A DNA stretch of 64,000 nt from Metabacillus flavus (GTDB lineage Bacteria; Bacillota; Bacilli; Bacillales; Bacillaceae): positions 2,666,001 to 2,730,000 of the forward strand of contig NZ_JAGVRK010000001.1 of NCBI RefSeq assembly GCF_018283675.1, in the 5' to 3' direction. Within the stretch, counting starts at the first letter, position 1. The number at the start of each line of letters is the position of its first letter. This document shows positions 1 through 64,000 of this stretch, piece after piece. Made by a program: the position numbers and the translations under genes. Under the pieces are notes generated by a model, which had not been told where the DNA came from, did not search any database, and saw nothing but the letters and a program-made list of their open reading frames with translations.

Positions 1-85
1 CAAATTTCCATATTGCTTCATGTTTCAAATCAATCGTTCCCGTGGAATTAGCCCTTATGGAATGACTTCTTTTAGCTCTCATCAT
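1..85 (-). CDS. Possible N-terminus of a further gene, cut by the window edge
   Basis: An open frame beginning at tandem ATG codons (85 and 82 on the minus strand) runs to the left edge without a stop, giving about 28 residues starting MMRAKRSHSIRANST. It lies directly downstream of a paired ACATGT operator like those before the other genes of this locus, which is the main reason to suspect a gene. There is no convincing Shine-Dalgarno sequence before either ATG, so the true start may lie outside the window. I do not recognise the family. Confidence 0.3.
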   Translation of the reverse strand, partial: MMRAKRSHSIRANSTGTIDLKHEAIWKF

Positions 86-89
86 GTTT

Positions 90-106
90 ACATGTTAAAT
101 ACATGT
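90..106 (-). promoter_or_regulatory. Paired ACATGT operator, site 1
   Basis: Two ACATGT cores (90-95 and 101-106) are separated by five bases, so their centres are 11 bp apart. The right core extends to the perfect 10-bp palindrome ATACATGTAT (99-108). The same spacing recurs at 3664, 6573 and 14163. Here it precedes whatever gene lies to the left. Binding by the locus GntR-type regulator is inferred. Confidence 0.6.
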
Positions 107-111
107 ATAAG

Positions 112-150
112 AATAAAAAGGGGCATGGGATTCATAAAACCCAGCCCCCC
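112..150 (-). terminator. Rho-independent terminator after the binding-protein gene
   Basis: Read on the minus strand, a GC-rich stem (GGGGC-TGGG pairing with CCCATGCCCC, one-base bulge) is followed by CTTTTTATTC. It lies just past the stop codon at 159 and closes the ABC-transporter operon. Confidence 0.75.
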
Positions 151-158
151 CTCCTCTC

Positions 159-1712
159 TTACTTCCAATGTTCCTCATCTTTAATCTGGGAATTGTACTC
201 CTCAATCATTTTCTGGCCGCCCATATTCAAATATTCCTCGACCATCTTATCCCAGTCAGAAACCGGACGCTGCCCCGCAATCATTTTTGCCTGTTCATCG
301 AAAAGAAACTGATCAAATTCTTCTTTTTTCTGCTGTGCCGTTTCAGATACAAGGCCATTGACAGGATTCATGTAATGCTTTGTAGACTTGTGCATTTCTT
401 CAAGCTCTTTCGCAAGGCTTGAAACTTTTTCATTTTTATAATCCTTGTAGAACTCATTCACATCTTCATTCGGCGGCCACATTGCATTGTCTACATAGTA
501 GGTAGAAGGCGTTTTTCCCTCTGTAGCAAAATTCGGGTCAAGTACCGCTGTTCCATCCTGCATGGTGTACCCTTTGCCTTCATTTCCCCACCACCAGTCA
601 AACTCTTTATTATCCGGTGTCCGGTCTTCACGCGGATAGAAGGTGCGCCCGAACTCCATCATTTCAAGAATTTTTTCAATCTTGCCCGGATCTTTTGCAA
701 GATCGGCCGAAATCGCGGTAATTCCGCCATAGCCTGAGGTTGCTGTATAACCGGTATTGCCGTCCGGATCAGCGAATGGGTAAAGCGGAGCGAATTCGGC
801 ATTCGGCTGAAGCTCCAGTAATCCGGCATAATAAGCCTCCGACATTCCTCTCGGCGCTCCAACGAAAATTCCCGCTTTGCCTGAGAAGAACTCCTTATTC
901 GTATCTGGCCACGTTAGTACCGCATAATCCTGCGTGATCGCTTTTTCTTTGTAAAGGTCGGCAAAAAATTGAATCGTTTCTTTGCGTGCATCGGAGATCA
1001 TTCCCGGGATATAATTGCCGTTTTCATCTTTATGCAGCCACGACTCTGCATTCCAATAAGCGCCCATGTCAAAATCCGGGTTGATTTTTTCTCCCATCGC
1101 AAATCCGTACGTGTCATTTTTTCCATTTCCATCTGGATCCTTTTTGGTGAAAGCTAACGCTACTTCTTTCAGTTCTTCATAGTTCTTTGGCATTTCAAGA
1201 CCCAGTTTGTCTAACCAGTCTTTACGGATAATCGGAGTCAGGTCAGCTTCAGGGTAATAAGTAGGGATACCATAAATTTTTCCATTTACCTTCATGGACT
1301 CCCAAATGTGATCTGGAACATTTTTTAACGTTTCATATTTGCCGATATAATCATCAAGAGGCAAAAATGCGCCTTGCCCCGCCCATTTTGCATACCGCGT
1401 GTCCACAGGTTCAAATCCAACCATGTCCGGTACATCCCCTGAAGCTACCACTGCAGAAAGCTTCTCCTGATAATCAGCCTGCGGAACGAATTGAACCTGA
1501 TAATCCACATTGAATTTTTCATTAATCATTTTCAATCCTGCGCCATCCTTTGGAGGGGGATCCCCAAAACGAAAATCAATGGCGGTTACTGTATATTTTT
1601 TATTCGGATCCTTTTCCTTTTCTGCCGGTTTAGAAGCGGTATCATTAGACGTACAGCCTCCTGCCAGAAGAATACCTGCTAATAAAAGACTTAACCCTTT
1701 CGCTCTCTTCAT
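159..1712 (-). CDS. ABC transporter substrate-binding lipoprotein, LplA/YtcQ-like
   Basis: This 517-residue protein is a family-1 extracellular solute-binding protein. It should sit on the outer face of the membrane and hand an oligosaccharide to the two permeases encoded just upstream in the operon. A hydrophobic signal peptide ends in a lipobox, AGGC, with the lipidated cysteine at residue 20. The long mature domain resembles the LplA/YtcQ group used for complex plant or uronate-containing sugars. The start ATG is preceded by GGAGGG. No ATPase gene is nearby; such importers usually share a housekeeping MsmX-type ATPase encoded elsewhere. The substrate is not readable; the neighbouring lyase-family enzyme suggests an acidic polysaccharide fragment. 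Confidence 0.85.
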   Translation of the reverse strand: MKRAKGLSLLLAGILLAGGCTSNDTASKPAEKEKDPNKKYTVTAIDFRFGDPPPKDGAGLKMINEKFNVDYQVQFVPQADYQEKLSAVVASGDVPDMVGFEPVDTRYAKWAGQGAFLPLDDYIGKYETLKNVPDHIWESMKVNGKIYGIPTYYPEADLTPIIRKDWLDKLGLEMPKNYEELKEVALAFTKKDPDGNGKNDTYGFAMGEKINPDFDMGAYWNAESWLHKDENGNYIPGMISDARKETIQFFADLYKEKAITQDYAVLTWPDTNKEFFSGKAGIFVGAPRGMSEAYYAGLLELQPNAEFAPLYPFADPDGNTGYTATSGYGGITAISADLAKDPGKIEKILEMMEFGRTFYPREDRTPDNKEFDWWWGNEGKGYTMQDGTAVLDPNFATEGKTPSTYYVDNAMWPPNEDVNEFYKDYKNEKVSSLAKELEEMHKSTKHYMNPVNGLVSETAQQKKEEFDQFLFDEQAKMIAGQRPVSDWDKMVEEYLNMGGQKMIEEYNSQIKDEEHWK

Positions 1713-1770
1713 CCCAATCCCTCCGTTTACAGTAATTGACCCATGAATTTAACCTGAATGCAGCGTTTCA

Positions 1771-2661
1771 TCACCCTTTAACAGATCCAAGCATCACCCC
1801 TTTAGCAAAGTGTTTTTGAAGAAATGGATACACGAGCAGGATCGGAAGCGTGGCGAGCAGGATCGCCGCCATTTGTATAGTTTCAGGCGGCGGCGGACTT
1901 TCGAGCATGGCAGCTGTACTGCCGAGTGCTGAATTGGGCTCATTGATGACGACAATCTGCCGCAAAACCACTTGAATCGGCCATAGAGACGGATCATTCA
2001 AGTAAAGAATTCCAGTAAAGTAGTTGTTCCAATGCATCACTGCATAAAACAATCCAAACGCCGCAAGAGCAGGCTTGGATAGCGGAAGGACAATTTTCCA
2101 GAACACCTGTCCTTCATTCGCCCCGTCTATTAAAGCCGCATCGTGAAGCTCTTCAGGTATGTTCAGGAAAAACTGCCTCATGACAATCAAATAAAATGGA
2201 CTGATCGCAACTGGAATGATCAGAGACCAAATCGAATTCAGCAAGCCGGTAGCTTTGACCACAAGGTAAGTTGGAATCATTCCGGCACTGAATAGAATGG
2301 TAAAGAGCACGAACAGGATGAAAAATCTTTGACCGGCAATCGGGCGGGCAAGAGCATAGGCCATTGTGGCGGTAAAAAACAAATTCACAATTGTCCCTGC
2401 CACCGTAATAAAAACCGTAACTCCGAGCGACCTTAAAAAGTTATTGGAGCTGAGGATGTATTCATAAGCATCCGTTACCCACTGCTTAGGCCAAAGCAGA
2501 AAGTCATTGTTTAAAAAATCGGATAAGGAAGAAAAGGAGACCGTGAAAATATAAAGAAAAGGAAAAATCATGACAAAGCCTATCAGGAGCAATGCGAGCA
2601 TATTGAACCCTTCCAGGATCCGGTCAGGCACGGAACGATGGTGCATATCTTTCACATCCAT
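1771..2661 (-). CDS. Carbohydrate ABC permease, LplC/YtcP-like
   Basis: A 296-residue inner-membrane permease subunit with about six hydrophobic segments. It carries the EAA loop that contacts the ATPase (around residues 170-200, with DAALIDGANEG and a following LPLSKPALA). It would pair with the LplB-like permease encoded 7 bp upstream to form the pore of a CUT1-type sugar importer. The C-terminal ending KGVMLGSVKG is typical of LplC/YtcP proteins. The Shine-Dalgarno sequence is weak, so translation may be coupled to the preceding gene. An internal ATG at codon 6 is an alternative start. Confidence 0.85.
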   Translation of the reverse strand: MDVKDMHHRSVPDRILEGFNMLALLLIGFVMIFPFLYIFTVSFSSLSDFLNNDFLLWPKQWVTDAYEYILSSNNFLRSLGVTVFITVAGTIVNLFFTATMAYALARPIAGQRFFILFVLFTILFSAGMIPTYLVVKATGLLNSIWSLIIPVAISPFYLIVMRQFFLNIPEELHDAALIDGANEGQVFWKIVLPLSKPALAAFGLFYAVMHWNNYFTGILYLNDPSLWPIQVVLRQIVVINEPNSALGSTAAMLESPPPPETIQMAAILLATLPILLVYPFLQKHFAKGVMLGSVKG

Positions 2662-2668
2662 TCATTGT

Positions 2669-3646
2669 TTAATAGAGGCCTTCCTGTCCAAATCTTTTGG
2701 CAAGTTTGTTGGCAGTGACCACAAGGATCAATCCTACGACTCCTTTAAAAAGCCCGACAGCTGTGGCAAAACCGTAATCAGCCTGCTGAATGCCTTTGAA
2801 GTAAACAAACGTATCCAAAACATTTCCAACATCCATGTTGAACGGATTCAGCATGAGGAAGATCTGTTCAAAACCGCTGTCCAGAACATTACCCAGTCTT
2901 AAAATCAGCAGGATAAGAATGGTGCTTTTTAGAGCAGGCAGAGTAATGTACCAAATTTGCTTCAAACGTCCGGCTCCATCCATAATGGCTGCTTCATATA
3001 GCTGCGGATTGATTCCAGACAAGGCTGCAAGGAAAATAATCGTACCCCATCCGGCCTCTTTCCAAATAACCTGAAGGACAATAAGCGGCTGGAAAAAGGC
3101 TGGATTTGTAAGGAAAGGGACAGAATCAAGACCTGCCGCCATCAGCATGCTGTTGATGAGACCTTCACTTCTCAAGAAAATCACTGTAATGCCGACAACA
3201 ACTACCCAGGATAAAAAGTGAGGAAGGTAAATGACCGATTGAACAATCCGTTTAAACGTTTGGCTTCTCACCTCATTAAGCATAATGGCTAAAATAATCG
3301 GAACCGGAAAGGCGAAAACAATCTGGAGGAATGAGAGACTCAGTGTATTCCAGATTACCTGCAGAACATCACTATTTGAAAAAATTTTTTCAAAATGAGC
3401 GAAGCCAACCCAAGGGCTTTCAACAATCCCCTGAAACGGATTATAATCCTTGAAAGCAAGCACCAGACCAAGCATTGGAATGTATTTATAAATCAGGAAG
3501 TAGAGCAGCCCCGGAAGAAGCAGCAGGTATAAATAACGCTGTCTCATAAATGATCGTTTCGCCTTAGCAGCCAGTGATATTTTTCGAACCGGCAGCTTTT
3601 CATTTAATTTAGGCACGGCCGGGGTTTGAACAGGCTGATTTTCCAT
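2669..3646 (-). CDS. Carbohydrate ABC permease, LplB/YteP-like
   Basis: A 325-residue permease subunit with a short cytoplasmic N-terminus followed by about six membrane segments. The EAA loop is visible around residues 215-240 (YEAAIMDGAG ... ITLPALKSTI). It is the usual heterodimer partner of the LplC-like protein that follows. The start ATG lies 6 bases after a strong AAGGAGGG, and an operator pair lies 18 bases upstream of the start codon. The three transporter genes therefore look like an independently controlled unit within the locus. Confidence 0.85.
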   Translation of the reverse strand: MENQPVQTPAVPKLNEKLPVRKISLAAKAKRSFMRQRYLYLLLLPGLLYFLIYKYIPMLGLVLAFKDYNPFQGIVESPWVGFAHFEKIFSNSDVLQVIWNTLSLSFLQIVFAFPVPIILAIMLNEVRSQTFKRIVQSVIYLPHFLSWVVVVGITVIFLRSEGLINSMLMAAGLDSVPFLTNPAFFQPLIVLQVIWKEAGWGTIIFLAALSGINPQLYEAAIMDGAGRLKQIWYITLPALKSTILILLILRLGNVLDSGFEQIFLMLNPFNMDVGNVLDTFVYFKGIQQADYGFATAVGLFKGVVGLILVVTANKLAKRFGQEGLY

Positions 3647-3663
3647 GTGATCCCTCCTTATAT

Positions 3664-3680
3664 ACCTGTATAGAACTTGT
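3664..3680 (-). promoter_or_regulatory. Paired operator, site 2, before the permease genes
   Basis: The cores ACCTGT (3664-3669) and ACTTGT (3675-3680) are spaced exactly as in the other three sites (centres 11 bp apart). The first lies in the near-palindrome TATACCTGTATA (3661-3672). It sits just upstream of the LplB-like start codon, a position suited to repression. Confidence 0.55.
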
Positions 3681-3702
3681 ATTTCGTTATGCAGAGAGTG
3701 CC

Positions 3703-4317
3703 TTACCCTGCTCTGGACGGATGCAGTTTATGAAATCTTCTGCTGCATGCCCACTCAATGAAGCAAACCGGCCCGGATATAGCGAAGAACGGCAAAAGGC
3801 CTGGGATATAGAACAAAATCACTCCTATTAATAGAAGTCCTGCTGCCAGCAGAAAAAACGAAGCCGGGTATCCTAACAGAAGATAGATTGCGTTTTTTAT
3901 ATATCCAAAGTTTTTCATATCAAAATTTACATAAAGTGAAAAAACAGAAATAAATCCAAAGAGCCAGACAGCAAGTAAGATAAAGCATAAATAAGAGGCT
4001 AAAAGTGCATAAATCGAAGGAAAGGTCCTGAAAAAACTATAGTCAATATATAGAACGGCTCCTATCGTAAAAAAGAGGTATCCAAGCTTATTTGCATTTT
4101 TCCATTCCTTCCAGTAATACTCCCGAAACACCTTGCTTGTCTTCTGATCTCCGCCTTTAATGAAAGACCTGACGGTATGGTGGGCGGCGGCTGTAGCTGG
4201 GAAAATTCCCAGTACTGCCAATCCAGCGAGTGTATACATTATCCAGAGCACATTCAGCCAGGCCAATTTTGCACCCCAATCACAAAGCTCCATAACCTTT
4301 CCGCTAATTCCTTCCAA
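3703..4317 (-). CDS. YesL/DUF624-family membrane protein
   Basis: A 204-residue integral membrane protein with four to five hydrophobic segments, matching the DUF624 family (YesL, YteU). These small proteins are encoded beside LplABC-type sugar importers and their exact job is unknown. The N-terminal region has the family-like pattern of a short amphipathic stretch, a first membrane helix and a GIFPATAAA turn. Translation appears to start at TTG (4317), seven bases after GGGGGAGA; an out-of-frame ATG lies between. It is encoded between the lyase-family gene and the permeases, with 56 bp to the LplB-like gene. Confidence 0.8.
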   Translation of the reverse strand: MEGISGKVMELCDWGAKLAWLNVLWIMYTLAGLAVLGIFPATAAAHHTVRSFIKGGDQKTSKVFREYYWKEWKNANKLGYLFFTIGAVLYIDYSFFRTFPSIYALLASYLCFILLAVWLFGFISVFSLYVNFDMKNFGYIKNAIYLLLGYPASFFLLAAGLLLIGVILFYIPGLLPFFAISGPVCFIEWACSRRFHKLHPSRAG

Positions 4318-4404
4318 AGCTCATCTCCCCCTTTCCTTATGAAAGGCTTTATTCCCAAATAGGATTGATTTCGATGCAACTAGCTCTTAGAAAAGAGCCT
4401 TACC

Positions 4405-6552
4405 TTATAAAAGGATTGTTTTGTCAGACTCCGAATCTGCTGTGATTCGGATTTTCAAAGCATCCTCTGCATTAACGGGCAGCGATATATGGCATGTTTC
4501 AGAAAGACCTTCCTTTGTGATCTTCAGTTCGTTTTTATCTATTAGCCAGCTGATGCTGCAATCACATTTTTTGCCGTAAATACGCGGAATGATGACGGTC
4601 AACAGGGTTTCCTCACTGCTTTCAGCCTCCAGATAAGTACCATATTTCTCTGCGCCCCCGTATATTTTATGAACGGCCATAACCCTTTCTTTCGGCCAAA
4701 GTATTTCAGCCGAATGATGATCCCCTTCAATTGTCAAGGATTTCCCAGGCAATGATTCTCCTGTAAAAATTTGCTTGCCGTTTGACCTTATTGCGGATTT
4801 TGTGTGAAACAGATAGGTTAATCGATCATGTTTATTCTTTTTTTCAGTCTGATCCCAGATAAGATAAATCCCATGCTTCTCTGAAAAGATCAAGGTTCGC
4901 CGGAATCCATTAATTCGCCCTCCATAGCTTTTAGCCGCTTCACCAGTTACCCTTCCCCACCCATCCTTTGCAGCATGTTTGACAATCGCTCCCCCGCCCC
5001 TGAGGCTTTGGCCTTTCCCGTTTACTAAAAGGGAATTGTGTCCGATTGTTCCGGTTGTGAAATCATTCCCCGGTCCCGGAACGTAATCCTGGTATCCCGG
5101 ATCTGTCAGCAGCCATTCCCCTCCTGCATTCAGGATTACACTATTTTGATCAAAGTGATTGTGATCCCTGGCGGAACGGCTTGATGTAAAGGAAAGAACG
5201 CTATCCTCTTTTCCCCATCCCGTTCTCATAGCAGCGAGTCCAATAGATTCAAAGACTTTGACATACGGCTGAGTGTAATACTTTTCAGGCGGGAGGGGCT
5301 GTATTGGATGAACCGGATAGTGCAGCTGCTCAAGTGATTCTCTGCAAAAATTATGAATATACCATTTTGCTGCCGGGTTTTGATTGCGGCTTGCCAGGAA
5401 ATACATTAAAGCTGAAAGTTCTAGCTTATGAAAGGAATCCGAGAAGTTGCTGTGTTCCGGAATGCTCCCTGCACCCATCAGCCAGAAAAACTGATCTGGC
5501 AATATTCGGCTGAAATACATATGACTGCTTAAGCTTTTGTCGCCTGTTTTTTTCCGGTATGCATCTGCTGCAGACAGCAGGTGATGCACCGCAACTGCTG
5601 TATATAGAAGACCTTCCGTTTCCTCAGAAGCTGATTTTTCGTTCAAATAAATCTGCAAATAGGTTTTAGCGGAGTTTATGTAAGTTTCTGTTTGAGAGAC
5701 TTCTTCCCAAATAACGAGGGAACCGATTAAAAGCGCACATTGTTTTGAGCATACGATGTTATGCATGTCAAAATTTTCAAAGTCCGCGGCCAGCGGCCGA
5801 ATTCCGTGGGACAGAATGGCATTTCGAATCAATTGCGCATCCCTCTCGGACAGCAAATGGCGGATGGTATCATATCCGATTGCCGCCCCCATTAGGAAAT
5901 GGGCATTGCTCAAGTTTCCTTCTGAACCGCGGTGCGGAAATTCATACCACCGGGTAAACCCGGCAAGCCCCAATAAGTATTCTTTGATTTTCTCTGCAAA
6001 TTCCTTCCGCTCCGTTAAGCAAAAGGCGATGCTCAAACCTTTAATCCTTTCCTCTATTCTTCTCGAAAACATCGTCCAATAAGGATATTCCTTATATCCT
6101 GGAGGATCCTCCAGCTGATCCGGCTGAAGCAGAGGGATGGAAATGCTCATCGTGTGCTCTGCTTTGCCGTATGTAATTAAAAGCTCCCTTTCCTCTAAAA
6201 ACTCTTCTGCCTTTGAAATGGACTTATGACAAGCATCCGCTAAAGAGCCTGAGTTCATTGAAGCGGGAGATAGAGACAGGAGTCTTTCTTTTAAAGCGCT
6301 TACATCTTTATTTTTAACTGCAGGTACAATCTTTATTTTTTTCCTTACAGATTCATCCCTCCCTATAACGGTAAAGAATGTTTCTCCTTCTTTTTGCGCA
6401 ATCAGGTGACCATCTGAGACTGAGAGAAGTTCCGGTGCTTCTGTTTTGATTTCAGGAGTGAATCCTTCCGGGCAGTAAAACCATTTGACCTCTGCCTTTT
6501 CTCCAACCGCCAGTGTACTTATATCCAACACCTCAAATCTCGCTGTACTCAA
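4405..6552 (-). CDS. Cytoplasmic heparinase II/III-family protein
   Basis: The C-terminal half (about residues 440-620) shows the heparinase II/III-like fold signature, with HNHFDQNSVIL, an LTDPGYQDY stretch and HNSLLVNG, which includes candidate catalytic His/Tyr residues. The middle is an alpha-toroid-like helical region typical of polysaccharide lyases, and the first 100 residues look like a small beta domain. There is no signal peptide, so it should act on imported oligosaccharides. I place the start at TTG 6552, just after AAGGGGGGATAG, giving 715 residues. A GTG 33 bases upstream is open in frame but would put the operator inside the coding region. The substrate (uronate-containing glycan) is inferred from family and neighbours. 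Confidence 0.8.
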   Translation of the reverse strand: MSTARFEVLDISTLAVGEKAEVKWFYCPEGFTPEIKTEAPELLSVSDGHLIAQKEGETFFTVIGRDESVRKKIKIVPAVKNKDVSALKERLLSLSPASMNSGSLADACHKSISKAEEFLEERELLITYGKAEHTMSISIPLLQPDQLEDPPGYKEYPYWTMFSRRIEERIKGLSIAFCLTERKEFAEKIKEYLLGLAGFTRWYEFPHRGSEGNLSNAHFLMGAAIGYDTIRHLLSERDAQLIRNAILSHGIRPLAADFENFDMHNIVCSKQCALLIGSLVIWEEVSQTETYINSAKTYLQIYLNEKSASEETEGLLYTAVAVHHLLSAADAYRKKTGDKSLSSHMYFSRILPDQFFWLMGAGSIPEHSNFSDSFHKLELSALMYFLASRNQNPAAKWYIHNFCRESLEQLHYPVHPIQPLPPEKYYTQPYVKVFESIGLAAMRTGWGKEDSVLSFTSSRSARDHNHFDQNSVILNAGGEWLLTDPGYQDYVPGPGNDFTTGTIGHNSLLVNGKGQSLRGGGAIVKHAAKDGWGRVTGEAAKSYGGRINGFRRTLIFSEKHGIYLIWDQTEKKNKHDRLTYLFHTKSAIRSNGKQIFTGESLPGKSLTIEGDHHSAEILWPKERVMAVHKIYGGAEKYGTYLEAESSEETLLTVIIPRIYGKKCDCSISWLIDKNELKITKEGLSETCHISLPVNAEDALKIRITADSESDKTILL

Positions 6553-6572
6553 GACTATCCCCCCTTTTGCAT

Positions 6573-6589
6573 ACATGTATTTCACTTGT
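6573..6589 (-). promoter_or_regulatory. Paired operator, site 3, before the heparinase-family gene
   Basis: ACATGT (6573-6578, inside the perfect palindrome ATACATGTAT) and ACTTGT (6584-6589) have centres 11 bp apart. The pair ends 21 bases upstream of the chosen TTG start, about the same place as site 4 relative to its gene. Confidence 0.6.
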
Positions 6590-6865
6590 ATTCACTACAA
6601 TATGAAAAGACTGGCAATCTATGTATCTACAAATAAATTATCACAATTTACTGACAACTTCAACGGCTTTTTCATATTTTTGGAAAACTATTGAGATAGG
6701 AATGGTTTATTTCAGCTCCATGATGCTTGCTTTCCCTATGGTCGGACGATTGATCCCTTTTTATCCCCCGGCGTCTATATAATTTTATCTGTCCCGCTGC
6801 TCGCATAGAAGTCTCGGATCTTCGGCTTGTTTTCACATAAAAGAACCTATTCAGATAATTTGAAA
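6590..6865. other. Intergenic stretch without a recognised gene
   Basis: This AT-rich gap separates the secreted-protein gene from the heparinase-family gene and should hold the latter's promoter. Possible -35-like elements (TTGAAG, TTGTCA on the minus strand near 6650) are present, but no clean -10 partner can be fixed. A short plus-strand frame near 6720-6780 (MMLAFPMVGRLIPFYPP) has no ribosome binding site and I do not call it. Confidence 0.4.
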
Positions 6866-6867
6866 AG

Positions 6868-6897
6868 TTAGGGGAGGGCGCTTTACACGCCCCCTCA
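6868..6897 (-). terminator. Terminator after the secreted propeller gene
   Basis: On the minus strand GGGGGCG and CGCCCTCCCC form a GC-rich stem with a seven-base loop immediately after the stop codon at 6898, followed by a modest T-containing tail (TAACTTTTC). Confidence 0.55.
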
Positions 6898-9798
6898 CTA
6901 TTTTTTAACCTGAACCGTTACTGCATCACTTTTATTTCCATTCTTCAAGACAGCTGTAATGACGGCTTCTCCCTCAGCCAGAGCGGTCACTGTGCCATCC
7001 TGCTCCACATTTGCCACTCCGCTATTGCTTGAATACCATTGAATCTCTTTATTGACAGCAAATTCAGGGATGACGGCTGCCTGCAGCTTTAAAGTTTCTC
7101 CCTGAGAAAGAACGGCGCCTTTATCTTTAATATCTACAGCCTCCGCACGAATGACAGGATCCTCGATGGTATAGCGCCATATATTGTTTCCTGTTGACAG
7201 GTCATCACCTTCTGCAAAATAGAAGTTCCCCATAGCATCCTCTGCTAATTTTTTTGCCTGCTGTTTAAGAGGGATCACTTCTTTAGTCGATTTATTGATT
7301 TTATAAAATGTCTGATCAACTGTGACGTAGAAATTGCCGTCTTTACCTTCCTTCATGATGCCGCCGACCCGATAGCTGCGGACGCCGGGGAATTTCACTT
7401 CCTGATAAATCGTCTTTTTCTGATCGGGATCATAAATAAAAAGAGTATCCTGTGCAATTCCCCAAATGTTCCCCTGTTCATCATCATTAAGGTAGCTCAC
7501 CGATACTTTTCCTCGAACCGGAACCATTTCATTCGTCATTGCAGAAGATGCCGGATCCCACGTAATCAGCTTTGCTTCTTTCTCAACGGGATCTGCCCCT
7601 GTTCCTCCAAAAATACTGGATCCTGCATACACGAGTCCTTTTGATGCCTTCACTGAGACAATACTCTGGTTCGGGACAATATTCCGATTTACATTAAGCA
7701 TGCCGGAGGAGCGATTATATATGGAAAGGGTGCCACCGTTCTTTCCATAGTCCGGGACCGAGCCTATATAAATTTCATCCCGCTCGGGTATCGAATCCAT
7801 GGCAACCGGGCGATTTTGTTCATTTGGCCCATGCAGGTCAAATAACAGCTTCATATTTGTCCTGCGGTTCCATGGCAGGGAGGAATCGTATTCGTAAATT
7901 CTGGCAGCAGGATAAACGCCAAAATACATTTTACTGCCGATGGAGGTCATCCCTTCGACTTGACCAAGACCCGTTTCCTGCTTAGTGAGTCCTGTAAGAG
8001 GATTAAAAATCCCCACGTCACCCCCAATGAATCCGCTGCTGTAAATTTTACCGTCCGGCCCTCCCAGAATATTATAAATATTCGTCGGCTGGGGAGGCAG
8101 AGAGAGCACGGTTTTCTTCAATGCTCCGGAAGCCAGTCCGTATTTAAAAAAGCGTCCTTCATAGTTTCCAACGAACCCTACAAGAGCAGTACCGCTGAAT
8201 GGAGTTTCTGATAGGGGCTGGAAGCCGAAACCGATCACAGGCTGTTCCAAATTTACCTGTGCACCCCCGGAGGTCACAGGCTCTGCTGTCTTGGATTCAA
8301 GATTGTATTGATAAAGAATTCCTGAGGACGTAAAGAATACACTTTTCCCATCGGGAGCAAGAGGAGAAACCCCTCTGGACTGTGCGGTTGTTTCATAATC
8401 GATTTCCATCGTTTTTTTATCTGCAACCACCAGCTTGAATTCCGGCTCAAGTTTAATGAAAAGCTTCCCTCCCTGAACCTGAAGATCATAAACCGATATG
8501 TACGATTTGTATTTAGCAGGGAGAACATTTGTCTTTTTGCCGGATTTGATGTCATATTTTATTAAATGTGCATGTGCACCTACTCCCGCGTACACGGCCT
8601 TCTCCTCTGAATCATAGGCAACGCTGCGAACATACTCTTCACCCGGTACCATTTCTCCAAAGTCAGTAAATCCTTTTGCCGGGTCATATTCAAATACATG
8701 GCCGTCAAAATACGTCCCTCCATAAATTTTTCCGTTCTCTCCTGCCGTCAAATCCCAGATCACTGTCTGCTTCGGAACCGGTTTGCCGAGAACCTCTGCT
8801 TCACTGCTTCCCGGAACATATTTATAGAGAGTCCCATTCGGAGTGGAGCCTGCATAAACCGTTCCATCTGAAGCAACCGTCACAGCCCATGCTGCCTCTG
8901 CTTCAGGAAGCGGAATAATCCGTTTGATCTGTTCGGTCTCAACATCAGTCACAATGAGCTGTGCAGGTCTTCCTGCAAGGACGGTGTAAGCCATGGATCG
9001 GCCATTCTCATCCTTTCCGAAGGCACCCCTCATCGCCATCAGTTTTTCAATTTGGGTACCCATGTCTTGAAAAGCTGGAAGCACCTCAGCTGTCTTTACA
9101 GTTTCTGCAATCACATCGCCATAAGGATTGGTAAGCTCCACCTTAAATGTATAAGATCCCGCTTTAGAAAATCTTAGTTCAGTCTTCAATGTTTCACTGT
9201 GATCTTTCTTTAAATCGATTTCGGTTGCCAAATCGCCTTTATTTTTAATAACGGTTATCCTTTCCCCGCGATTTATAGCAATCAGATCGCCGGGTCCAGA
9301 CACTTTAGTGATCTGCACATCAATGTTCTCCGCTCCCCGCCTTTTTACGTTTGCAGCGGAAATTGAGAGTGGAGCAGGTGTATACGCTCCTGTTGAAAGC
9401 TGTTCAGGCAAATCGAGAACCGTCTGATAGACAGACTGATTATTATCTTGGATCACTTCCACCACCGCCTCGGTTTTGAACCCTTTGAACTCGGCAGTCA
9501 GCACTGTTTTTCCAGGGCTGATTCCTTTAACTGCCTGTCCATCAAGTATAGCAACTTCCTTGTCTTTTATCTTCAGGGAGCCGCCGCTGACCATGGTAAC
9601 GCTTCCATTTTCCTTTTTTGCTAAAACCGTTACAATTTTTCTCTCCCCAGTTTTCACCTTAATTTTCTCGGGGACAATTTGTATGGACTCTATATCATCA
9701 TCGGCCGCATTTGCATAATGAGGGAACAGAATCCCCCCAGCTGCAAGCAAGAACAAGACAAAGCCTTTAAAGGCAAGAAGCTTTCTGACTTTTATCAT
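6898..9798 (-). CDS. Large secreted beta-propeller protein with Ig-like (Big_2) ends
   Basis: This 966-residue exported protein has a signal peptide (residues 1-31, cleavage predicted after A-N-A) and no lipobox or LPXTG anchor. An N-terminal Ig-like module (about 35-115) and a C-terminal Big_2 module (about 885-965, with SSNSGVANVEQDGTVTA) flank a long central region of repeated YDP, DGKIY and GTLYKY blades typical of a multi-bladed propeller. The start is the ATG at 9798, seven bases after GGGAGG; a frame-open upstream ATG would bury the signal peptide. The central part resembles the cytoplasmic propeller encoded at 12354. It may bind or process the polysaccharide outside the cell; no catalytic residues can be named. 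Confidence 0.7.
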   Translation of the reverse strand: MIKVRKLLAFKGFVLFLLAAGGILFPHYANAADDDIESIQIVPEKIKVKTGERKIVTVLAKKENGSVTMVSGGSLKIKDKEVAILDGQAVKGISPGKTVLTAEFKGFKTEAVVEVIQDNNQSVYQTVLDLPEQLSTGAYTPAPLSISAANVKRRGAENIDVQITKVSGPGDLIAINRGERITVIKNKGDLATEIDLKKDHSETLKTELRFSKAGSYTFKVELTNPYGDVIAETVKTAEVLPAFQDMGTQIEKLMAMRGAFGKDENGRSMAYTVLAGRPAQLIVTDVETEQIKRIIPLPEAEAAWAVTVASDGTVYAGSTPNGTLYKYVPGSSEAEVLGKPVPKQTVIWDLTAGENGKIYGGTYFDGHVFEYDPAKGFTDFGEMVPGEEYVRSVAYDSEEKAVYAGVGAHAHLIKYDIKSGKKTNVLPAKYKSYISVYDLQVQGGKLFIKLEPEFKLVVADKKTMEIDYETTAQSRGVSPLAPDGKSVFFTSSGILYQYNLESKTAEPVTSGGAQVNLEQPVIGFGFQPLSETPFSGTALVGFVGNYEGRFFKYGLASGALKKTVLSLPPQPTNIYNILGGPDGKIYSSGFIGGDVGIFNPLTGLTKQETGLGQVEGMTSIGSKMYFGVYPAARIYEYDSSLPWNRRTNMKLLFDLHGPNEQNRPVAMDSIPERDEIYIGSVPDYGKNGGTLSIYNRSSGMLNVNRNIVPNQSIVSVKASKGLVYAGSSIFGGTGADPVEKEAKLITWDPASSAMTNEMVPVRGKVSVSYLNDDEQGNIWGIAQDTLFIYDPDQKKTIYQEVKFPGVRSYRVGGIMKEGKDGNFYVTVDQTFYKINKSTKEVIPLKQQAKKLAEDAMGNFYFAEGDDLSTGNNIWRYTIEDPVIRAEAVDIKDKGAVLSQGETLKLQAAVIPEFAVNKEIQWYSSNSGVANVEQDGTVTALAEGEAVITAVLKNGNKSDAVTVQVKK

Positions 9799-9919
9799 CG
9801 TATCCTCCCAATCTTCCTCTATTTTCCTCGTACGCTCTTTCAAATGTAATGAACTGGAAAGAATCCGTCAATTCTTTTAGCGAAATTTTCAGAAAAATGA
9901 TGAAAATAAGAAAACCGGA

Positions 9920-11350
9920 TTATCGATCGTATCCGGCTAATTGACTATTCAGCAGTTTTTCAATGCGTTCACATGCATCTTTCGGACTCTCCATAGACGC
10001 CCATGCAAGATTTAATTCATTTTGGAGAAGCATCATCTCCTGTGTATTTAAATTCAGTTCGCTAACGGGGACAGCATAGGGCATGACTTCTTTAAAAGCA
10101 TTATAATTTTCAGGATGGATGGCCGGGTTCAAAAGGGTATCATCCTCCGCTGTCTTTTTTAAAGCAGGGATTGTACACCCGCTTTCTTTTAAGATTCTTT
10201 GAGACCTCTCCCCTGCCATAAAATCGGCAAGCGCCTGGGAGGCCCCCTTAGCCGCCGAATTCGCACTTACTGCTATCCCGGCTCCCAGCAGCAGGGTCGC
10301 TTTTCTCTCCTTTTTCGGGAGCGGCAGAATGTCCCATTGGATGTGCTGATCCCTGAACTCATTCAGATAGTAATAAGTTGTGAGAATCATTGCCACCTTT
10401 TCCTTATTGAAGATATCCTCTGCCAGCTGATTGCTGCCATGAGTAAAGATCGGCGATACCCGATGCTTGTACATCAAATCCACGCAATACTGCAAGGCTT
10501 CAATGTTTGCATCATCTGCCAGAGTAAAGCGGCTCCGGTTGGAAGTCATAAGCTTTCCCCCGTTTTGAAGGACGAAAACGGGCCAGCGGTGAAAAGAAGA
10601 GGAGAAGCAAAATCCGTAATGCTTAACAAGATGCTGATCCTCTATTATTTTCGTGGCTTTTTGAGCAGCATCAAGCAGATCTTCCCAGGTTTCAATCGAC
10701 TGAAGTCCGGATAATCCTGCATTTTCAAAAATAGTCTTATTAAAGCAGATTACCACTGGTGTAAAAAGAAAAGGGGTAGCAAATACACTCCCATTATGAG
10801 AAAACATCTCAAATATTTGCCGGTAGCTGTTTTTCTCTGTCATGTTTGGTGACTGGTACGCATCCATTAGTTGAATTTTATCGGCTTCAGCAAACTCACG
10901 AAATTGGGAATCCGATACGATAAAAGCATCTGGGCCTTCTCCTTGTTCAAGTGAATGGATCAGCTGCGGAACGTATTCTGTTTCGGGCATTATTTTCAGA
11001 TTCACTTTAATATGAGGATGGGCGTTCTCAAATTCCTTCAGAATTCTTCTGGCACTTGGAACTTCATAGGAAGTAGAATACCAGGCCAGGCTGATTGCCG
11101 TCGTATTGGCGGCAGAATCCAGCGTAACCCGGTTTCCTTTCCCGGGAATTTTTTCAATGAGCCCCTCCTCAACGAGCTGGGCAAGCCCCTTGCGGATTGA
11201 AACCCGGCTGATATCGTATTTATGACTAAGCTGATGTTCAGGAAGAAGGTATTCCCCTTTACGGATTCTGGTACTGACAATCTCATCCTTGAGTTCACTG
11301 ATGAACTGATTATATTTTCTTTCAAAATCATTTTCTCTGCGTAATTGCAT
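9920..11350 (-). CDS. GntR-type DNA-binding domain fused to a solute-binding-protein domain
   Basis: Residues about 10-80 form a GntR-family winged helix (YDISRVSIRKGLAQLVEEGLI followed by a basic GKGNR wing). Residues about 90-476 match a family-1 extracellular solute-binding protein (LAWYSTSYEV, RRILKEFENAHPHIKVNLKI, GPDAFIV), yet no signal peptide is present. The protein is therefore probably a cytoplasmic regulator that senses a sugar with a periplasmic-type ligand domain. The start ATG follows AGGAGAGGTGCTC; a GTG two codons earlier lies inside the ribosome binding site. It is the natural candidate to bind the four paired ACNNGT operators, including the one before its own operon. The ligand and the sign of control are inferred. 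Confidence 0.8.
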   Translation of the reverse strand: MQLRRENDFERKYNQFISELKDEIVSTRIRKGEYLLPEHQLSHKYDISRVSIRKGLAQLVEEGLIEKIPGKGNRVTLDSAANTTAISLAWYSTSYEVPSARRILKEFENAHPHIKVNLKIMPETEYVPQLIHSLEQGEGPDAFIVSDSQFREFAEADKIQLMDAYQSPNMTEKNSYRQIFEMFSHNGSVFATPFLFTPVVICFNKTIFENAGLSGLQSIETWEDLLDAAQKATKIIEDQHLVKHYGFCFSSSFHRWPVFVLQNGGKLMTSNRSRFTLADDANIEALQYCVDLMYKHRVSPIFTHGSNQLAEDIFNKEKVAMILTTYYYLNEFRDQHIQWDILPLPKKERKATLLLGAGIAVSANSAAKGASQALADFMAGERSQRILKESGCTIPALKKTAEDDTLLNPAIHPENYNAFKEVMPYAVPVSELNLNTQEMMLLQNELNLAWASMESPKDACERIEKLLNSQLAGYDR

Positions 11351-11361
11351 GAGCACCTCTC

Positions 11362-12357
11362 CTAGCGAATCGCAAACTTTAAATAACGGTCTAAAAATTG
11401 AAAGGAATGCTCACGGATTGCGGATGGAAATTCGTGGCCGCTGCTGCCGATCACCCATTCAAATGAATCGTTTTGTCCCAATACATCATAAACCTTTTGC
11501 ACCTCAAGAATCCCCTTTAAACCCTCTTTCCAATGAGGAAAAATAGGATCATTCCTTCCCATCCATAAAAATAAAGGAACCGGAGCGCACAAGCTTAAAA
11601 TTTCATGAAAATCAAAGGGAACCTCTCCTCGTTCAATCCATTCGCTGATTACAGGAAAATGACTGAACCAATCCCGTTTTCCCCATCTGTGATGCTCGGG
11701 ATCCCCTGCAAACATGCTGAAGCCGCAGCTGCATACTGCCGCTTTGATTCGCTGATCAAGAGAAGCTAAAAAATAGGCATTATAGCCTCCCAGAGAGTGG
11801 CCGATTACACCAATTCTGTCTTCATCCACTCCCTTCAAGGAGGCCAGCACCTCTGCTCCCTGTCTGTGATCAGCCAGCATTTTTCCAACTGCTGTCCGTT
11901 CCGGATAACGATCATAAAAGCTTTTCGTTTGAAACGCCTGATCCCCTTTTTCTATCCGTTCTCCAGCTGTAATAGTGTCCGGTGCCAGAACTGCATAGCC
12001 TCTTTTAGCAAGCTCAATCCCATATTGGCGGCTCTTGCGCCCTGACGGATGGGCTATGTCATTTTTTCCATTCGCATCTGTCGGATGCAGAGCAAGAATT
12101 CCTGGAACCATCCCCGCTGAAGCATCTGGAATTAATAAAAGCGCCGGGACTTCATCCCCATCCTCTGTGGCATATTTCAGATGCTTTCTTATATACCCGT
12201 CCTCTTGAATCATGCTTGTGATTTCATACACAGGTTTGCATAGGGGATTAGTCTCATTAACAATTTGCAGCCACCTTGTCATAATGGAACGCTTTTTAAT
12301 TTTCCATTCTTCCGCTGAAGGACTGGATAAAATCTCTGCTACCTTTAAATCACTCAA
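11362..12357 (-). CDS. Alpha/beta hydrolase, dienelactone-hydrolase/acetyl-esterase type
   Basis: A 331-residue cytoplasmic hydrolase with an alpha/beta fold. The nucleophile elbow GHSLGG is visible around residue 195, a candidate acid in GRNDP near residue 275, and a catalytic histidine in SGHEFP near 312. This arrangement matches the large DLH/acetyl-xylan-esterase-like group that removes acyl groups from sugars, so de-esterification of imported oligosaccharides is a reasonable inference. Its TTG start overlaps the stop of the preceding propeller gene (TTGA), indicating translational coupling. The regulator gene starts 11 bp after its stop. No signal peptide is present. Confidence 0.75.
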   Translation of the reverse strand: MSDLKVAEILSSPSAEEWKIKKRSIMTRWLQIVNETNPLCKPVYEITSMIQEDGYIRKHLKYATEDGDEVPALLLIPDASAGMVPGILALHPTDANGKNDIAHPSGRKSRQYGIELAKRGYAVLAPDTITAGERIEKGDQAFQTKSFYDRYPERTAVGKMLADHRQGAEVLASLKGVDEDRIGVIGHSLGGYNAYFLASLDQRIKAAVCSCGFSMFAGDPEHHRWGKRDWFSHFPVISEWIERGEVPFDFHEILSLCAPVPLFLWMGRNDPIFPHWKEGLKGILEVQKVYDVLGQNDSFEWVIGSSGHEFPSAIREHSFQFLDRYLKFAIR

Positions 12358-14141
12358 TATGGAGCCCAGCTCGATTCACCCCCGTTAAGATCCATCGATA
12401 AAAGCGTGTTTCCTGAACAAAAATAGAGGTTGTTTTCGATAATGGCTCCCCCGCTGGTAATCTTCTCGCTCATGCGGCGATAACATGCTGCCGCTGAAGA
12501 GATATCCGCTTTGACCACAGCATCTTCAAGCAAAAAGAATACTTCCCTGCCCTGTTGAATGCAGCCGCCTCTGACTGGCTGGCCGAAGGGAAAACAATCT
12601 TTTACTTTCGCTGCGGCAAGGGAGGTGCAATCAAATTGAAAAAGGATGGAAGACTGTGTCATTCCAAGTCCGGAATTTCCCAAAATACATATATGCGTAA
12701 TTTCCTTTTCATAACGAAAAGGCACAGTTACCCTCTCCAATTTTTTAGCCTTCCAATTCAACTTGTACAAGGAAGCGCTTTCTGCCAGCTCCGCTGCGCC
12801 GCCGGGAGTCCGGACACTTGTTGATCCAATCATGTTACCTGATGCATCAAATGCCAGACTGACCGTACTTTGTTCCGGTAAAAGCTGTTCAGGAGGCAGA
12901 AATGAAAGCTCGCACCTTGATGGATCATATATTCCAACAGAACCACCTCTTTTTCCATAGCCCGGGTAACCGGAAAAAACCACTTTCTTTTCGCATGGAT
13001 GTATTGCAGAAGCACGCGGACGATGAACGGCATCAGCTTTCAGGATCAGCCTCGGGTTTTCATTTGCAGAAAACGGCTTGTTTAATGAAAACTCGTACAA
13101 TTTCCCTCCCGCATAAGCACTGCCGAACATAGTATCTTGATCAAGAACGGCATAGGTGCAAATATTACCGCCGCCCCCCTGTTCTAAGCTTCCTATTAAT
13201 TCCATTCCATTCTGATCCGCCCTAAAAAGCCTCATAGGGTGCATGCTGGTGCCGTAAAGTTTGCCGTCAGGACCAGCAGTGACTGTACTGAGCTCAGCTC
13301 CGGGGGTGTGATAGGAAACAGGAATAACCTGATTCGTAAGCCTGATTTTTTTTTCTGTAAGGTCAAACGACACTAATTTTTCTTTGCCGGCAACCTGGCC
13401 GTGGCATGTATGAAACCCCTCGCCCCAATATTCGTGCCCTTCCAATGGCTTTTGAATAGAGCGCAGCACCTTTCCGCCGCCAAGCTCAAGCCACGGCTGG
13501 GATGGATCGAAGGATCTGAGAGCAGCGCTTTTATACTGAGCGAATACCCTTCCTCCGTTTCCTTTCCTAACGTAGCCTGTTCCAATTCCATCTGTGAGCT
13601 GCCCAATCGCCGTTTGCTTTCCGCTTTCAGGATGAAAGGCCGCGATGAAGGGGTTTTCTGTACCAATTCCAGCATACATCCATCCATCCTTTCCTGAAGC
13701 CAAAGTTCCAGCATACCCTGACTCAATGTTTAAAGAAGCGAGACTCCTCAACTGATGCTGGTTTGGATCAAACTCTCTTACCATTAAATTCGGGTAGGAC
13801 ACAAAATAAATGAGTCCGTTCCATCCCTCGGTTATCGCAAAGACAGCTGCTTCGTCCTGCACCTCTCCTTTAAAAACAAAATTTCCAGAAAAAGGATCAA
13901 GACAGTAAAAAACCTGACCAGCTCCCGAGTAAAACAGACCGCCGGATGAAGCAAATGAGACATAGGGATATTCGCTGTTCTCTATTTGAAGCTGAATTGT
14001 TTTGCCGGTTTTAATATTGACGATAAGGAAGAAGCCTTTTGCCGCAACCACAAACCTTTCTTCCCCCATTGAGTTTCTGCATACCGCCGCTGTTCTAGTT
14101 TCGCTTAGCTGAACGGGAGCTCCCCAATTTTTTAATAAAAT
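12354..14141 (-). CDS. Cytoplasmic beta-propeller protein, apparent ATT start
   Basis: The protein is built of repeated propeller blades (DGKLYGTSMHP, GYPGYGKRGGSVGIYDPS) and is clearly paralogous to the middle of the secreted protein encoded at 6898. It lacks a signal peptide. The first ATG (14069) has no ribosome binding site, but the frame stays open for 24 codons upstream to ATT 14141, which sits six bases after GAGGTGA. The extension (LLKNWGAPVQLSETRT) looks like real protein. I therefore annotate an ATT start giving 595 residues; ATC one codon earlier is less well spaced. A mutated or misread ATG is also possible. Its function is unknown; sensing or hydrolysis of sugar acids is only a guess. 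Confidence 0.6.
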   Translation of the reverse strand: MLLKNWGAPVQLSETRTAAVCRNSMGEERFVVAAKGFFLIVNIKTGKTIQLQIENSEYPYVSFASSGGLFYSGAGQVFYCLDPFSGNFVFKGEVQDEAAVFAITEGWNGLIYFVSYPNLMVREFDPNQHQLRSLASLNIESGYAGTLASGKDGWMYAGIGTENPFIAAFHPESGKQTAIGQLTDGIGTGYVRKGNGGRVFAQYKSAALRSFDPSQPWLELGGGKVLRSIQKPLEGHEYWGEGFHTCHGQVAGKEKLVSFDLTEKKIRLTNQVIPVSYHTPGAELSTVTAGPDGKLYGTSMHPMRLFRADQNGMELIGSLEQGGGGNICTYAVLDQDTMFGSAYAGGKLYEFSLNKPFSANENPRLILKADAVHRPRASAIHPCEKKVVFSGYPGYGKRGGSVGIYDPSRCELSFLPPEQLLPEQSTVSLAFDASGNMIGSTSVRTPGGAAELAESASLYKLNWKAKKLERVTVPFRYEKEITHICILGNSGLGMTQSSILFQFDCTSLAAAKVKDCFPFGQPVRGGCIQQGREVFFLLEDAVVKADISSAAACYRRMSEKITSGGAIIENNLYFCSGNTLLSMDLNGGESSWAPY

Positions 14142-14162
14142 GATCTTTCACCTCATTTGCGG

Positions 14163-14179
14163 ACAGGTTGTATACATGT
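14163..14179 (-). promoter_or_regulatory. Paired operator, site 4, before the propeller-hydrolase-regulator operon
   Basis: ACAGGT (14163-14168) and ACATGT (14174-14179) have centres 11 bp apart. The second core lies in the perfect 12-bp palindrome TATACATGTATA (14171-14182). It is placed between the promoter and the ribosome binding site, so a bound protein would block transcription of the operon that includes the regulator. Confidence 0.65.
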
Positions 14180-14191
14180 ATAGATTTATAT

Positions 14192-14216
14192 TCTAAAAAT
14201 TCAAAACTTTTGTCAA
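14192..14216 (-). promoter_or_regulatory. Probable vegetative promoter for the 14.1-kb operon
   Basis: A perfect -35 TTGACA on the minus strand (14211-14216) is followed 15 bp later by TAGAAT, or about 20 bp later by TATAAA. Neither spacing is ideal, so the exact -10 is uncertain. The paired operator begins immediately downstream. Confidence 0.45.
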
Positions 14217-14220
14217 GGTA

Positions 14221-14251
14221 AAAATAAAAACAGCCGATCTTATCGGCTGTT
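14221..14251 (-). terminator. Terminator after yrvD
   Basis: A perfect stem ACAGCCGAT / ATCGGCTGT with a three-base loop is followed on the minus strand by TTTTTATTTTT. The stop codon of yrvD lies in the hairpin. Confidence 0.85.
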
Positions 14252-14593
14252 ATCTGTCATATGCTTCCGTTCTGTACGGCTGGGAAGCGAGTCATCCTGA
14301 TGAACAGGCTCTTCCGTTTGCACAGGCTCCTTGCGGACAGGCTGAGTTTTTCCTTCTTCTAATTCTCTCTTCAATGCCTTATTCTCTTTTTTTAGAGAAC
14401 GTATCCGGTTCATACCTGAATATCCTGCCATTAATGCTCCCATAAGCACAGAACCAAGAACAATTAGTATTAGCGGCCATTTGGATTGGCCTAATAAATA
14501 ATCCACTTCTACCGGCTCCACATTAATAACAGCAAAAACAGCTACAATCAGTGCAAAAAAGATAACAAGCAATAAACTCCATTGTTTTTTCAA
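14240..14593 (-). CDS. yrvD: LapA/DUF1049-type small membrane protein, YrvD-like
   Basis: A 117-residue protein with two membrane helices (about residues 4-25 and 40-62) around an NVEPVEVDYLLG segment. This is the hallmark of LapA-domain (DUF1049) proteins such as B. subtilis YrvD, which also lies beside secDF. The rest is a charged cytoplasmic tail with a coiled-coil-like stretch (SLKKENKALKRELEEG). The start is TTG 14593, preceded by GAGAGAGGA and lying 16 bp after the cation-efflux stop. Its role is not established; related LapA proteins act in envelope assembly in Gram-negative bacteria. Confidence 0.65.
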   Translation of the reverse strand: MKKQWSLLLVIFFALIVAVFAVINVEPVEVDYLLGQSKWPLILIVLGSVLMGALMAGYSGMNRIRSLKKENKALKRELEEGKTQPVRKEPVQTEEPVHQDDSLPSRTERKHMTDNSR

Positions 14594-14609
14594 AGCAATT
14601 CCTCTCTCT

Positions 14610-15500
14610 CTAGGGGGTAAATGGATTAACATGGACAAAAACCTTTTGCACCACTTCATATTCCATTAGAGCAGCACTTACTTTCTTTGCGATTTCGTGA
14701 CCTTCCAAAACCGAAAGTGTCGCAATGACAGAGATTTTCACATCCACAATTGCATAGTGGCCGTGTTCTCTGGCAAAGAGCTCATCAATCCGTTTAACTC
14801 CCTCAATATTTAAAATCGTTCTTTTCATTTCAGCTGTATCCTCATCATGCATAACATGATCCAGGGAAGCATGAATCGCTTCACTGCCTACTTTCCATGC
14901 AGTAAAGAGAACCAGGATGGAGACAGCTACACCCGCAAAGGGATCAGCGTACAAAAGCCAATCAATCTTAAACCATGAACCGGCAATCGCTCCAAGAATC
15001 CCGATTAAAGCTGCAAAGGAAGCAAATACGTCTGAACGGTGATCATAGGCATTGGCAATTAAGGCATCGCTCTTCAATCTTTTACCCAGTCTGTAGTTAT
15101 ACCGAAACATTCCTTCTTTGATTATAATAGCCGCCGCCACTGCGGCAATCGCAATTGCTGAGGGAGCTTTAGCCGGTTTAAAAAATGCTTCAAAGGAGGT
15201 CTTGCCGATTTCAAATCCAACAAGAGTGAGCAGCACCGCTACAACGACTGCTGCAATCGACTCAGCTTTTCCATGTCCATACGGGTGATCTTCATCTGGA
15301 GGCTTTTTGGCAAGCCGTACTCCAAATAGCACGACCACAGATCCAGCTACATCAGATACAGACATCGCCGCATCGGCAATTAAGGCCTTACTTCCTGAAA
15401 TAAAACCAATGACCCCTTTTAATACAGCCAGCAGTAAATTTGCAGCAATTCCTGCAATAGCTGCGATCTGCACCTGCTTGAACCGATTATCCTTATTCAT
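14610..15500 (-). CDS. Cation diffusion facilitator family metal exporter
   Basis: This 296-residue CDF transporter should expel a divalent metal (Mn, Zn, Co or Fe) in exchange for protons. Six membrane helices are followed by a cytoplasmic metal-binding domain from about residue 210. The transport-site motifs are visible: ADAAMSVSDV in helix 2, with DEDHPYGHGKAE in the loop between helices 2 and 3, and AYDHRSDVFAS in helix 5. The D-xxx-D and H-xxx-D pairs resemble the MneS/MneP manganese-exporter group of Bacillus, but the metal cannot be fixed from sequence alone. It is co-directional with yrvD. Confidence 0.85.
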   Translation of the reverse strand: MNKDNRFKQVQIAAIAGIAANLLLAVLKGVIGFISGSKALIADAAMSVSDVAGSVVVLFGVRLAKKPPDEDHPYGHGKAESIAAVVVAVLLTLVGFEIGKTSFEAFFKPAKAPSAIAIAAVAAAIIIKEGMFRYNYRLGKRLKSDALIANAYDHRSDVFASFAALIGILGAIAGSWFKIDWLLYADPFAGVAVSILVLFTAWKVGSEAIHASLDHVMHDEDTAEMKRTILNIEGVKRIDELFAREHGHYAIVDVKISVIATLSVLEGHEIAKKVSAALMEYEVVQKVFVHVNPFTP

Positions 15501-15653
15501 AAACTCCCTCCTCTAATAACCGGGCAATTTCATCTCCCCTTATCATATCCTTTGAAAGAGAAATGAATGAGCGTGAACCACGTTCCCCTCGTAAATTTTT
15601 GCACAATGGGACATATTATGAGTGACTCTGCCTGTCATAGAAAGGAGCGATCA

Positions 15654-15782
15654 ATGATGGAAAAAACAAATGAATTTTTAAATAACCTGCACGAACGTCA
15701 GGAAAAAGATGAAGCAAATCGGAAACACCAGGGAAAAGGGAACGCTGGCAAAGACTCTCCAAGTAAGACCCATAAAGAATAA
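15654..15782 (+). CDS. Small hydrophilic protein, DUF4023-like
   Basis: A 42-residue, highly charged protein (EKTNEFLNNLHERQEKDEANRKHQGKGN) that resembles the DUF4023 family of short Bacillus proteins of unknown function. The start ATG (15654, with a second ATG following) lies seven bases after AAAGGAG. It is the only plus-strand gene between the metal exporter and secDF, convergent with secDF, and ends at a hairpin shared by both. The ENRKHQGKGN segment is the most recognisable part. No membrane segment is present. Confidence 0.65.
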   Translation: MMEKTNEFLNNLHERQEKDEANRKHQGKGNAGKDSPSKTHKE

Positions 15783-15785
15783 AAA

Positions 15786-15815
15786 AGAGGACCGCAGCTT
15801 ATTGCGGTCCCCTCT
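15786..15815. terminator. Bidirectional terminator between the small gene and secDF
   Basis: AGAGG-ACCGCA and TTGCGGTCC-CCTCT form a long GC-rich stem. It has T-rich flanks in both directions (AAAAAAG before it, CTTTAGTTAT after it), so it can serve both convergent genes. Confidence 0.8.
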
Positions 15816-15819
15816 TTAG

Positions 15820-18069
15820 TTATACTTCAGGGTGCTGATTGGAATGCAATTCTTTCGTTTGGTCGTCTTTCTTTTTAACAAACTCTCTCTTTTTCAAAAT
15901 CAGCCACAGCTGAGCAGCGATAAAGATTGAAGAGTATGCCCCCGAGATTAACCCGACAAGCAAGGCGATCGAGAAATTGCGGATGGATTCACTGCCGAAA
16001 ATCATCAGTGCAATCGTTGTAATCACGACTGTTAGAACCGTATTGATCGAACGCGTGAACGTCTGCTGCAAGCTTTTGTTCACAATAATACTTAGATCCT
16101 CAATTGACTTTACCTTTGTTTTCCTCTGAAGCTCTCGGATTCGGTCAAAGGTTACAATTGTATCATTGATGGAATACCCGACAATAGTCAGGATTGCAGC
16201 AATGAAGGTAATATCGACTTCAAGGCGTGTCAGACTGAAGAAAGCAACGATAAAGAATGCATCATACAGCAAAGCAACAATCGCTGATAGTCCCATTCTC
16301 CATTCATAGCGGATTGCTACATAAATAACGATTCCCAGGGAGGCAAGCAAAATACCATAGAAAGCATTGCGAGCCAATTCCTTCCCAACTTCAGGAGAAA
16401 CAGTGCTTACTGTCGGCTCCTTTCCATATTTTGAAAACTGATCCTTTAATTTCGCAATTTCCTCTTTGCTCAAAACACCTACAAACCTTGCTACAGCTGT
16501 ATCATTGTTCGCACCTGCCAGAACAATTTCATCGGCTTCCATATCAAGGGTTTTAAGCTCTGTTTCAACCTGTTCAGCTGTAATAGGCTTTTCGGAACCA
16601 ATTTCAACACGTGTACCGCTTGTAAAATCAATTCCCAGATTCAGCTTGAATATCAGGATAATGATAATACCGGCTGCCACTGTTATTCCTGAAAAAGCGA
16701 AAAAGGCATTACGGTGTTTAAGGAAATCCACCTTATCAAATCGTGTTGGAGGATCTGTATTCTTATCCGTTTCATAAATCTCAAGCATTTGACTCTTTTT
16801 CACGCCAAACCATGACTTTTTCTTATCAAGCCAGCGGCTCTCTACAAGCATAGAAAGCAAAATCCTTGAAAGGAAAACAGCTGTTACAAAGCTTGCAATA
16901 ATACTGACAAGAAGCATTGTTGCAAAGCCTTTAACAGCGCTCGTTCCAAAAAAGAATAGAACTGCTCCTCCAAGCATCGTAGTTAAGTTTGCATCAAAAA
17001 TAGTCATGAATGAGCGCCGGTTTCCGGATTTGAAGGCAGAGCGTACAGACTTGCCAAGCTTCAGCTCTTCTTTAATCCGTTCATAAGTGATGATATTTGC
17101 ATCGACAGCCATCCCGACCCCGAGAATTAGAGCGGCAATACCCGGAAGAGTCAGAACCGCATTCATCCAGTCAAATATTTGCAGGATAAGGAAAATATAT
17201 GCACTCAATGTAATAACCGCAACCGCCCCTGGAAGACGGTAATAGAAGAGCATAAACAGGAAGATCACTGCTACACCGATAATTCCGGCAAGCACTGTGG
17301 AATGGAAAGCTTCTTCCCCAAATTTAGCTCCTACAGAAGTGGAATATGTTTCATCCAGCTGCACCGGCAGGGACCCGGCATTCAGCAGGTTCGCAAGCTC
17401 CTGTGCTTCTTTTATGGAGAATTGTCCTGTTATTACAACATCTGTTGTGTCAAATACTTCATTAACGTTCGGATCGGAAAGGAATTTTGGTTCTGCCTTT
17501 CCTCTTTCTTCTTTATACTTGTCTCCCGGCTGATAATCCAGCCAAATGACCAGCTGATTTTCCGGCTGCATGGCTACAATTTTGCTTGTAGCGTCTTTGA
17601 ATTTCGTTTTATCCTTCAGCTTGACGGAAACGACAGGCTGATTGGACTGAGGGTCAAAGGTTTGCTTTGCCGCTCCCTGAACGAGATCGGAACCGTTTAA
17701 ATATTCCTTGTCATTCACGTCCCGGAATGTAAGCTTTGCCTCAGTGGACAGAATTTCACGTGCTTTATTCTGATCCTTTACACCCGCAAGCTGAACGCGG
17801 ATCCTTTTTCCTTCGATTTGAATATTCGGCTCGCTTACACCCAGCACGTTCGCCCGGTTTTCAAGCGCACGAACAGTACTGACCAGGGCTTCCTTGTCAA
17901 TGACATCCCCTTTATTTGCAGGCTTAACATCATACAGAACTTCAAATCCGCCCTGCAGATCGAGTCCCCTTGGAATGTTTCCTGTTACTTCCGGTGTTCT
18001 GAATCCTATAATTACTCCAACTAAAACAGTAATGAGAAAAAACGCAAGGATGCGCCCCCGCTTGATCAT
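15820..18069 (-). CDS. secDF: Protein translocase SecDF fusion
   Basis: This 749-residue protein combines SecD and SecF in one chain, as in B. subtilis. It drives the late steps of Sec export with the proton motive force. The SecD half opens with a membrane helix and the GLDLQGGFEVLYD motif, has a large extracytoplasmic domain and then six helices (with LTLPGIAALILGVGMAVDANIITYERIKEE). The SecF half begins around residue 455 with its own FNLGIDFTSGTR-type motif and ends in helices carrying TIVGYSINDTIVTFDRIRE. Twelve membrane segments are expected. It ends in a charged tail. Spacing to comN is 33 bp. Confidence 0.95.
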   Translation of the reverse strand: MIKRGRILAFFLITVLVGVIIGFRTPEVTGNIPRGLDLQGGFEVLYDVKPANKGDVIDKEALVSTVRALENRANVLGVSEPNIQIEGKRIRVQLAGVKDQNKAREILSTEAKLTFRDVNDKEYLNGSDLVQGAAKQTFDPQSNQPVVSVKLKDKTKFKDATSKIVAMQPENQLVIWLDYQPGDKYKEERGKAEPKFLSDPNVNEVFDTTDVVITGQFSIKEAQELANLLNAGSLPVQLDETYSTSVGAKFGEEAFHSTVLAGIIGVAVIFLFMLFYYRLPGAVAVITLSAYIFLILQIFDWMNAVLTLPGIAALILGVGMAVDANIITYERIKEELKLGKSVRSAFKSGNRRSFMTIFDANLTTMLGGAVLFFFGTSAVKGFATMLLVSIIASFVTAVFLSRILLSMLVESRWLDKKKSWFGVKKSQMLEIYETDKNTDPPTRFDKVDFLKHRNAFFAFSGITVAAGIIIILIFKLNLGIDFTSGTRVEIGSEKPITAEQVETELKTLDMEADEIVLAGANNDTAVARFVGVLSKEEIAKLKDQFSKYGKEPTVSTVSPEVGKELARNAFYGILLASLGIVIYVAIRYEWRMGLSAIVALLYDAFFIVAFFSLTRLEVDITFIAAILTIVGYSINDTIVTFDRIRELQRKTKVKSIEDLSIIVNKSLQQTFTRSINTVLTVVITTIALMIFGSESIRNFSIALLVGLISGAYSSIFIAAQLWLILKKREFVKKKDDQTKELHSNQHPEV

Positions 18070-18102
18070 TATGTATCCTCCTTAGCTACTTGAACCCGTC
18101 CG

Positions 18103-18396
18103 CTACAGCAAATCCTCAAGCATTTTGGTGCCTTCTTCGCTTCCGAACCAATTAGGTGCTTTATACGATTCGACGGCCGCAAAATTCATGAATTCTCCTG
18201 CTCTAACAGACATGATGTCACTCACCATTTTATAAATCATCAATTCTTCTTTAGACTTCCACTTCTTTTTCAACAAGTATGTCCACAATTCCTGCTCTGA
18301 GACCTGATCATAGCCTAATATCATAAACTCTTCCAGCTTGCTTTTCATAAAAGGCCTGACATGATGTCTGTACAGTTCCGCAGGATGCTTCTCCAT
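18103..18396 (-). CDS. comN: Post-transcriptional regulator ComN
   Basis: A 97-residue member of the post_transc_reg family, equivalent to B. subtilis ComN (YrzD), a protein that promotes comE operon expression and localises with division proteins. The sequence has the family-like WTYLLKKKWK and VSDIMSVRAGEFMNFAAVE segments. I use ATG 18396, seven bases after AAAGGAGCG; an upstream in-frame TTG would swallow the ribosome binding site. The location between secDF and spoVB matches B. subtilis. It is transcribed divergently from spoVB. Confidence 0.8.
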   Translation of the reverse strand: MEKHPAELYRHHVRPFMKSKLEEFMILGYDQVSEQELWTYLLKKKWKSKEELMIYKMVSDIMSVRAGEFMNFAAVESYKAPNWFGSEEGTKMLEDLL

Positions 18397-18465
18397 TTGC
18401 GCACGCTCCTTTGACAATCCTTATAAGCTTTATACCGTACGATAGACCTATGCTTCTAAAACTTG

Positions 18466-18495
18466 TCATGCTTGGCCATCTCACAGTCATATAGT
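18466..18495 (+). promoter_or_regulatory. Candidate sigma-E promoter of spoVB
   Basis: TCATGCT (18466-18472) and CATATAGT (18488-18495) with 15 bp between them resemble the sigma-E elements (K-M-ATATT and CATACA-T). spoVB is a mother-cell gene under sigma-E in B. subtilis, which fits. The match is imperfect at both elements. Confidence 0.4.
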
Positions 18496-18538
18496 AATTG
18501 TATATGAAAACAAGCTATTTGAGAAGGCAGGGAAGGGA

Positions 18539-20113
18539 ATGTCCAAGCAAACATTTTTAAAAGGAACGATCATTTTAATTGCTGCAGGACTCATTACCCG
18601 AGTTCTTGGGTTCATTAACAGAATTGTTCTGGCCAGATATGTAGGACAGGAAGGAGTCGGCCTCTACATGATGGCTGTACCGACTCTTGTGCTGATTATT
18701 ACCATCACACAATTCGGTCTTCCCGTCGCCATATCAAAACTTGTGGCTGAAGCTGATGCGCAGGGAGATCAAAAACGGATTAAAAAGATACTCGCTGTAT
18801 CCCTTGCTGTTACTGGAGGCTTAAGCATTATTTTCACTCCGGTCATTTTGCTTTCAGCTCCTTATTTGTCACAGCATCTTTTTACAGATCCAAGAACTTT
18901 ATATCCACTCATGGCTGTCGCACCGGTAGTGCCGATTGTCGCCGTTTCTTCTGTACTTAGAGGGTATTTCCAGGGAAAGCAGAACATGAAGCCCGCCGCT
19001 TATTCTCAGGTACTCGAACAAATCATCCGGATATCGCTCATTGCTGTTTTCACTGCCGCTCTTCTTCCATACGGAATTGAATACGCTGCAGCCGGTGCCA
19101 TGTTTTCAGCTGTAGCCGGCGAGCTCGTTTCACTTATCTATCTCCTTTTCATGTTCAAGCTTAAAAAGAAAATCAAAGTCCGAAAAAATTTTTTTCAATC
19201 AATAAAATCCGGCAGGGATACGTTTAAAAATTTAATGGAAATAGCGGTTCCAACGACTGGCAGCAGGCTGATTGGCTCTGTTTCCTGGTTTTTTGAGCCA
19301 ATCGTCGTTTCTCAAAGTCTGGCACTTGCAGGGATAGGCACTGCCATTGCAACCAGGCAATACGGGGAACTGGCAGGCTATGCGCTGCCTCTGCTGATGC
19401 TTCCTTCCTTTATTACATTTTCCCTTTCCACCTCTCTTGTCCCGGCCATTAGTGAAGCAATGGCTCAAAACAAGCTGAAGCTGGTTGAGCACAGGCTCCG
19501 CCAGGCATTGAGACTTTCCCTAGTAACCGGCGGACTGGCGGCAGTTGTGCTGTATATTTATGCGGATCCTCTGATGAAGTTAATGTACGGAAATGCAGAT
19601 GCCGCCATTTTTGTTAAACTAATGGCCCCGTTTTTCATTTTCAATTATATTCAGGGGCCGCTGCAGGCTGTCCTCCAAGCGTTGAACCTTGCACGTGCCG
19701 CCATGATTAACAGTCTAATAGGTGCGTTAGTCAAAACAGCTTTGATTTTTGTGCTGTCGGCCAGACCCGAGATGGGCATTAAAGGAGCCGCACTTGCTAT
19801 CGTCATTGGCATCATGGTCGTCACCCTGCTGCACTTAGCTACCGTTATTAAAGTCGTTTCATTGACCATTTATGTAAGGGAATATTTGTATAGCTTTGCA
19901 GCGATGGTCATTACTGGGGCTGCAGGCTATTATGCATATTACGGCTGGCTTAAGAATTTCGGCAGCGTCATCGGTCTTCTAGCTGCTTTAACCCTCTGTA
20001 CGGTGATCTATTTAATTGTTTTAATTCAATTCAAGCTCGTTTTAAAGGAAGAACTGAAGCGGGTACCACTATTTGGCCCCGCCCTGTCCAAGCTTATTCC
20101 AAATCCGCGCTGA
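18539..20113 (+). CDS. spoVB: Stage V sporulation protein B, MOP-family flippase
   Basis: A 524-residue polytopic membrane protein of the MOP/MATE-like polysaccharide-flippase superfamily with about 14 helices. SpoVB is needed for spore cortex peptidoglycan, probably by flipping lipid II across the outer forespore membrane. The N-terminus (MSKQTFLKGTIILIAAGLI) and the RVLGFINRIVLARYVG segment are typical. The ATG follows GGGAAGGGA. It lies between comN and yrbG as in B. subtilis, and its stop is four bases from the convergent yrbG stop, with no obvious terminator between them. Confidence 0.92.
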   Translation: MSKQTFLKGTIILIAAGLITRVLGFINRIVLARYVGQEGVGLYMMAVPTLVLIITITQFGLPVAISKLVAEADAQGDQKRIKKILAVSLAVTGGLSIIFTPVILLSAPYLSQHLFTDPRTLYPLMAVAPVVPIVAVSSVLRGYFQGKQNMKPAAYSQVLEQIIRISLIAVFTAALLPYGIEYAAAGAMFSAVAGELVSLIYLLFMFKLKKKIKVRKNFFQSIKSGRDTFKNLMEIAVPTTGSRLIGSVSWFFEPIVVSQSLALAGIGTAIATRQYGELAGYALPLLMLPSFITFSLSTSLVPAISEAMAQNKLKLVEHRLRQALRLSLVTGGLAAVVLYIYADPLMKLMYGNADAAIFVKLMAPFFIFNYIQGPLQAVLQALNLARAAMINSLIGALVKTALIFVLSARPEMGIKGAALAIVIGIMVVTLLHLATVIKVVSLTIYVREYLYSFAAMVITGAAGYYAYYGWLKNFGSVIGLLAALTLCTVIYLIVLIQFKLVLKEELKRVPLFGPALSKLIPNPR

Positions 20114-20117
20114 TTCT

Positions 20118-20765
20118 CTAGACATTTGATACATCTACGTAAAATACGCCGTTGGCATACGTACAAAAAGAAATATCCTGCAGCTCCTGATAGCCTAACT
20201 TTCGAAGTTCCTGTCTAAGCCATAGCTCTGTCTTTCCTATTTTTTCGAGATGGGCCGGCTGAATTGTTCCATCAATAATGAGCGCCAAGTCTATCGTCTG
20301 CATAGGCTTTCCTTCTTGTTTTGTAAACACATTCAGCTTTCCTGATGTTTCTAAAATCGCAAACTCAACATCCCCAAGATTTCGGACATTTTTTTCGCGA
20401 AGCTGGGTCATTAAATCGTCAAAATTGTACCGCTGAGATTTCATCGCCCTCTCATCTATTTTGCCTTTGTTAATAATGATCGTTGGCTTGCCATCGATCA
20501 GCTGGCGGACTTTTTCACTTTTTAAAGACAAAAAAGCCAATCCATACTGAATTCCCAATAACAAAAGCATGGATATGACAGAATGCATAAGCGGATCCTT
20601 CGGGCTCTCAATCGCCATAACAGCAAGCTCCGCAATCATAATAAAAACTACCAGATCTAAAATACTTAACTCACCAATTTCCCGTTTCCCCATCATACGG
20701 AAAATAAAGATGATCAAAAAATAAAGCAAAACCGTCCGGGCGATGATAATTAAATAAATCTCCAT
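20118..20765 (-). CDS. yrbG: DUF421 membrane protein YrbG
   Basis: A 215-residue protein of the YetF/YrbG (DUF421) family. Three membrane helices fill the first 85 residues, with the signature RTVLLYFLIIFIFRMMGKREIGELS. Two small cytoplasmic alpha/beta domains follow (about 90-150 and 155-210). Relatives of this family occur in spore inner membranes; the molecular role of YrbG itself is unknown. The conserved residues around KPTIIINKGKID and RYNFDDLMTQLREKNVR are visible. The gene is convergent with spoVB and divergent from yrzE. Confidence 0.85.
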   Translation of the reverse strand: MEIYLIIIARTVLLYFLIIFIFRMMGKREIGELSILDLVVFIMIAELAVMAIESPKDPLMHSVISMLLLLGIQYGLAFLSLKSEKVRQLIDGKPTIIINKGKIDERAMKSQRYNFDDLMTQLREKNVRNLGDVEFAILETSGKLNVFTKQEGKPMQTIDLALIIDGTIQPAHLEKIGKTELWLRQELRKLGYQELQDISFCTYANGVFYVDVSNV

Positions 20766-20868
20766 CCATGCCCCTCCCTTCGTCCATTGCTTTTTCTAGT
20801 TTGTACAGCCCTTTTTAAACCATGCGGCAAAGTTTCTTCCAATCAAAGATTCTAAACCGCCCCGGTTG

Positions 20869-20899
20869 CGAATACCTTATGAAAAGACGAGCATAAACA
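20869..20899 (+). promoter_or_regulatory. Candidate forespore-type (sigma-G-like) promoter before yrzE
   Basis: CGAATA (20869-20874) and CATAAACA (20892-20899) are 17 bp apart and resemble the sigma-G -35 (TGAATA) and -10 (CATNNTA) elements. The -10 end is imperfect, so this is a suggestion only. Confidence 0.3.
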
Positions 20900-20929
20900 A
20901 GCATGTGCCAAAAAGGAGAGATGCTTAGT

Positions 20930-21304
20930 ATGGAGACAAAAAAATGGGGAAAAGCCATTCTTAGCGGACTTATTGCGATTTTTGCTGCAGCTCTGGCCAT
21001 CAGCCTTATCTTTTCACTGCTCCTTAAATTCACCGGAATGACGGAAAGCTCGATTCAATGGATCCTCCTCGCCCTCTCCTTCATCACCCTATTTATAGGG
21101 GGATTTATCGCAGGAGGCAAAGGAAAAGAACGCGGCTGGATCCTCGGCGGAATCACTGCACTTTGTTTTACACTCATTATTGTGCTCTTCCAATTCCTTG
21201 GATTCGGATCATCGCTAAAGCCAATGCAATTTTTATATCACGCAGGATTTTTAGCCATGGCTATGCTGGGCGGAATGATCGGAGTCAATATGTCATCGGA
21301 TTAA
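20930..21304 (+). CDS. yrzE: Four-helix membrane protein YrzE (TIGR04086 family)
   Basis: A 124-residue integral membrane protein with four hydrophobic segments, matching the TIGR04086 family found beside yajC in bacilli and represented by B. subtilis YrzE. The start is ATG 20930, about ten bases after AAAAGGAGAG; an ATG nine bases earlier touches the ribosome binding site and is less likely. Glycines recur in the second and third helices (GGFIAGGKGKERGWILGG). Its function is unknown. It ends at a strong terminator that isolates it from the tandem array downstream. Confidence 0.75.
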   Translation: METKKWGKAILSGLIAIFAAALAISLIFSLLLKFTGMTESSIQWILLALSFITLFIGGFIAGGKGKERGWILGGITALCFTLIIVLFQFLGFGSSLKPMQFLYHAGFLAMAMLGGMIGVNMSSD

Positions 21305-21317
21305 TGGAAGTGGGAGA

Positions 21318-21339
21318 CCCGGCGGCTGCCGGGTTTTTT
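21318..21339 (+). terminator. Terminator after yrzE
   Basis: CCCGGC / GCCGGG with a four-base loop is followed by six T residues. It separates yrzE transcription from the 41-bp repeat array that starts 29 bp further on. Confidence 0.9.
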
Positions 21340-21367
21340 GGTGTTTTTACTATAGGGGGCCGAATCG

Positions 21368-22350
21368 TTGCCTGGCATTCTTGCCTGGCAATCCGCTTTC
21401 TCGGTCCTTTGCCTGGCATTCTTGCCTGGCAATCCGCTTTCTCGGTCCTTTGCCTGGCATTCTTGCCTGGCATTACGCTTTTCGGGGACTTTGCCTGGCA
21501 TTCTTGCCTAGCATTACGCTTTTCGGGGACTTTGCCTGGCATTCTTGCCTGGCATTACGCTTCCCAGATACATTGCCTGGCATTCTTGCCTGGCATTACG
21601 CTCCCCAGATACATTGCCTGGCATTCTTGCCTGGCATTACGCTCCCCAGATACATTGCCTGGCATTCTTGCCTGGCATTACGCTCCCCAGATACATTGCC
21701 TGGCATTCTTGCCTGGCATTACGCTCCCCAGATACATTGCCTGGCATTCTTGCCTGGCATTACGCTCACCAGATACATTGCCTGGCATTCTTGCCTGGCA
21801 TTACGCTCCCCAGATACTTTGCCTGGCATTCTTGCCTGGCATTACGCTTCCCAGATACTTTGCCTGGCATTCTTGCCTGGCATTACGCTCCCCAGATACT
21901 TTGCCTGGCATTCTTGCCTGGCATTACGCTCCCCAGATACTTTGCCTGGCATTCTTGCCTGGCATTACGCTCACCAGATACATTGCCTGGCATTCTTGCC
22001 TGGCATTACGCTTCCCAGATACTTTGCCTGGCATTCTTGCCTGGCATTACGCTCCCCAGAACATTGCCTGGCATTCTTGCCTGGCATTACGCTTCCCAGA
22101 TACTTTGCCTGGCATTCTTGCCTGGCATTACGCTCACCAGATACATTGCCTGGCATTCTTGCCTGGCATTACGCTCCCCAGATACATTGCCTGGCATTCT
22201 TGCCTGGCATTACGCTTCCCAGATACATTGCCTGGCATTCTTCCCTGGCATTCCCCTTTTCCGGTCCATTACCAGACATTCTTGGCATTACTCTTCCCGA
22301 TTAATTGCCTGGCATTCTTCCCTGGCATCATGCATTCTACAGGAAGATGC
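21368..22350. repeat. 41-bp tandem repeat array, about 22 good copies
   Basis: Units start at 21368 and recur every 41 bp (21409, 21450, 21491 and so on) to 22228, with one 40-bp unit at 22024. Two or three decayed copies reach about 22350. Each unit opens with TTGCCTGGCATTC and then TTGCCTGGCATT, giving two 9-bp hyphenated palindromes TGCCTGGCA 14 bp apart, followed by a tail that changes in blocks: AATCCGC-type in units 1-2, ACGCTTTTCGG-type in 3-4, and ACGCTNCCCAGATAC-type in 5-21. Because 41 is not a multiple of 3, all three plus frames stay open, producing long but meaningless reading frames. The array lies between the yrzE and yajC terminators, so neither gene should transcribe it. Its function is unknown. 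Confidence 0.95.
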
Positions 22351-22450
22351 TTGGCATTCTGCGATCCGTTATCCCCTCCCGTTCCATTCCGAGCATCACA
22401 CATTTCAAATGGGGAGCAATGACATCGCTGCATCCATACTGAACTCAAAA

Positions 22451-22485
22451 CAAAAAAAACAGAGAAAGCATTAAGCTTCCTCTGT
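22451..22485 (-). terminator. Terminator after yajC
   Basis: On the minus strand ACAGAGGAAGC and GCTTTCTCTGT form a stem with a five-base loop, followed by eight T residues. The yajC stop codon sits in the loop. Confidence 0.88.
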
Positions 22486-22761
22486 CTTTGCCAGTACGGA
22501 TTTTTCTTTTACTTCGCGGATTGCTCTGCGTTCAAATGTTAAACGGGAGCCGTCACCAGCTTTTAGTACTGCTTTTTCTTCATCAATTGATTCGATCGTG
22601 GCGTGAAGTCCTCCGATTGTCACAACTTTGTCACCTTTTTGCAAACTGCTTTGCATTTGGCGGAATGTTTTTTGCTGTTTTTGCTGCGGACGGATCAGCA
22701 GGAAGTAGAAAATCGCGAACATTAGCACTAATGATAAGATAGTCGTCATGGAATTACCCAT
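22471..22761 (-). CDS. yajC: Preprotein translocase subunit YajC (YrbF)
   Basis: A 96-residue single-pass membrane protein that accompanies SecDF at the Sec translocon. One N-terminal helix (about residues 5-22) is followed by the family signature LIRPQQKQQK and a small beta-rich domain containing GDKVVTIGGLHATI. Length and order (tgt then yajC) match other bacilli, where the gene is called yrbF. The ATG follows AAAGGGGTGAAAG. The stop lies in its own terminator. Confidence 0.92.
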   Translation of the reverse strand: MGNSMTTILSLVLMFAIFYFLLIRPQQKQQKTFRQMQSSLQKGDKVVTIGGLHATIESIDEEKAVLKAGDGSRLTFERRAIREVKEKSVLAKTEEA

Positions 22762-22783
22762 ATTCTTTCACCCCTTTCAAAGA

Positions 22784-23962
<1,179 letters not shown>

Positions 23963-23989
23963 TTATTCAGTGTAGCCTAAATTTCTTTT

Positions 23990-25018
23990 TTATAATATGA
24001 GCATTGCATCTCCAAAGCTGAAGAACCGGTATCTCTCCCGGACTGCCGTTTCATAAGCGGACATAACATTCTCTCTGCCGGCTAATGAGCTGACCAGCAT
24101 AATAAGAGAGGACTTTGGCAGATGGAAGTTTGTCAGCATACCGTCAATCCCTTTAAACTGATAGCCCGGATAAATAAAGATATTTGTCCAGCCGCTTTCT
24201 TCCCTGAACTCGCCGTCTCCAGCAGAAGCAATTGTTTCAAGCGTGCGGGTTGATGTGGTCCCTACTGTAATAATCCTTCCGCCGTTCACTCTGGTCTCAT
24301 TAAGAAGGCGTGCCGTACCCTCTGTCATCTGATAGAATTCGGCATGCATTTCGTGTTCTTCAACGGTTTCAGCGCTGACCGGACGGAAGGTTCCAAGTCC
24401 TACATGAAGAGTAATATACGCAACGGATACCCCTTTTTCCTGCAGCTCTGAAAGGATTTGGTCTGTAAAGTGAAGTCCTGCTGTCGGTGCAGCAGCGGAG
24501 CCTGCTTCCCTCGAGAAGACCGTCTGGTAGCGTTCACGGTCATCAAGCTGCTCCTTAATATATGGCGGCATAGGCATTTCTCCAAGGGACTCCAATACTT
24601 CATAAAAGATCCCTTCATAGGAAAAGTGCAGCGTTCGGCCGCCGTGCTCCTGCTCTTCTACACATTTGGCTGTCAGCTTTCCGTCTCCAAACGTGATAAC
24701 AGTGCCTTCCTTTACACGTTTAGCAGGTTTAATCAAGGTTTCCCATGTATCACCCTCAGATTGCTTCAGCAAAAGCACTTCAATTTTTGCTCCTGTGCCT
24801 TCCTTCATGCCGAAAAGTCTTGCCGGCAAAACACGGGTGTCATTCAGGACAAGGCAATCTCCCGGCTGAAGATGGCCGGTAATGTCAGGAAATTTTCCAT
24901 GGCTGATTTCGCCGGTTTTTTTGTTCAGCAGCATCAGCCTGGAAGCGTCTCTTTTTTCAAGAGGAACCTGGGCAATGAGTTCTTCGGGAAGGTCAAAATC
25001 GAATAATTCTACTTTCAT
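23990..25018 (-). CDS. queA: S-adenosylmethionine:tRNA ribosyltransferase-isomerase
   Basis: QueA transfers and isomerises the ribosyl part of S-adenosylmethionine onto 7-aminomethyl-7-deazaguanine in tRNA, making epoxyqueuosine. I choose ATG 25018 after AGGTGATAGC, giving 342 residues, the usual Bacillus length; an upstream in-frame ATG would add 13 residues of spacer. The motifs [40 protein letters not shown] and [16 protein letters not shown]-like SLIMLVSS are present. The gene lies between the small DUF2905 gene and tgt. Confidence 0.95.
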
Positions 25019-25040
25019 GCTATCACCTGTTTTTCTCTTG

Positions 25041-25241
25041 TCATTTAAATCGTCCAAAAATAGATAAAAGAACCGTTAGCAAAATGCTGATGATAATGGA
25101 GGTTGCAATCGGGAAAAAGAAGGTTGTATTTCCTTTTTTGAAGACAAGGTCTCCGGGCAGTTTTCCAATTGCCTGCATAAACAGTCCGGCCGCAAATAAA
25201 ACGGCTCCAATAATCATCAGCAGTTTAGGCATTTCAGTCAT
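25041..25241 (-). CDS. yrzS: DUF2905 small membrane protein, YrzS-like
   Basis: A 66-residue protein with two membrane helices connected by the family signature [21 protein letters not shown], which defines DUF2905. The role is unknown, but the family is widely linked to ruvB-queA in Firmicutes. Its ATG (25241) overlaps the end of ruvB, and the ribosome binding site GGAGGT lies inside the ruvB coding region, so the two are probably translationally coupled. Confidence 0.8.
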
Positions 25242-26238
25242 GTTCCGGAACCTCCAGGTTAAAATGTCTGTAAACCGCATCGGTTACCATTCTTCCCCTG
25301 GATGTCCTTTGTAAAAACCCGATCTGCAAAAGATATGGTTCATAAACGTCTTCAATTGTATGGGATTCTTCTCCGATTGTCGCAGAAATCGTGTCCAGTC
25401 CCACTGGACCTCCTCTATACTTTTCAATGATCCCTGTCAGCAGTTTATGGTCAATATGATCAAGACCCAATCTGTCGACCTGAAGTCTTTCAAGCGCTTC
25501 AGATGCAAGCTCCTCCGAAATCCCTTCTTTACCGAGAACTTGTGCAAAATCACGGACCCTCCGCAATAGCCGGTTCGCGATTCTAGGGGTTCCTCTCGAT
25601 CTTCTTGAAATTTCAGCGGAAGCATTAGGATCAATGCCGATTTGGAGGATATCCGATGTCCGCTCCACAATTTCAGATAACTCTGATTCTCTATAGTACT
25701 CGAGCCTGCTAAGCACACCGAACCGGTCCCTTAACGGAGCCGTCAAAAGCCCTACCCTTGTTGTAGCTCCTACCAATGTAAACGGAGGAAGATCGAGTCT
25801 GACGGATCTTGCTTCCGGCCCCTTGCCGATGACAATATCCAGACAGAAATCCTCCATTGCAGGGTAAAGAACTTCTTCAATGGAGCGATGCAGACGGTGA
25901 ATCTCATCGATGAAAAGGACATCTCCAGGCTCAAGCGCGGTTAGGATCGCTGCCAGGTCGCCAGGTCTTTCAATAGCCGGTCCCGAAGTCGTTCTGAGGT
26001 TAACTCCCATTTCATTTGCTATTATCGCAGCCAATGTAGTTTTCCCGAGACCCGGGGGGCCGTATAAAAGGACGTGGTCAAGAGTTTCACCGCGCATTTT
26101 GGCAGCCTGGATAAAGATATCCAGGTTTTCTTTTACCTTGTCCTGTCCTATGTATTGACTGAGTCTCTGCGGCCGCAGACTAAGCTCCAAGTATTGTTCT
26201 TCATTTTCCGCATTACCGGAAACAAGCCGTTCATTCAT
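25234..26238 (-). CDS. ruvB: Holliday junction branch migration ATPase RuvB
   Basis: RuvB is the hexameric AAA+ motor that, with RuvA, moves Holliday junctions during recombination and fork repair. The Walker A box GPPGLGKTT and Walker B box DEIHRL are visible, as is the sensor region [18 protein letters not shown] and a C-terminal winged helix ending in [12 protein letters not shown]. Starting at ATG 26238, after AAGGTGATGACA, gives 334 residues, the family norm. It directly follows ruvA with a 10-bp gap. Confidence 0.96.
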
Positions 26239-26248
26239 TGTCATCACC

Positions 26249-26851
26249 TTACTTTAACAGCTTTTGCAGCGCTTTTTTCACCAGCTGATCGGTTGACAGT
26301 GCTTCATCTTTTAAAGCAGGAACAACCTTATTAATTTCCCTTTCTGCATACCCGAGAACTTTTAGAGCCTCAATGGTTTCAGCAAGAGCTTTAGAAGACG
26401 CATCTTTTTCAGCAAATACGTGATGATTGAATAACGATGGAGCAAATTCAGGGGCCACGTCTCCAAGTTTCCCTTTTAAATCAAGAATAATCTGTCTGGC
26501 GGTTTTCTTTCCTACTCCCGGAAATTTAACCAGAAAGACTTCATCCTCTGCTTCGATTGCCTGCACCACCTGCGACGGATCTCCTGACGCCAGGATCGCG
26601 AGGGCTCCCTTAGGACCAATTCCTGTTACATTCAGCAGCTTTGTAAAAAGAGCTTTTTCCTCTCTTGATCTAAATCCGTATAAAGCCAGAATGTCTTCTC
26701 TGACATGCTGGTATGTATATATGGTTGTTTCTGTTCCCATTGAATAAACGAACGGATTGGGAGCAAAAATTTTATAGCCGATTCCAGTATGGTCAATCAC
26801 AATATACTCGGGAGATATATAGTCAATCTTCCCGCGGACAAATTCAATCAC
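26249..26851 (-). CDS. ruvA: Holliday junction DNA-binding protein RuvA
   Basis: RuvA binds four-way junctions as a tetramer and loads RuvB. The N-terminal OB-fold ([19 protein letters not shown]), two helix-hairpin-helix motifs ([16 protein letters not shown] and [16 protein letters not shown]) and the C-terminal RuvB-binding three-helix domain ([12 protein letters not shown]) are all present. I choose the GTG at 26851, six bases after GAGGTGA, giving 200 residues. An upstream ATG would add 18 residues that do not fit the family. Confidence 0.95.
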
Positions 26852-26939
26852 CTTTTTCACCTCTTTACAACTGTACTTCATTGTATCATAAAAAGCCGCG
26901 CCCAAGAACTAGAAACGTTAACATATGTTCGGATTAAGC

Positions 26940-26968
26940 AAAATAAAAAGCCTGCGGAAATTGCAGGC
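26940..26968 (-). terminator. Terminator after bofC
   Basis: The stem GCCTGC / GCAGGC with a seven-base loop is followed on the minus strand by TTTTTATTTT, just past the bofC stop. Confidence 0.85.
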
Positions 26969-26982
26969 AAATTCGAGCAGCT

Positions 26983-27513
26983 CTATTTTTTTGAACAAGG
27001 CGTTCCGTATTGTTTAAAGGTTTCGATGACGTGCAGATATTTCTTCCTGCTCGCTACTCTGATTCCATTTTCCAGCTCCATATGCCGTTTTGTTTCAAGC
27101 TTTCCTACATCAATCTGGAAAAAGGATTGGATGACCTTTCCTTCCTCATTCGGTTTGCCATCAAATATAGACAAAATCCCTTCGTTATTCAGCCCGAAAT
27201 AACCGTTTGCTTTCATAAAAGGAGATATATCATTCATACTTTTTCTTAGGACGATTCTCTTTTCGCTTTTCTCTACAAGTCTCCATCCCGGATAACGGGC
27301 GAGCACATGGGACTGGGAATAATACGGTTCCCTTTTAATTTCCACGCTTACTTCTCCATCAAGATAGTCTCGTTCCAGGAATAAAGTAATGGATTTTCCA
27401 TTTGCCTCATCCGCTGTGCGCTGTTCCAATGCCTGAACGTTTACTGTACAAAATAGGGTGATCAAGGTGATGAGCGATAATTGAATGTATATAATAGGCT
27501 GGCGTGTCAGCAA
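26983..27513 (-). CDS. bofC: Forespore regulator BofC (bypass of forespore C)
   Basis: BofC is a secreted forespore protein that tunes the SpoIVB signal, and so pro-sigma-K processing, during sporulation. After a hydrophobic export segment (ending near V-Q-A), the protein shows the BofC domain, with VEIKREPYYSQSHVLARYPGWRLVEKS and a DDISPF-like NDISPFMKANGYFGL stretch. The start is one of two tandem TTG codons (27516 or 27513) after GAGGT; I use the second, which is better spaced, giving 176 residues. Position next to ruvA matches B. subtilis. Confidence 0.88.
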   Translation of the reverse strand: MLTRQPIIYIQLSLITLITLFCTVNVQALEQRTADEANGKSITLFLERDYLDGEVSVEIKREPYYSQSHVLARYPGWRLVEKSEKRIVLRKSMNDISPFMKANGYFGLNNEGILSIFDGKPNEEGKVIQSFFQIDVGKLETKRHMELENGIRVASRKKYLHVIETFKQYGTPCSKK

Positions 27514-27575
27514 CAAGGCCACCTCACTATTTATCAGATTTAAACAGGTTCCAGCATGAAAAAAATTGCTGCTAA

Positions 27576-27625
27576 AAAACTTCCATGATTGCCACATTCA
27601 TAGTGTGGCCATTCATGGAAGTTTT
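27576..27625. repeat. Long inverted repeat between coxA and bofC
   Basis: Arms AAAACTTCCATGA-ttGCCACA (27576-27596) and its near-perfect complement (27604-27625) form a stem of about 20 bp with a seven-base loop, ending in TTTTTT on the minus strand. It could act as a second terminator after coxA, or may be a small palindromic element. Confidence 0.65.
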
Positions 27626-27631
27626 AGTCAT

Positions 27632-27658
27632 AAGAAAAAACCAGGGATGCCCCTGGTT
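27632..27658 (-). terminator. Terminator after coxA
   Basis: AAACCAGGG / CCCTGGTTT with a four-base loop is followed on the minus strand by TTTTTTCTT, immediately after the coxA stop codon. Confidence 0.88.
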
Positions 27659-28300
27659 TTAGCGATTCGGATTAAGCGTGCGCTGAATGGTTTTGCCGGT
27701 GTTTTTCATAAAGTCTTTAATATCGGCATCAATGGTTTCCCGCGGCTTGTTATTTTTAATGTTGGTATCGATTTGCTTAACACGGTTGAAGGAGCCTTCG
27801 TCTGTAAATACATCCACGTTTCTGCCATTCGCCAATTTTTCTGTTTCTTTAATAATGGCGTTTTTCACATTTTTATTGTTCTTATCGTTTGTATCTACGG
27901 CTACAATCACGTTATCTTCGGTTACAACTGTCCTTGCATCATCAACATTTTTCATCTTGGAAATTTTATCTGAAACCTTTTCGGCTAGGTTCTGATCGCG
28001 ATCAGAATAATACCCGTTTTCATTTCGGTCGTTATCTGCAATCGGGACCCCTTGATTATCCATATTGCTGTTATTAGATACTCGTGTCGGACGATCATTT
28101 CGATCTCCGTCCATCATCTCAGTTATAGGACCATCATTATCAGCGTGATCCTTGTTTTTACCATCGTGTTCGTTCGAATACATGCCGATCGGCTGTGTGT
28201 TGTCATTGTAATCCATTGCATTGTCTTTCCCATTGCCGCAAGCTGTGAGAAGACCTGCTAAAAGTGCCAGAGATCCGTATTGGATGGTCTTTCTTATCAA
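27659..28300 (-). CDS. coxA: YhcN/YlaJ-family spore lipoprotein, CoxA-like
   Basis: A 213-residue lipoprotein with a signal peptide ending in LLTAC. A low-complexity Asp/Asn-rich linker (about residues 25-100) leads into a YhcN/YlaJ domain (LAEKVSDKISKMKNVDDARTVVTEDNVIVAVD). Members are spore cortex or inner-membrane proteins. The place between bofC and safA is that of B. subtilis coxA (yrbB), which encodes a cortex-associated member of this family, so I use that name. The TTG start (28300) lies seven bases after GGGGGT. It has its own terminator. Confidence 0.75.
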   Translation of the reverse strand: MIRKTIQYGSLALLAGLLTACGNGKDNAMDYNDNTQPIGMYSNEHDGKNKDHADNDGPITEMMDGDRNDRPTRVSNNSNMDNQGVPIADNDRNENGYYSDRDQNLAEKVSDKISKMKNVDDARTVVTEDNVIVAVDTNDKNNKNVKNAIIKETEKLANGRNVDVFTDEGSFNRVKQIDTNIKNNKPRETIDADIKDFMKNTGKTIQRTLNPNR

Positions 28301-28443
28301 GATGACTACCCCCTGTTTTTTTACCAATTGAGCATAGCTGCTCTTGGTTAGCTTGCTCGTAACAGAAGGTTTTAATCTTGACAGTTCCCTCCATTAATCA
28401 AAAGCCTAGTTCCAATCCGCATTGCGCTTTAAAAAAGCTAATC

Positions 28444-28473
28444 AAAAAAAAGAGACGATTGCATAATCGTCTC
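28444..28473 (-). terminator. Terminator after safA
   Basis: GAGACGATT / AATCGTCTC forms a tight stem and is followed by eight T residues on the minus strand. Confidence 0.9.
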
Positions 28474-28485
28474 AAACTGTATGAA

Positions 28486-30000
28486 TTAATCCTCTTCCCC
28501 ATTGTAAAAATCAGGGCGTCCGAACATTTGGCCGTATCCGGGCTGCATTCCATACCCCTGCTGCATCCCAAATCCAGGCTGCATTCCATAGCCTTGCTGC
28601 ATCCCGTATCCTTGCTGCATTCCGTAACCCTGGGATCCTCCGCATCCGCAATCCTGAGGCATTTGTCCGTATTGCCCGCCGGTCATCGGCTGCTTATTCT
28701 TGCCTTCCTGCGCGCCCATCACATTCGGCTGGTTTTCATCCATTGCACCCATCACGTTGGGCATGTTCGGTGACATCGCACCCATCACGTTGGGCATGTT
28801 GGGAGACATCGCGCCCATCACATTTGGCATATTTTCATCCATAGCACCCATCACGTTCGGCATATTCGGATCGTAAGCACCCATTACACCCGGGCCAAAC
28901 CCTGAACCTGGCATTACAGGAGAGGCCGGAGTGCATCCGGGAGGATATGGCGAATACCCTTGCGGAGCCATTTGCGGCATCATTTGAGGCATGCTTTGAG
29001 CGCCCATTACATTTGGCATGTTGGGAGACATCGCGCCCATCACATTCGGCATGTTTTCATCCATTGCCCCCATCACGTTTGGCATATTCGGAGACATGGC
29101 TCCCATTACATTAGGCATGTTCGGTGACATCGCACCCATCACATTCGGCATGTTTTCGTCCATGGCACCCATCACATTCGGCATGTTTTCATCCATCGCC
29201 CCGCCGACGCCATAAGGCATTGGAGATGGGACACACCAATACGGCATCGGATGATGGTGATGATGGTGGCCATAATGTCCATAGCCGTAAGGAGCTCCAT
29301 ACATCGGGGCCTGCATACCATATCCTGGCTGCGGTCCGCCGTACATCGGCTGCTGCATGGATGGCTGCATCGCTCCCATTACTCCTGTTGGAGCAGAATA
29401 AGGCATATTAGGCATGTTCGGCATTTTCTCCATTTTCTTGGTTGCCTCCTCTTTCTTGGCTGGTGAAACTGCCTTTTGTGCCACTTGTGCAGCTGGCTTC
29501 TCTTTTGGTTTTTCTGCCGGCTTTTTCATTTCAGGCATAACATTGGCCGGTTTTTTCATTTCCGGCATAACATTAGCCGGCTTCGGAGGCAGCTGCGGCT
29601 GTTTCGGCGGCATTGACATGTTCACCATATAATAATTATTAATATCCATTTCAGGGTAAACAGGCTGCGGTATGTTAGGCATTTTAGGCATAAACGGAGT
29701 AATTGGTTTTTCTTTTTTAGGTTCCTCTGCTGCCTGAACTTCTTTTGGCTTTTCCTTGGCAGGCTGCTGAACCGGCTGTTCTTTTATGGGCTTCTGCATT
29801 TCTTTTTTCGAATTGAAATTAATTTGAGCTTCCTTCTTTACTGGAACGCTCCCCGTCGGTACCTTAATTTTCATTCCAGGCATTATGGAATCGGGATTGC
29901 TTAGTTGAGAGTTCATTTTTTTCAGTTCTTCGAAATCCGCTCCATATTTTTTAGCAATGTTCCACAATGTATCCCCTTTTTGAACGATATGGATTTTCAA
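28486..30000 (-). CDS. safA: Spore coat morphogenetic protein SafA, repeat-rich
   Basis: SafA directs inner-coat assembly and binds the cortex through an N-terminal LysM domain, seen here at residues about 2-48 (HIVQKGDTLWNIAKKYG, IMPGMKIKVPTG). A Lys/Pro/Glu-rich linker follows. Residues about 240-440 contain eleven copies of an 11-residue unit of the form M-[D/S/Y]-x-N-M-P-N-V-M-G-A in two blocks. A C-terminal stretch of QGYGMQ repeats and a DCGCGG cysteine cluster complete it. At 504 residues it is clearly longer than B. subtilis SafA (387), through repeat growth. The start is TTG 30000, following GGAGGGGG. It lies between coxA and nadA, as in B. subtilis. Confidence 0.9.
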   Translation of the reverse strand: MKIHIVQKGDTLWNIAKKYGADFEELKKMNSQLSNPDSIMPGMKIKVPTGSVPVKKEAQINFNSKKEMQKPIKEQPVQQPAKEKPKEVQAAEEPKKEKPITPFMPKMPNIPQPVYPEMDINNYYMVNMSMPPKQPQLPPKPANVMPEMKKPANVMPEMKKPAEKPKEKPAAQVAQKAVSPAKKEEATKKMEKMPNMPNMPYSAPTGVMGAMQPSMQQPMYGGPQPGYGMQAPMYGAPYGYGHYGHHHHHHPMPYWCVPSPMPYGVGGAMDENMPNVMGAMDENMPNVMGAMSPNMPNVMGAMSPNMPNVMGAMDENMPNVMGAMSPNMPNVMGAQSMPQMMPQMAPQGYSPYPPGCTPASPVMPGSGFGPGVMGAYDPNMPNVMGAMDENMPNVMGAMSPNMPNVMGAMSPNMPNVMGAMDENQPNVMGAQEGKNKQPMTGGQYGQMPQDCGCGGSQGYGMQQGYGMQQGYGMQPGFGMQQGYGMQPGYGQMFGRPDFYNGEED

Positions 30001-30094
30001 AAGTTCCCCCTCCTATGCATTAACTGTATAGTAAAAGCATACAGGCTAATTGCCGTTATTCTTCACCACAAGTTATGCGGAAAAAGGAGCGAAT

Positions 30095-30160
30095 ATGCCT
30101 TCTTTGAAAATTGCCCAGCTGGTAAGCCATGTTTTCCCCACTGAAACTTCCCTATTATAA
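30095..30160 (+). CDS. Possible 21-residue peptide gene between safA and nadA
   Basis: A short plus-strand frame (MPSLKIAQLVSHVFP...) starts five bases after a full AAAAAGGAGC ribosome binding site and stops at 30160. A weak TTGCCG-N17-TTATGC promoter-like pair lies just upstream. There is no known family and no downstream partner, so it may be a gene remnant or chance. Confidence 0.25.
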   Translation: MPSLKIAQLVSHVFPTETSLL

Positions 30161-30225
30161 AACGCAAAAACCGTGATATATGTGCCACTTTTTTTGAATA
30201 AATTCCACTTTTGTCCGTGACACAA

Positions 30226-30350
30226 AGAAAAGCGCAAGCGCCTTGAACAGCCCCGATAAGCATAAGACAATCAGCCGGAGGAAGGCGATCTTACTTCCGT
30301 AGGGTGAGTGGCTTATGACCTCGAGGGGCTAGGCGCTGGAGCTGGACAAA
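30226..30350. repeat. Interspersed palindromic repeat, copy A
   Basis: The element opens with AAGAAAAGCGCAAGCGCC and ends with GGCGCTGGAGCTGGACAAA. Its arms pair as AGCGCCT...CAGCCCC with GGGGCTaGGCGCT, then CATAAG with CTTATG, then GGAAG with CTTCC, giving one long imperfect hairpin. Similar elements with the same ends occur at 30415, 39693, 44237 and 44424. It lies in the safA-nadA gap, which otherwise holds no firm gene. Confidence 0.8.
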
Positions 30351-30414
30351 TCACTTTATACAAAGAAAGATGATGAAATAGAAATTTATACTTTCTTATC
30401 GTGTAAGAAAAGCG

Positions 30415-30530
30415 CAAGCGCCTTGAAGGGATGAAGTTCTGCTAAGTCCGCGACGTCCTGTCGCAACGCAGAACTGACCCGCCTCCTGCGGGCCTCCGAA
30501 AGTCTCGAGGGGCTAAGCTGGCTGGACAAA
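30415..30530. repeat. Interspersed palindromic repeat, copy B
   Basis: This copy shares both ends with copy A (AAGAAAAGCGCAAGCGCC and GCTGGACAAATCA) but has a different middle: GTTCTGC...GCAGAAC around CGACGTCCTGTCGCAACG, and a GCGGG-type loop. The shared ends and different cores suggest a family of elements with modular centres. Confidence 0.75.
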
Positions 30531-30536
30531 TCATCG

Positions 30537-30562
30537 TAAAAAAACCCATGCGGCGCATGGGC
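30537..30562 (-). terminator. Terminator after nadA
   Basis: GCCCATGCG / CGCATGGG forms a stem followed by seven T residues on the minus strand, 17 bases past the nadA stop. Confidence 0.9.
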
Positions 30563-30578
30563 TATTGAGGGAGGCAAA

Positions 30579-31679
30579 TTATATAGAAAGCATTCTGTTC
30601 AGTGCAAGCACTGCCTGTTTTGCATCTTCTTTTTCCACGATGATTCTGTTTACCCCTTTGCCTTCTGCAAGAGCTTCCAAAGACCACAGTAAATGCGGAA
30701 GATCGATTCTGTTCATCGTTAAACATGGGCACATATAAGGGTTCAGTGAAACAATTTCCTTATCAGGATTTAAGGAGATCAATCTGTTAACGAGGTTCAT
30801 TTCCGTGCCGACCGCCCATTTTGTCCCTGCCGCTGCTGCAGAAATTTGATCTATAATATACTTTGTTGAACCGGCAAGATCAGCCAGCTGAACAACCTCA
30901 TGCGTGCACTCCGGGTGGACAATGATTGTCATATCGGGTTTTGTCTTTCTGATATGGGCAATGTTCTTTTCTGTAAACTTCTCATGTACCGAGCAATGCC
31001 CCTTCCAGAGAAGAATTCTTGCCGGCTCGGAAGGACCCTCCAATTTCTCTGATATCGGGTTCCAAACAGCCATTTCTTCAAGGGGAATTCCAAGATCAAA
31101 GGCTGTGTTTCTTCCCAGATGCTGGTCCGGCAAAAATAGTATGCGTTTTTTTTGCTCCAATGCCCATTTCACAATTTCTTTTGCATTTGAGGAGGTCACG
31201 GATGCCCCTCCATGTCTTCCCACAAAGGCTTTGATGGCTGCGGTGGAGTTGACGTAGGTAAGCGGGATAATGGTATCTCCGTATAGAGCCGTCAATCTTT
31301 CCCAAGCACGCTCGGTCTGCTTGATATTTGCCATATCGGCCATCGAGCAGCCTGCTCTCATATCCGGCAAGTAGACGTATTGATCATCACCTGTCAGCAT
31401 GTCTGCCGTTTCGGCCATAAAATGAACGCCGCAAAAAACAATATGCTCTGCCTCTTTATTCTCTGCCGCAGCCTGGGCAAGCTGCAGAGAATCACCAGTG
31501 CAATCTGCAAATTGGATGACTTCATCCTTTTGATAATGATGGCCGGGGATAAAAAGTCTGCTGCCGAATTCTTTTTTAATCTCCCATATTCTCTTCTCTA
31601 TTTCCTCCGTGGACAATGTTCTGTATTTTTCAGGAATCAGCGAAACGGCTTCCTCGTTCAGCACATCCATAAGACTCAT
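30579..31679 (-). CDS. nadA: Quinolinate synthase NadA
   Basis: NadA condenses iminoaspartate (from NadB) with dihydroxyacetone phosphate to give quinolinate and needs a [4Fe-4S] cluster. The protein of 366 residues shows the family motifs [46 protein letters not shown] and [10 protein letters not shown], which supply the three cluster cysteines. Its ATG overlaps the nadC stop as ATGA, so the nadB-nadC-nadA operon is translationally coupled throughout. Its end is marked by a strong terminator. Confidence 0.95.
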
Positions 31680-32521
31680 TTTTCTTCCCCCTGCTTCATC
31701 AATAAACTAAAATCCAATGCTTTAACAGAATGGGTCAGGTACCCAAGTGATACATAGTTCACCCCTGTGTTTCGATAAGTGTGAAGATTTTCCGGAGTTA
31801 TGCCGCCTGAGGCTTCGGTTATGATTGAATCAGGCGTTAATTTAGCAAATCTTTTTACTTCTTCTGGTGAACGGTTATCAAACATGATGATATCCGCCTT
31901 GGCTTCAATCGCTTCCATAAGCTGATTCTCATTCTCTATTTCAACTTCAATTTTCACAGTATGTCCGACTGCCTGCTTGGCTTTTAAAACTGCTTCCCGG
32001 ATGCTTCCTGCGAAAGATATGTGATTATCTTTAATCATGACCGCGTCATAAAGGCCATAGCGGTGATTTCGTCCGCCTCCGCATCTGACTGCATACTTGT
32101 CGAACATCCGAAGCCCGGGGGCTGTTTTTCTTGTATCGCATATATGTGTATCCGGACTATCCAGAAGCATGATGGCTTCGCGGGTTTTTGTCGCAATCCC
32201 GCTCATTCTTTGAATTAGGTTTAATGCTACCCGTTCTGCACTTAGAATTGAGATGATTTTTCCATTTATAACGGCAGCGGGTTCCCCTTTCTCCACTGCT
32301 TCCCCATCCTTTTTCAGGATTTGAACCTCTATTTGATCATCAAGCAGTGAAAAAGCAGTTTTTAAAACGGCTTCCCCTGAAAAAACGCCTTTTTCCTTTG
32401 CAAAAATGACCGCCTCTCCCCGATCACTTTCGGAGAAAATTCCGCTTGCCGAAAGATCATGATCACCGAGATCCTCCATTAAAAATTGGCTGATGCTTTC
32501 CTTTACTTTTAATCCATTCAC
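31676..32521 (-). CDS. nadC: Nicotinate-nucleotide pyrophosphorylase NadC
   Basis: NadC converts quinolinate and phosphoribosyl pyrophosphate to nicotinate mononucleotide and CO2. The 281-residue protein has the expected N-terminal sandwich domain and barrel, with [48 protein letters not shown] (substrate-phosphate and active-site residues), EVEIEN and EASGGI. It begins at GTG 32521, overlapping the nadB stop by four bases, and ends in the nadA start. Confidence 0.95.
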
Positions 32522-34047
32522 ACAATCACCTCTAAAGCTGGTTTATTCGTTTTCCATAGCAGTTCTTTTCGTTTCCAGGCTGCCTCTTTATAGGGAAAGT
32601 CTGACCGGAAATGGCAGCCTCTGCTTTCTGTGCGCTGCCATGCAGCCCGGGCAATTAATTCACCAGCCGTCATCATGTTGGCCATTTCGAAGATGCCGGG
32701 TGAGAGCTCTTCTGCCTGCCCGCTCTTTTGCTGGGCATCCTGAAACCACTCAATTAGCTGTCTTAACCCCTCTTCATTTCGTTCAATCCCTGCGAAACGC
32801 TCCATCATATCAGCTACATCCTGCTTCGTAACGGTGTACGCAGGAGGACGTTCCTTCTTAAATGACGGAACATCCTCCTGTGCTTCAATCGTTTTTACAT
32901 CCTCTGCTATTTTCTTTCCAAACACCAATCCTTCCAGCAGGGAATTGCTTGCAAGCCTGTTTGCTCCATGAACTCCAGTGCAAGCCGCTTCACCAGCTGC
33001 GTAAAGCCTGTTTACACTTGTTCGGCCGTTCAGATCCGTCTTAATTCCGCCCATAAAGAAATGCATGCCAGGCATAACGGGGATCAGCCCATCCTGCAAA
33101 CGGATGCCATTCTTCTCACACATTCTGGAAATTCCGGGAAATCGTTTCTTGAATTGAGGAATACTTTTAATGTTTAGAAAGATGGACTCTCCCTGCTGAA
33201 TACTCCGGAAAATTTCTCTGGAAACAACGTCTCTCGGTGCAAGATCTGCTAACGGATGTACGTTTTCCATGATTTTCTCTCCCCTAGAATTTTGCAGGAA
33301 AGCTCCCTCTCCGCGGACAGCTTCCGAAACCAGTCCTTTTACCGAGCCTGCTGTATAGAGCATGGTAGGATGAAACTGGACGAACTCCATATCTGTCAGT
33401 ATCGCACCTGCTCTATAGGCAAGAGCGATTCCATCCGCTGTACAATTCCTGTGATTGGAAGTATGCCGGTAAAGGGTGCCGCATCCGCCAGCTGCCAGAA
33501 TGACAGCGGAAGCATAAATCACTTCAGTATTTCCATCCGCATTAAGAACGCGCACACCGTAGCAGGTGTTTTCTCTAACAAGCAGTTCTGTTACCATTGT
33601 TTGTTCATACATGCTCACTTTTCCGTTTACACCCTGTGCAAGAAACCGGACCATCGCTTTTCCTGTTTCATCGCCGCCTGCATGGACAATCCGGTTTAGC
33701 CTGTGCGCTCCTTCCATGCCCAGCTTTAGGGCACCGTTCTCCGCTCTGTCAGCAGGCAATCCGTCGCGAAGCAGGTTAAGAAGGATTTTGTTCCCTTCTT
33801 CCGTCAGCTGTTTGGCTGCATGAGGATTTGTATGGCCATCGCCGGCTTGAATCGTATCCTCACAATGCAGCATCCAGGAATCTTTTTCAGAAAGAGCAGC
33901 GGCAATCCCGCCTTGTGCCAAAGACGAGTTCCCATCGGTTACAGATCCTTTTGTAACAATCATTACGTTCAATTCTTCACAAATATAATAAGCAACGGCC
34001 AAAGCTGCTATTCCGCTGCCCACAATCAGCACGTCTGTCTGCTGCAT
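32518..34047 (-). CDS. nadB: L-aspartate oxidase NadB
   Basis: NadB oxidises L-aspartate to iminoaspartate using FAD and is the first enzyme of de novo NAD synthesis. The dinucleotide-binding motif DVLIVGSGIAALAVA lies at the N-terminus, followed by SSLAQGGIAAA and the C-terminal FAD contacts (GLYAAGE-like RLYAAGEAACTGVHGANRLASNSLLEGLVFG). I use ATG 34047, six bases after AGGTGA; a GTG three codons upstream forms part of that site. This gives 509 residues. The promoter region is shared with the divergent nadS gene and contains the NadR-type operator. Confidence 0.94.
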   Translation of the reverse strand: MQQTDVLIVGSGIAALAVAYYICEELNVMIVTKGSVTDGNSSLAQGGIAAALSEKDSWMLHCEDTIQAGDGHTNPHAAKQLTEEGNKILLNLLRDGLPADRAENGALKLGMEGAHRLNRIVHAGGDETGKAMVRFLAQGVNGKVSMYEQTMVTELLVRENTCYGVRVLNADGNTEVIYASAVILAAGGCGTLYRHTSNHRNCTADGIALAYRAGAILTDMEFVQFHPTMLYTAGSVKGLVSEAVRGEGAFLQNSRGEKIMENVHPLADLAPRDVVSREIFRSIQQGESIFLNIKSIPQFKKRFPGISRMCEKNGIRLQDGLIPVMPGMHFFMGGIKTDLNGRTSVNRLYAAGEAACTGVHGANRLASNSLLEGLVFGKKIAEDVKTIEAQEDVPSFKKERPPAYTVTKQDVADMMERFAGIERNEEGLRQLIEWFQDAQQKSGQAEELSPGIFEMANMMTAGELIARAAWQRTESRGCHFRSDFPYKEAAWKRKELLWKTNKPALEVIV

Positions 34048-34068
34048 TATTTTCACCTTGCTTTACAT

Positions 34069-34080
34069 GTGTCTTGACAC
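34069..34080. promoter_or_regulatory. Probable NadR (NiaR/YrxA) operator in the nadB-nadS divergent promoter
   Basis: GTGTC-TT-GACAC is a perfect inverted repeat (34069-34080) in the only gap between the divergent nad units, overlapping the -35 of nadS and lying between the nadB promoter and start. In B. subtilis the nadS-nadR product represses both units with nicotinate as co-repressor. An AT-rich ACAT motif flanks it on each side. Assignment is by position and symmetry. Confidence 0.65.
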
Positions 34081-34103
34081 CTATCTTTACATAACTTTAA
34101 AAT
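34074..34103 (+). promoter_or_regulatory. Promoter of nadS-nadR
   Basis: TTGACA (34074-34079) and TAAAAT (34098-34103) are separated by 18 bp. The -35 is part of the inverted-repeat operator, so a bound NadR would exclude RNA polymerase. A minus-strand promoter for nadB (TTGTGC near 34106-34111) probably overlaps it. Confidence 0.6.
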
Positions 34104-34137
34104 AAGCACAAGAGTTTTTTTGACTGGAGGAACCATC

Positions 34138-35289
34138 TTGATCTATTTAGATTACGCTGCCACAGCTCCTATGAGTGAGCAAGCGCTTGAAGCCTATATG
34201 AAAACCGCACAAACGGTTTACGGCAACAGCCAGAGTCTTCATGAAGAAGGCGGCCGGGCAGCTGAGTGGCTCTCGGCATCAAGGAAGAAAATTGCTTATT
34301 TGCTTGGCGGGGCGGAAGACGGCCTTTATTTTACCGGAAGCGGAAGTGAAGCCAATGTACTGGCATTAACGTCCCTCCTTAGTGGAGCAGATCCTAATAA
34401 AAAGGAAATCGTCATGAGCGAAATGGAGCACGCATCAATAAGAACATTCCTTTATGGGTTAGCAAATAAAGGCTATGTGATTAAAGAGGCTCAGCCCGGT
34501 ACCGGAGGAATGATTGGATGGAACGAAATTGAACCGCTTATCACGGAAAGTACGGTATTAATAACAGTCCAGCATGCAAATTCGGAAACAGGAATCATGC
34601 ATAACATAAAAGAAATCGCAGGTCTTGCCAAAAAAAATGGAATGCTATTTCATTCCGATTGTGTACAGACATTTGGAAAGGTACCTATTCTTGCAGAAGA
34701 ATGGGGGATCAGCGCGTTATCCGTTTCGGCCCATAAAATTCACGGACCAAAAGGATTGGGTGCAGCGTATATTTCACCATGCGCTTCCTGGAAGCCGGTC
34801 ATCGCAGGGACTTCTCACGAAAATGGGTTCCGCCCTGGAACAGTTGATGTCCCGGGCATTGTTTCCTTTGCCGTTGCAGCAATGGAAACAGTAAAAGAAA
34901 TGGACAGAGAATGGATGAAAATGAGAGAATACAGGAAGCATCTTGTATCATTTATAGAGGAGAAAAAGATTGGAATACCAATTAAGGCAAATGATGAGGA
35001 ATTTCAGCTTCCCGGAATCATCGGCTGCCTTTTATCTCATACTGAAGGCCAATATGCTATGCTTGCATGCAGTCAAAAAGGGGTGGCTATTTCAACAGGC
35101 AGTGCCTGCCACGCTGGAATGACCAAGCCTTCACATGCACTGCTCGCTCTTGGCATATCAGCTGAAAAAGCTCACTGCTTTATACGAATTTCTCCCGGCA
35201 GAGGAACGGACTTTTCACACGTTGAACGACTGGAATCGATTTTAGAAAGGCATTGTGCAGGAGCAGCAGAGAGGGTGAAATACATTTGA
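34138..35289 (+). CDS. nadS: NadB-associated cysteine desulfurase
   Basis: A PLP enzyme (383 residues) that takes sulfur from cysteine to build the iron-sulfur cluster of NadA; B. subtilis calls it NifS/NadS. Visible motifs are the N-terminal YLDYAATAP, the histidine in HANSETGI, the PLP lysine in SAHKIHGPKGLGA and the catalytic cysteine in STGSACHAGM. I choose TTG 34138, seven bases after TGGAGG, which leaves a normal N-terminus. It overlaps nadR by four bases (TTGA). Confidence 0.93.
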   Translation: MIYLDYAATAPMSEQALEAYMKTAQTVYGNSQSLHEEGGRAAEWLSASRKKIAYLLGGAEDGLYFTGSGSEANVLALTSLLSGADPNKKEIVMSEMEHASIRTFLYGLANKGYVIKEAQPGTGGMIGWNEIEPLITESTVLITVQHANSETGIMHNIKEIAGLAKKNGMLFHSDCVQTFGKVPILAEEWGISALSVSAHKIHGPKGLGAAYISPCASWKPVIAGTSHENGFRPGTVDVPGIVSFAVAAMETVKEMDREWMKMREYRKHLVSFIEEKKIGIPIKANDEEFQLPGIIGCLLSHTEGQYAMLACSQKGVAISTGSACHAGMTKPSHALLALGISAEKAHCFIRISPGRGTDFSHVERLESILERHCAGAAERVKYI

Positions 35290-35822
35290 CTTCTAAAGTA
35301 TACGGAGAAGAAAGAAGACAGCAGATTTTACAGCTGCTTCGTACAAGTCCTGTCCCTTTGACAGGAAGCGGTTTAGCAAAAAAAATGAATGTAAGCCGGC
35401 AAGTAATTGTTCAGGATATCTCATTGTTAAAAGCAAAATCTGAGCCGATTATGGCAACAAGCCAGGGATATATTTATATGCATTCGCATGCCCCTTCTAA
35501 AAATGCAGAGCGTTTAATCGCCTGTGTGCATACTCCAGAACAGACTGCTGAAGAGATGAGAGTCATTGTGGACCATGGTGCAGCAGTGAAGGATGTAATG
35601 GTAGAGCATCCCGTATACGGAGACCTCACGGCTTCAATCATGGTCCATAACCGGAAGGAAGTAGAAGAGTTTATTGAAAAAATAACATCAAGCCAGTCCT
35701 TCTATCTCTCTCAGCTAACAGAAGGCGTGCATATGCATACGATCGCTGCGGATTCCGAATCTGTACTTGATGATGTTTGCCAGGCTTTGGATGATAAGGG
35801 GTTTCTGATAAAAGACGAGTAA
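35286..35822 (+). CDS. nadR: NAD biosynthesis repressor NadR (NiaR/YrxA)
   Basis: This 178-residue regulator represses nad genes when nicotinate is plentiful. The N-terminal winged helix (RRQQILQLLRTSP, GSGLAKKMNVSRQVIVQDISLLKA) is joined to a ligand-binding 3H domain (from about residue 80), whose histidines appear in VDHGAAVKDVMVEHPVYGDL and EGVHMHTI. Translation starts at TTG 35286, overlapping the nadS stop. It is unrelated to the E. coli NadR and is best called NiaR in some databases. Confidence 0.92.
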   Translation: MTSKVYGEERRQQILQLLRTSPVPLTGSGLAKKMNVSRQVIVQDISLLKAKSEPIMATSQGYIYMHSHAPSKNAERLIACVHTPEQTAEEMRVIVDHGAAVKDVMVEHPVYGDLTASIMVHNRKEVEEFIEKITSSQSFYLSQLTEGVHMHTIAADSESVLDDVCQALDDKGFLIKDE

Positions 35823-35870
35823 AAAAATAGGCTGTCTAAAAAGTCTTGCTTAGAGGAAATGATTGAAATT

Positions 35871-35906
35871 GAAACCCCGGGACGCAATTCCGGGGGTTTT
35901 GATTTT
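35871..35906 (+). terminator. Terminator after nadR
   Basis: AAACCCCGG / CCGGGGGTTTT with a nine-base loop is followed by GATTTT. It ends the nadS-nadR unit. Confidence 0.8.
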
Positions 35907-35937
35907 AAATAAGTACTTTGAACAATTATGGGTTAGG

Positions 35938-36066
35938 CTGATTGAAGCGGAAGGTGAGAGACTAGAGCTAAGAGCAGCAGAACATGTGAGACCCTGCAGG
36001 CGCCCGGCGCCGCGGAGGCTCACCGCACGTCCCGCGGAAAGCGAGCAACATGGAGAGGAAATCAGC
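35938..36066. repeat. GC-rich interspersed element with terminal inverted repeats
   Basis: The element is bounded by GCTGATT (35938-35944) and its complement AATCAGC (36060-36066). Inside are GTGAG / CTCAC arms around the perfect GGCGCC-C-GGCGCC palindrome, and the phrases CCCGCGGAAAGCGAGCA and GGAGAGGAAATCAGC near the right end. I know closely similar sequences as abundant repeats in Bacillus-group genomes (established knowledge, not searched here). No transposase is present. It fills most of the nadR-pheA gap; the remainder is the nadR terminator and a weak hairpin after pheA. Confidence 0.75.
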
Positions 36067-36135
36067 CAAAACCAATCCAATTTCAAAAAGCGAAAGCAGC
36101 TTTGAAAACTGCTCTCTGGACTGCCCTTATGCTAT

Positions 36136-36996
36136 TCAGGCATAAAACGCTTTATAGCTGCCGAGAATTTTCACACCGCAGCCAAGAGCCTCCAGCTCAT
36201 TCACTGCACCTGGAATTAAAACGCTGTCCATAGCGTGCTCCAAATCAATTAGGAAAAAATAGTTTCCGAGCCCCGTCTTCATAGGCCTTGATTCAATTTT
36301 GGACATATTCAGTTTTCTCCAAGCAAAAGCGGAGAGCACCTGGTGAAGTGTTCCTGACTGGTTGGAAGGCAGCGTGACCATGATGGTGGTTTTATCTTTT
36401 CCTTCATACCCAGGCAAGACTGGGGGCTTTTCTGACATAGACGGATGTAAAATAGCGAACAATGTATGGTTGTAATGATAATCATGAATATCCTTCTTCA
36501 CAATGGATAGTCCGTAAACCTCTGCCGCCATTTCATTGGCAATGACTCCTGCGTTTTCTTCAGGGTGTTTGCTTACAAATTGAGCAGCCGCCCCTGTAGA
36601 AGCAGCATAGGAATGCTCGGCCTGCGGAAACTCATTATGCAGATAGCGGTGACATTGTGCGATTGCATGGGAATGGGATACAATCTTATCTACCTGCTGC
36701 CATGAGGATACACGATCAGGATGCACCATGAAATGCTGATTAATAGGGACTACCATTTCCCCGACAATATGAAGAGGCTGTTCATGAACGAGGTAGTCTA
36801 CTGTTAAATTCACTGATCCTTCAATAGCATTTTCAAGAGGGACAATCGAGAAGTCCACGTCTCCCGCTGCAACGGCATCCATACAAGCTGGAATGGTAGC
36901 ATAGGGAATCTGCTCAATCTGTTCATGAAAAAATTTTGAAACAGCCAGATGGGTGAATGTTGCTTTAGGTCCTAAAAATCCAATACGATAACTCAA
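36136..36996 (-). CDS. pheA: Prephenate dehydratase PheA
   Basis: PheA makes phenylpyruvate from prephenate for phenylalanine synthesis. The catalytic domain shows IGFLGPKATFTHLAV, VPLENAIEGSVNLTVDYL and the STGAAAQFVSK segment. A C-terminal ACT domain (from about residue 205; TLPSNQSGTLHQVLSAFAWRKLNMSKIESRPMKTGLGNYFFLIDL) should bind phenylalanine for feedback inhibition. I use the TTG at 36996 (286 residues), since the upstream TTG at 37005 lies only two bases from AAGGAG. It follows pheB by 15 bp. Confidence 0.93.
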   Translation of the reverse strand: MSYRIGFLGPKATFTHLAVSKFFHEQIEQIPYATIPACMDAVAAGDVDFSIVPLENAIEGSVNLTVDYLVHEQPLHIVGEMVVPINQHFMVHPDRVSSWQQVDKIVSHSHAIAQCHRYLHNEFPQAEHSYAASTGAAAQFVSKHPEENAGVIANEMAAEVYGLSIVKKDIHDYHYNHTLFAILHPSMSEKPPVLPGYEGKDKTTIMVTLPSNQSGTLHQVLSAFAWRKLNMSKIESRPMKTGLGNYFFLIDLEHAMDSVLIPGAVNELEALGCGVKILGSYKAFYA

Positions 36997-37011
36997 TGCT
37001 ACCAACTCTCC

Positions 37012-37455
37012 TTAAGCCCCTGATCCAAGTATTTCTACTTTATCGACAAACTCCATTTTCTTAAATCGTGAAATTAAATGATTAATATCTTCATTCATTC
37101 CGTTAATATTTAAAGAAAGCGTTACGTTGGCTCTGCCTTGAAGCGGAATGGTTTGATGAATCGTTAGGATGTTGCACCCCGCATTAGCTACAAGGCCGAG
37201 AAGCTCAGACAATGTCCCGGATCGATCTTCAAGCTGAAAAAAAAGCGTAATGATTTTCTCTTTCACAACTGTGTGAAAAGGGAAAACGGCATCTCTGTAT
37301 TTATAGAAAGCACTCCGGCTAAGATCTACCCGCTGGACTGCTTCCGCCACAGACCCCGCCTTTCCTCTCTCCATCATCTTTTTCACATCCAGCGTCTTTT
37401 TCATTGCTTCCGGAAGAACATCCTCACGGACAAGAAAAAACGTTTCCTCTTTCAA
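37012..37455 (-). CDS. pheB: ACT-domain protein PheB
   Basis: A 147-residue protein with an N-terminal helix-turn-helix-like segment ([22 protein letters not shown]) and a C-terminal ACT domain (about residues 70-145; [31 protein letters not shown]). PheB lies before pheA in bacilli, and the family is thought to sense an aromatic amino acid; its exact role is not settled. The TTG at 37455, eight bases after GGAGGGG, gives the B. subtilis length. A perfect hairpin (37532-37558) precedes it. Confidence 0.88.
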
Positions 37456-37531
37456 TCCCATCACCCCTCCATGATAAAGTTGGCGAAGATAAGGATAGCT
37501 CTGTATCCTTAGCGGACATTCCAATATGTAT

Positions 37532-37558
37532 AATGTCCAGGCAAATTGCCTGGACATT
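37532..37558. promoter_or_regulatory. Perfect hairpin between obg and pheB
   Basis: AATGTCCAGGCAA and TTGCCTGGACATT form a 13-bp perfect inverted repeat around a single base; in RNA about 11 pairs around a five-base loop. No T tract follows on the minus strand, so it is not a classical terminator. It might limit read-through from obg or mark RNA processing. Confidence 0.6.
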
Positions 37559-37617
37559 CCGTTTTATATCCTGCATTGACGGGCAGTAAAACTCCCGCTC
37601 ATAAAGGATTCACTTTA

Positions 37618-38907
37618 TTAATCAACAAATTCAAATTCAAACTCAAGAAGTCTGACGATATCTCCGTCCTTGGCTCCTTTTTTGCGCAGGGCCTCATCAA
37701 CACCCATTGTACGCAGCTGGCGCGCAAAGCGGCGGACAGATTCTTCTCTGCTGAAGTCCGTCATCTTAAAGAGACGTTCGACTTTTTCTCCAGTGACGTC
37801 AAAAATTCCCGCACTGTCTCTTGTAATGATAAACGGTGTTTCTTCTTCTTCGAGTGTATAAACTACACGGTGAACACCCGGATCTTCTTCCTCTTTATGA
37901 AGCGGGAATTCCGGCGTATTCTCAAGTGTATCTGCAATGTTGAACAGAAGATCGCGAATTCCATCTCTTGTAGCTGCTGAAACGGCAAACACCGGAAAAT
38001 CATCTTGAAGTTTTTCTTTAAAGATCTTCAGATTTTCTTCTGAATCCGGCATATCCATCTTGTTTGCCACAATAATTTGAGGACGTTCTGTCAAACGCAG
38101 ATTATACTGTCTAAGTTCTTCATTGATTGTCAAGTAATCCTCATAAGGATCACGCCCTTCGAGGCCTGACATATCAATCACATGAACAATTACTCTTGTT
38201 CTTTCAATATGTCTTAGGAACTGATGTCCTAAACCGATTCCTTCATGCGCCCCTTCAATTAAACCCGGAAGATCCGCCATAACAAAGCTGCGCCCATCCT
38301 GCGTCTCAACCATTCCAAGGTTGGGAGCAAGCGTTGTAAAATGGTAATCGGCAATCTTTGGCTTAGCTGCTGATACAACGGATAAAAGTGTAGATTTACC
38401 CACACTCGGGAAACCGACCAGTCCAACATCTGCAAGCAGCTTTAGCTCCATCACAATGTAGCGTTCCTGGCCCGGCTCTCCATTTTCAGCAATCTCAGGA
38501 GCCGGATTGGAAGGTGTTGCAAAACGGGTATTCCCGCGTCCGCCTCTTCCGCCTCTTGCAATGACCGCCTGCTGGCCGTGCTCTGTTAAATCGGCAATGA
38601 CCTGTTTCGTATCATCATCCATCACCACTGTGCCAGGAGGTACTTTAACAATCATTTGCTCCGCATTTCGGCCGTGCATGTTTTTAGACATGCCATGCTC
38701 CCCGCGTTCCGCTTTAAAATGACGCTGATAGCGGAAATCCATCAGGGTTCTTAAACCTTCTTCCACCTCAAAAATGACGTTTGCACCCTTGCCTCCGTCA
38801 CCGCCGGCTGGCCCGCCGTCCGGAACATATTTTTCACGGCGATAAGCAACCATTCCATTGCCTCCGTCGCCGCCTTTTACATATATCTTGACCTGATCGA
38901 CAAACAT
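37618..38907 (-). CDS. obg: GTPase Obg
   Basis: Obg is an essential ribosome-associated GTPase linked to 50S assembly, the stress response and entry to sporulation. The 429-residue protein has the glycine-rich Obg fold (residues 1-158; [30 protein letters not shown]), the GTPase domain with [18 protein letters not shown] and NKMD, and the C-terminal OCT domain (about 345-429). The ATG follows GGAGGAAAG. Its partner spo0B lies 30 bp upstream, the usual order. Confidence 0.96.
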
Positions 38908-38937
38908 TATGTCTTTCCTCCGTTCTATGGTGCACGA

Positions 38938-39486
38938 TTACTTCGTATAAAAAATGACAGCCGCCGTAAATTCTTCAGCTGTTATCGTAAGTTCTGAGAG
39001 TTGATGATCGGGCAGCTTCATAAAATATGTATGCAAGCGCTCCATATCTTTTAGCATGCCATGAAAATCTAAAAAGAAACGGACCTGTCCCAATTCTTCC
39101 GACATCTCAATCGTCAGCACGAGCTGATTTTCACACCTGTCACCCGCGCAATGATCCAGCAGGGCAAAAAAGTCTTTGCACCAGGCACTCAAGCTTCGAT
39201 CGAGGCTGTCCAAATGAAACGTGTTCCCTACAATTTCATACTCCATGGAAAACAAGTGGCGCTCCCAGCCAAAGCTGATTAAATTTCCAGCCAGTTCTGG
39301 AGCCTTAAGATTGCAAAGCCTGGACTCCTGCTGGGCTTCAATAATGATTTCTTCCATAATCTCATTTACACGATCATATTTTTCAAGAGACAGGTTGCCC
39401 TTTATCAGCTGCAGCCGGTTCATCCAGTCATGCCGGTAGTGGCTAATGGCATCAACCATATTCCAGTTTTTGCTCTCTTTAGTCAT
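38938..39486 (-). CDS. spo0B: Sporulation phosphotransferase Spo0B
   Basis: Spo0B passes phosphate from Spo0F to Spo0A in the phosphorelay. This 182-residue protein has the four-helix-bundle N-terminus with SHYRHDWMNRLQLIKGNLSLEKYDRV; the phosphorylated histidine is H19 (the second H of HYRHD), equivalent to H30 in B. subtilis. The degenerate ATPase-like C-terminal domain follows. I use ATG 39486, five bases after GTGGAG; a GTG two codons earlier lies in that site. Confidence 0.9.
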   Translation of the reverse strand: MTKESKNWNMVDAISHYRHDWMNRLQLIKGNLSLEKYDRVNEIMEEIIIEAQQESRLCNLKAPELAGNLISFGWERHLFSMEYEIVGNTFHLDSLDRSLSAWCKDFFALLDHCAGDRCENQLVLTIEMSEELGQVRFFLDFHGMLKDMERLHTYFMKLPDHQLSELTITAEEFTAAVIFYTK

Positions 39487-39492
39487 TTGCAC

Positions 39493-39692
39493 TCCACTCT
39501 TTCTATTCTTTTAGGAGCATTGTTCTAATCAATTTGTGCTGTGCTGTGTAAATAAGTGAATTCCTTCTTATGAAAAGATTGCTTGATGAAATTATAGCAA
39601 ACCTATGCGCGGAAAAGAAACGGTTTATAACGAAAATAAGGATTTAGGGGGGTCTCAAGAGGATTTCTTGCCCATCTATCAAATTTTCACAA
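39493..39692. other. Spo0B-rpmA intergenic stretch, left part
   Basis: This is AT-rich DNA upstream of spo0B and should carry its promoter. I see no gene and no clear consensus promoter. The right part of the gap is a degenerate repeat and the rpmA terminator. Confidence 0.35.
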
Positions 39693-39800
39693 CAAAAGCG
39701 CAAGCGCACGGTGAGGGTGTTCTGTTATGTTCGCGAGATCCTTCAGAAAGGATCTGCCTGCTGCAAGCCCCGAGGTGCTTTAGCCGCTAAGCTGTATGGT
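39693..39800. repeat. Degenerate interspersed palindromic repeat, copy C
   Basis: AAAAGCGCAAGCGCAC at the left and CCGAGGTGCTTTAGCCGCTAAGCTG at the right match the ends of the elements at 30226 and 30415, with a hairpin GATCCTTCAGAAAGGATC in the middle. The outer pairing is weakened, so this looks like an old copy. Confidence 0.55.
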
Positions 39801-39841
39801 AAGAACCTGCTAAGCTCATTAAACTTGATAAAAGCAATAAT

Positions 39842-39880
39842 AAAAAAAAGAAACTCTAGCTCTTATTCAGCTAGAGTTTC
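39842..39880 (-). terminator. Terminator of the rplU-prp-rpmA operon
   Basis: GAAACTCTAGCT / AGCTAGAGTTTC is a 12-bp perfect stem with a seven-base loop, followed by eight T residues on the minus strand. Confidence 0.93.
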
Positions 39881-39887
39881 GGTTGAA

Positions 39888-40181
39888 TTAAGCTTCTTGA
39901 GCTGCAGGGTACACGCTCACTTTTTTGCGGTCGCGGCCTAAACGTTCGAAACGTACTACGCCGTCAACTTTAGCAAATAGAGTGTCGTCACCGCCGCGGC
40001 CAACGTTTTCACCCGGATAGATCTTTGTACCGCGCTGACGGTAAAGGATCGATCCTCCACTTACGAATTGTCCATCAGCACGTTTAGCGCCAAGACGTTT
40101 CGAATGTGAATCACGGCCGTTTTTTGTGGAACCTACTCCCTTTTTGGAAGCGAAAAATTGAATATCCAATTTTAAGAACAT
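39888..40181 (-). CDS. rpmA: 50S ribosomal protein L27
   Basis: L27 reaches the peptidyl-transferase centre. The 97-residue protein contains [21 protein letters not shown] and [23 protein letters not shown]. It starts [15 protein letters not shown]: Firmicute L27 carries such an N-terminal extension, which the Prp protease removes after the double phenylalanine, so the mature protein should start at ASKKG. The ATG follows a strong GGAGGTGAACCTC. The gene for Prp is 12 bp upstream. Confidence 0.97.
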
Positions 40182-40193
40182 GAGGTTCACCTC

Positions 40194-40532
40194 CTACTTT
40201 TCTAAAATGGTCATACGGATGTATTCTCCGTACTGTTCTTCTATGGTCTTAATGGAGACGACCATCCCTTCGATGAGCAGCTGTCCTTTTTGAATGGCTT
40301 CCTCTGAAACAGAATCAGGCCATTCAAAGGTTATATGTCCCTGCTTCTGGTCCATTTCCAATATGGGCTCGATGCCTGCTAGTTCATGGACCGCGTTAAT
40401 CGCTCCGAACACGACACAGGATGCGCCTGCACATACAAGATCTTTTCCAGTTTCATCAAAATCAGCGTGCCCCGTCATGGCGAAGGACTGAATCGTTCCT
40501 TCAGCAGATCGGTTTACCGTAACGTTTATCAT
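40194..40532 (-). CDS. prp: Ribosomal processing cysteine protease Prp (YsxB)
   Basis: Prp trims the N-terminal extension of L27 and is essential in Staphylococcus aureus. This 112-residue protein keeps the catalytic pair, H22 in MTGHADF and C34 in LVCAGAS. It sits between rplU and rpmA, as is standard. The start ATG is also the first codon of MINVTVNRSAEG. The L27 encoded downstream carries the matching cleavage site, so the system looks complete. Confidence 0.93.
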   Translation of the reverse strand: MINVTVNRSAEGTIQSFAMTGHADFDETGKDLVCAGASCVVFGAINAVHELAGIEPILEMDQKQGHITFEWPDSVSEEAIQKGQLLIEGMVVSIKTIEEQYGEYIRMTILEK

Positions 40533-40543
40533 AGGATCAAGCC

Positions 40544-40852
40544 TTACGCGTTGATTTTTTCAATAACAACTTTTGTGTATGGCTGACGATGACCTTGCTT
40601 TTTCTTCTGGTTTTTCTTCGCTTTGTATTTGAAAACAACCAATTTTTTCGCACGGCCTTGTTTTTCAACTTTAGCTGTAACGGTTGCTCCGGATACTAGA
40701 GGGCTTCCAACTTTAACGTCGTCGCCGCCTACGAATAAAACTTTGTCAAATGTAACAGTTTCACCTAGCTCGCCTGCCACTTTTTCAATGTAGACTGCTT
40801 GGCCTTCTGCTACTTTAATTTGCTTTCCGCCAGTTTCAATAATTGCGTACAT
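40544..40852 (-). CDS. rplU: 50S ribosomal protein L21
   Basis: L21 binds 23S rRNA in the early assembly core. The 102-residue protein has the usual N-terminus [18 protein letters not shown], the beta-rich middle and the basic C-terminus [24 protein letters not shown]. The ATG follows GGAGGTGCAGTGG. It heads the rplU-prp-rpmA operon behind a conserved-type leader RNA. Confidence 0.98.
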
Positions 40853-40976
40853 TCCACTGCACCTCCTATTTGATACTCAGACTCGCCAGTGTACAGGTGA
40901 ATTATGATGAAGATCATCAAAATTTCTTACTACCTGCATCCGAGCGGTTGTAGCCACGGGTGCTACAAACAGTAAC
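40853..40976 (-). ncRNA. L21 leader (autogenous regulatory RNA)
   Basis: The 5' untranslated region of rplU is about 120 bases and highly structured: GTAGC-ACCCGTG-GCTAC and TGATGATC-TTCATCA hairpins, followed by the phrase CACTGGCGAGTCTGAG just before the ribosome binding site. Bacilli are known to carry a conserved L21 leader at this position. I assign it by position and appearance. Confidence 0.65.
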
Positions 40977-40982
40977 ATAAGA

Positions 40983-41012
40983 ATATTACCAGAAGTTTAA
41001 TCTATTTGTCAA
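40983..41012 (-). promoter_or_regulatory. Promoter of the rplU operon
   Basis: A perfect -35 TTGACA (41007-41012 on the minus strand) overlaps the rng stop codon; a -10 TAATAT (40983-40988) follows after 18 bp. Transcription should start near 40976, giving the leader RNA. Confidence 0.75.
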
Positions 41013-42462
41013 TGTTCTTTTCCTGTTGTGATATTCGCTCCCGAATATCTTTTTCGTCTCCGATATGCCGAAGCTCATAACCCGGCTTCTCCCAATCACC
41101 GGCAGTTATGAAAATACGAAAATGAAGCTCCTTTTCAAGATCCCTGACGCCGCGTTCCAAAATGGCCATTACTCCGAGCTCCGCATGAACCCAGATCGCT
41201 TCATCTTCCATGTACCGGTATTGCCGCAATTCCCTTGCAAGCCTTAAGGCAACGGTTTCAGCAGAATCGACTCTGCCCTTTCCGGCGCAGACGCGGCACG
41301 GCTCTGTTAACAGAGCATCAAGGTCCTCACTCGTCTTCTTCCTCGTAATCTGAAGGAGATTAAGCTCCGTAAAGCCGATAATGCGGGTCTGGATTCGATC
41401 CCGCTCAACCTGCTTTTGCATCACCTGCAAAATACTTTTCTGATCAGACGCTTCCTTCATATCGATAAAGTCAATCAGGATGATTCCGTTTAAATTTCGC
41501 AGGCGGATTTGCCTTGCTGCTTCAAGAGCGGCTTCCTTATTCGTATCGAGTATCGTTTGGCGCTGCGAATCCTTGCCTGTAAACTTCCCTGAATTGACAT
41601 CAATAACATGCAGCGCTTCGGTTTTCTCAATCAGCAGGTAGGCTCCATTTTTCAGCCAGACAGCCTTCTTTTGAAGCTTATGTATTTCTGAATCCAGCGT
41701 GTCGTAAATCTCTGAGCCTTCTTTTGAATGGTTCACGCTTGTCTCACAATCCTCTGGAAGATGCTTTCTCAGGCTCTCCGCTAAATCCGCATCATCACAG
41801 TGTATCTCCGAATAGACCGATATGGAACGTTCGGTTAGAATCGTTTCAAGCAGGTCCCCTGTTTCCTTTAGAGGTAGAGGGGCTTTCGAGGAATGAGACG
41901 GAAGAAGCTCCTTGAACTCCTTTTTAAGCCTGTACAGTTCATCTTTAAGTTCATCTGCCGGCAGGGAAGCTGCTGCCGTGCGAAGCAATACTCCTTCTTC
42001 GTCATCGAGAAATTTGCTGACCCATGCTCTAAGCTGACCCGCTCCGGATTCATCGATTTTTCTTGAGACCGTAATTCTTCCTCCATAAGGCATATAGACG
42101 AGCGAGCTCCCCGGAAATTCTATATTAGCGGTCAGGGCAGGACCCTTCCATTCGTCTCCTTCTTTTTTAATTTGAACCATTAGCTTCTGGCCTTCATGCA
42201 AAAAAGAAGAGATGGACTTCTGCTGATCAGATCGTCTGTAAGCAGGCAGATCCTCGACCCGGATAAACCCGTTTCGTTCCAGTCCGATATCGATAAAAGC
42301 TGCCTGCATCCCTTTGACCACTTTTTCAACTTTCCCGAAAAAAATGCTTCCCGCTTTCCCCTTTTGACCGGATTTTACAATTTTTAAATCTGCCAATTTT
42401 CCATGCTCAAATAAAGCAATTCGCTTTTCAGGCAGATTGGCTTGAACAATTAGCGTTTTCAA
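41002..42462 (-). CDS. rng: Ribonuclease E/G family endoribonuclease
   Basis: A 486-residue RNase of the E/G family that cuts single-stranded AU-rich RNA and may mature rRNA. The S1 RNA-binding domain (about residues 35-125; GSIFFGKVEKVVKGMQAAFIDIGLERNGFIRVEDL), the DNase-I-like catalytic domain with metal-binding aspartates in HVIDVNSGKFTG and IILIDFIDM, and the zinc-link CRVCAGKG near residue 400 are visible. It is the short Rng form without a degradosome scaffold. B. subtilis lacks a gene here. The start is TTG 42462 after AGAGGGAA. Confidence 0.9.
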   Translation of the reverse strand: MKTLIVQANLPEKRIALFEHGKLADLKIVKSGQKGKAGSIFFGKVEKVVKGMQAAFIDIGLERNGFIRVEDLPAYRRSDQQKSISSFLHEGQKLMVQIKKEGDEWKGPALTANIEFPGSSLVYMPYGGRITVSRKIDESGAGQLRAWVSKFLDDEEGVLLRTAAASLPADELKDELYRLKKEFKELLPSHSSKAPLPLKETGDLLETILTERSISVYSEIHCDDADLAESLRKHLPEDCETSVNHSKEGSEIYDTLDSEIHKLQKKAVWLKNGAYLLIEKTEALHVIDVNSGKFTGKDSQRQTILDTNKEAALEAARQIRLRNLNGIILIDFIDMKEASDQKSILQVMQKQVERDRIQTRIIGFTELNLLQITRKKTSEDLDALLTEPCRVCAGKGRVDSAETVALRLARELRQYRYMEDEAIWVHAELGVMAILERGVRDLEKELHFRIFITAGDWEKPGYELRHIGDEKDIRERISQQEKNIDK

Positions 42463-42520
42463 CGGATTCCCTCTTTTACAATCATCATTTTCCCCATTTA
42501 CTCACGTTTCAAGAGGGAAG

Positions 42521-43387
42521 TCAATAAGCATAAACCAGCTCCTCAACCCTTGAATTTGTTCTTTTCTCTGAAAAGAAAGCGTGAAGCAATTCGTTCTCAT
42601 CCAGTTCCGACCACTTAGCCCCGTCTCTGTAAACAATGATTGGATGCTTGCAGCCTCTTTTAAACCTGGACATTACCGTCAGTATATCCTCTTCCGATTC
42701 CACTTCCAGAGGGTCCAGTTTTTGAATGGATTTTTGAGTTCCATAATACCGATCCATTAAAAATCTCAGATGAACAAAGCGGCGCTGTTTAAATTCTGTA
42801 TATAAACTAAAACATAAAAAAATCGTAATCATCCATAAATTCAGCTGGAAAGGAAAAAAAAGCAGGACGGCAGCTTTATATATGACGAGAGCGCATACCG
42901 AAAAAGCCAGCATCCATTTATGGGCTGAAGGAAAAGGCTTAAAAAGCGAAAAAGCTATAAATAATAGTTTCCCGCCGTCAAGCGGCCAAATCGGGAGCAG
43001 GTTAAAAAGCAGAATGGATAGATTATAGAAAGTAAAAAGAGAGAAATCACCGGCAGAAATAAGCCCTCCGCTCAAAAGGAGCCAGGCAGCTCCCTGCATC
43101 ACAAAATGCTGCAGCGGACCGGCAAGCACAACTGCGAGCTCTTCTTTTATGGAACGGTTCCCATGCTCCTCCATTTCTGCAGCACCTCCAAATGGAAGAA
43201 GCACAATGGATTTAACTCTCCAGGAAAAATAAAGGGCACATACAGCATGACCAAGCTCATGCACTAGGACAATGGCAAGCAATATAGTAAGCGTTTTAAA
43301 TTGAGCGGTAGCTGCGCTGATCGCCATTACTGCCCACAGCAGAGGGTGAATGTGAACTTTCCTTAATAGGGATCCATATTTAATCAA
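42521..43387 (-). CDS. spoIVFB: Intramembrane metalloprotease SpoIVFB
   Basis: SpoIVFB cuts pro-sigma-K inside the outer forespore membrane and so switches on late mother-cell genes. Six membrane helices are expected; the zinc motif HELGH sits near residue 44 in the second helix, with the partner NLLPIWPLDGGK segment near residue 137. The last 90 residues form a CBS-like regulatory domain that senses ATP. Its TTG start overlaps the spoIVFA stop by eight bases, a sign of coupled translation. Confidence 0.93.
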   Translation of the reverse strand: MIKYGSLLRKVHIHPLLWAVMAISAATAQFKTLTILLAIVLVHELGHAVCALYFSWRVKSIVLLPFGGAAEMEEHGNRSIKEELAVVLAGPLQHFVMQGAAWLLLSGGLISAGDFSLFTFYNLSILLFNLLPIWPLDGGKLLFIAFSLFKPFPSAHKWMLAFSVCALVIYKAAVLLFFPFQLNLWMITIFLCFSLYTEFKQRRFVHLRFLMDRYYGTQKSIQKLDPLEVESEEDILTVMSRFKRGCKHPIIVYRDGAKWSELDENELLHAFFSEKRTNSRVEELVYAY

Positions 43388-44162
43388 AGGAAATCACCTG
43401 TTTCGGATCGATAAAATTATCTCCCTTTTTAATCGCAAAATAGTAGGTCCCTTTTTTGTTTTCATTCACTTTAATGGTACCGAGTTCTTTCCCTGTGACC
43501 ACTGTGTCATAAAGAGCAACATCTACCCGTTCGAGATTCCCATACCACGATTCGCTTCCATCTGCATGCTGAAGCACAACCGTCAGTCCTGTATCCGGTT
43601 TTTCTCCCGCTTCAATGACAATCCCTTCGTCAATTGCATCAACCGTCGCACGATCGGTCTCAATCAAGACCCCTTGCCCATTAACCTGAAAATTTTCAGT
43701 GACCTTCCCGGAAGCAGGAACAGCGTATTCTCCCTTTGGCGAAGCAGAATCGGGGGAAACCTCATCAGCCTGAAATAACGCTAATGGGTGACCGAATTGC
43801 TTTTGATACCAGGCAGATACTGCAGCAAATTGAAATTCATGTTCCAGAGATACTTCAACCGTATTTCTAAATGAATCGAGCTTTTGACTGTGATCTTTAA
43901 AAACAACTGCCATAGCGAGAACCAGGCAGGCAGAAAGCAACAATTTAAAAAGAAAGATTTGCGGTTTGAACAGCGGATGTCCGGTTTCGTTAAGTGTGTC
44001 AGGTCCTCCCTCATACGAATGAATAATCCCTGTATACTTTTCCTCCTCTTCAATCACAGCCTCCTTGTTCCAAGTTACCGGAATCTCTGCTTTTTCTGCA
44101 GAAGGTTTTGCCTTTTTTCTTTTCGCCATCCGCTTTCTGATTTCATCGGCCCTTCTGGACAT
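43380..44162 (-). CDS. spoIVFA: SpoIVFB regulator SpoIVFA
   Basis: SpoIVFA holds SpoIVFB inactive until SpoIVB cleaves it from the intermembrane side. The 260-residue protein has a basic cytoplasmic N-terminus (MSRRADEIRKRMAKRKK), one membrane helix (about residues 80-97) and a C-terminal LytM/M23-like domain (about 165-258; GVLIETDRATVDAIDEGIVIEAGE, TVVLQHADGSESWYG) that lacks the full zinc-ligand set. I use ATG 44162. A sigma-E promoter lies 33 bases upstream. Confidence 0.9.
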   Translation of the reverse strand: MSRRADEIRKRMAKRKKAKPSAEKAEIPVTWNKEAVIEEEEKYTGIIHSYEGGPDTLNETGHPLFKPQIFLFKLLLSACLVLAMAVVFKDHSQKLDSFRNTVEVSLEHEFQFAAVSAWYQKQFGHPLALFQADEVSPDSASPKGEYAVPASGKVTENFQVNGQGVLIETDRATVDAIDEGIVIEAGEKPDTGLTVVLQHADGSESWYGNLERVDVALYDTVVTGKELGTIKVNENKKGTYYFAIKKGDNFIDPKQVISFD

Positions 44163-44194
44163 CGTCATCCACCCTTTTAATGTCAGTTTGTACA

Positions 44195-44223
44195 AGTCTA
44201 TGACTTGTCCGGAGGAATTATGA
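44195..44223 (-). promoter_or_regulatory. Sigma-E promoter of spoIVFA-spoIVFB
   Basis: On the minus strand TCATAAT (44217-44223) and CATAGACT (44195-44202) are 14 bp apart. Each differs by one base from the sigma-E consensus, and the spoIVF operon is sigma-E dependent in B. subtilis. Confidence 0.7.
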
Positions 44224-44236
44224 TTTGGTGAAAATA

Positions 44237-44421
44237 AGAAAAGCGGAAGCGGCTTCTAGTAAGGAGGTTCCGCTAAAAGCGACGCGTCCTGCCGCAACGC
44301 AGAACTGACCTGCATCGTGCAGGCCTCCCTGAGAGACGGTGGAATCGGGGCTGGCAAAGTCGCTTTTTGACTTTGACTGAACCGGTGAAGCGGCCGAAGG
44401 GCTAGCCGCTGGAGCTGGAAC
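44237..44421. repeat. Interspersed palindromic repeat, copy D
   Basis: AAGAAAAGCGGAAGCGGC at the left and GCCGCTGGAGCTGGAAC at the right pair as in the other copies. The middle includes CGACGCGTCCTGCCGCAACGC and GCATCGTGCAGGCC, close to copy B. Within it, AAAGTCGCTTTTTGACTTTG is a further hairpin. It begins 14 bp beyond the -35 of the spoIVFA promoter. Confidence 0.75.
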
Positions 44422-44423
44422 AC

Positions 44424-44794
44424 AGAAAAGCGGAGGGCGCTTGCTCAGCTGTGAAAGACGGTGGAGCTCTCGACCGAGAGGCGCCCAAGTTAGGTTGTTC
44501 AGCTAAATGCGCGATGTCCTGTCGCAACGCTGAAAGGGCCTTCATCGTGAAGGCCCTCGACCGAGAGAGCGAAGCGGCCGAACAGCTAGCGCCCGGAGCT
44601 GGACAACATAGAAAAGCGGAGGGCGCTTGCTCAGCTGTGAAAGACGGTGGAGCTCTCGACCGAGAGGCGCCCAAGTTAGGTTGTTCAGCTAAATGCGCGA
44701 CGTCCTGTCGCAACGCTGTACGGGCCTTCATCGTGAAGGCCCTCGACCGAGAGAGCGAAGCGGCCGAACAGCTAGCGCCCGGAGCTGGACAACT
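44424..44794. repeat. Tandem duplicate (186-bp period) of the interspersed repeat, copies E and F
   Basis: Two nearly identical units begin at 44424 and 44610 with AGAAAAGCGGAGGGCGCTTG and end with GCGCCCGGAGCTGGACAAC. They differ by a few bases only (for example GATGTCC against GACGTCC, and GAAAGGG against GTACGGG). Internal palindromes include GGGCCTTCATCGTGAAGGCCC and GGAGCTCTCGACCGAGAGGCGCC. An in-frame plus-strand reading frame crosses both units but is a by-product of the duplication (186 is a multiple of 3). Confidence 0.88.
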
Positions 44795-44825
44795 CAGTTC
44801 AGGTAGAGAATCACTCTTTTATCAA

Positions 44826-44859
44826 ATGAAGAAAAGCAGCCCCTGTAAAGAGCTGCTTT
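44826..44859 (-). terminator. Terminator after minD
   Basis: AAAGCAGC / GCTGCTTT with a loop of about eleven bases is followed on the minus strand by TCTTCATTTG, which ends the mre-min transcript. Confidence 0.75.
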
Positions 44860-44881
44860 CATCTGCAAATATTGTTTTCCA

Positions 44882-45685
44882 TTACACGCGTGCTCCGAAA
44901 AACTTTTTCAGTTTATCTAAAAAACCTAAGTTTTGCTGGTCAAGAATTTGAAGGGGAACCGATTCCCCGAGAATTCTTCTGGCAATATTACGATAGGCAA
45001 TCGATGCGCGGTTGTTCGGATCCATCGCAATCGGTTCACCGCTGTTTGATGCCTTGATTACCTGATCATCATCAGCAACAATACCCAGCAGATCAATGGA
45101 CAGATGCGCGACAATCTCATCAACATCCAGCATGTCTCCATTTTGAACGAGATGAGTGCGTATCCGGTTAATGACAAGCTTTGGCGGCTCGATTTCTTCT
45201 TTCTCAAGAAGCCCGATGATTCTGTCTGCATCCCTTACTGCAGAAACTTCCGGAGTGGTTACAACAATCGCTTTATCCGCACCAGCCACAGCATTTTTGA
45301 AGCCCTGCTCAATGCCGGCCGGGCAATCGATCACAATATAATCATAATCCTGCTTCAGCTCATCAATAAGCTTTTTCATTTGTTCAGGCGAGACAGCTGA
45401 TTTATCACTCGTCTGTGCTGCCGGAAGCAAGTACAGCAGGTCATCAAAACGCTTGTCCTTTACAAGTGCCTGATGGATTTTGCAGCGTCCTTCCACCACA
45501 TCCACCAAATCATAGATAATCCGGTTTTCAAGTCCCATGACGACGTCCAGATTCCGCAAACCGATATCTGTGTCTACAAGACAAACCTTTTTGCCTAAAA
45601 TGGCCAGGGACGTTCCTAAATTGGCGGAGGTGGTTGTTTTGCCAACTCCACCTTTACCTGAGGTTACAACAATCGCCTCTCCCAC
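44882..45685 (-). CDS. minD: Septum site-determining ATPase MinD
   Basis: MinD binds the membrane in its ATP form and recruits MinC to block polar division. The deviant Walker A box GKGGVGKTT (residues 10-18), the DTDIGLRNLDVVMGLE switch region, VIDCPAGIE (Walker B) and the C-terminal amphipathic membrane helix (LDKLKKFFG) are all visible. It starts at GTG 45685 after GAGGGGGGAATG, and its 267 residues match the family. It follows minC by two bases. Confidence 0.96.
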   Translation of the reverse strand: MGEAIVVTSGKGGVGKTTTSANLGTSLAILGKKVCLVDTDIGLRNLDVVMGLENRIIYDLVDVVEGRCKIHQALVKDKRFDDLLYLLPAAQTSDKSAVSPEQMKKLIDELKQDYDYIVIDCPAGIEQGFKNAVAGADKAIVVTTPEVSAVRDADRIIGLLEKEEIEPPKLVINRIRTHLVQNGDMLDVDEIVAHLSIDLLGIVADDDQVIKASNSGEPIAMDPNNRASIAYRNIARRILGESVPLQILDQQNLGFLDKLKKFFGARV

Positions 45686-45687
45686 GG

Positions 45688-46371
45688 CTACATTCCCCCC
45701 TCGAGCGTAGTTACATCTGGTCTTACATACATCACATTCTGCAGTCGGTCTCTCTTCATTTGCCCATCGTCATCTATGTACGCACACTCCATCCCGTGTT
45801 CGTCTACATGAATACGCTCAGGAGACTGATTAAGTGAATCATAAATTTTAAGCTGGGCTGGCGCCATGACAGATGCAGCAATGATCGCCCTGCTGTTTCC
45901 ATTATAGCCTGCATGGGCGGTACCTCTCAGAGCACCTAAAACGAAGATGCTGCCGTTTGCAATCACCGTGCCCCCAGGATTCACATCTCCGATCAAAAGG
46001 AGATCGCCTTCAACCTGAAGCACCTGTCCAGACCGGACAATTCTTGCAGCTTTTACAACTTCCGCTTCTTTTTTCAGTCTGTTGGCTTCTTCTTTCGTCA
46101 CGACATCAGACTCAATGTTTTCGACCACAAGATTCTTCTTTTTGCGGATTGTCGTTTTCACCATTTGCTGCTGTTCTTCTGAAAGAAGCCGTTTGCCGGA
46201 CTTCACACTAACTCCGATTAAAGGCCCGTTTTCCTGCACATACTGCTTAGAGGAAAGCATCTCTTCCAGTTCAAGAATAAGTGTTTCGTAGGTGCACCCG
46301 TCATCCAAATATAGAGTGAGGCCGTCCTTTGTTCCTTTTATTGTTACATACTGCTGTTTTTGGGCTTTCAC
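45688..46371 (-). CDS. minC: Septum formation inhibitor MinC
   Basis: MinC inhibits FtsZ polymers. The N-terminal domain (about 1-100; QQYVTIKGTKDGLTLYLDD) targets FtsZ; the C-terminal beta-helix (about 115-225; IVRSGQVLQVEGDLLLIGDVNPGGTVIANGSIFVLGALRGTAHAG) binds MinD. The start is the GTG at 46371, five bases after GAGGTGA; the GTG three codons earlier is the ribosome binding site itself. It precedes minD and follows mreD by 67 bp. Confidence 0.94.
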   Translation of the reverse strand: MKAQKQQYVTIKGTKDGLTLYLDDGCTYETLILELEEMLSSKQYVQENGPLIGVSVKSGKRLLSEEQQQMVKTTIRKKKNLVVENIESDVVTKEEANRLKKEAEVVKAARIVRSGQVLQVEGDLLLIGDVNPGGTVIANGSIFVLGALRGTAHAGYNGNSRAIIAASVMAPAQLKIYDSLNQSPERIHVDEHGMECAYIDDDGQMKRDRLQNVMYVRPDVTTLEGGM

Positions 46372-46438
46372 GATGTTCACCTCAATAAAACTACAAATTC
46401 GACAAACCCCGCTAAATCTCCTTTTTTTGCTGAACCGT

Positions 46439-46954
46439 TTAATCCTCTGTCTGTCTCTTTAGACCCGTGAGAAACGATTTTAACGGATAAATAATCACAA
46501 GACCCGCGATGGAATTCACAGCCAGCGTAGGCAGGAGTCTGCGATTGGCAAATTCATAGAAATTAAGCGGATTCAGGCTAATAATAAGCTGGATCCCGTA
46601 AACGTAAAATTCGAGTATACTGATTGCCAGCATTCCGACAAGCAAAACAACAAAAGCATTATTCTGAAGAATCTTCAGTGCTTTCCCGGAAAGATAAGTC
46701 AGAAATGGATAAGCAAAAAGATAGACTCCAAGAATCTCTGTATACACAATATCGTGCAGCAGCCCAAAGACAATCGCGTATGTGATCGCAAGTCCATCTC
46801 TTACATAAACGGATACAAAAATTAATAGAAGCAGGGTAAACCTCGGAACATAAAACATATCCTCTGAAAAGGACGGAATAAGAACTAAATCAACTGCGGT
46901 ACTCTCCATGATGAAAAAAAACAAGACAACGACAGGAAGGAGAAAACGTCTCAC
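46439..46954 (-). CDS. mreD: Rod shape-determining protein MreD
   Basis: A 171-residue membrane protein with five to six helices, part of the MreBCD elongation machinery that keeps cells rod shaped. The family pattern is seen in FSEDMFYVPRFTLLLLIFVSVYVRDG and GLLHDIVYTEILGVYLFAYPFLTYLSG. It starts at GTG 46954, which overlaps the mreC stop (GTGA). Length is normal. Confidence 0.92.
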   Translation of the reverse strand: MRRFLLPVVVLFFFIMESTAVDLVLIPSFSEDMFYVPRFTLLLLIFVSVYVRDGLAITYAIVFGLLHDIVYTEILGVYLFAYPFLTYLSGKALKILQNNAFVVLLVGMLAISILEFYVYGIQLIISLNPLNFYEFANRRLLPTLAVNSIAGLVIIYPLKSFLTGLKRQTED

Positions 46955-47841
46955 TTTGCTTCCTCCTCCGCATCGCCGTCACTTACATCTCCTTCTGGAG
47001 GAACGGAAGCTGCACGTTTGATGATAAATACATTTTCGACATCGTAAAAATTAGCAGACGGTTTCACATAGGCCATTTTCGTTAAACCGTAAGAATCAGG
47101 CTGAACATCTTCCACTGTTCCTATCGAAAGTTCCGAGGTGAACACTCCGCCGTTCCCTGCAGTTACAACTTTATCGCCCTTTTTAATATCCATGCTCGTA
47201 TTGATGTTTCTATAAAGAAGCATTTCTCTTTTTTCATCGTAGCCTGCGATTAAGCCGAAAATATTTTCCTTGCCCTTAACAATTGCAGGGACCTGATTGA
47301 CACGGTCCTGAGCACTTAAAAGCTGAACGGTGGAAGTAAATGCATCCACACTTTTAATTTTCCCGATGAGTCCTTTAGATGTCATAACCGCCATGTCTTC
47401 CGTTACACCATTTTGCTTGCCGCGGTCAATCGTAATGTATTCATACCAGCGGTCAGGATTTCTTGCAATCAGCGTACCAGTGATCGGTTCGAATTTGCTT
47501 AAATCTGTTTTCGCTCCTACATCTGCCCGCAGACGGTCATTCTCTTTTCTGAGACGCTGAACCTCAGAGTCAAGACTTGCATACTGCTCAACTCTTGATT
47601 TCAGATATTTATTTTCTTCATATGTATCCTTTAAATTGCCGATTTCCTCAAAAGCCCCGCCAAAGAATTGAGCAGGCTTATGAAAAACAGTTTGAAATAA
47701 ACCGGTAGAATCCTTTACAAACTTCTCTGGCCATGACAATTCACGGTCGCCTTTAATAGAGAAGCCGATCAGTGCAACGAGCAAAATGACGCTTGCCAGA
47801 AGCAGAATAAGCCGTTTGTTCATAAAAAAAGGCGGCATCAT
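46951..47841 (-). CDS. mreC: Rod shape-determining protein MreC
   Basis: MreC joins the cytoplasmic MreB filaments to outer cell-wall synthases. The 296-residue protein has an N-terminal membrane helix (NKRLILLLASVILLVALIGFSI), a coiled coil (about residues 65-105; EENKYLKSRVEQY, VQRLRKENDRLRADV) and two beta domains (TGTLIARNPDRWYEYITIDRGKQNGV, IKKGDKVVTAGNGGVF). Tandem ATG codons at 47841 and 47838 follow GAGGTG; either may be used. Confidence 0.93.
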   Translation of the reverse strand: MMPPFFMNKRLILLLASVILLVALIGFSIKGDRELSWPEKFVKDSTGLFQTVFHKPAQFFGGAFEEIGNLKDTYEENKYLKSRVEQYASLDSEVQRLRKENDRLRADVGAKTDLSKFEPITGTLIARNPDRWYEYITIDRGKQNGVTEDMAVMTSKGLIGKIKSVDAFTSTVQLLSAQDRVNQVPAIVKGKENIFGLIAGYDEKREMLLYRNINTSMDIKKGDKVVTAGNGGVFTSELSIGTVEDVQPDSYGLTKMAYVKPSANFYDVENVFIIKRAASVPPEGDVSDGDAEEEAK

Positions 47842-47896
47842 TTACACCTCTTAACGTTTGATATTCCCAATCCTCGCAATGCCCCCGGCTAAAAGC

Positions 47897-48077
47897 ATTC
47901 GGCGCCCCTAATGAGGCACCGAATCTTTTAATATCAGCTCTGTTAAACTTCCCTGTTGATCTCCGCTTCGGCATTCATTTTAAGAAGGCGAGCATCCAGC
48001 CGCTTTCCCTCAGGATTATCGCGGCATTCATATCAATCAACAGGATGCCAATAGAAGCATTTAGCTTTAACAGAGCT
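47897..48077 (-). other. Nested inverted repeats in the mreB-mreC gap
   Basis: The 242-bp gap contains three nested inverted repeats: AGCTCTGTTAAA (47936-47947) with its complement (48066-48077), CCTGTTGAT (47952-47960) with ATCAACAGG (48036-48044), and GCCGC (47999-48003) with GCGGC (48021-48025). Downstream on the minus strand a separate 10-bp hairpin (ATTCGGTGCC / GGCGCCGAAT, 47897-47924, one G-U pair) is followed by GCTTTTAG and may end or slow the mreB transcript. No gene is present. Confidence 0.7.
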
Positions 48078-48083
48078 AAGAAA

Positions 48084-49106
48084 TTAACGGAGGTTTTTCG
48101 TTTTTCCTTTAAATAGATGAATATGCTCAAGTGCTTTTCCTGTTCCAATTGCCACACAGTCCAATGGATTTTCAGCAATCAGTACAGGCATATTTGTCTC
48201 TTCACTAATCACTTTATCCAGGTTGCGCAGCAATGCTCCTCCACCGGTCAAAACAATTCCGCGGTCCATAATATCGGCTGCAAGTTCCGGCGGTGTTTTT
48301 TCCAGCGTGTTTTTGACTGTATCAACGATCGTATAAACCGTGTCACGAAGAGCCTCTGCAATTTCTTTCGCTGTAATTTCGATTGTCTTCGGCAATCCGG
48401 TAAGCAGGTCACGGCCGCGGATTTCCATGTTATCAACACCCTCAGGAGTTCCGGCGGAGCCGACTTCCATTTTGATGGCTTCAGCTGTCCGGTCACCAAT
48501 CATTAGGTTATACGTTTTGCGGATATAGTTGATGATCGCGTCATCCATTTCATCGCCTGCCACACGGATGGATTGGCTGGTTACGATTCCGCCAAGGGAA
48601 ATAATAGCGACTTCCGTTGTACCACCGCCAATATCCACAACCATGCTTCCAGTCGGTTCCCACACAGGCAGGTTTGAACCGATCGCAGCTGCGAATGGTT
48701 CTTCAATCGTATACGCATCCCGCGCGCCTGCTTGTCTTGTTGCATCAATGACAGCACGTTCTTCAACAGCTGTAATGCCTGATGGCACACAAACCATTAC
48801 GTACGGTTTTCTTGAGAAAAGACTTTTGTTTTTCGTCGCTTGTTTTATGTAATATTTCATCATTGTAGCAGTCGTCTCGTAATCTGCAATAACGCCATCC
48901 TTCATTGGACGAAGTGCTACGACATTTCCAGGTGTACGCCCGATCATATTTTTAGCATCATTTCCAACAGCAACAATGGACTTGGTATCTGTTTGCATTG
49001 CAACAACAGAAGGTTCACGGAGAACGATTCCTCTGCCTTTCACGAACACGAGGGTATTTGCAGTACCCAAATCTATCCCAAGGTCTCTAGTACCAATTCC
49101 AAACAT
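48084..49106 (-). CDS. mreB: Cell shape-determining actin homologue MreB
   Basis: MreB is a bacterial actin that organises wall synthesis along the cylinder. The 340-residue protein opens [21 protein letters not shown] (phosphate 1 motif) and has [18 protein letters not shown] (phosphate 2) and [11 protein letters not shown] (adenosine motif). It ends KGKTKNLR. The ATG lies ten bases after AAAGGGAGA. A TATAAT -10 lies about 75 bp upstream, so it seems to be transcribed separately from radC. Confidence 0.96.
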
Positions 49107-49181
49107 TCATGTATCTCCCTTTCTGAAACGAATCACTTTTTGTAATAAGGACGAACCTTAACGAAAAAACTCATAAACCTT

Positions 49182-49187
49182 ATTATA
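49182..49187 (-). promoter_or_regulatory. Perfect -10 (TATAAT) before mreB
   Basis: TATAAT on the minus strand is followed by AAGGTTT. The expected -35 position is a T-rich tract without a good TTGACA, so the promoter may rely on other contacts. Confidence 0.45.
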
Positions 49188-49221
49188 ACGTAAATCGTCA
49201 AAAAAAAAAGTGAATTTCAGG

Positions 49222-49911
49222 TTACAAATAGCCTTTTTCCTTCAAGCTGATGAATTTTCTGTCCCCGATGATTAAATGATCAAGTAATTCTATTCCAATC
49301 ATCTTCCCGCATTCGGATAGTCTTTTCGTAACTTCGATGTCTTCACGGCTTGGAGACGGGTCTCCTGAGGGATGGTTGTGGATACAGATAAATGAAGCTG
49401 CGGATCTTCTGAACGCTTCTTTAAAAACTTCTCTTGGATGAACAATCGAGGCGTTCAGACTTCCGATAAAAACGGTGTGTTTATGGATGACGTGGTTTTT
49501 CGTATTGAGATAAATACAAACAAAGTGCTCCTGTGTCAGGAATCTCATTTCTTCCATTACATAATTCGCTCCGTCCTGCGGAGATCGAATGACATAGCGA
49601 TCTTCGCTTGAAAGCTGCAGAATTCTTCTTCCGAGCTCCATTGATGCCATAATTTGAACAGCTTTCGCTTGTCCAATCCCGGAAATGGCAGTCATTTCCT
49701 CTATCGAAGCATCCTTTAGCAGCCGCAATCCTTCAAAATGGGAAAGCATCCTTGAAGCGAGCTGAAGAACAGATTCGCTGCTCGAGCCCGTTCTTAATAG
49801 AATGGCGATCAGCTCCTGATTTGACAGGCTTCCCGGCCCATCATTCAGAAGCCGCTCTCTTGGTCTTTCTTCTGCGGGGAAATCACGGATTTTAAGCAGC
49901 GGTACATTCAT
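49222..49911 (-). CDS. radC: JAB-domain protein RadC
   Basis: A 229-residue RadC protein with an N-terminal UPF0758 helix-hairpin-helix domain (NQELIAILLRTGS, ISGIGQAKAVQIMASMELGRR) and a C-terminal JAB/MPN metal site (FICIHNHPSGDPSPSREDIEVTKRL; HxHPSGD with the conserved Asp). The family was once linked to DNA repair, but its true role is unknown. The ATG follows GGAGGAACC. It lies between maf and mreB, as in B. subtilis. Confidence 0.93.
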   Translation of the reverse strand: MNVPLLKIRDFPAEERPRERLLNDGPGSLSNQELIAILLRTGSSSESVLQLASRMLSHFEGLRLLKDASIEEMTAISGIGQAKAVQIMASMELGRRILQLSSEDRYVIRSPQDGANYVMEEMRFLTQEHFVCIYLNTKNHVIHKHTVFIGSLNASIVHPREVFKEAFRRSAASFICIHNHPSGDPSPSREDIEVTKRLSECGKMIGIELLDHLIIGDRKFISLKEKGYL

Positions 49912-49945
49912 TGGTTCCTCCTGTCCCCTAAAGCGCTCATCTGTT

Positions 49946-50527
49946 TTAAATCGTAAATCCTATCTCTCTCAATTCACGAATAAGTCTTGAAACCGGCAGA
50001 CCGACCACAGAAAAATAATCTCCTCTGATTTCTTTAACAAAAGCCTTTCCTAGACCCTGGATTCCATAGGATCCAGCCTTATCAAGCGGTTCACCGGTTT
50101 CTGCATACGTTTTGATTTCTTCACCGGACAATTCCCAGAAGGTTACTTCTGTAGAAACATAGAAAGTTCTTTCCTTTTTACCTTTAAAAATAGAGACACC
50201 GGTCAGGACGCGGTGGCTTTTTCCTGATAATAGACCAAGAGTCCTTTCTGCTTCCTCCTCGTTTTGAGGCTTTCCGAGGATTTGACCGTCTAATACGACG
50301 ATGGTGTCCGCAGCGACGACAAAGGAGTCTGGAAAGGAGTCTGCTGAATGCCCTGCTTTCCTGCGCGCTAATTGCATGACGGCATCTTCGGGAGACTGTC
50401 CAGGCTCAATGGTCTCGTCTACATTCGTAATCATCACATTAATAGGGATGTTCAAACTTTCGAGCAGTTCCTTCCTTCTTGGAGAACCGGAAGCTAATAT
50501 AAGGTGCTGTTGGAGATGTGCGTGCAT
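49946..50527 (-). CDS. maf: Maf-like nucleotide pyrophosphatase
   Basis: Maf enzymes hydrolyse dTTP, UTP or modified nucleotides to the monophosphate and influence septation. The 193-residue protein shows LILASGSPRRKELLESL (the ASxSPRR motif), VAADTIVVLDGQILGKP and an AGSYGIQGLGKAFVKEIRGDYFSVVGLPV tail. I place the start at ATG 50527 with a modest ribosome binding site; an upstream frame extension is not supported by the family. Confidence 0.92.
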   Translation of the reverse strand: MHAHLQQHLILASGSPRRKELLESLNIPINVMITNVDETIEPGQSPEDAVMQLARRKAGHSADSFPDSFVVAADTIVVLDGQILGKPQNEEEAERTLGLLSGKSHRVLTGVSIFKGKKERTFYVSTEVTFWELSGEEIKTYAETGEPLDKAGSYGIQGLGKAFVKEIRGDYFSVVGLPVSRLIRELREIGFTI

Positions 50528-50637
50528 AGGCCGTCCATCCTTTCCATGATTCTTAGGGAGATACAGGTGTATCGTATCAAAAGGACAGAAGAAGCACAAT
50601 TTTTAAAAAACAGATTTTGTTCTTGAAAAACTCACTT

Positions 50638-51738
50638 TCAACTGTTCTTATGAAAGCTCTTATGCTTGCCGAGAAGAAGACCCGCGGCAAGGAATAAGAC
50701 AAAAAGCACATATAATGCAAACCACCATAAAGTCCAGTATTTTAATACGAAATTATTAAAGTCCACGATATTTAAATGCACCTGATTGGCCATAATCCAA
50801 ACAAAAAGGGCTGCAGGGATAATAAATGGCCTGTAGGTAGTATGCTTAGTCATCGCTTTAAAGCCTAGAACAGCCGCCTGCATACAGCATGTGATTTTCA
50901 CAAATATCCCAAAAATCCAAAAAACCCCAATCAGAACCTCCACTCGCTCAAACAGCCTTACGATCGTAATATCACGCATCAGCTCAAATGTAGAATAGGT
51001 TTGGCGGATAACTAGGTCATAGCCTTGTATCGCAAGGCTCATTAAAACCGTTAAGGCAAGAACCGCACCCCCTATTAACATTGCAGCTAAATAAGTTCTG
51101 CCCAGCCCTTTTTTATTGCTAACATACGTAAAAAAGGAAGACATTATAATAATTTCGATAAAAGGAAAGCCAAGAATCGTGTATGCCCCATGCAACACAG
51201 GCATAACTCCTCTAGCGAAGAACGGCTTCAGATTGGAGAATTCAACCTGATTCAGAACCAGTACAAGGGAAGCAGCAAGCAAAAACAGGGTAATGGGTGT
51301 GAAAAATTCATTGACTCTCGCCAGGTTATTCAAGCCGAAGAAAACGGAGTACATGGCAACCAGCAGGATTAACACCTGAAAATTGGCTGGACTGCTCTCC
51401 GGGCTGATAGAAGTGGTCATAAAATTGCTTAAATTCCTCACAATATACGCAGCTAAACTCAGTGCATAAAAAATAATCAGCCCATTAACGAGATAGCTCA
51501 TAACCTTTCCTAATATTTTTTCAGTAATTTCGAAAATAGAGGCATAATGATATTTTTTCATAAGCCACATAAGCAGCAGGTTCAGAATGAGCCCGATCAC
51601 ACTGGCTATGATTGTTGAAACCCATGCCTCATTTTTTGCAAAGGTAGCCGTTAGACCGGGAGCCATTAAAATAGAGCTGCCTGTTACAAAGCTGATGAAC
51701 AATAAAAATAACTGCTGCTTGGAAATAACATGATTCAT
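50638..51738 (-). CDS. Spore germinant receptor B subunit (GerAB/GerKB-type)
   Basis: This 366-residue amino-acid-permease-like protein has ten membrane helices and belongs to the endospore germination permease family (B subunit). In the receptor it is the part believed to bind the germinant. The N-terminus (ISKQQLFLLFISFVTGSSILMAPGL) and the FGIFVKITCCMQAAVLG segment are typical. The ATG 51738 lies about a dozen bases after GGAGGG, a long spacing. It closes a gerA-gerC-gerB operon, with a small membrane-protein gene between gerC and gerB. Confidence 0.88.
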   Translation of the reverse strand: MNHVISKQQLFLLFISFVTGSSILMAPGLTATFAKNEAWVSTIIASVIGLILNLLLMWLMKKYHYASIFEITEKILGKVMSYLVNGLIIFYALSLAAYIVRNLSNFMTTSISPESSPANFQVLILLVAMYSVFFGLNNLARVNEFFTPITLFLLAASLVLVLNQVEFSNLKPFFARGVMPVLHGAYTILGFPFIEIIIMSSFFTYVSNKKGLGRTYLAAMLIGGAVLALTVLMSLAIQGYDLVIRQTYSTFELMRDITIVRLFERVEVLIGVFWIFGIFVKITCCMQAAVLGFKAMTKHTTYRPFIIPAALFVWIMANQVHLNIVDFNNFVLKYWTLWWFALYVLFVLFLAAGLLLGKHKSFHKNS

Positions 51739-51743
51739 AATAA

Positions 51744-51902
51744 TTAGGTCCCTCCAAACATCAGTCTGTATATAGGATCCATGACAAAGATAATCCAATC
51801 ATCCACTGGAAAGACATCGATATGAAAAAAGGAGAACAGCCCGTAGCTTGCTGTAATCAGCCAAAAGCCAGTTAGCGTCAGCGTATATTTTTTATTTTTC
51901 AT
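51744..51902 (-). CDS. Small two-helix membrane protein within the ger operon
   Basis: A 52-residue frame starts at ATG 51902 inside the last codons of gerC (11-base overlap) and stops at 51744, five bases before the gerB start. The sequence MKNKKYTLTLTGFWLITASY, then a hydrophobic GLFSFFHIDVFP and a DDWIIFVMDPIYRLMFGG tail, suggests one or two short membrane segments. It has no clear Shine-Dalgarno sequence and is probably coupled to gerC. The gerB ribosome binding site lies in its last codons. No family is recognised. The tight overlaps argue that it is real. Confidence 0.65.
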   Translation of the reverse strand: MKNKKYTLTLTGFWLITASYGLFSFFHIDVFPVDDWIIFVMDPIYRLMFGGT

Positions 51903-53085
51903 AGACACTTTTTAACCTCAGGCCCGTTTGCTGAATGGTTATATCAGCAGAAGTATCTAGCTGAGCCATTTTGAACCTTTCATCCCACTGGTTTTTCATC
52001 TTTTTCCAATCTGTATAATGGTTTTCATAAAGCAGCTGACGGAGACCAAGCATATCAATGTTATTTTTTACTGCTGTATGAAAAGCTTGCTGCATTTCCC
52101 GCTGAAGCTTTTCCTCTGCTTTTTTTCCAATTCGCTTGAGCTGCTCTCCATTTTCAAGAGCAATCGGACATGTAACCTCCTGAACCTCCGCAACAGCAGA
52201 CAATGTAGCTTTATAAGACAGAGGATCTGTTGACAGATTCTCTAGCTTTCCCTTCGCTTCTTTAAATTTGACGCCGATTATTTCATCAGGATATCCAGGG
52301 CACTCCACGGTCGTTTCAAATCCATCCACGTTATTACCGAGAAAGGCCCATCCTCTCGATTCGCCGGGAGTAAACCATCCTGCAAGCTTATCATCGTTAA
52401 AAAAAGCAAATCCCGTCATTTCAAACATCTTCTGATTCCCATCGATGTTATCAAGAACTGCCGTTTCAGCCCCATCCGCTTCGGGGATCTTTTTTTTGAT
52501 TCCCGGTATAACCGGCTCTGTATATCCGCCATAATTCCAGCGGATAATATCCTGCAGCTCCACTCCCTTTTTCAGCCCCATGCTGCCGCCGTAAACATCA
52601 ATTCTTCTGGCTATGGAAAGAGAGGGAATATTTTGAATGGGAATATAAACAGAGAATAATTCCCTAGCAGTACTTTCCTTTGCTACAAAGACATTTACGT
52701 TGTCTCTGATCTGATAGTACCTTTCCAGATAATCCAAAATAGGCAGCAAGCCTTTGTTTTTCGCAAATTCCTCTCCAATTAAAATAACAGAAAGATGGGC
52801 AAAGTAAATTTTTCTCGAAAACATATTTCGTGCCTTTTCCATAATTTCCGTTATGGAACTGCCGCTGAATGTATAGGTGTAGACAGCTCCGCCTGCACCT
52901 CCGGATTCAGTGGCTCCTTTAGACTTAGCGGTCGCACCAGGATTAACAAGCTGGATCGACATGCTCATTCCCTCCGGACTCACATCAAACCCAAGGCCTG
53001 ACACGATAATCAGTTCATTCAGCTCAATCCTTCCGCAGGAGGTGAGCAGAAGGAGGAGCGATAAAATGAGCGGCCATTTCTTCAT
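51892..53085 (-). CDS. Spore germinant receptor C lipoprotein (Ger(x)C family)
   Basis: A 397-residue lipoprotein subunit of a spore inner-membrane germinant receptor. The signal peptide ends LLTSC with the lipidated cysteine at residue 17. The mature part follows Ger(x)C proteins: RIELNELIIVSGLGFDVSPEG, an ARNMFSRKIYFAHLSVILIGEEFAK segment, and the C-terminal KIQREMQQAFHTAVKNNIDMLGL-like region. It overlaps gerA by four bases and the small gene by eleven. Confidence 0.9.
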   Translation of the reverse strand: MKKWPLILSLLLLLTSCGRIELNELIIVSGLGFDVSPEGMSMSIQLVNPGATAKSKGATESGGAGGAVYTYTFSGSSITEIMEKARNMFSRKIYFAHLSVILIGEEFAKNKGLLPILDYLERYYQIRDNVNVFVAKESTARELFSVYIPIQNIPSLSIARRIDVYGGSMGLKKGVELQDIIRWNYGGYTEPVIPGIKKKIPEADGAETAVLDNIDGNQKMFEMTGFAFFNDDKLAGWFTPGESRGWAFLGNNVDGFETTVECPGYPDEIIGVKFKEAKGKLENLSTDPLSYKATLSAVAEVQEVTCPIALENGEQLKRIGKKAEEKLQREMQQAFHTAVKNNIDMLGLRQLLYENHYTDWKKMKNQWDERFKMAQLDTSADITIQQTGLRLKSVYEK

Positions 53086-54605
53086 GCCGATCCCCCGCTC
53101 TCCTGTTTCTTTTGAATCCGCTTATACAGTTTTGTATTTGACATCCACAGTGGCATCCTTAAAAATCCATCCTTCTGCTGATCCAGACTGAAGGGAGCAA
53201 ATGGCTGAAAATACGGGACTCCTGCTGAGGTAATCGAGGCTAAATGAATGACTAATGCGATAAAAAAAATGATCATTCCATAAATTCCAAGCGTCGCAGC
53301 CATTACCATTAATAAAAAGCGCAGCAGCCTGCTTGCTCCTGAAAAAGAATAATACGGAGCAACGAAGCTAGATATCGCGGTTAAGGAAACCACGATGACA
53401 ATTGCAGGGGAAACAAGTCCTGCCGCAACGGCCGACTCACCGATTACAATCGCTCCAACGATCGAAACAGCTGACCCGACCGGTCTCGGCATCCTAACGC
53501 CAGCCTCACGGAGAATTTCAAAAATAACCTCCATTAGCAGAGCTTCTACAAATGCCGGGAATGGCACCCCTTCCCGCTGAGCGGCAAGACTTATCAGGAG
53601 TTCTGAAGGAATGAGCTCTTGATGAAATGTAGTAACTGCTATGTAAGCAGCGGGAAAAGCGAGTCCGATCGCATAGGCAATCAGTCTGATAATACGGACG
53701 AGAGAAGCGATATCATAATTTTGATAGTAATCCTCGGCTGCCTGAAAAAAAGCCCAAAAGGTAGCAGGGGCAATAATACAAAATGGGGTTCCCTCCATCA
53801 TGATGATGACTTTTCCCTCACTAAGAGCAGAGGCTGCCACATCAGGCCTCTCCGTAGATAAAAAAACAGGGAAAGGGGTTAATTTATTTTCTTTAAGCAG
53901 TTCCTCAAGCATGCCCGTTTCAAATAACTTATCGGTTTCAAGCGCAGACAATTTTGAACGTAAATGGTTCAAAACCTTTTTATCTACAAGCCCTTCAATA
54001 TACCCTAAAACAATTTTCGTTTGTGTAATTTTCCCCGCCTTTAACGATTCAAAGTAAAGCATAGGAGTCGATATTCTTCTTCTCAGAAGGGGGATGTTAT
54101 CTGCAATCAGCTCCACAAATCCTTCACGCGGTCCGCGTACCATCGTTTGAGTCTGAGGCTCTTCGATGGTCCGGCTCTTCCAGGAGGTTAAAGGAATGGT
54201 ATGTACATAGGTTTGTCCGTCAATAAACAGGGCCACCCCGCCTCTGATCATGAGATCCGCCACCTCTGCAAAATGAACAGCTGCCGTTAATCCAGCCGAG
54301 GTGGATACCGTATTTTGAATCCAGCCTTCTATTGCAGGAACACCTTCCTGCACCTGCTTCAGAATCGGAGATACGATAAATTCTTCAATTTGCTTCCGAT
54401 CCGCCATGTTTTCAAGATAAACCACCATAAACGAGAACGTTTCGCGAGGATAAGATTGAATGACAAGATCATCACTATTGCCAAATAAACCTGTAATCAC
54501 CGCCTCATTTTCAGCCATCCTTTTCGAAATTGGAAGAGCAGCCCAGCTGGAGCGTTTTTCATCCAATTCCTTAATCCGGTCTCTCTTACTTTTAGCACGC
54601 AGCAA
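53082..54605 (-). CDS. Spore germinant receptor A subunit (GerAA/GerKA-type)
   Basis: A 507-residue GerA-family protein with a hydrophilic N-terminal half (two subdomains to about residue 270) and a membrane half of about five helices (FWAFFQAAEDYYQNYDIASLVRIIRLIAYAIGLAFPAAYIA, LLRFLLMVMAATLGIYGMIIF). Family motifs include IEGLVDKKVLNHLRSKL, RPDVAASALSEGKVIIMMEGTPF and RMPRPVGSAVSIVGAIVIGESAV. GerA oligomers are thought to form the ion channel opened by germinants. The TTG start (54605) follows AGGAGCGG. Confidence 0.92.
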   Translation of the reverse strand: MLRAKSKRDRIKELDEKRSSWAALPISKRMAENEAVITGLFGNSDDLVIQSYPRETFSFMVVYLENMADRKQIEEFIVSPILKQVQEGVPAIEGWIQNTVSTSAGLTAAVHFAEVADLMIRGGVALFIDGQTYVHTIPLTSWKSRTIEEPQTQTMVRGPREGFVELIADNIPLLRRRISTPMLYFESLKAGKITQTKIVLGYIEGLVDKKVLNHLRSKLSALETDKLFETGMLEELLKENKLTPFPVFLSTERPDVAASALSEGKVIIMMEGTPFCIIAPATFWAFFQAAEDYYQNYDIASLVRIIRLIAYAIGLAFPAAYIAVTTFHQELIPSELLISLAAQREGVPFPAFVEALLMEVIFEILREAGVRMPRPVGSAVSIVGAIVIGESAVAAGLVSPAIVIVVSLTAISSFVAPYYSFSGASRLLRFLLMVMAATLGIYGMIIFFIALVIHLASITSAGVPYFQPFAPFSLDQQKDGFLRMPLWMSNTKLYKRIQKKQESGGSA

Positions 54606-54640
54606 GGGAACCGCTCCTCTCCAAAAAGTTCGATGGTTTC

Positions 54641-54669
54641 AGTATGCTTCACAAATTTTTCCTTATTCA
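54641..54669 (-). promoter_or_regulatory. Sigma-G promoter of the ger operon
   Basis: TGAATA (54664-54669 on the minus strand) and CATACT (54641-54646) are 17 bp apart, an excellent fit to the forespore sigma-G elements. Germinant receptor operons are sigma-G dependent. Confidence 0.75.
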
Positions 54670-54696
54670 CGATTCACACCCTCTTGATGAGGGCAA

Positions 54697-54728
54697 AAAA
54701 AAGAACACTTCCTATTTGAAGTGTCCTC
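54697..54728 (-). terminator. Terminator after spoIIB
   Basis: GGACACTTC / GAAGTGTTC with a short loop is followed by eight T residues on the minus strand, isolating spoIIB from the ger operon. Confidence 0.9.
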
Positions 54729-54733
54729 TCCAT

Positions 54734-55708
54734 TTATTTCCCCGCATTCAGCCCATCCAATATAAGCTGCTGGGCTTTCCAGCCGCTTGCAGCAGAGGAA
54801 TCCATGGAAAGCTGTTTAGCCGCGGATAACAGATTTTTTTTCAAAGCCGAATCCTCTTTCACACGGCTAATGTCATCTGATGCTGTCTTGATTTGTTCAG
54901 CTTCAGGTTTTCCTCCTGAAATGACCTGAAGCGATATAGCTGATAACCTGCCTGCCGCTTTTTGCAGCGCTTCCGACGAATTCCCAGTGCTGGAAACCGG
55001 CCACTCTGTCTGTTTGCCACCCCATGCTTCCACTTGATTCTCCTGAAAGGCTTTGCTAAGTGCACTGGTTTCTTCCTTAGAAAAACCAATCCCTCCGTAT
55101 ACATAAAAAGCGCCATTTTCTTCTCTGACCACAGCCGCATATCCGCTGCTCTTCAGCTCACCCGCTACCTCTTCAGCAGAGGCACGCGATGAAAATTTTC
55201 CGTTTTGGACAACAAAGGCTGCTATCTTGCCCGCTGCGGACGGAATGACAGGAGATGGCGTTTCTCCGGATGGAGGAGGTGCCGGCTCACCAGGATCTGT
55301 CCCGCCATCTGCCGGCTTGGCGGCCGCCGGCATATCATCATTGGAAATGACATTCAGTGCAATAAATCCAAATGATATCCCCAATACGACCGCTACGATG
55401 ACCGTAAACAAAAATTGTTTAATCGGAAACAGCCGATCCTGCACGCCTTTCGTATCCGAAGGGAATGAAAATCCCTTTTTCTTCTCCTTCTTCTGAACGA
55501 TTACTTTTGGATCTTCTTCATACACATCCCCCTCATCATCAGGCAGAATCCACTGAAACTCCTCTTTCTCAGGCTCTGCAGATGCGGCAGCTTCTCTTGC
55601 AGCATTCTCCTCCCACGAAGTAAAGGGAATGATGGTCTCTTTCCTGGATTCAGGTTCACCATTCATCCTGATTTTAATGGTTCGCCCTTTATTCTGCTGC
55701 TTGTCCAT
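54734..55708 (-). CDS. spoIIB: Stage II sporulation protein SpoIIB, SPOR domain
   Basis: SpoIIB helps septal wall thinning and engulfment at the sporulation septum. The protein has a cytoplasmic acidic N-terminus, a membrane helix (about residues 100-122; FLFTVIVAVVLGISFGFIALNV), a Pro/Gly-rich linker and a SPOR peptidoglycan-binding domain (about 165-240; AFVVQNGKFSSRASAEEVAGELKSSGYAAVVREENGAFYVYGGIG). The ATG at 55708 follows GGTGA and gives 324 residues, near the B. subtilis length. The location before maf matches B. subtilis, though the ger operon has been inserted between them. Confidence 0.85.
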   Translation of the reverse strand: MDKQQNKGRTIKIRMNGEPESRKETIIPFTSWEENAAREAAASAEPEKEEFQWILPDDEGDVYEEDPKVIVQKKEKKKGFSFPSDTKGVQDRLFPIKQFLFTVIVAVVLGISFGFIALNVISNDDMPAAAKPADGGTDPGEPAPPPSGETPSPVIPSAAGKIAAFVVQNGKFSSRASAEEVAGELKSSGYAAVVREENGAFYVYGGIGFSKEETSALSKAFQENQVEAWGGKQTEWPVSSTGNSSEALQKAAGRLSAISLQVISGGKPEAEQIKTASDDISRVKEDSALKKNLLSAAKQLSMDSSAASGWKAQQLILDGLNAGK

Positions 55709-55760
55709 TCCATCACCGTCCCCATATGGCAACTTTCCTCCATGCTAGCACAGCGAAATC

Positions 55761-55790
55761 AAAAAAAAACAAGACATTTGTCGTCTTGTT
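55761..55790 (-). terminator. Terminator of the pilus operon
   Basis: ACAAGAC / GTCTTGT with a seven-base loop is followed by nine T residues on the minus strand, just past the pilO stop. Confidence 0.9.
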
Positions 55791-55808
55791 CGAAAAGGTT
55801 TTCGCCAA

Positions 55809-56603
55809 CTATTCGCTCGTTTCGCCAATGTTTTCTTCTGAGGGTGATTTGAAAGGATCAATAACGCTGCCGGGATCTGAATTTGGAAATGGTGGCAGCT
55901 GGTCTTTTAGTTCTTCAAGGTTAGGCATGTAGTACGCCGAAACAATGACATCATATTTGAGAGGCTCGTCCATGTTTTCCTCCTGCATTCCTGTTTCAGG
56001 ATTTGCAATTGTTACCGCCTCTATCTGGGTTATCCTTTTAATTGATTCCAGTGTTTCCAGGAATCGTTTAACCCCGCTGTAGTCCTTAGATTCAAGCGAA
56101 ACCGTCATGGAGACCTTTTGCATACCGGCTGGCAGAGAAGGTTCATCAGGAGCAGGCTCTCCTTCAGGTGTTTCTTTTGCTGCTTCTTCCGGCGTTTCTT
56201 CTGCAGGGACAGGTTCTTCTGCAGTCTGGACAGCCGCTTCTTCCCCCTCCTGTTCGGCTGTCTCATCCGTAAACTCCTGGTCTGCAAAAACAGCAGAAGT
56301 AACAGCACTTCCTGACAATACCTCTGCTTTTTCAAGATCCAGAAGAAACTGCTCTTCGAACCGGTTGTTCGGGACCTCCATTTGCAGCTCAGCAAGAGAA
56401 TACTGATTGAGAATGGCGTTCGTACCGCCGCCGGTATTTGATGAAGATAAAAGCTCTTCTGAAGTGCTGATATTATTCCTGTACGTTTCCTGCTCCATTT
56501 TCAACTTTTCTAGAACGGTAAAATGGAAGACAGCATATCCGCCGGCGAGGATTGCAAGAGAGAGAATTGCAATGATGAGGTGTTTTTTATTGAACTGAAT
56601 CAT
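55809..56603 (-). CDS. pilO: Type IV pilus assembly protein PilO-like
   Basis: A 264-residue bitopic membrane protein: short cytoplasmic N-terminus, one helix (about residues 10-30), a periplasm-side coiled coil (LEKLKMEQETYRNNISTSEEL) and a ferredoxin-like C-terminal domain. A long Glu/Pro/Ala-rich insert (about 125-170) is unusual. With PilN it forms the alignment complex between the motor and the wall. I use ATG 56603 after GGGGGAGAAACAGG; it overlaps pilN by 17 bases. Identification rests on topology and gene order. Confidence 0.75.
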   Translation of the reverse strand: MIQFNKKHLIIAILSLAILAGGYAVFHFTVLEKLKMEQETYRNNISTSEELLSSSNTGGGTNAILNQYSLAELQMEVPNNRFEEQFLLDLEKAEVLSGSAVTSAVFADQEFTDETAEQEGEEAAVQTAEEPVPAEETPEEAAKETPEGEPAPDEPSLPAGMQKVSMTVSLESKDYSGVKRFLETLESIKRITQIEAVTIANPETGMQEENMDEPLKYDVIVSAYYMPNLEELKDQLPPFPNSDPGSVIDPFKSPSEENIGETSE

Positions 56604-57231
56604 CCTGTTTCTCCCCCTCTTTTTCTTCCTGTCCTTGCTGGTCCTTTTTTTGTTCCGCTTTCCATTTTTCACGATCCAGCACGAGTTCGTATGTTACCAG
56701 GAATGGCTGCTGTTCTTCCAATTCAGAAATTTCCTCTTCGGTAATATCCTCTGTTTTTTGTTCGGCTGCTTTCATTTCCAATAGCTTGGCAGACTTAAAA
56801 TACGTGATTTTTTTTAACCGGTTTAAATAGAATGCCGCCTCTCGTGATTCTTCCAAGTGAACTGAAGCGATAAGTTTGTTGGCTTCCGTATATCCCAGCG
56901 CCTGAAAATAGCCGCTGTTCGGCAGGTTTTTCCGGAGATCATCCATAACTGGAACAAACTCTACCGGGTACACTTCTGTCCATGTGACAGCATTCGCCAG
57001 CGTTTCAAAAGCTGATCCTTCTGGCTTACCCGTTTCAGCAGAAACAGTCAGCTGTTCTTGAAGTGTCAGGTCCTCGTTCTTCAACTGATTGACATCTGCT
57101 TCACTGGCATTGTATTGATACTGCATAAAAACTAAAAGCGCTGCAGCAGCCACTGCTATGAGTAAAATCATTACAAGAGAGGCATAATTCTTCCTTTTTC
57201 GTTCAGGCAGTAAATTAATTTCAGCGAGCAT
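56587..57231 (-). CDS. pilN: Type IV pilus assembly protein PilN
   Basis: A 214-residue membrane protein that begins with the conserved cytoplasmic motif EINLLPER, which docks in the groove of PilM. One membrane helix follows (about residues 20-38), then a coiled coil and a ferredoxin-like domain. The C-terminus is a charged Lys/Glu/Gln tail. It starts one base after the pilM stop and overlaps pilO, a tightly packed M-N-O order as in known pilus operons. Confidence 0.88.
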   Translation of the reverse strand: MLAEINLLPERKRKNYASLVMILLIAVAAAALLVFMQYQYNASEADVNQLKNEDLTLQEQLTVSAETGKPEGSAFETLANAVTWTEVYPVEFVPVMDDLRKNLPNSGYFQALGYTEANKLIASVHLEESREAAFYLNRLKKITYFKSAKLLEMKAAEQKTEDITEEEISELEEQQPFLVTYELVLDREKWKAEQKKDQQGQEEKEGEKQDDSVQ

Positions 57232-57232
57232 A

Positions 57233-58234
57233 CTACTGCACCTCTTTTAAGGCAAGCCCAAGCAATACGTCAAATTTCCCGGGCAATGCATCATTCTCTT
57301 GCGTATAAACCTTCTCGGTTAAAATATGTGAAACCGGCACTGATGCAGCTGCAGCTATTTTCTCTGTTAAATCCTTAAGCATTGGATGGTCCCCTGCAAT
57401 ATATACTTTTTCAATTTTCCGGTTTCCTTCATTCAAAGTAAACTGGTAGAAGTTCATAACTCGCTCTATTTCTCGTAAACTATCATCATAAATGGATAAA
57501 ACCTCTTCTGGGGATTGGCTTTTATGCGTAAGAGTAAAATAATCTCCGTCAGCGGCAAGGTATTGGCAATCCCAGTCTTTAATCCTGACTTCCACAGGCA
57601 GGCTTCTCATCATCATTAATTCATCCTGTTCAAAAATCGAAAAGGTCACAGATTTCATATTCGCTTGAACGAGGAGGCTGCTTTCCATTCCCGTTTTCTG
57701 AAGTCTCTGCCGAAGCCTGAAAAGGCAAAGCGGAGAAACATCAGCTGCAGCTGGCGGGAGTTTATGCTGATCCAAGAACTGAGAATAATCCTGGACAATC
57801 GATTCCGGAGCGGCAAACAAATATACGTCACGGCTGTTCTCTGTCCGTCTGATGACGTGGATATCGAAAATCGGATCCTCAAAAGGGAGGTGAATGCTGT
57901 TTCCAAGCTCCAAATATAGATATCCCTTAATCTCATCCTCCAGAATATCATCAGGAACCTCCACCTTTTTCACGACTATAAAGGAGTCCGGCACCACAAA
58001 ACGGATCTTTTTCCGTTTTAGTGACCACTCCTGGATACATTCATCAAGGATCAAGGAAAGCTTATCATAGTCCTGAATGCGACCGTTTACAATGATGCCT
58101 TCCGGAAGAAAGTGCTCACCAAAGTCACTGATCATAAGAGGATCGGCTGACTTCAGCTCGAGAAATTGAATGGAATAGTCCGTAAATAAAAGGTTGGCTG
58201 ATGATGCTCTGGAACGGAACAGTGATAGGTTCAT
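57233..58234 (-). CDS. pilM: Type IV pilus assembly ATPase-fold protein PilM
   Basis: A 333-residue actin-fold cytoplasmic protein that binds PilN and links the pilus motor to the membrane subcomplex. FTDYSIQFLELKSADP at the N-terminus, VVPDSFIVVKKVEVPDDILEDEIKGYLYLELGNSIHLPFEDP and the C-terminal IEKVYIAGDHPMLKDLTEKI fit the family. The adenosine-binding segment looks degenerate compared with FtsA, as in many Gram-positive PilM proteins. It follows the prepilin peptidase by 31 bp. Confidence 0.85.
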   Translation of the reverse strand: MNLSLFRSRASSANLLFTDYSIQFLELKSADPLMISDFGEHFLPEGIIVNGRIQDYDKLSLILDECIQEWSLKRKKIRFVVPDSFIVVKKVEVPDDILEDEIKGYLYLELGNSIHLPFEDPIFDIHVIRRTENSRDVYLFAAPESIVQDYSQFLDQHKLPPAAADVSPLCLFRLRQRLQKTGMESSLLVQANMKSVTFSIFEQDELMMMRSLPVEVRIKDWDCQYLAADGDYFTLTHKSQSPEEVLSIYDDSLREIERVMNFYQFTLNEGNRKIEKVYIAGDHPMLKDLTEKIAAAASVPVSHILTEKVYTQENDALPGKFDVLLGLALKEVQ

Positions 58235-58265
58235 GCAAAAGCTCCTTTATTGCAGTATTGGATGT

Positions 58266-59030
58266 TTATAACGTTAGAAAGTGTGAAGTATACCAGCCTA
58301 TTAACGAGCGGCCCCAAAAATAAGCGGTTAATGCACCAAGTACAATGTAAGGCCCAAACGGAAAGGGCTTCCCTTTCTTCAACAGGCCTGCAGCCATGCC
58401 GATTAAACCGGCAATTGTCCCATACAAAGTAGATAGGAAGAATGCTAGAAGAATAAGCTTCCACCCAAGAGCAATACCAAGCACTCCCAAAAGCTTCATA
58501 TCCCCCGCTCCCATTCCTCCGCGGCTTGCAAGGATGATAACAAACGGGATAAATGCTCCAAGCAGAAGACCTGCTATAGGATCCCACCAAGGGTCGAGAG
58601 GGATCCATATTCGTTCGGCTGCAAAAAGCGGGATAAAGAACAGGAGAACTTTATCTGGGATGATCATGTAGCGGATATCTGAGACTATGATAATTATGCA
58701 CATTGAAATGATAGACCATGCAACAATAAGTTCTTCAGACCAGCCTATTATAAAAGGGGCAATAGTAAACAGAATTCCAGTGGATAATTCTATTAGTGGA
58801 TAAATAGGGGGAATAGATATATGACAATTAGCGCAAGAACCCTTTTGATAAATAAAAGAAAGTATGGGGATCAATTCCTTAGACTTAAGCCTATGATTGC
58901 ATGAAGGGCAAGATGAAGGGGGGATAATAATTGACTGGCCAACAGGTAAACGAAGACCTACTACATTAAAAAAAGATCCGAGAACAGTCCCGAAAATAAA
59001 TATATAGGAAATAATCATAAAATTTAACAT
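58266..59030 (-). CDS. comC: Prepilin leader peptidase and N-methyltransferase (ComC/PilD)
   Basis: This membrane aspartyl protease removes the leader peptide of pilins and methylates the new N-terminus. The 254-residue protein has eight helices, the CPSCNH...CANC zinc-type cysteines in the first cytoplasmic loop, and the two catalytic aspartates in VSDIRYMIIPD and GMGAGDMKLLG (GxGD type). In B. subtilis comC occupies the same place before spoIIB, where it serves DNA uptake; here it lies in a complete pilus operon and would process the adjacent pilin. Confidence 0.92.
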   Translation of the reverse strand: MLNFMIISYIFIFGTVLGSFFNVVGLRLPVGQSIIIPPSSCPSCNHRLKSKELIPILSFIYQKGSCANCHISIPPIYPLIELSTGILFTIAPFIIGWSEELIVAWSIISMCIIIIVSDIRYMIIPDKVLLFFIPLFAAERIWIPLDPWWDPIAGLLLGAFIPFVIILASRGGMGAGDMKLLGVLGIALGWKLILLAFFLSTLYGTIAGLIGMAAGLLKKGKPFPFGPYIVLGALTAYFWGRSLIGWYTSHFLTL

Positions 59031-59252
59031 ATACTATTCAATCCCTTTATTTATAGGCTCTTTCAGAAAACTTTGTTGGTGTAAATGAGAATTGTTAAAT
59101 TTCATTTCACTGTACTCGCATATGCGTAGCGGGCATTAGCCATCCTCGAAGTACAACACCTTTGAAATTTCAATCGAAACTTAGTTAATTAAAAGGAGTC
59201 TATTTGTTAACCACAGTATTTAAAAACCAGCCTTTTAACAGATAAAACTATA
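59031..59252. other. Spacer between the pilin and prepilin peptidase genes
   Basis: No gene is seen. AT-rich DNA contains AAATTTCATTT (near 59096) and TTTGAAATTTC (near 59161) as rough inverted arms around a GC-richer centre with GCATATGC. It may be a decayed element or the promoter region of comC-pilMNO. Confidence 0.4.
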
Positions 59253-59271
59253 GGTCCTCAAATTGAGGACC
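59253..59271 (-). terminator. Hairpin after the pilin gene
   Basis: GGTCCTCA / TGAGGACC with a three-base loop lies six bases past the pilin stop and is followed by TATAGTTTT on the minus strand. It may act as a partial terminator that favours pilin over downstream genes. Confidence 0.65.
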
Positions 59272-59276
59272 CAAAA

Positions 59277-59747
59277 TTATGGCAATTGAATATCTCCACG
59301 AACTAAAGTTTTAGCATCTTTAGTTGCAGAAGCTGTTTTTATATATTTAGTAGTGCCGTTTGAAGCCACAAGCTCAACAACATAAACTAATGTGCTTGAA
59401 GTTGCTGACTCTTTTTTTATAGTTACTTTAGTTGCAGTAGGGCTATAGGAAGCCGATCCGTTTGGATCTTTAATTGTTTCTAGATGCCCTGCATCAACTA
59501 AGTCTTTCATGGTTTTGTCTGTACCAGTAGTATTAATAGAAGAAGTTAAATCTTCTGAACTAACCAACATCCTACCAGCATTCGCAATTTGCTTAGCATT
59601 CGCAATATGTGCATCGATTTTTGAATTATTAATCATCCCACCAATAGCCGGAATCGCAATCGCAGCAATAATCCCCAAAATAACGACAACAGCCAACAAT
59701 TCAATAAGTGTCAAACCGCGCTGATTCTTAAACATTTTCTTAAACAT
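59277..59747 (-). CDS. Type IV major pilin
   Basis: A 156-residue prepilin with the class III signal: basic leader ending QRG, then LTLIELLAVVVILGIIAAIAIPAI, with the conserved glutamate at position 5 of the mature protein. The peptidase encoded next to it should cut between G and L. The globular part is Thr/Ser/Ala rich, with few aromatics and no cysteine pair. A second ATG at codon 5 is possible as a start. It lies between pilC and comC, the position expected of the major subunit. Confidence 0.93.
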   Translation of the reverse strand: MFKKMFKNQRGLTLIELLAVVVILGIIAAIAIPAIGGMINNSKIDAHIANAKQIANAGRMLVSSEDLTSSINTTGTDKTMKDLVDAGHLETIKDPNGSASYSPTATKVTIKKESATSSTLVYVVELVASNGTTKYIKTASATKDAKTLVRGDIQLP

Positions 59748-59851
59748 CTTGCAGGTTTCCCCCTAGTTTCGATTAGTAAATATAACCTATTTTACAAGCT
59801 TCATTATACAGCACTGTTAGGTAATGCGATACATATTTTTGACAAATATTT

Positions 59852-61057
59852 TTACTGGACATGATTGAAAATATCAAACATCGGGACTATTATCGCTATG
59901 ACAATTGTCCCTACTATTCCTGCCAACAAAACAATCATCAAAGGTTCAATAATAGATTTTAAGCGATCTGTACTATTTTCGACTTCTTCTTCATAAAAGT
60001 CTGCTACTTTTCCAAGCATTGCATCGAGTGAACCGGTTTCTTCCCCTATCGCAATCATTTGTGTGATCAATGGGGGAAAAGCCCAGTGTTTTCGCATCGG
60101 TTCGGTTATGGAATAACCATTCTCCAATGATTTCTTTGATTCTGCTATGACCTTAGCAATTACATCATTCTCAACTACCTTTTCGACGATGTTCATAGCC
60201 TGGAGGATAGGCACTGAGCTCGTAAACAACGAGCTTAGGGTTCGGGTCATCCTTGCCAATACGGCTTTTTGAATCATTTTACCGAAGATGGGAAGCTTGA
60301 GCGCAGCAAAGTCCAAATAATAGCGTGTGACTGGATTATTTCGCATGATGACAAATCCAGTGACAATAAGCAGGAAAATGATCAGTACAACCCACCAATA
60401 ACTTTGCATAAAATTACTTGCGTTCAGCACAAATTGTGTGATTGCGGGCAGTTCTGCTCCAAAGCTTTCAAACATCGTAACAAACGTTGGAACTACAGAT
60501 AGAAGCAGGAAGATAACAACTCCTACGGCAACAACAGCAACTGCCATTGGGTAAGCTAGCGCAGACTGAATCTTTTGCTTTGTCCGGTTTTGTTTTTCAA
60601 AATGCTCCGCAAGCCTTTCGAGTGTTTCATCCATATTTCCACTCGCTTCCCCGGCCCGTATCATGTTAACGAACATACCGGAGAAAATTTTCGAATGCTT
60701 GGAGGATGCCGCTGACAGTGGATTCCCCGATCGCATATCCTCTTCCATTTGCTCCAGAGCTTTCCTAAGAGCTTTGCTCTCTGTCTGCTTCGCTAGTATA
60801 TTTGTCGCATCCACAACTGATATTCCTGCTTTCAGCAATGTCGAAAACTGCCTGAGGTAAATGACAAAATCCTGAAGTTTTACGGGATTGCCAATGCTGA
60901 TATCTTTCGTTAAAAAGGTTTCCGGAACTTCGCTGAGCTTTGTAACCCGAATTCCGGATTCCCCCAGCTTCATAACGGCTTCTCTTTTAGAAGGTGCGGT
61001 CAGTTTGCCGTTTACTTTGCCTTTTTTATCCCGGCCTTCATATTGGTATCTGCCCAT
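59852..61057 (-). CDS. pilC: Type IV pilus platform protein PilC
   Basis: A 401-residue inner-membrane platform protein of the type II secretion F family, on which the motors act. Two copies of the F domain (about residues 65-190 and 270-390) each carry a membrane segment pair; the N-terminal YQYEGRDKKGKVNGKLTA and the FVIYLRQFSTLLKAGISVVDA and FPPLITQMIAIGEETGSLDAML motifs are typical. Its ATG shares one base with the pilT stop (TAATG). Confidence 0.93.
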   Translation of the reverse strand: MGRYQYEGRDKKGKVNGKLTAPSKREAVMKLGESGIRVTKLSEVPETFLTKDISIGNPVKLQDFVIYLRQFSTLLKAGISVVDATNILAKQTESKALRKALEQMEEDMRSGNPLSAASSKHSKIFSGMFVNMIRAGEASGNMDETLERLAEHFEKQNRTKQKIQSALAYPMAVAVVAVGVVIFLLLSVVPTFVTMFESFGAELPAITQFVLNASNFMQSYWWVVLIIFLLIVTGFVIMRNNPVTRYYLDFAALKLPIFGKMIQKAVLARMTRTLSSLFTSSVPILQAMNIVEKVVENDVIAKVIAESKKSLENGYSITEPMRKHWAFPPLITQMIAIGEETGSLDAMLGKVADFYEEEVENSTDRLKSIIEPLMIVLLAGIVGTIVIAIIVPMFDIFNHVQ

Positions 61058-62109
61058 TACTCCACCGCTCCATGCATATACGGAAGTGCAGATTCCATCT
61101 CAATGATTCCGCTTTTCACGAATTCATCAAGCTTGCTTTGGAAGGAATGCATGCCCTGAGCGCGGCTTGTTTGAATGACACTCGGAATTTGATGAGTTTT
61201 TTCATTGCGGATTAAGTTAGCAACTGCCGAATTGTTGAGCATGATTTCCGTAACCGCTCTCCGGCCTTTACGGTCCGCTGTGGGAAATAACCTTTGAGAT
61301 ATGACGCCGATTAATACAGATGCAATCTGAAGCCGGATTTGCGGCTGCTGATTTGCTGGAAAAACATCTATCATCCGGTCAATTGTTGTGGAAGCTGATG
61401 ATGTGTGAAGAGTTGCCAATACTAAGTGACCCGTTTCTGCTGCTGTAATAGCTGTATGAATTGTTTCAAGATCTCGAAGCTCCCCTACAAGAATGATATC
61501 GGGATCCTGACGGAGCGCTGCCTTTAATCCTGTAGCAAATGTAGTTGTATCAAACCCAATTTCCCTTTGCTCAACTACGCATTTCTGATGCTTATGCAAG
61601 TATTCGATCGGATCTTCAAGAGTGATGACGTGCTTGCGGACCGTTTTATTCATGTAATCAATCATGGCGGCAAGGGTTGTTGATTTACCGCTTCCGGTTG
61701 GCCCGGTAACGAGTATTAGGCCGTGCGGTTTGTCCACCATATCCTTCAAAATGGGAGGAAGTTCCATAGAATCAATGGAAGGAATGGTTCTTGGAACGAT
61801 TCGGATGGATAGTGAGATACAGGACCGCTGACGAAAAGCATTTATACGGAACCTGGATATACCAGGTATGCCATATGAAAAATCCAGTTCTCCTTTCTCT
61901 TCAAAAATACTCCATTTTGTTTTGGAAATGATGGATTTTGCCATCCCCTCAGTATCAGCCGGCATCAGCGGCTTATCTCCAAGCTTGATCAGATCACCGT
62001 TTATACGCAGGACCGGCGGTACACCTACAGAGAGGTGAATGTCGGATGCCTGCCGCTCATATGCAGTTGTTAAAATTGCATCGATTTGATTTTTCATGGC
62101 CGTATTCAC
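61057..62109 (-). CDS. pilT: Pilus retraction ATPase PilT
   Basis: PilT is the hexameric motor that depolymerises pili, giving twitching movement. The 350-residue protein has the N-terminal PAS-like domain (ASDIHLSVGVPPVLRINGDL), Walker A GPTGSGKST, the Asp box, Walker B (LRQDPDIILVGELRDLET) and the His box TGHLVLATLHTSSA. The C-terminal AIRNLIREGK-like region appears as VANLIRNEKTHQIPSVIQTSRAQGMHSF. Presence of PilT shows that the pilus is retractable. It lies three bases from pilB. Confidence 0.95.
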   Translation of the reverse strand: MNTAMKNQIDAILTTAYERQASDIHLSVGVPPVLRINGDLIKLGDKPLMPADTEGMAKSIISKTKWSIFEEKGELDFSYGIPGISRFRINAFRQRSCISLSIRIVPRTIPSIDSMELPPILKDMVDKPHGLILVTGPTGSGKSTTLAAMIDYMNKTVRKHVITLEDPIEYLHKHQKCVVEQREIGFDTTTFATGLKAALRQDPDIILVGELRDLETIHTAITAAETGHLVLATLHTSSASTTIDRMIDVFPANQQPQIRLQIASVLIGVISQRLFPTADRKGRRAVTEIMLNNSAVANLIRNEKTHQIPSVIQTSRAQGMHSFQSKLDEFVKSGIIEMESALPYMHGAVE

Positions 62110-62112
62110 CTT

Positions 62113-63774
62113 TTAATCCGGTATAGCTACTCGGAGAATTTCTTCTGTAGTCGTTAGTCCCTGCTTCACTTTCAGCAGACCGTCATCGATTAGAAAGATG
62201 GTTTTATTTCTCACTGCCAGTTCGCGCAGGGCAGAGAATGACTCGTTATTGAGAATCATCCGCCTCATCTCGTCATCAATCATTAAGAGCTCATGAATCG
62301 CTAACCGGCCCTTATAGCCTGTCATATTGCACATTCCGCAGCCTCTTCCTCTTATCGTTCTTTCAATTCGAAGCCCTCGTCGTGCAAAAATTTCCGCTTC
62401 CCTTTTTGTGACCTGCTGTTCTTCCGCACAGTCACGGCAAACTCTTCTAACCAGCCGCTGCGACACTACTCCAGTTAAGGAAGAAGCAACTAAAAATGGC
62501 TCTACTCCCATATCGATTAGCCTTGTAATCGAACCGAGTGAATCATTTGTATGAAGGGTGCTTAAAACAAGGTGGCCAGTCAGAGATGCTCTAACAGCAA
62601 TTTCAGCGGTTTCTCTGTCCCGAATTTCTCCTACCATAATGATGTTCGGGTCCTGCCTCAGTATGGAACGAAGCCCTTTGGCAAAAGTCATTCCCACGTT
62701 TGTGTTCACCTGTATCTGATTGATCCCTTCAAGCTGGTACTCTACTGGATCTTCAATCGTAATAATATTAACTTCCTCACTATTCAGCTTGTTTAGGGCG
62801 GCATAAAGTGTTGAAGATTTCCCGGATCCGGTCGGACCTGTGATTAAAACAATCCCAGTTGGCTGTTCAATCAGCTTATTAAAGCGCTGTAGATTCAAGC
62901 TATTAAATCCAAGCTTATTCAAATCATTCAGTGTACTCCCCAAATCAAGAATCCGCATAACAATTTTCTCACCATAAACGGTAGGCAAGGTAGAAACACG
63001 CAGATCCACCGGGCTCAGTTCTATAGTTGTCTTAATTCTTCCATCCTGGGGGACACGGTGCTCAGTTATATCAAGATTAGACATGATTTTTATTCTGGCT
63101 GTTAAGACACTTTGCATATGCTTCGGCAAAGTTCGTTCATTTTTCAGGACACCATCGACACGGTATCGGATCAGAATTTTTGTTTCCTGCGGATCAATAT
63201 GAATGTCACTTGCCTTTTGCTGCACAGCGCTCTGAAGAATCTGGTTGACCAGCCGGACAACAGGAGAATCTTCGCTGGTAATTGTTTCTTCTTCCACTCT
63301 TTCTTGAACCGTAATTTGATCCATAATATCGGTCACGCCATCATCCGTATCATAATACTTTGCTATTGTTTTGATGATATCGTCCTTTGACGCAATAGCT
63401 GTCTGCACTTGAAATCCCGTTGCAAGCCTCAAATCATCCACTGTGTAAAAATCCATAGGATCAGCCATTGCAACGAATAGCTTGTCCCCTTCCTTTTTCA
63501 AAGGAACAACAAGATTTCTCTTTGCCATTTCTTTCGGGACAATATTCATTAATTTTGGATCGAATGGATAACGGTAAAGACTGATATGCGGAATTCCAAG
63601 CTGAAATTCCAGAACTTCAATAAGCTGCTGCTCCGTTACAAATCCTTTTTCAACCAAAACATCCCCGAGCTTTTGGCCTTTCAGTTTGTCAGCTAATGCC
63701 TGGTTCAGCTGTTCATCTGTGAGAAGACTGGCCTCAACCAGAAGGTCACCCAGCCGTTTACGGGTTGTAGTCAT
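62113..63774 (-). CDS. pilB: Pilus extension ATPase PilB
   Basis: PilB drives pilus growth. The 553-residue protein has two MshEN-like N-terminal modules (residues about 1-55 and 65-140), which in other species bind cyclic di-GMP, then the ATPase core with GPTGSGKSS, ILRQDPNIIMVGEIRDRET and TGHLVLSTLHTND. The zinc site is CRDC ... CGMC around residues 458-490. The ATG lies after GGGGGCGATGATGAT. It is the first complete gene of the operon in this window. Confidence 0.95.
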   Translation of the reverse strand: MTTTRKRLGDLLVEASLLTDEQLNQALADKLKGQKLGDVLVEKGFVTEQQLIEVLEFQLGIPHISLYRYPFDPKLMNIVPKEMAKRNLVVPLKKEGDKLFVAMADPMDFYTVDDLRLATGFQVQTAIASKDDIIKTIAKYYDTDDGVTDIMDQITVQERVEEETITSEDSPVVRLVNQILQSAVQQKASDIHIDPQETKILIRYRVDGVLKNERTLPKHMQSVLTARIKIMSNLDITEHRVPQDGRIKTTIELSPVDLRVSTLPTVYGEKIVMRILDLGSTLNDLNKLGFNSLNLQRFNKLIEQPTGIVLITGPTGSGKSSTLYAALNKLNSEEVNIITIEDPVEYQLEGINQIQVNTNVGMTFAKGLRSILRQDPNIIMVGEIRDRETAEIAVRASLTGHLVLSTLHTNDSLGSITRLIDMGVEPFLVASSLTGVVSQRLVRRVCRDCAEEQQVTKREAEIFARRGLRIERTIRGRGCGMCNMTGYKGRLAIHELLMIDDEMRRMILNNESFSALRELAVRNKTIFLIDDGLLKVKQGLTTTEEILRVAIPD

Positions 63775-63795
63775 ATCATCATCGCCCCCGCTTTC

Positions 63796-64000
63796 TTATT
63801 TTTCAATAGGCTCTTGATTCTCTGCAGCGGCTGGCTCTTCTTTAGGATCAGATTGCCCGGATTCAGATTCTGACTCTGCTGGCTGCTGGGTTTTAGTCTC
63901 GGGTTCTTCCTGAACGGGCGGTTCCGAAGCAGGCTCTTCCTCTGCAGCAGGAGCTGGTTCAGGGTCAGCAGGAGCTGCAGGCAATCCTGTTTCAGGATTC
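63796..64000 (-). CDS. C-terminal end of a further protein, cut by the window edge
   Basis: An open frame enters from the right edge and ends at TAA 63796, 21 bp before pilB. The 68 visible residues (NPETGLPAAPADPE..., then Glu/Pro/Ala/Ser/Gln-rich) are an acidic low-complexity tail without a domain. Such tails occur on secreted or surface proteins. In some bacilli a VanW-type protein precedes pilB, but nothing visible here proves that. Confidence 0.6.
   Translation of the reverse strand, partial: NPETGLPAAPADPEPAPAAEEEPASEPPVQEEPETKTQQPAESESESGQSDPKEEPAAAENQEPIEK

Follow-up and report, generated by a model that had tools for sequence, protein, structure and literature searches.

A palindromic 41-bp repeat array of Metabacillus flavus as a probable substrate of a RAYT-type Y1/HUH transposase

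Introduction

Between two convergent genes of Metabacillus flavus lies a tandem array of 41-bp units built on the palindromic motif TGCCTGGCA. What produced this array, and does a cellular factor act on it? An initial annotation offered three options: a protein-binding array, an array of RNA hairpins, or a neutral variable-number repeat. Comparison with the rest of the genome and with related genomes favors protein-bound DNA, with a RAYT-type HUH transposase as the probable partner, and speaks against the RNA array.

Results

Structure of the window array

The window (the whole analyzed stretch of 64,000 nucleotides) contains the array, A7, at 21368-22328 on the + strand, where Tandem Repeats Finder assigns a period of 41 bp, 23.6 copies and 92% matches; the strict 41-bp register noted initially thus holds, with about 23-24 units in place of ~22. 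The claim of more than 40 palindromes in under 1 kb is borne out: the window has 44 copies of TGCCTGGCA, of which 43 lie on the + strand at 21369-22314, whereas 100 shuffles of the whole window give a mean of 0.81 and at most 4. The remaining, solitary copy (33066-33074, - strand) is at chance level. Each unit consists of a 22-nt hairpin, TGCCTGGCA-TTCT-TGCCTGGCA, and a 19-nt linker specific to the locus. The two motifs per unit had been read as separate palindromes; both are present, but the two odd palindromes, spaced at 13 nt, base-pair with one another and form a single hairpin, whose stem has 4 + 4 pairs and a T.T mismatch and whose loop is TTCT. Folded as DNA, the unit reaches -8.6 kcal/mol (z -3.4) and its opposite strand -8.1 kcal/mol (z -2.3). 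The linkers shift in blocks, as had been observed (ATCCGCTTTCTCGGTCCTT after units 1-2, TTACGCTTTTCGGGGACTT after units 3-4, then TTACGCTYMCCAGATACWT-like forms), and recur within an array, unlike the unique spacers of CRISPR; toward its degenerate end (22229-22356, +), the motifs of A7 are mutated.

The convergent neighbors agree with the initial placement between yrzE and yajC, namely a TIGR04086/DUF3792 membrane protein gene (20903-21304, +), which we take to be yrzE-like, and yajC (TIGR00739; 22471-22761, -), the anchor used for locating the site in five relatives. The terminators claimed on either side are also present as terminator-like stem-loops 3' of the yrzE-like gene (21311-21340, +) and of yajC (22455-22489, -), in a region where their number is at chance level (3 found vs 2.6 expected). 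Two other repeats occur in the window: overlapping tandem repeats at 28536-29583 with periods of 18, 30, 33, 36, 66 and 99, each divisible by 3, which may belong to a gene for a repetitive protein, and a 186-bp direct repeat at 44387-44797 (2.2 copies, 94% matches).

A family of arrays across the genome

Counted genome-wide, as the initial annotation had proposed, the motif proves widespread in the host genome (G000; 4.03 Mb, two contigs) and is also found in congeners. The host holds 106 pairs of the form TGCCTGGCA-N(2-6)-TGCCTGGCA, 82 forward and 24 reverse (backward control, 0), all within 11 loci. Since a pattern with a wider gap adds A3 and A5, the GCCTGGC class has at least 13 host loci (A1-A13), alongside six loci of a second class, GTCTGAC (B1-B6). 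Hairpin halves are constant across arrays, whereas linkers are alike inside an array and differ between arrays. A third class, TCCCGGA, occurs in the congener G002. All three classes (GCC, GTC, TCC) repeat with a period of 41-42 in one register (7-mer, N6, the same 7-mer), and the changes between them fall on both sides of the dyad. The GTC-class unit also folds (z -4.5 and -3.5); the TCCCGGA unit folds no better than shuffles (z about 0).

Unit orientation is uniform within each array at 19/19 host loci, so that the REP plus inverted REP arrangement of BIME-2 is not seen. A GTAG tetranucleotide lies within 8 nt 5' of the hairpin in 0/132 cases on one strand and 4/132 on the other, A5 having yielded no hairpin to the pattern used. 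Array A4 is interrupted by an IS256-family transposase gene (L025:6835-8019); the sister genome's A4 is uninterrupted. In A5 (L026:6562-7048), the motif's center base has the other strand's form, while the sister genome has the usual form; a G002 array at 1630 kb resembles A5 in this base.

A RAYT-type transposase beside one array

About 0.5 Mb outside the window (C1:3227239-3227817), the host encodes a RAYT-type Y1/HUH transposase of 193 aa. Y1_Tnp is its sole Pfam match (3.1e-17), and NCBIfam NF047646 (REP_Tyr_transpos) is still its best family match, although its 68.1 bits miss the cut-off of 80. Residues H61-I-H63, Y120 and N124 align with H-M-H, Y115 and N119 of 4er8 (E 0.016), and the HUH motif and Y---NP residues are invariant in a ten-sequence alignment; the protein has a Y1 HUH domain with both motifs and the TnpA_REP fold. 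Its motifs NHIH, YIHLNP and WSSY fit the subclass 2.1 pattern (NHuH, Y[IV]HLNP, SS). The 2.1 kb around the gene holds an array on the 5' side only, not the paired terminal inverted repeats of TIRYTs. An array lies 5' of the gene in 4/5 orthologs and a degenerate remnant in the fifth, which, with the dispersed repeats, is the flanking arrangement of RAYTs. PADLOC gives no defense-system match for the transposase. Between G000 and G001, the gene is under purifying selection (dN 0.040, dS 0.455), which suggests a benefit to the host.

Some other RAYT-like genes have repeats of their own. Congeners carry a second such gene (L169-L173), about 45-48% identical, with two separate matches in the host; it is flanked by non-tandem repeated words, of GGGGACTGGCA type in G000 and G003 and of GGGTCAGTGCA type in G001, G002 and G005. 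Repeated words also flank some of the RAYT-like genes in other Bacillales genera (L047, L055, L057, L060, L061, L068); among 30 loci scanned, congeners included, the flanks hold the palindromes GGGACAGTCCC at L055 and L060 and GGTGCCAGGCACC at L061. The GGGGWSAS repeats of TIRYTs (excerpted text of PMC3733652) invite comparison with these words.

Arrays and transposase among relatives

TGCCTGGCA pairs occur in 7/60 genomes, comprising 5/6 congeners (host included) and two genomes of other families (13 and 1 pairs), and in 0/30 sampled genomes from other genera of the family. Some transposase match, mostly weaker, is found in 33/60. The transposase ortholog (74-100% aa) is present in the same five congeners that hold the pairs, a co-occurrence over n=6. 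G004 has no pairs, its best transposase relative being 46% identical; G003 has 2 pairs, and its gene has a TAG codon in frame and a substitution at a conserved Asn. By their contig positions, G005 corresponds to Bacillus sp. SJS and G003 to Metabacillus mangrovi. In an order-wide draw of 397 genomes with the host as sole congener, pairs occur in five: the host, two genomes with a single match each, and two species that share another genus (13 and 8 pairs, far apart among the matches listed). One of these two species, G052, has a 43%-identical transposase with four copies of the motif in its flanks.

The array class 5' of the transposase gene differs between species: GCCTGGC in G000 and G001, GTCTGAC in G005, TCCCGGA in G002 and a two-unit remnant in G003. 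A thioredoxin-reductase-like gene, presumably yumC, precedes the array in G000, G001, G005 and G003; in G002, 1.5 kb of the left side is without match and the right side alone matches. Genome-wide, G002 has 59 TCCCGGA-type pairs and the other five congeners have none, and GTCTGAC pairs number 55 in G005, 23 in G001, 8 in G000 and 0 in G002, G003 and G004. The window site holds 20 exact pairs in G000, 16 in G001, 8 in G005 and 3 in G002, and is without an array in G003 and G004. Because the array is present at this site in 4/6 congeners and the host genome is in two contigs, the assembly artifact considered initially is unlikely. Arrays are found at 11 of the 12 host GCC sites located in G001 (A3 is the exception), A11 being without counterpart in the G001 stretches taken. 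In G002, 5/8 arrays examined lie at host array sites and 3/8 match none; the class is TCC at A1, A8, A11 and A10 (the last placed by its right flank), and GCCTGGC is kept at the window site.

These distributions bear on the strongest alternative, in which the arrays are plain minisatellites produced by slippage and unequal exchange at palindromes, beside a transposase gene by coincidence. Hairpins promote replication slippage, copy number is variable, and the locus-specific linkers are homogenized within arrays, all as such a process would have it. However, slippage does not readily account for hairpin halves that are alike over the host loci when the linkers are not, nor for a class beside the gene that is also dispersed, with the TCCCGGA type only in G002 among the six; the near-loss in G003 and the absence in G004, moreover, fit a broken and a missing ortholog. 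We therefore regard coincidence as improbable for the family, although any single array may drift neutrally.

A block swap at the transposase locus

The flanks of G005 and G001 are 96.4-99.7% identical at 14/16 G005 array loci compared, the others being A11 and the transposase locus itself. At the transposase locus, identity in the left gene is 99.5% over 968 bp to its stop, past which the array, the promoter region and the first ~284 bases of the transposase gene are diverged; codons 1-82 are 67% identical in nucleotides with dS saturated, and codons 83 to the end are 94% identical. The array and the N-terminal half of the enzyme thus form a single block of difference. The TnpA_REP of E. coli contacts the REP through beta 1, the surroundings of beta 4, the alpha 3 helix and the C-terminus (excerpted text of PMC8266576); of these regions, beta 1 lies in the swapped part, as does the helix at 73-92, the remaining contact regions lying outside. 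The swap alone is no proof of recognition because the adjacent array, being physically linked to the gene, changes class along with it.

Array sizes were compared at other shared sites, leaving out A10, the swapped locus. For the GTC class, exact cores total 57 in G001 and 104 in G005, with G005 larger at 7/7 sites; for the GCC class, the totals are 142 and 93, with G005 smaller at 4/6 and larger at two (A4, A13), A13 becoming a tie when one-mismatch pairs are counted. Permutation of class labels over the 13 shared sites, a test set up after the counts had been seen, gives one-sided p values of 0.010, 0.016 and 0.011 under three counting schemes. G005 is a draft in which A6 is the sum from two contig ends, B5 lies at a contig end, and A1, A2, A3, A5, A12 and B4 were not located. 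A neutral repeat, in the initial annotation, would be random in length in relatives; length does vary, but its change over the 13 sites tracks transposase type. G000, with a GCC-type gene, has small GTC arrays, and most of its GCC arrays are large, A6 being a small one. Sizeable GTC arrays are retained in G001 despite its GCC-type enzyme, and G005 retains many GCC arrays. At same-class arrays, the linker match to the corresponding host site ranks first in 9/11 cases in G001 and 5/6 in G005; at class-switched arrays, the ranks are 7 in G005 and 7, 2, 11 and 2 of 13 in G002. These ranks lend no support to conversion of the motif in place with linkers retained, nor do they speak firmly against it, as the same-class G002 control is also off first place (rank 5).

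Orientation by replichore

With dnaA at C1:4 and the GC skew changing sign between samples at 1.92 and 2.0 Mb, the AGAA-type strand, judged by the loop, lies on the lagging-strand template at 18/19 host loci (p 8e-5); judged by the center base, 17/19 agree (p 7e-4), the rule having been noticed before it was tested. The exception A3 has a local skew of 0.004, and A5 is an exception by center base only, its + strand loop being AGAA and its G001 copy having the usual form. Outside the host, all 11 orientable loci among 14 further arrays agree, three not being orientable. Gene direction was considered as a cause of array orientation and set aside because the seven loci between convergent genes follow the replichore as well; strand composition may contribute to the bias.

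Such polarity would also suit arrays bound by a chromosomal protein of the host (with a role in the nucleoid, in partition, in recombination or in replication polarity), with the transposase as a secondary user or spreader, as would the retention of the same sites between species and a 41-bp period of about four helical turns. Yet the motif changes with the transposase locus among congeners, which is unlikely for a conserved host factor, and the pairs are absent from G004, down to 2 in G003 and missing from all 30 sampled other-genus genomes of the family; this explanation is accordingly less probable still than coincidental minisatellites. Transcribed RNA hairpins that stabilize or terminate messages are the least credible reading, given that, despite a + strand RNA fold of -13.1 kcal/mol (z -2.7), the window array sits between convergent genes, as do 7/19 host loci by simple ORF calls (A12 included), the array reads sense in 3 of the 10 co-directional loci and antisense in the other 7, the single promoter-like site near A7 is below the shuffle count, and no Rfam family reaches threshold (one match, E 0.063, far under the gathering score).

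Discussion

On the genomic comparisons above, A7 is probably a member of a genome-wide family of REP-like hairpins that is the cognate substrate of the RAYT-type Y1/HUH transposase. The enzyme would bind each hairpin while the strand is single, on the lagging-strand template, where IS200/IS605-family Y1 transposases act (excerpted text of PMC6006769), and its N-terminal half would read the motif. Arrays would grow, shrink and homogenize as the hairpins are nicked and rejoined and as slippage occurs, and those without a matching enzyme would decay. We further propose, tentatively and at slightly under even chances, that alleles of the transposase locus differ in specificity and can be exchanged: homologous recombination would move the array together with the N-terminal half (codons 1 to about 95) as one cassette, the incoming allele acting in trans to grow matching arrays chromosome-wide while mismatched ones shrink, so that arrays record past alleles.

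G001 and G005 offer a natural part-swap, with near-identical flanks, another presumed recognition half, another repeat class and array sizes shifting in the matching direction. It bears, beyond a few biochemically studied enzymes, on whether RAYTs work in trans and on the protein part that reads the repeat. In Bacillaceae, the family links REP-like hairpins with a subclass 2.1-like enzyme, which becomes a candidate for what generated a family of bacterial minisatellites. Literature searches on RAYTs in Bacillus, Firmicutes or Bacillaceae and on minisatellites gave, among the matches listed, no account of such arrays, although Bertels 2017, Ton-Hoang 2012 and Messing 2012 may still describe them, and a text search for TGCCTGGCA gave, among the matches listed, no title on such repeats; two Geobacillus genome papers, in excerpt, tabulate COG1943 'RayT' without repeats. 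As far as these searches show, the new elements are the long single-orientation hairpin arrays in Bacillaceae linked to a subclass 2.1-like enzyme, the motif class that differs by species with the enzyme, and the natural block swap with a matching shift elsewhere.

Tandem REP clusters, clusters beside RAYTs and region-dependent forward and reverse arrays are already known from Pseudomonas, where the largest arrays have 12 REPs and arrays are forward at ~2 Mb and reverse at ~4 Mb (Bertels and Rainey 2011, excerpted text of PMC3116915). With the REP/RAYT systems (REPtrons) of E. coli, Pseudomonas and Stenotrophomonas, the host shares the Y1/HUH enzyme, its fold and catalytic residues, and dispersed intergenic hairpins clustered beside the gene. 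Unlike the GTAG-footed hairpins of TnpA_REP, the host hairpins lack a GTAG foot, and each consists of an odd palindromic 7-mer present twice. The enzyme motifs fit the TIRYT / TnpA_Y1 subclass 2.1 (Bertels group 1) in the table of Quentin 2018 (PMC6006769), whose excerpt lists NHVH and NH[YF]H but not NHIH itself and gives a median length of 238 against the host's 193 aa, in which Pfam shows Y1_Tnp alone and gives no match for the C-terminal helix-turn-helix domain of the subclass. According to the same excerpt, subclass 2.1 genes have no REP-like sequences nearby, whereas the host has a 5' array and dispersed arrays. TIRYTs have terminal inverted repeats in their flanks, and TIR families can be arranged as dimers or clusters (Di Nocera 2013, excerpted text of PMC3733652); in the host, a long tandem array of hairpins lies 5' of the gene. 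BIME-2 elements are likewise REP-based tandem arrays in intergenic DNA, but BIMEs mix REP and inverted REP (PMC8266576, in excerpt), in contrast to the single-orientation, head-to-tail 41-bp arrays of up to ~25 units that distinguish the host, in Bacillaceae, from REP/RAYT systems.
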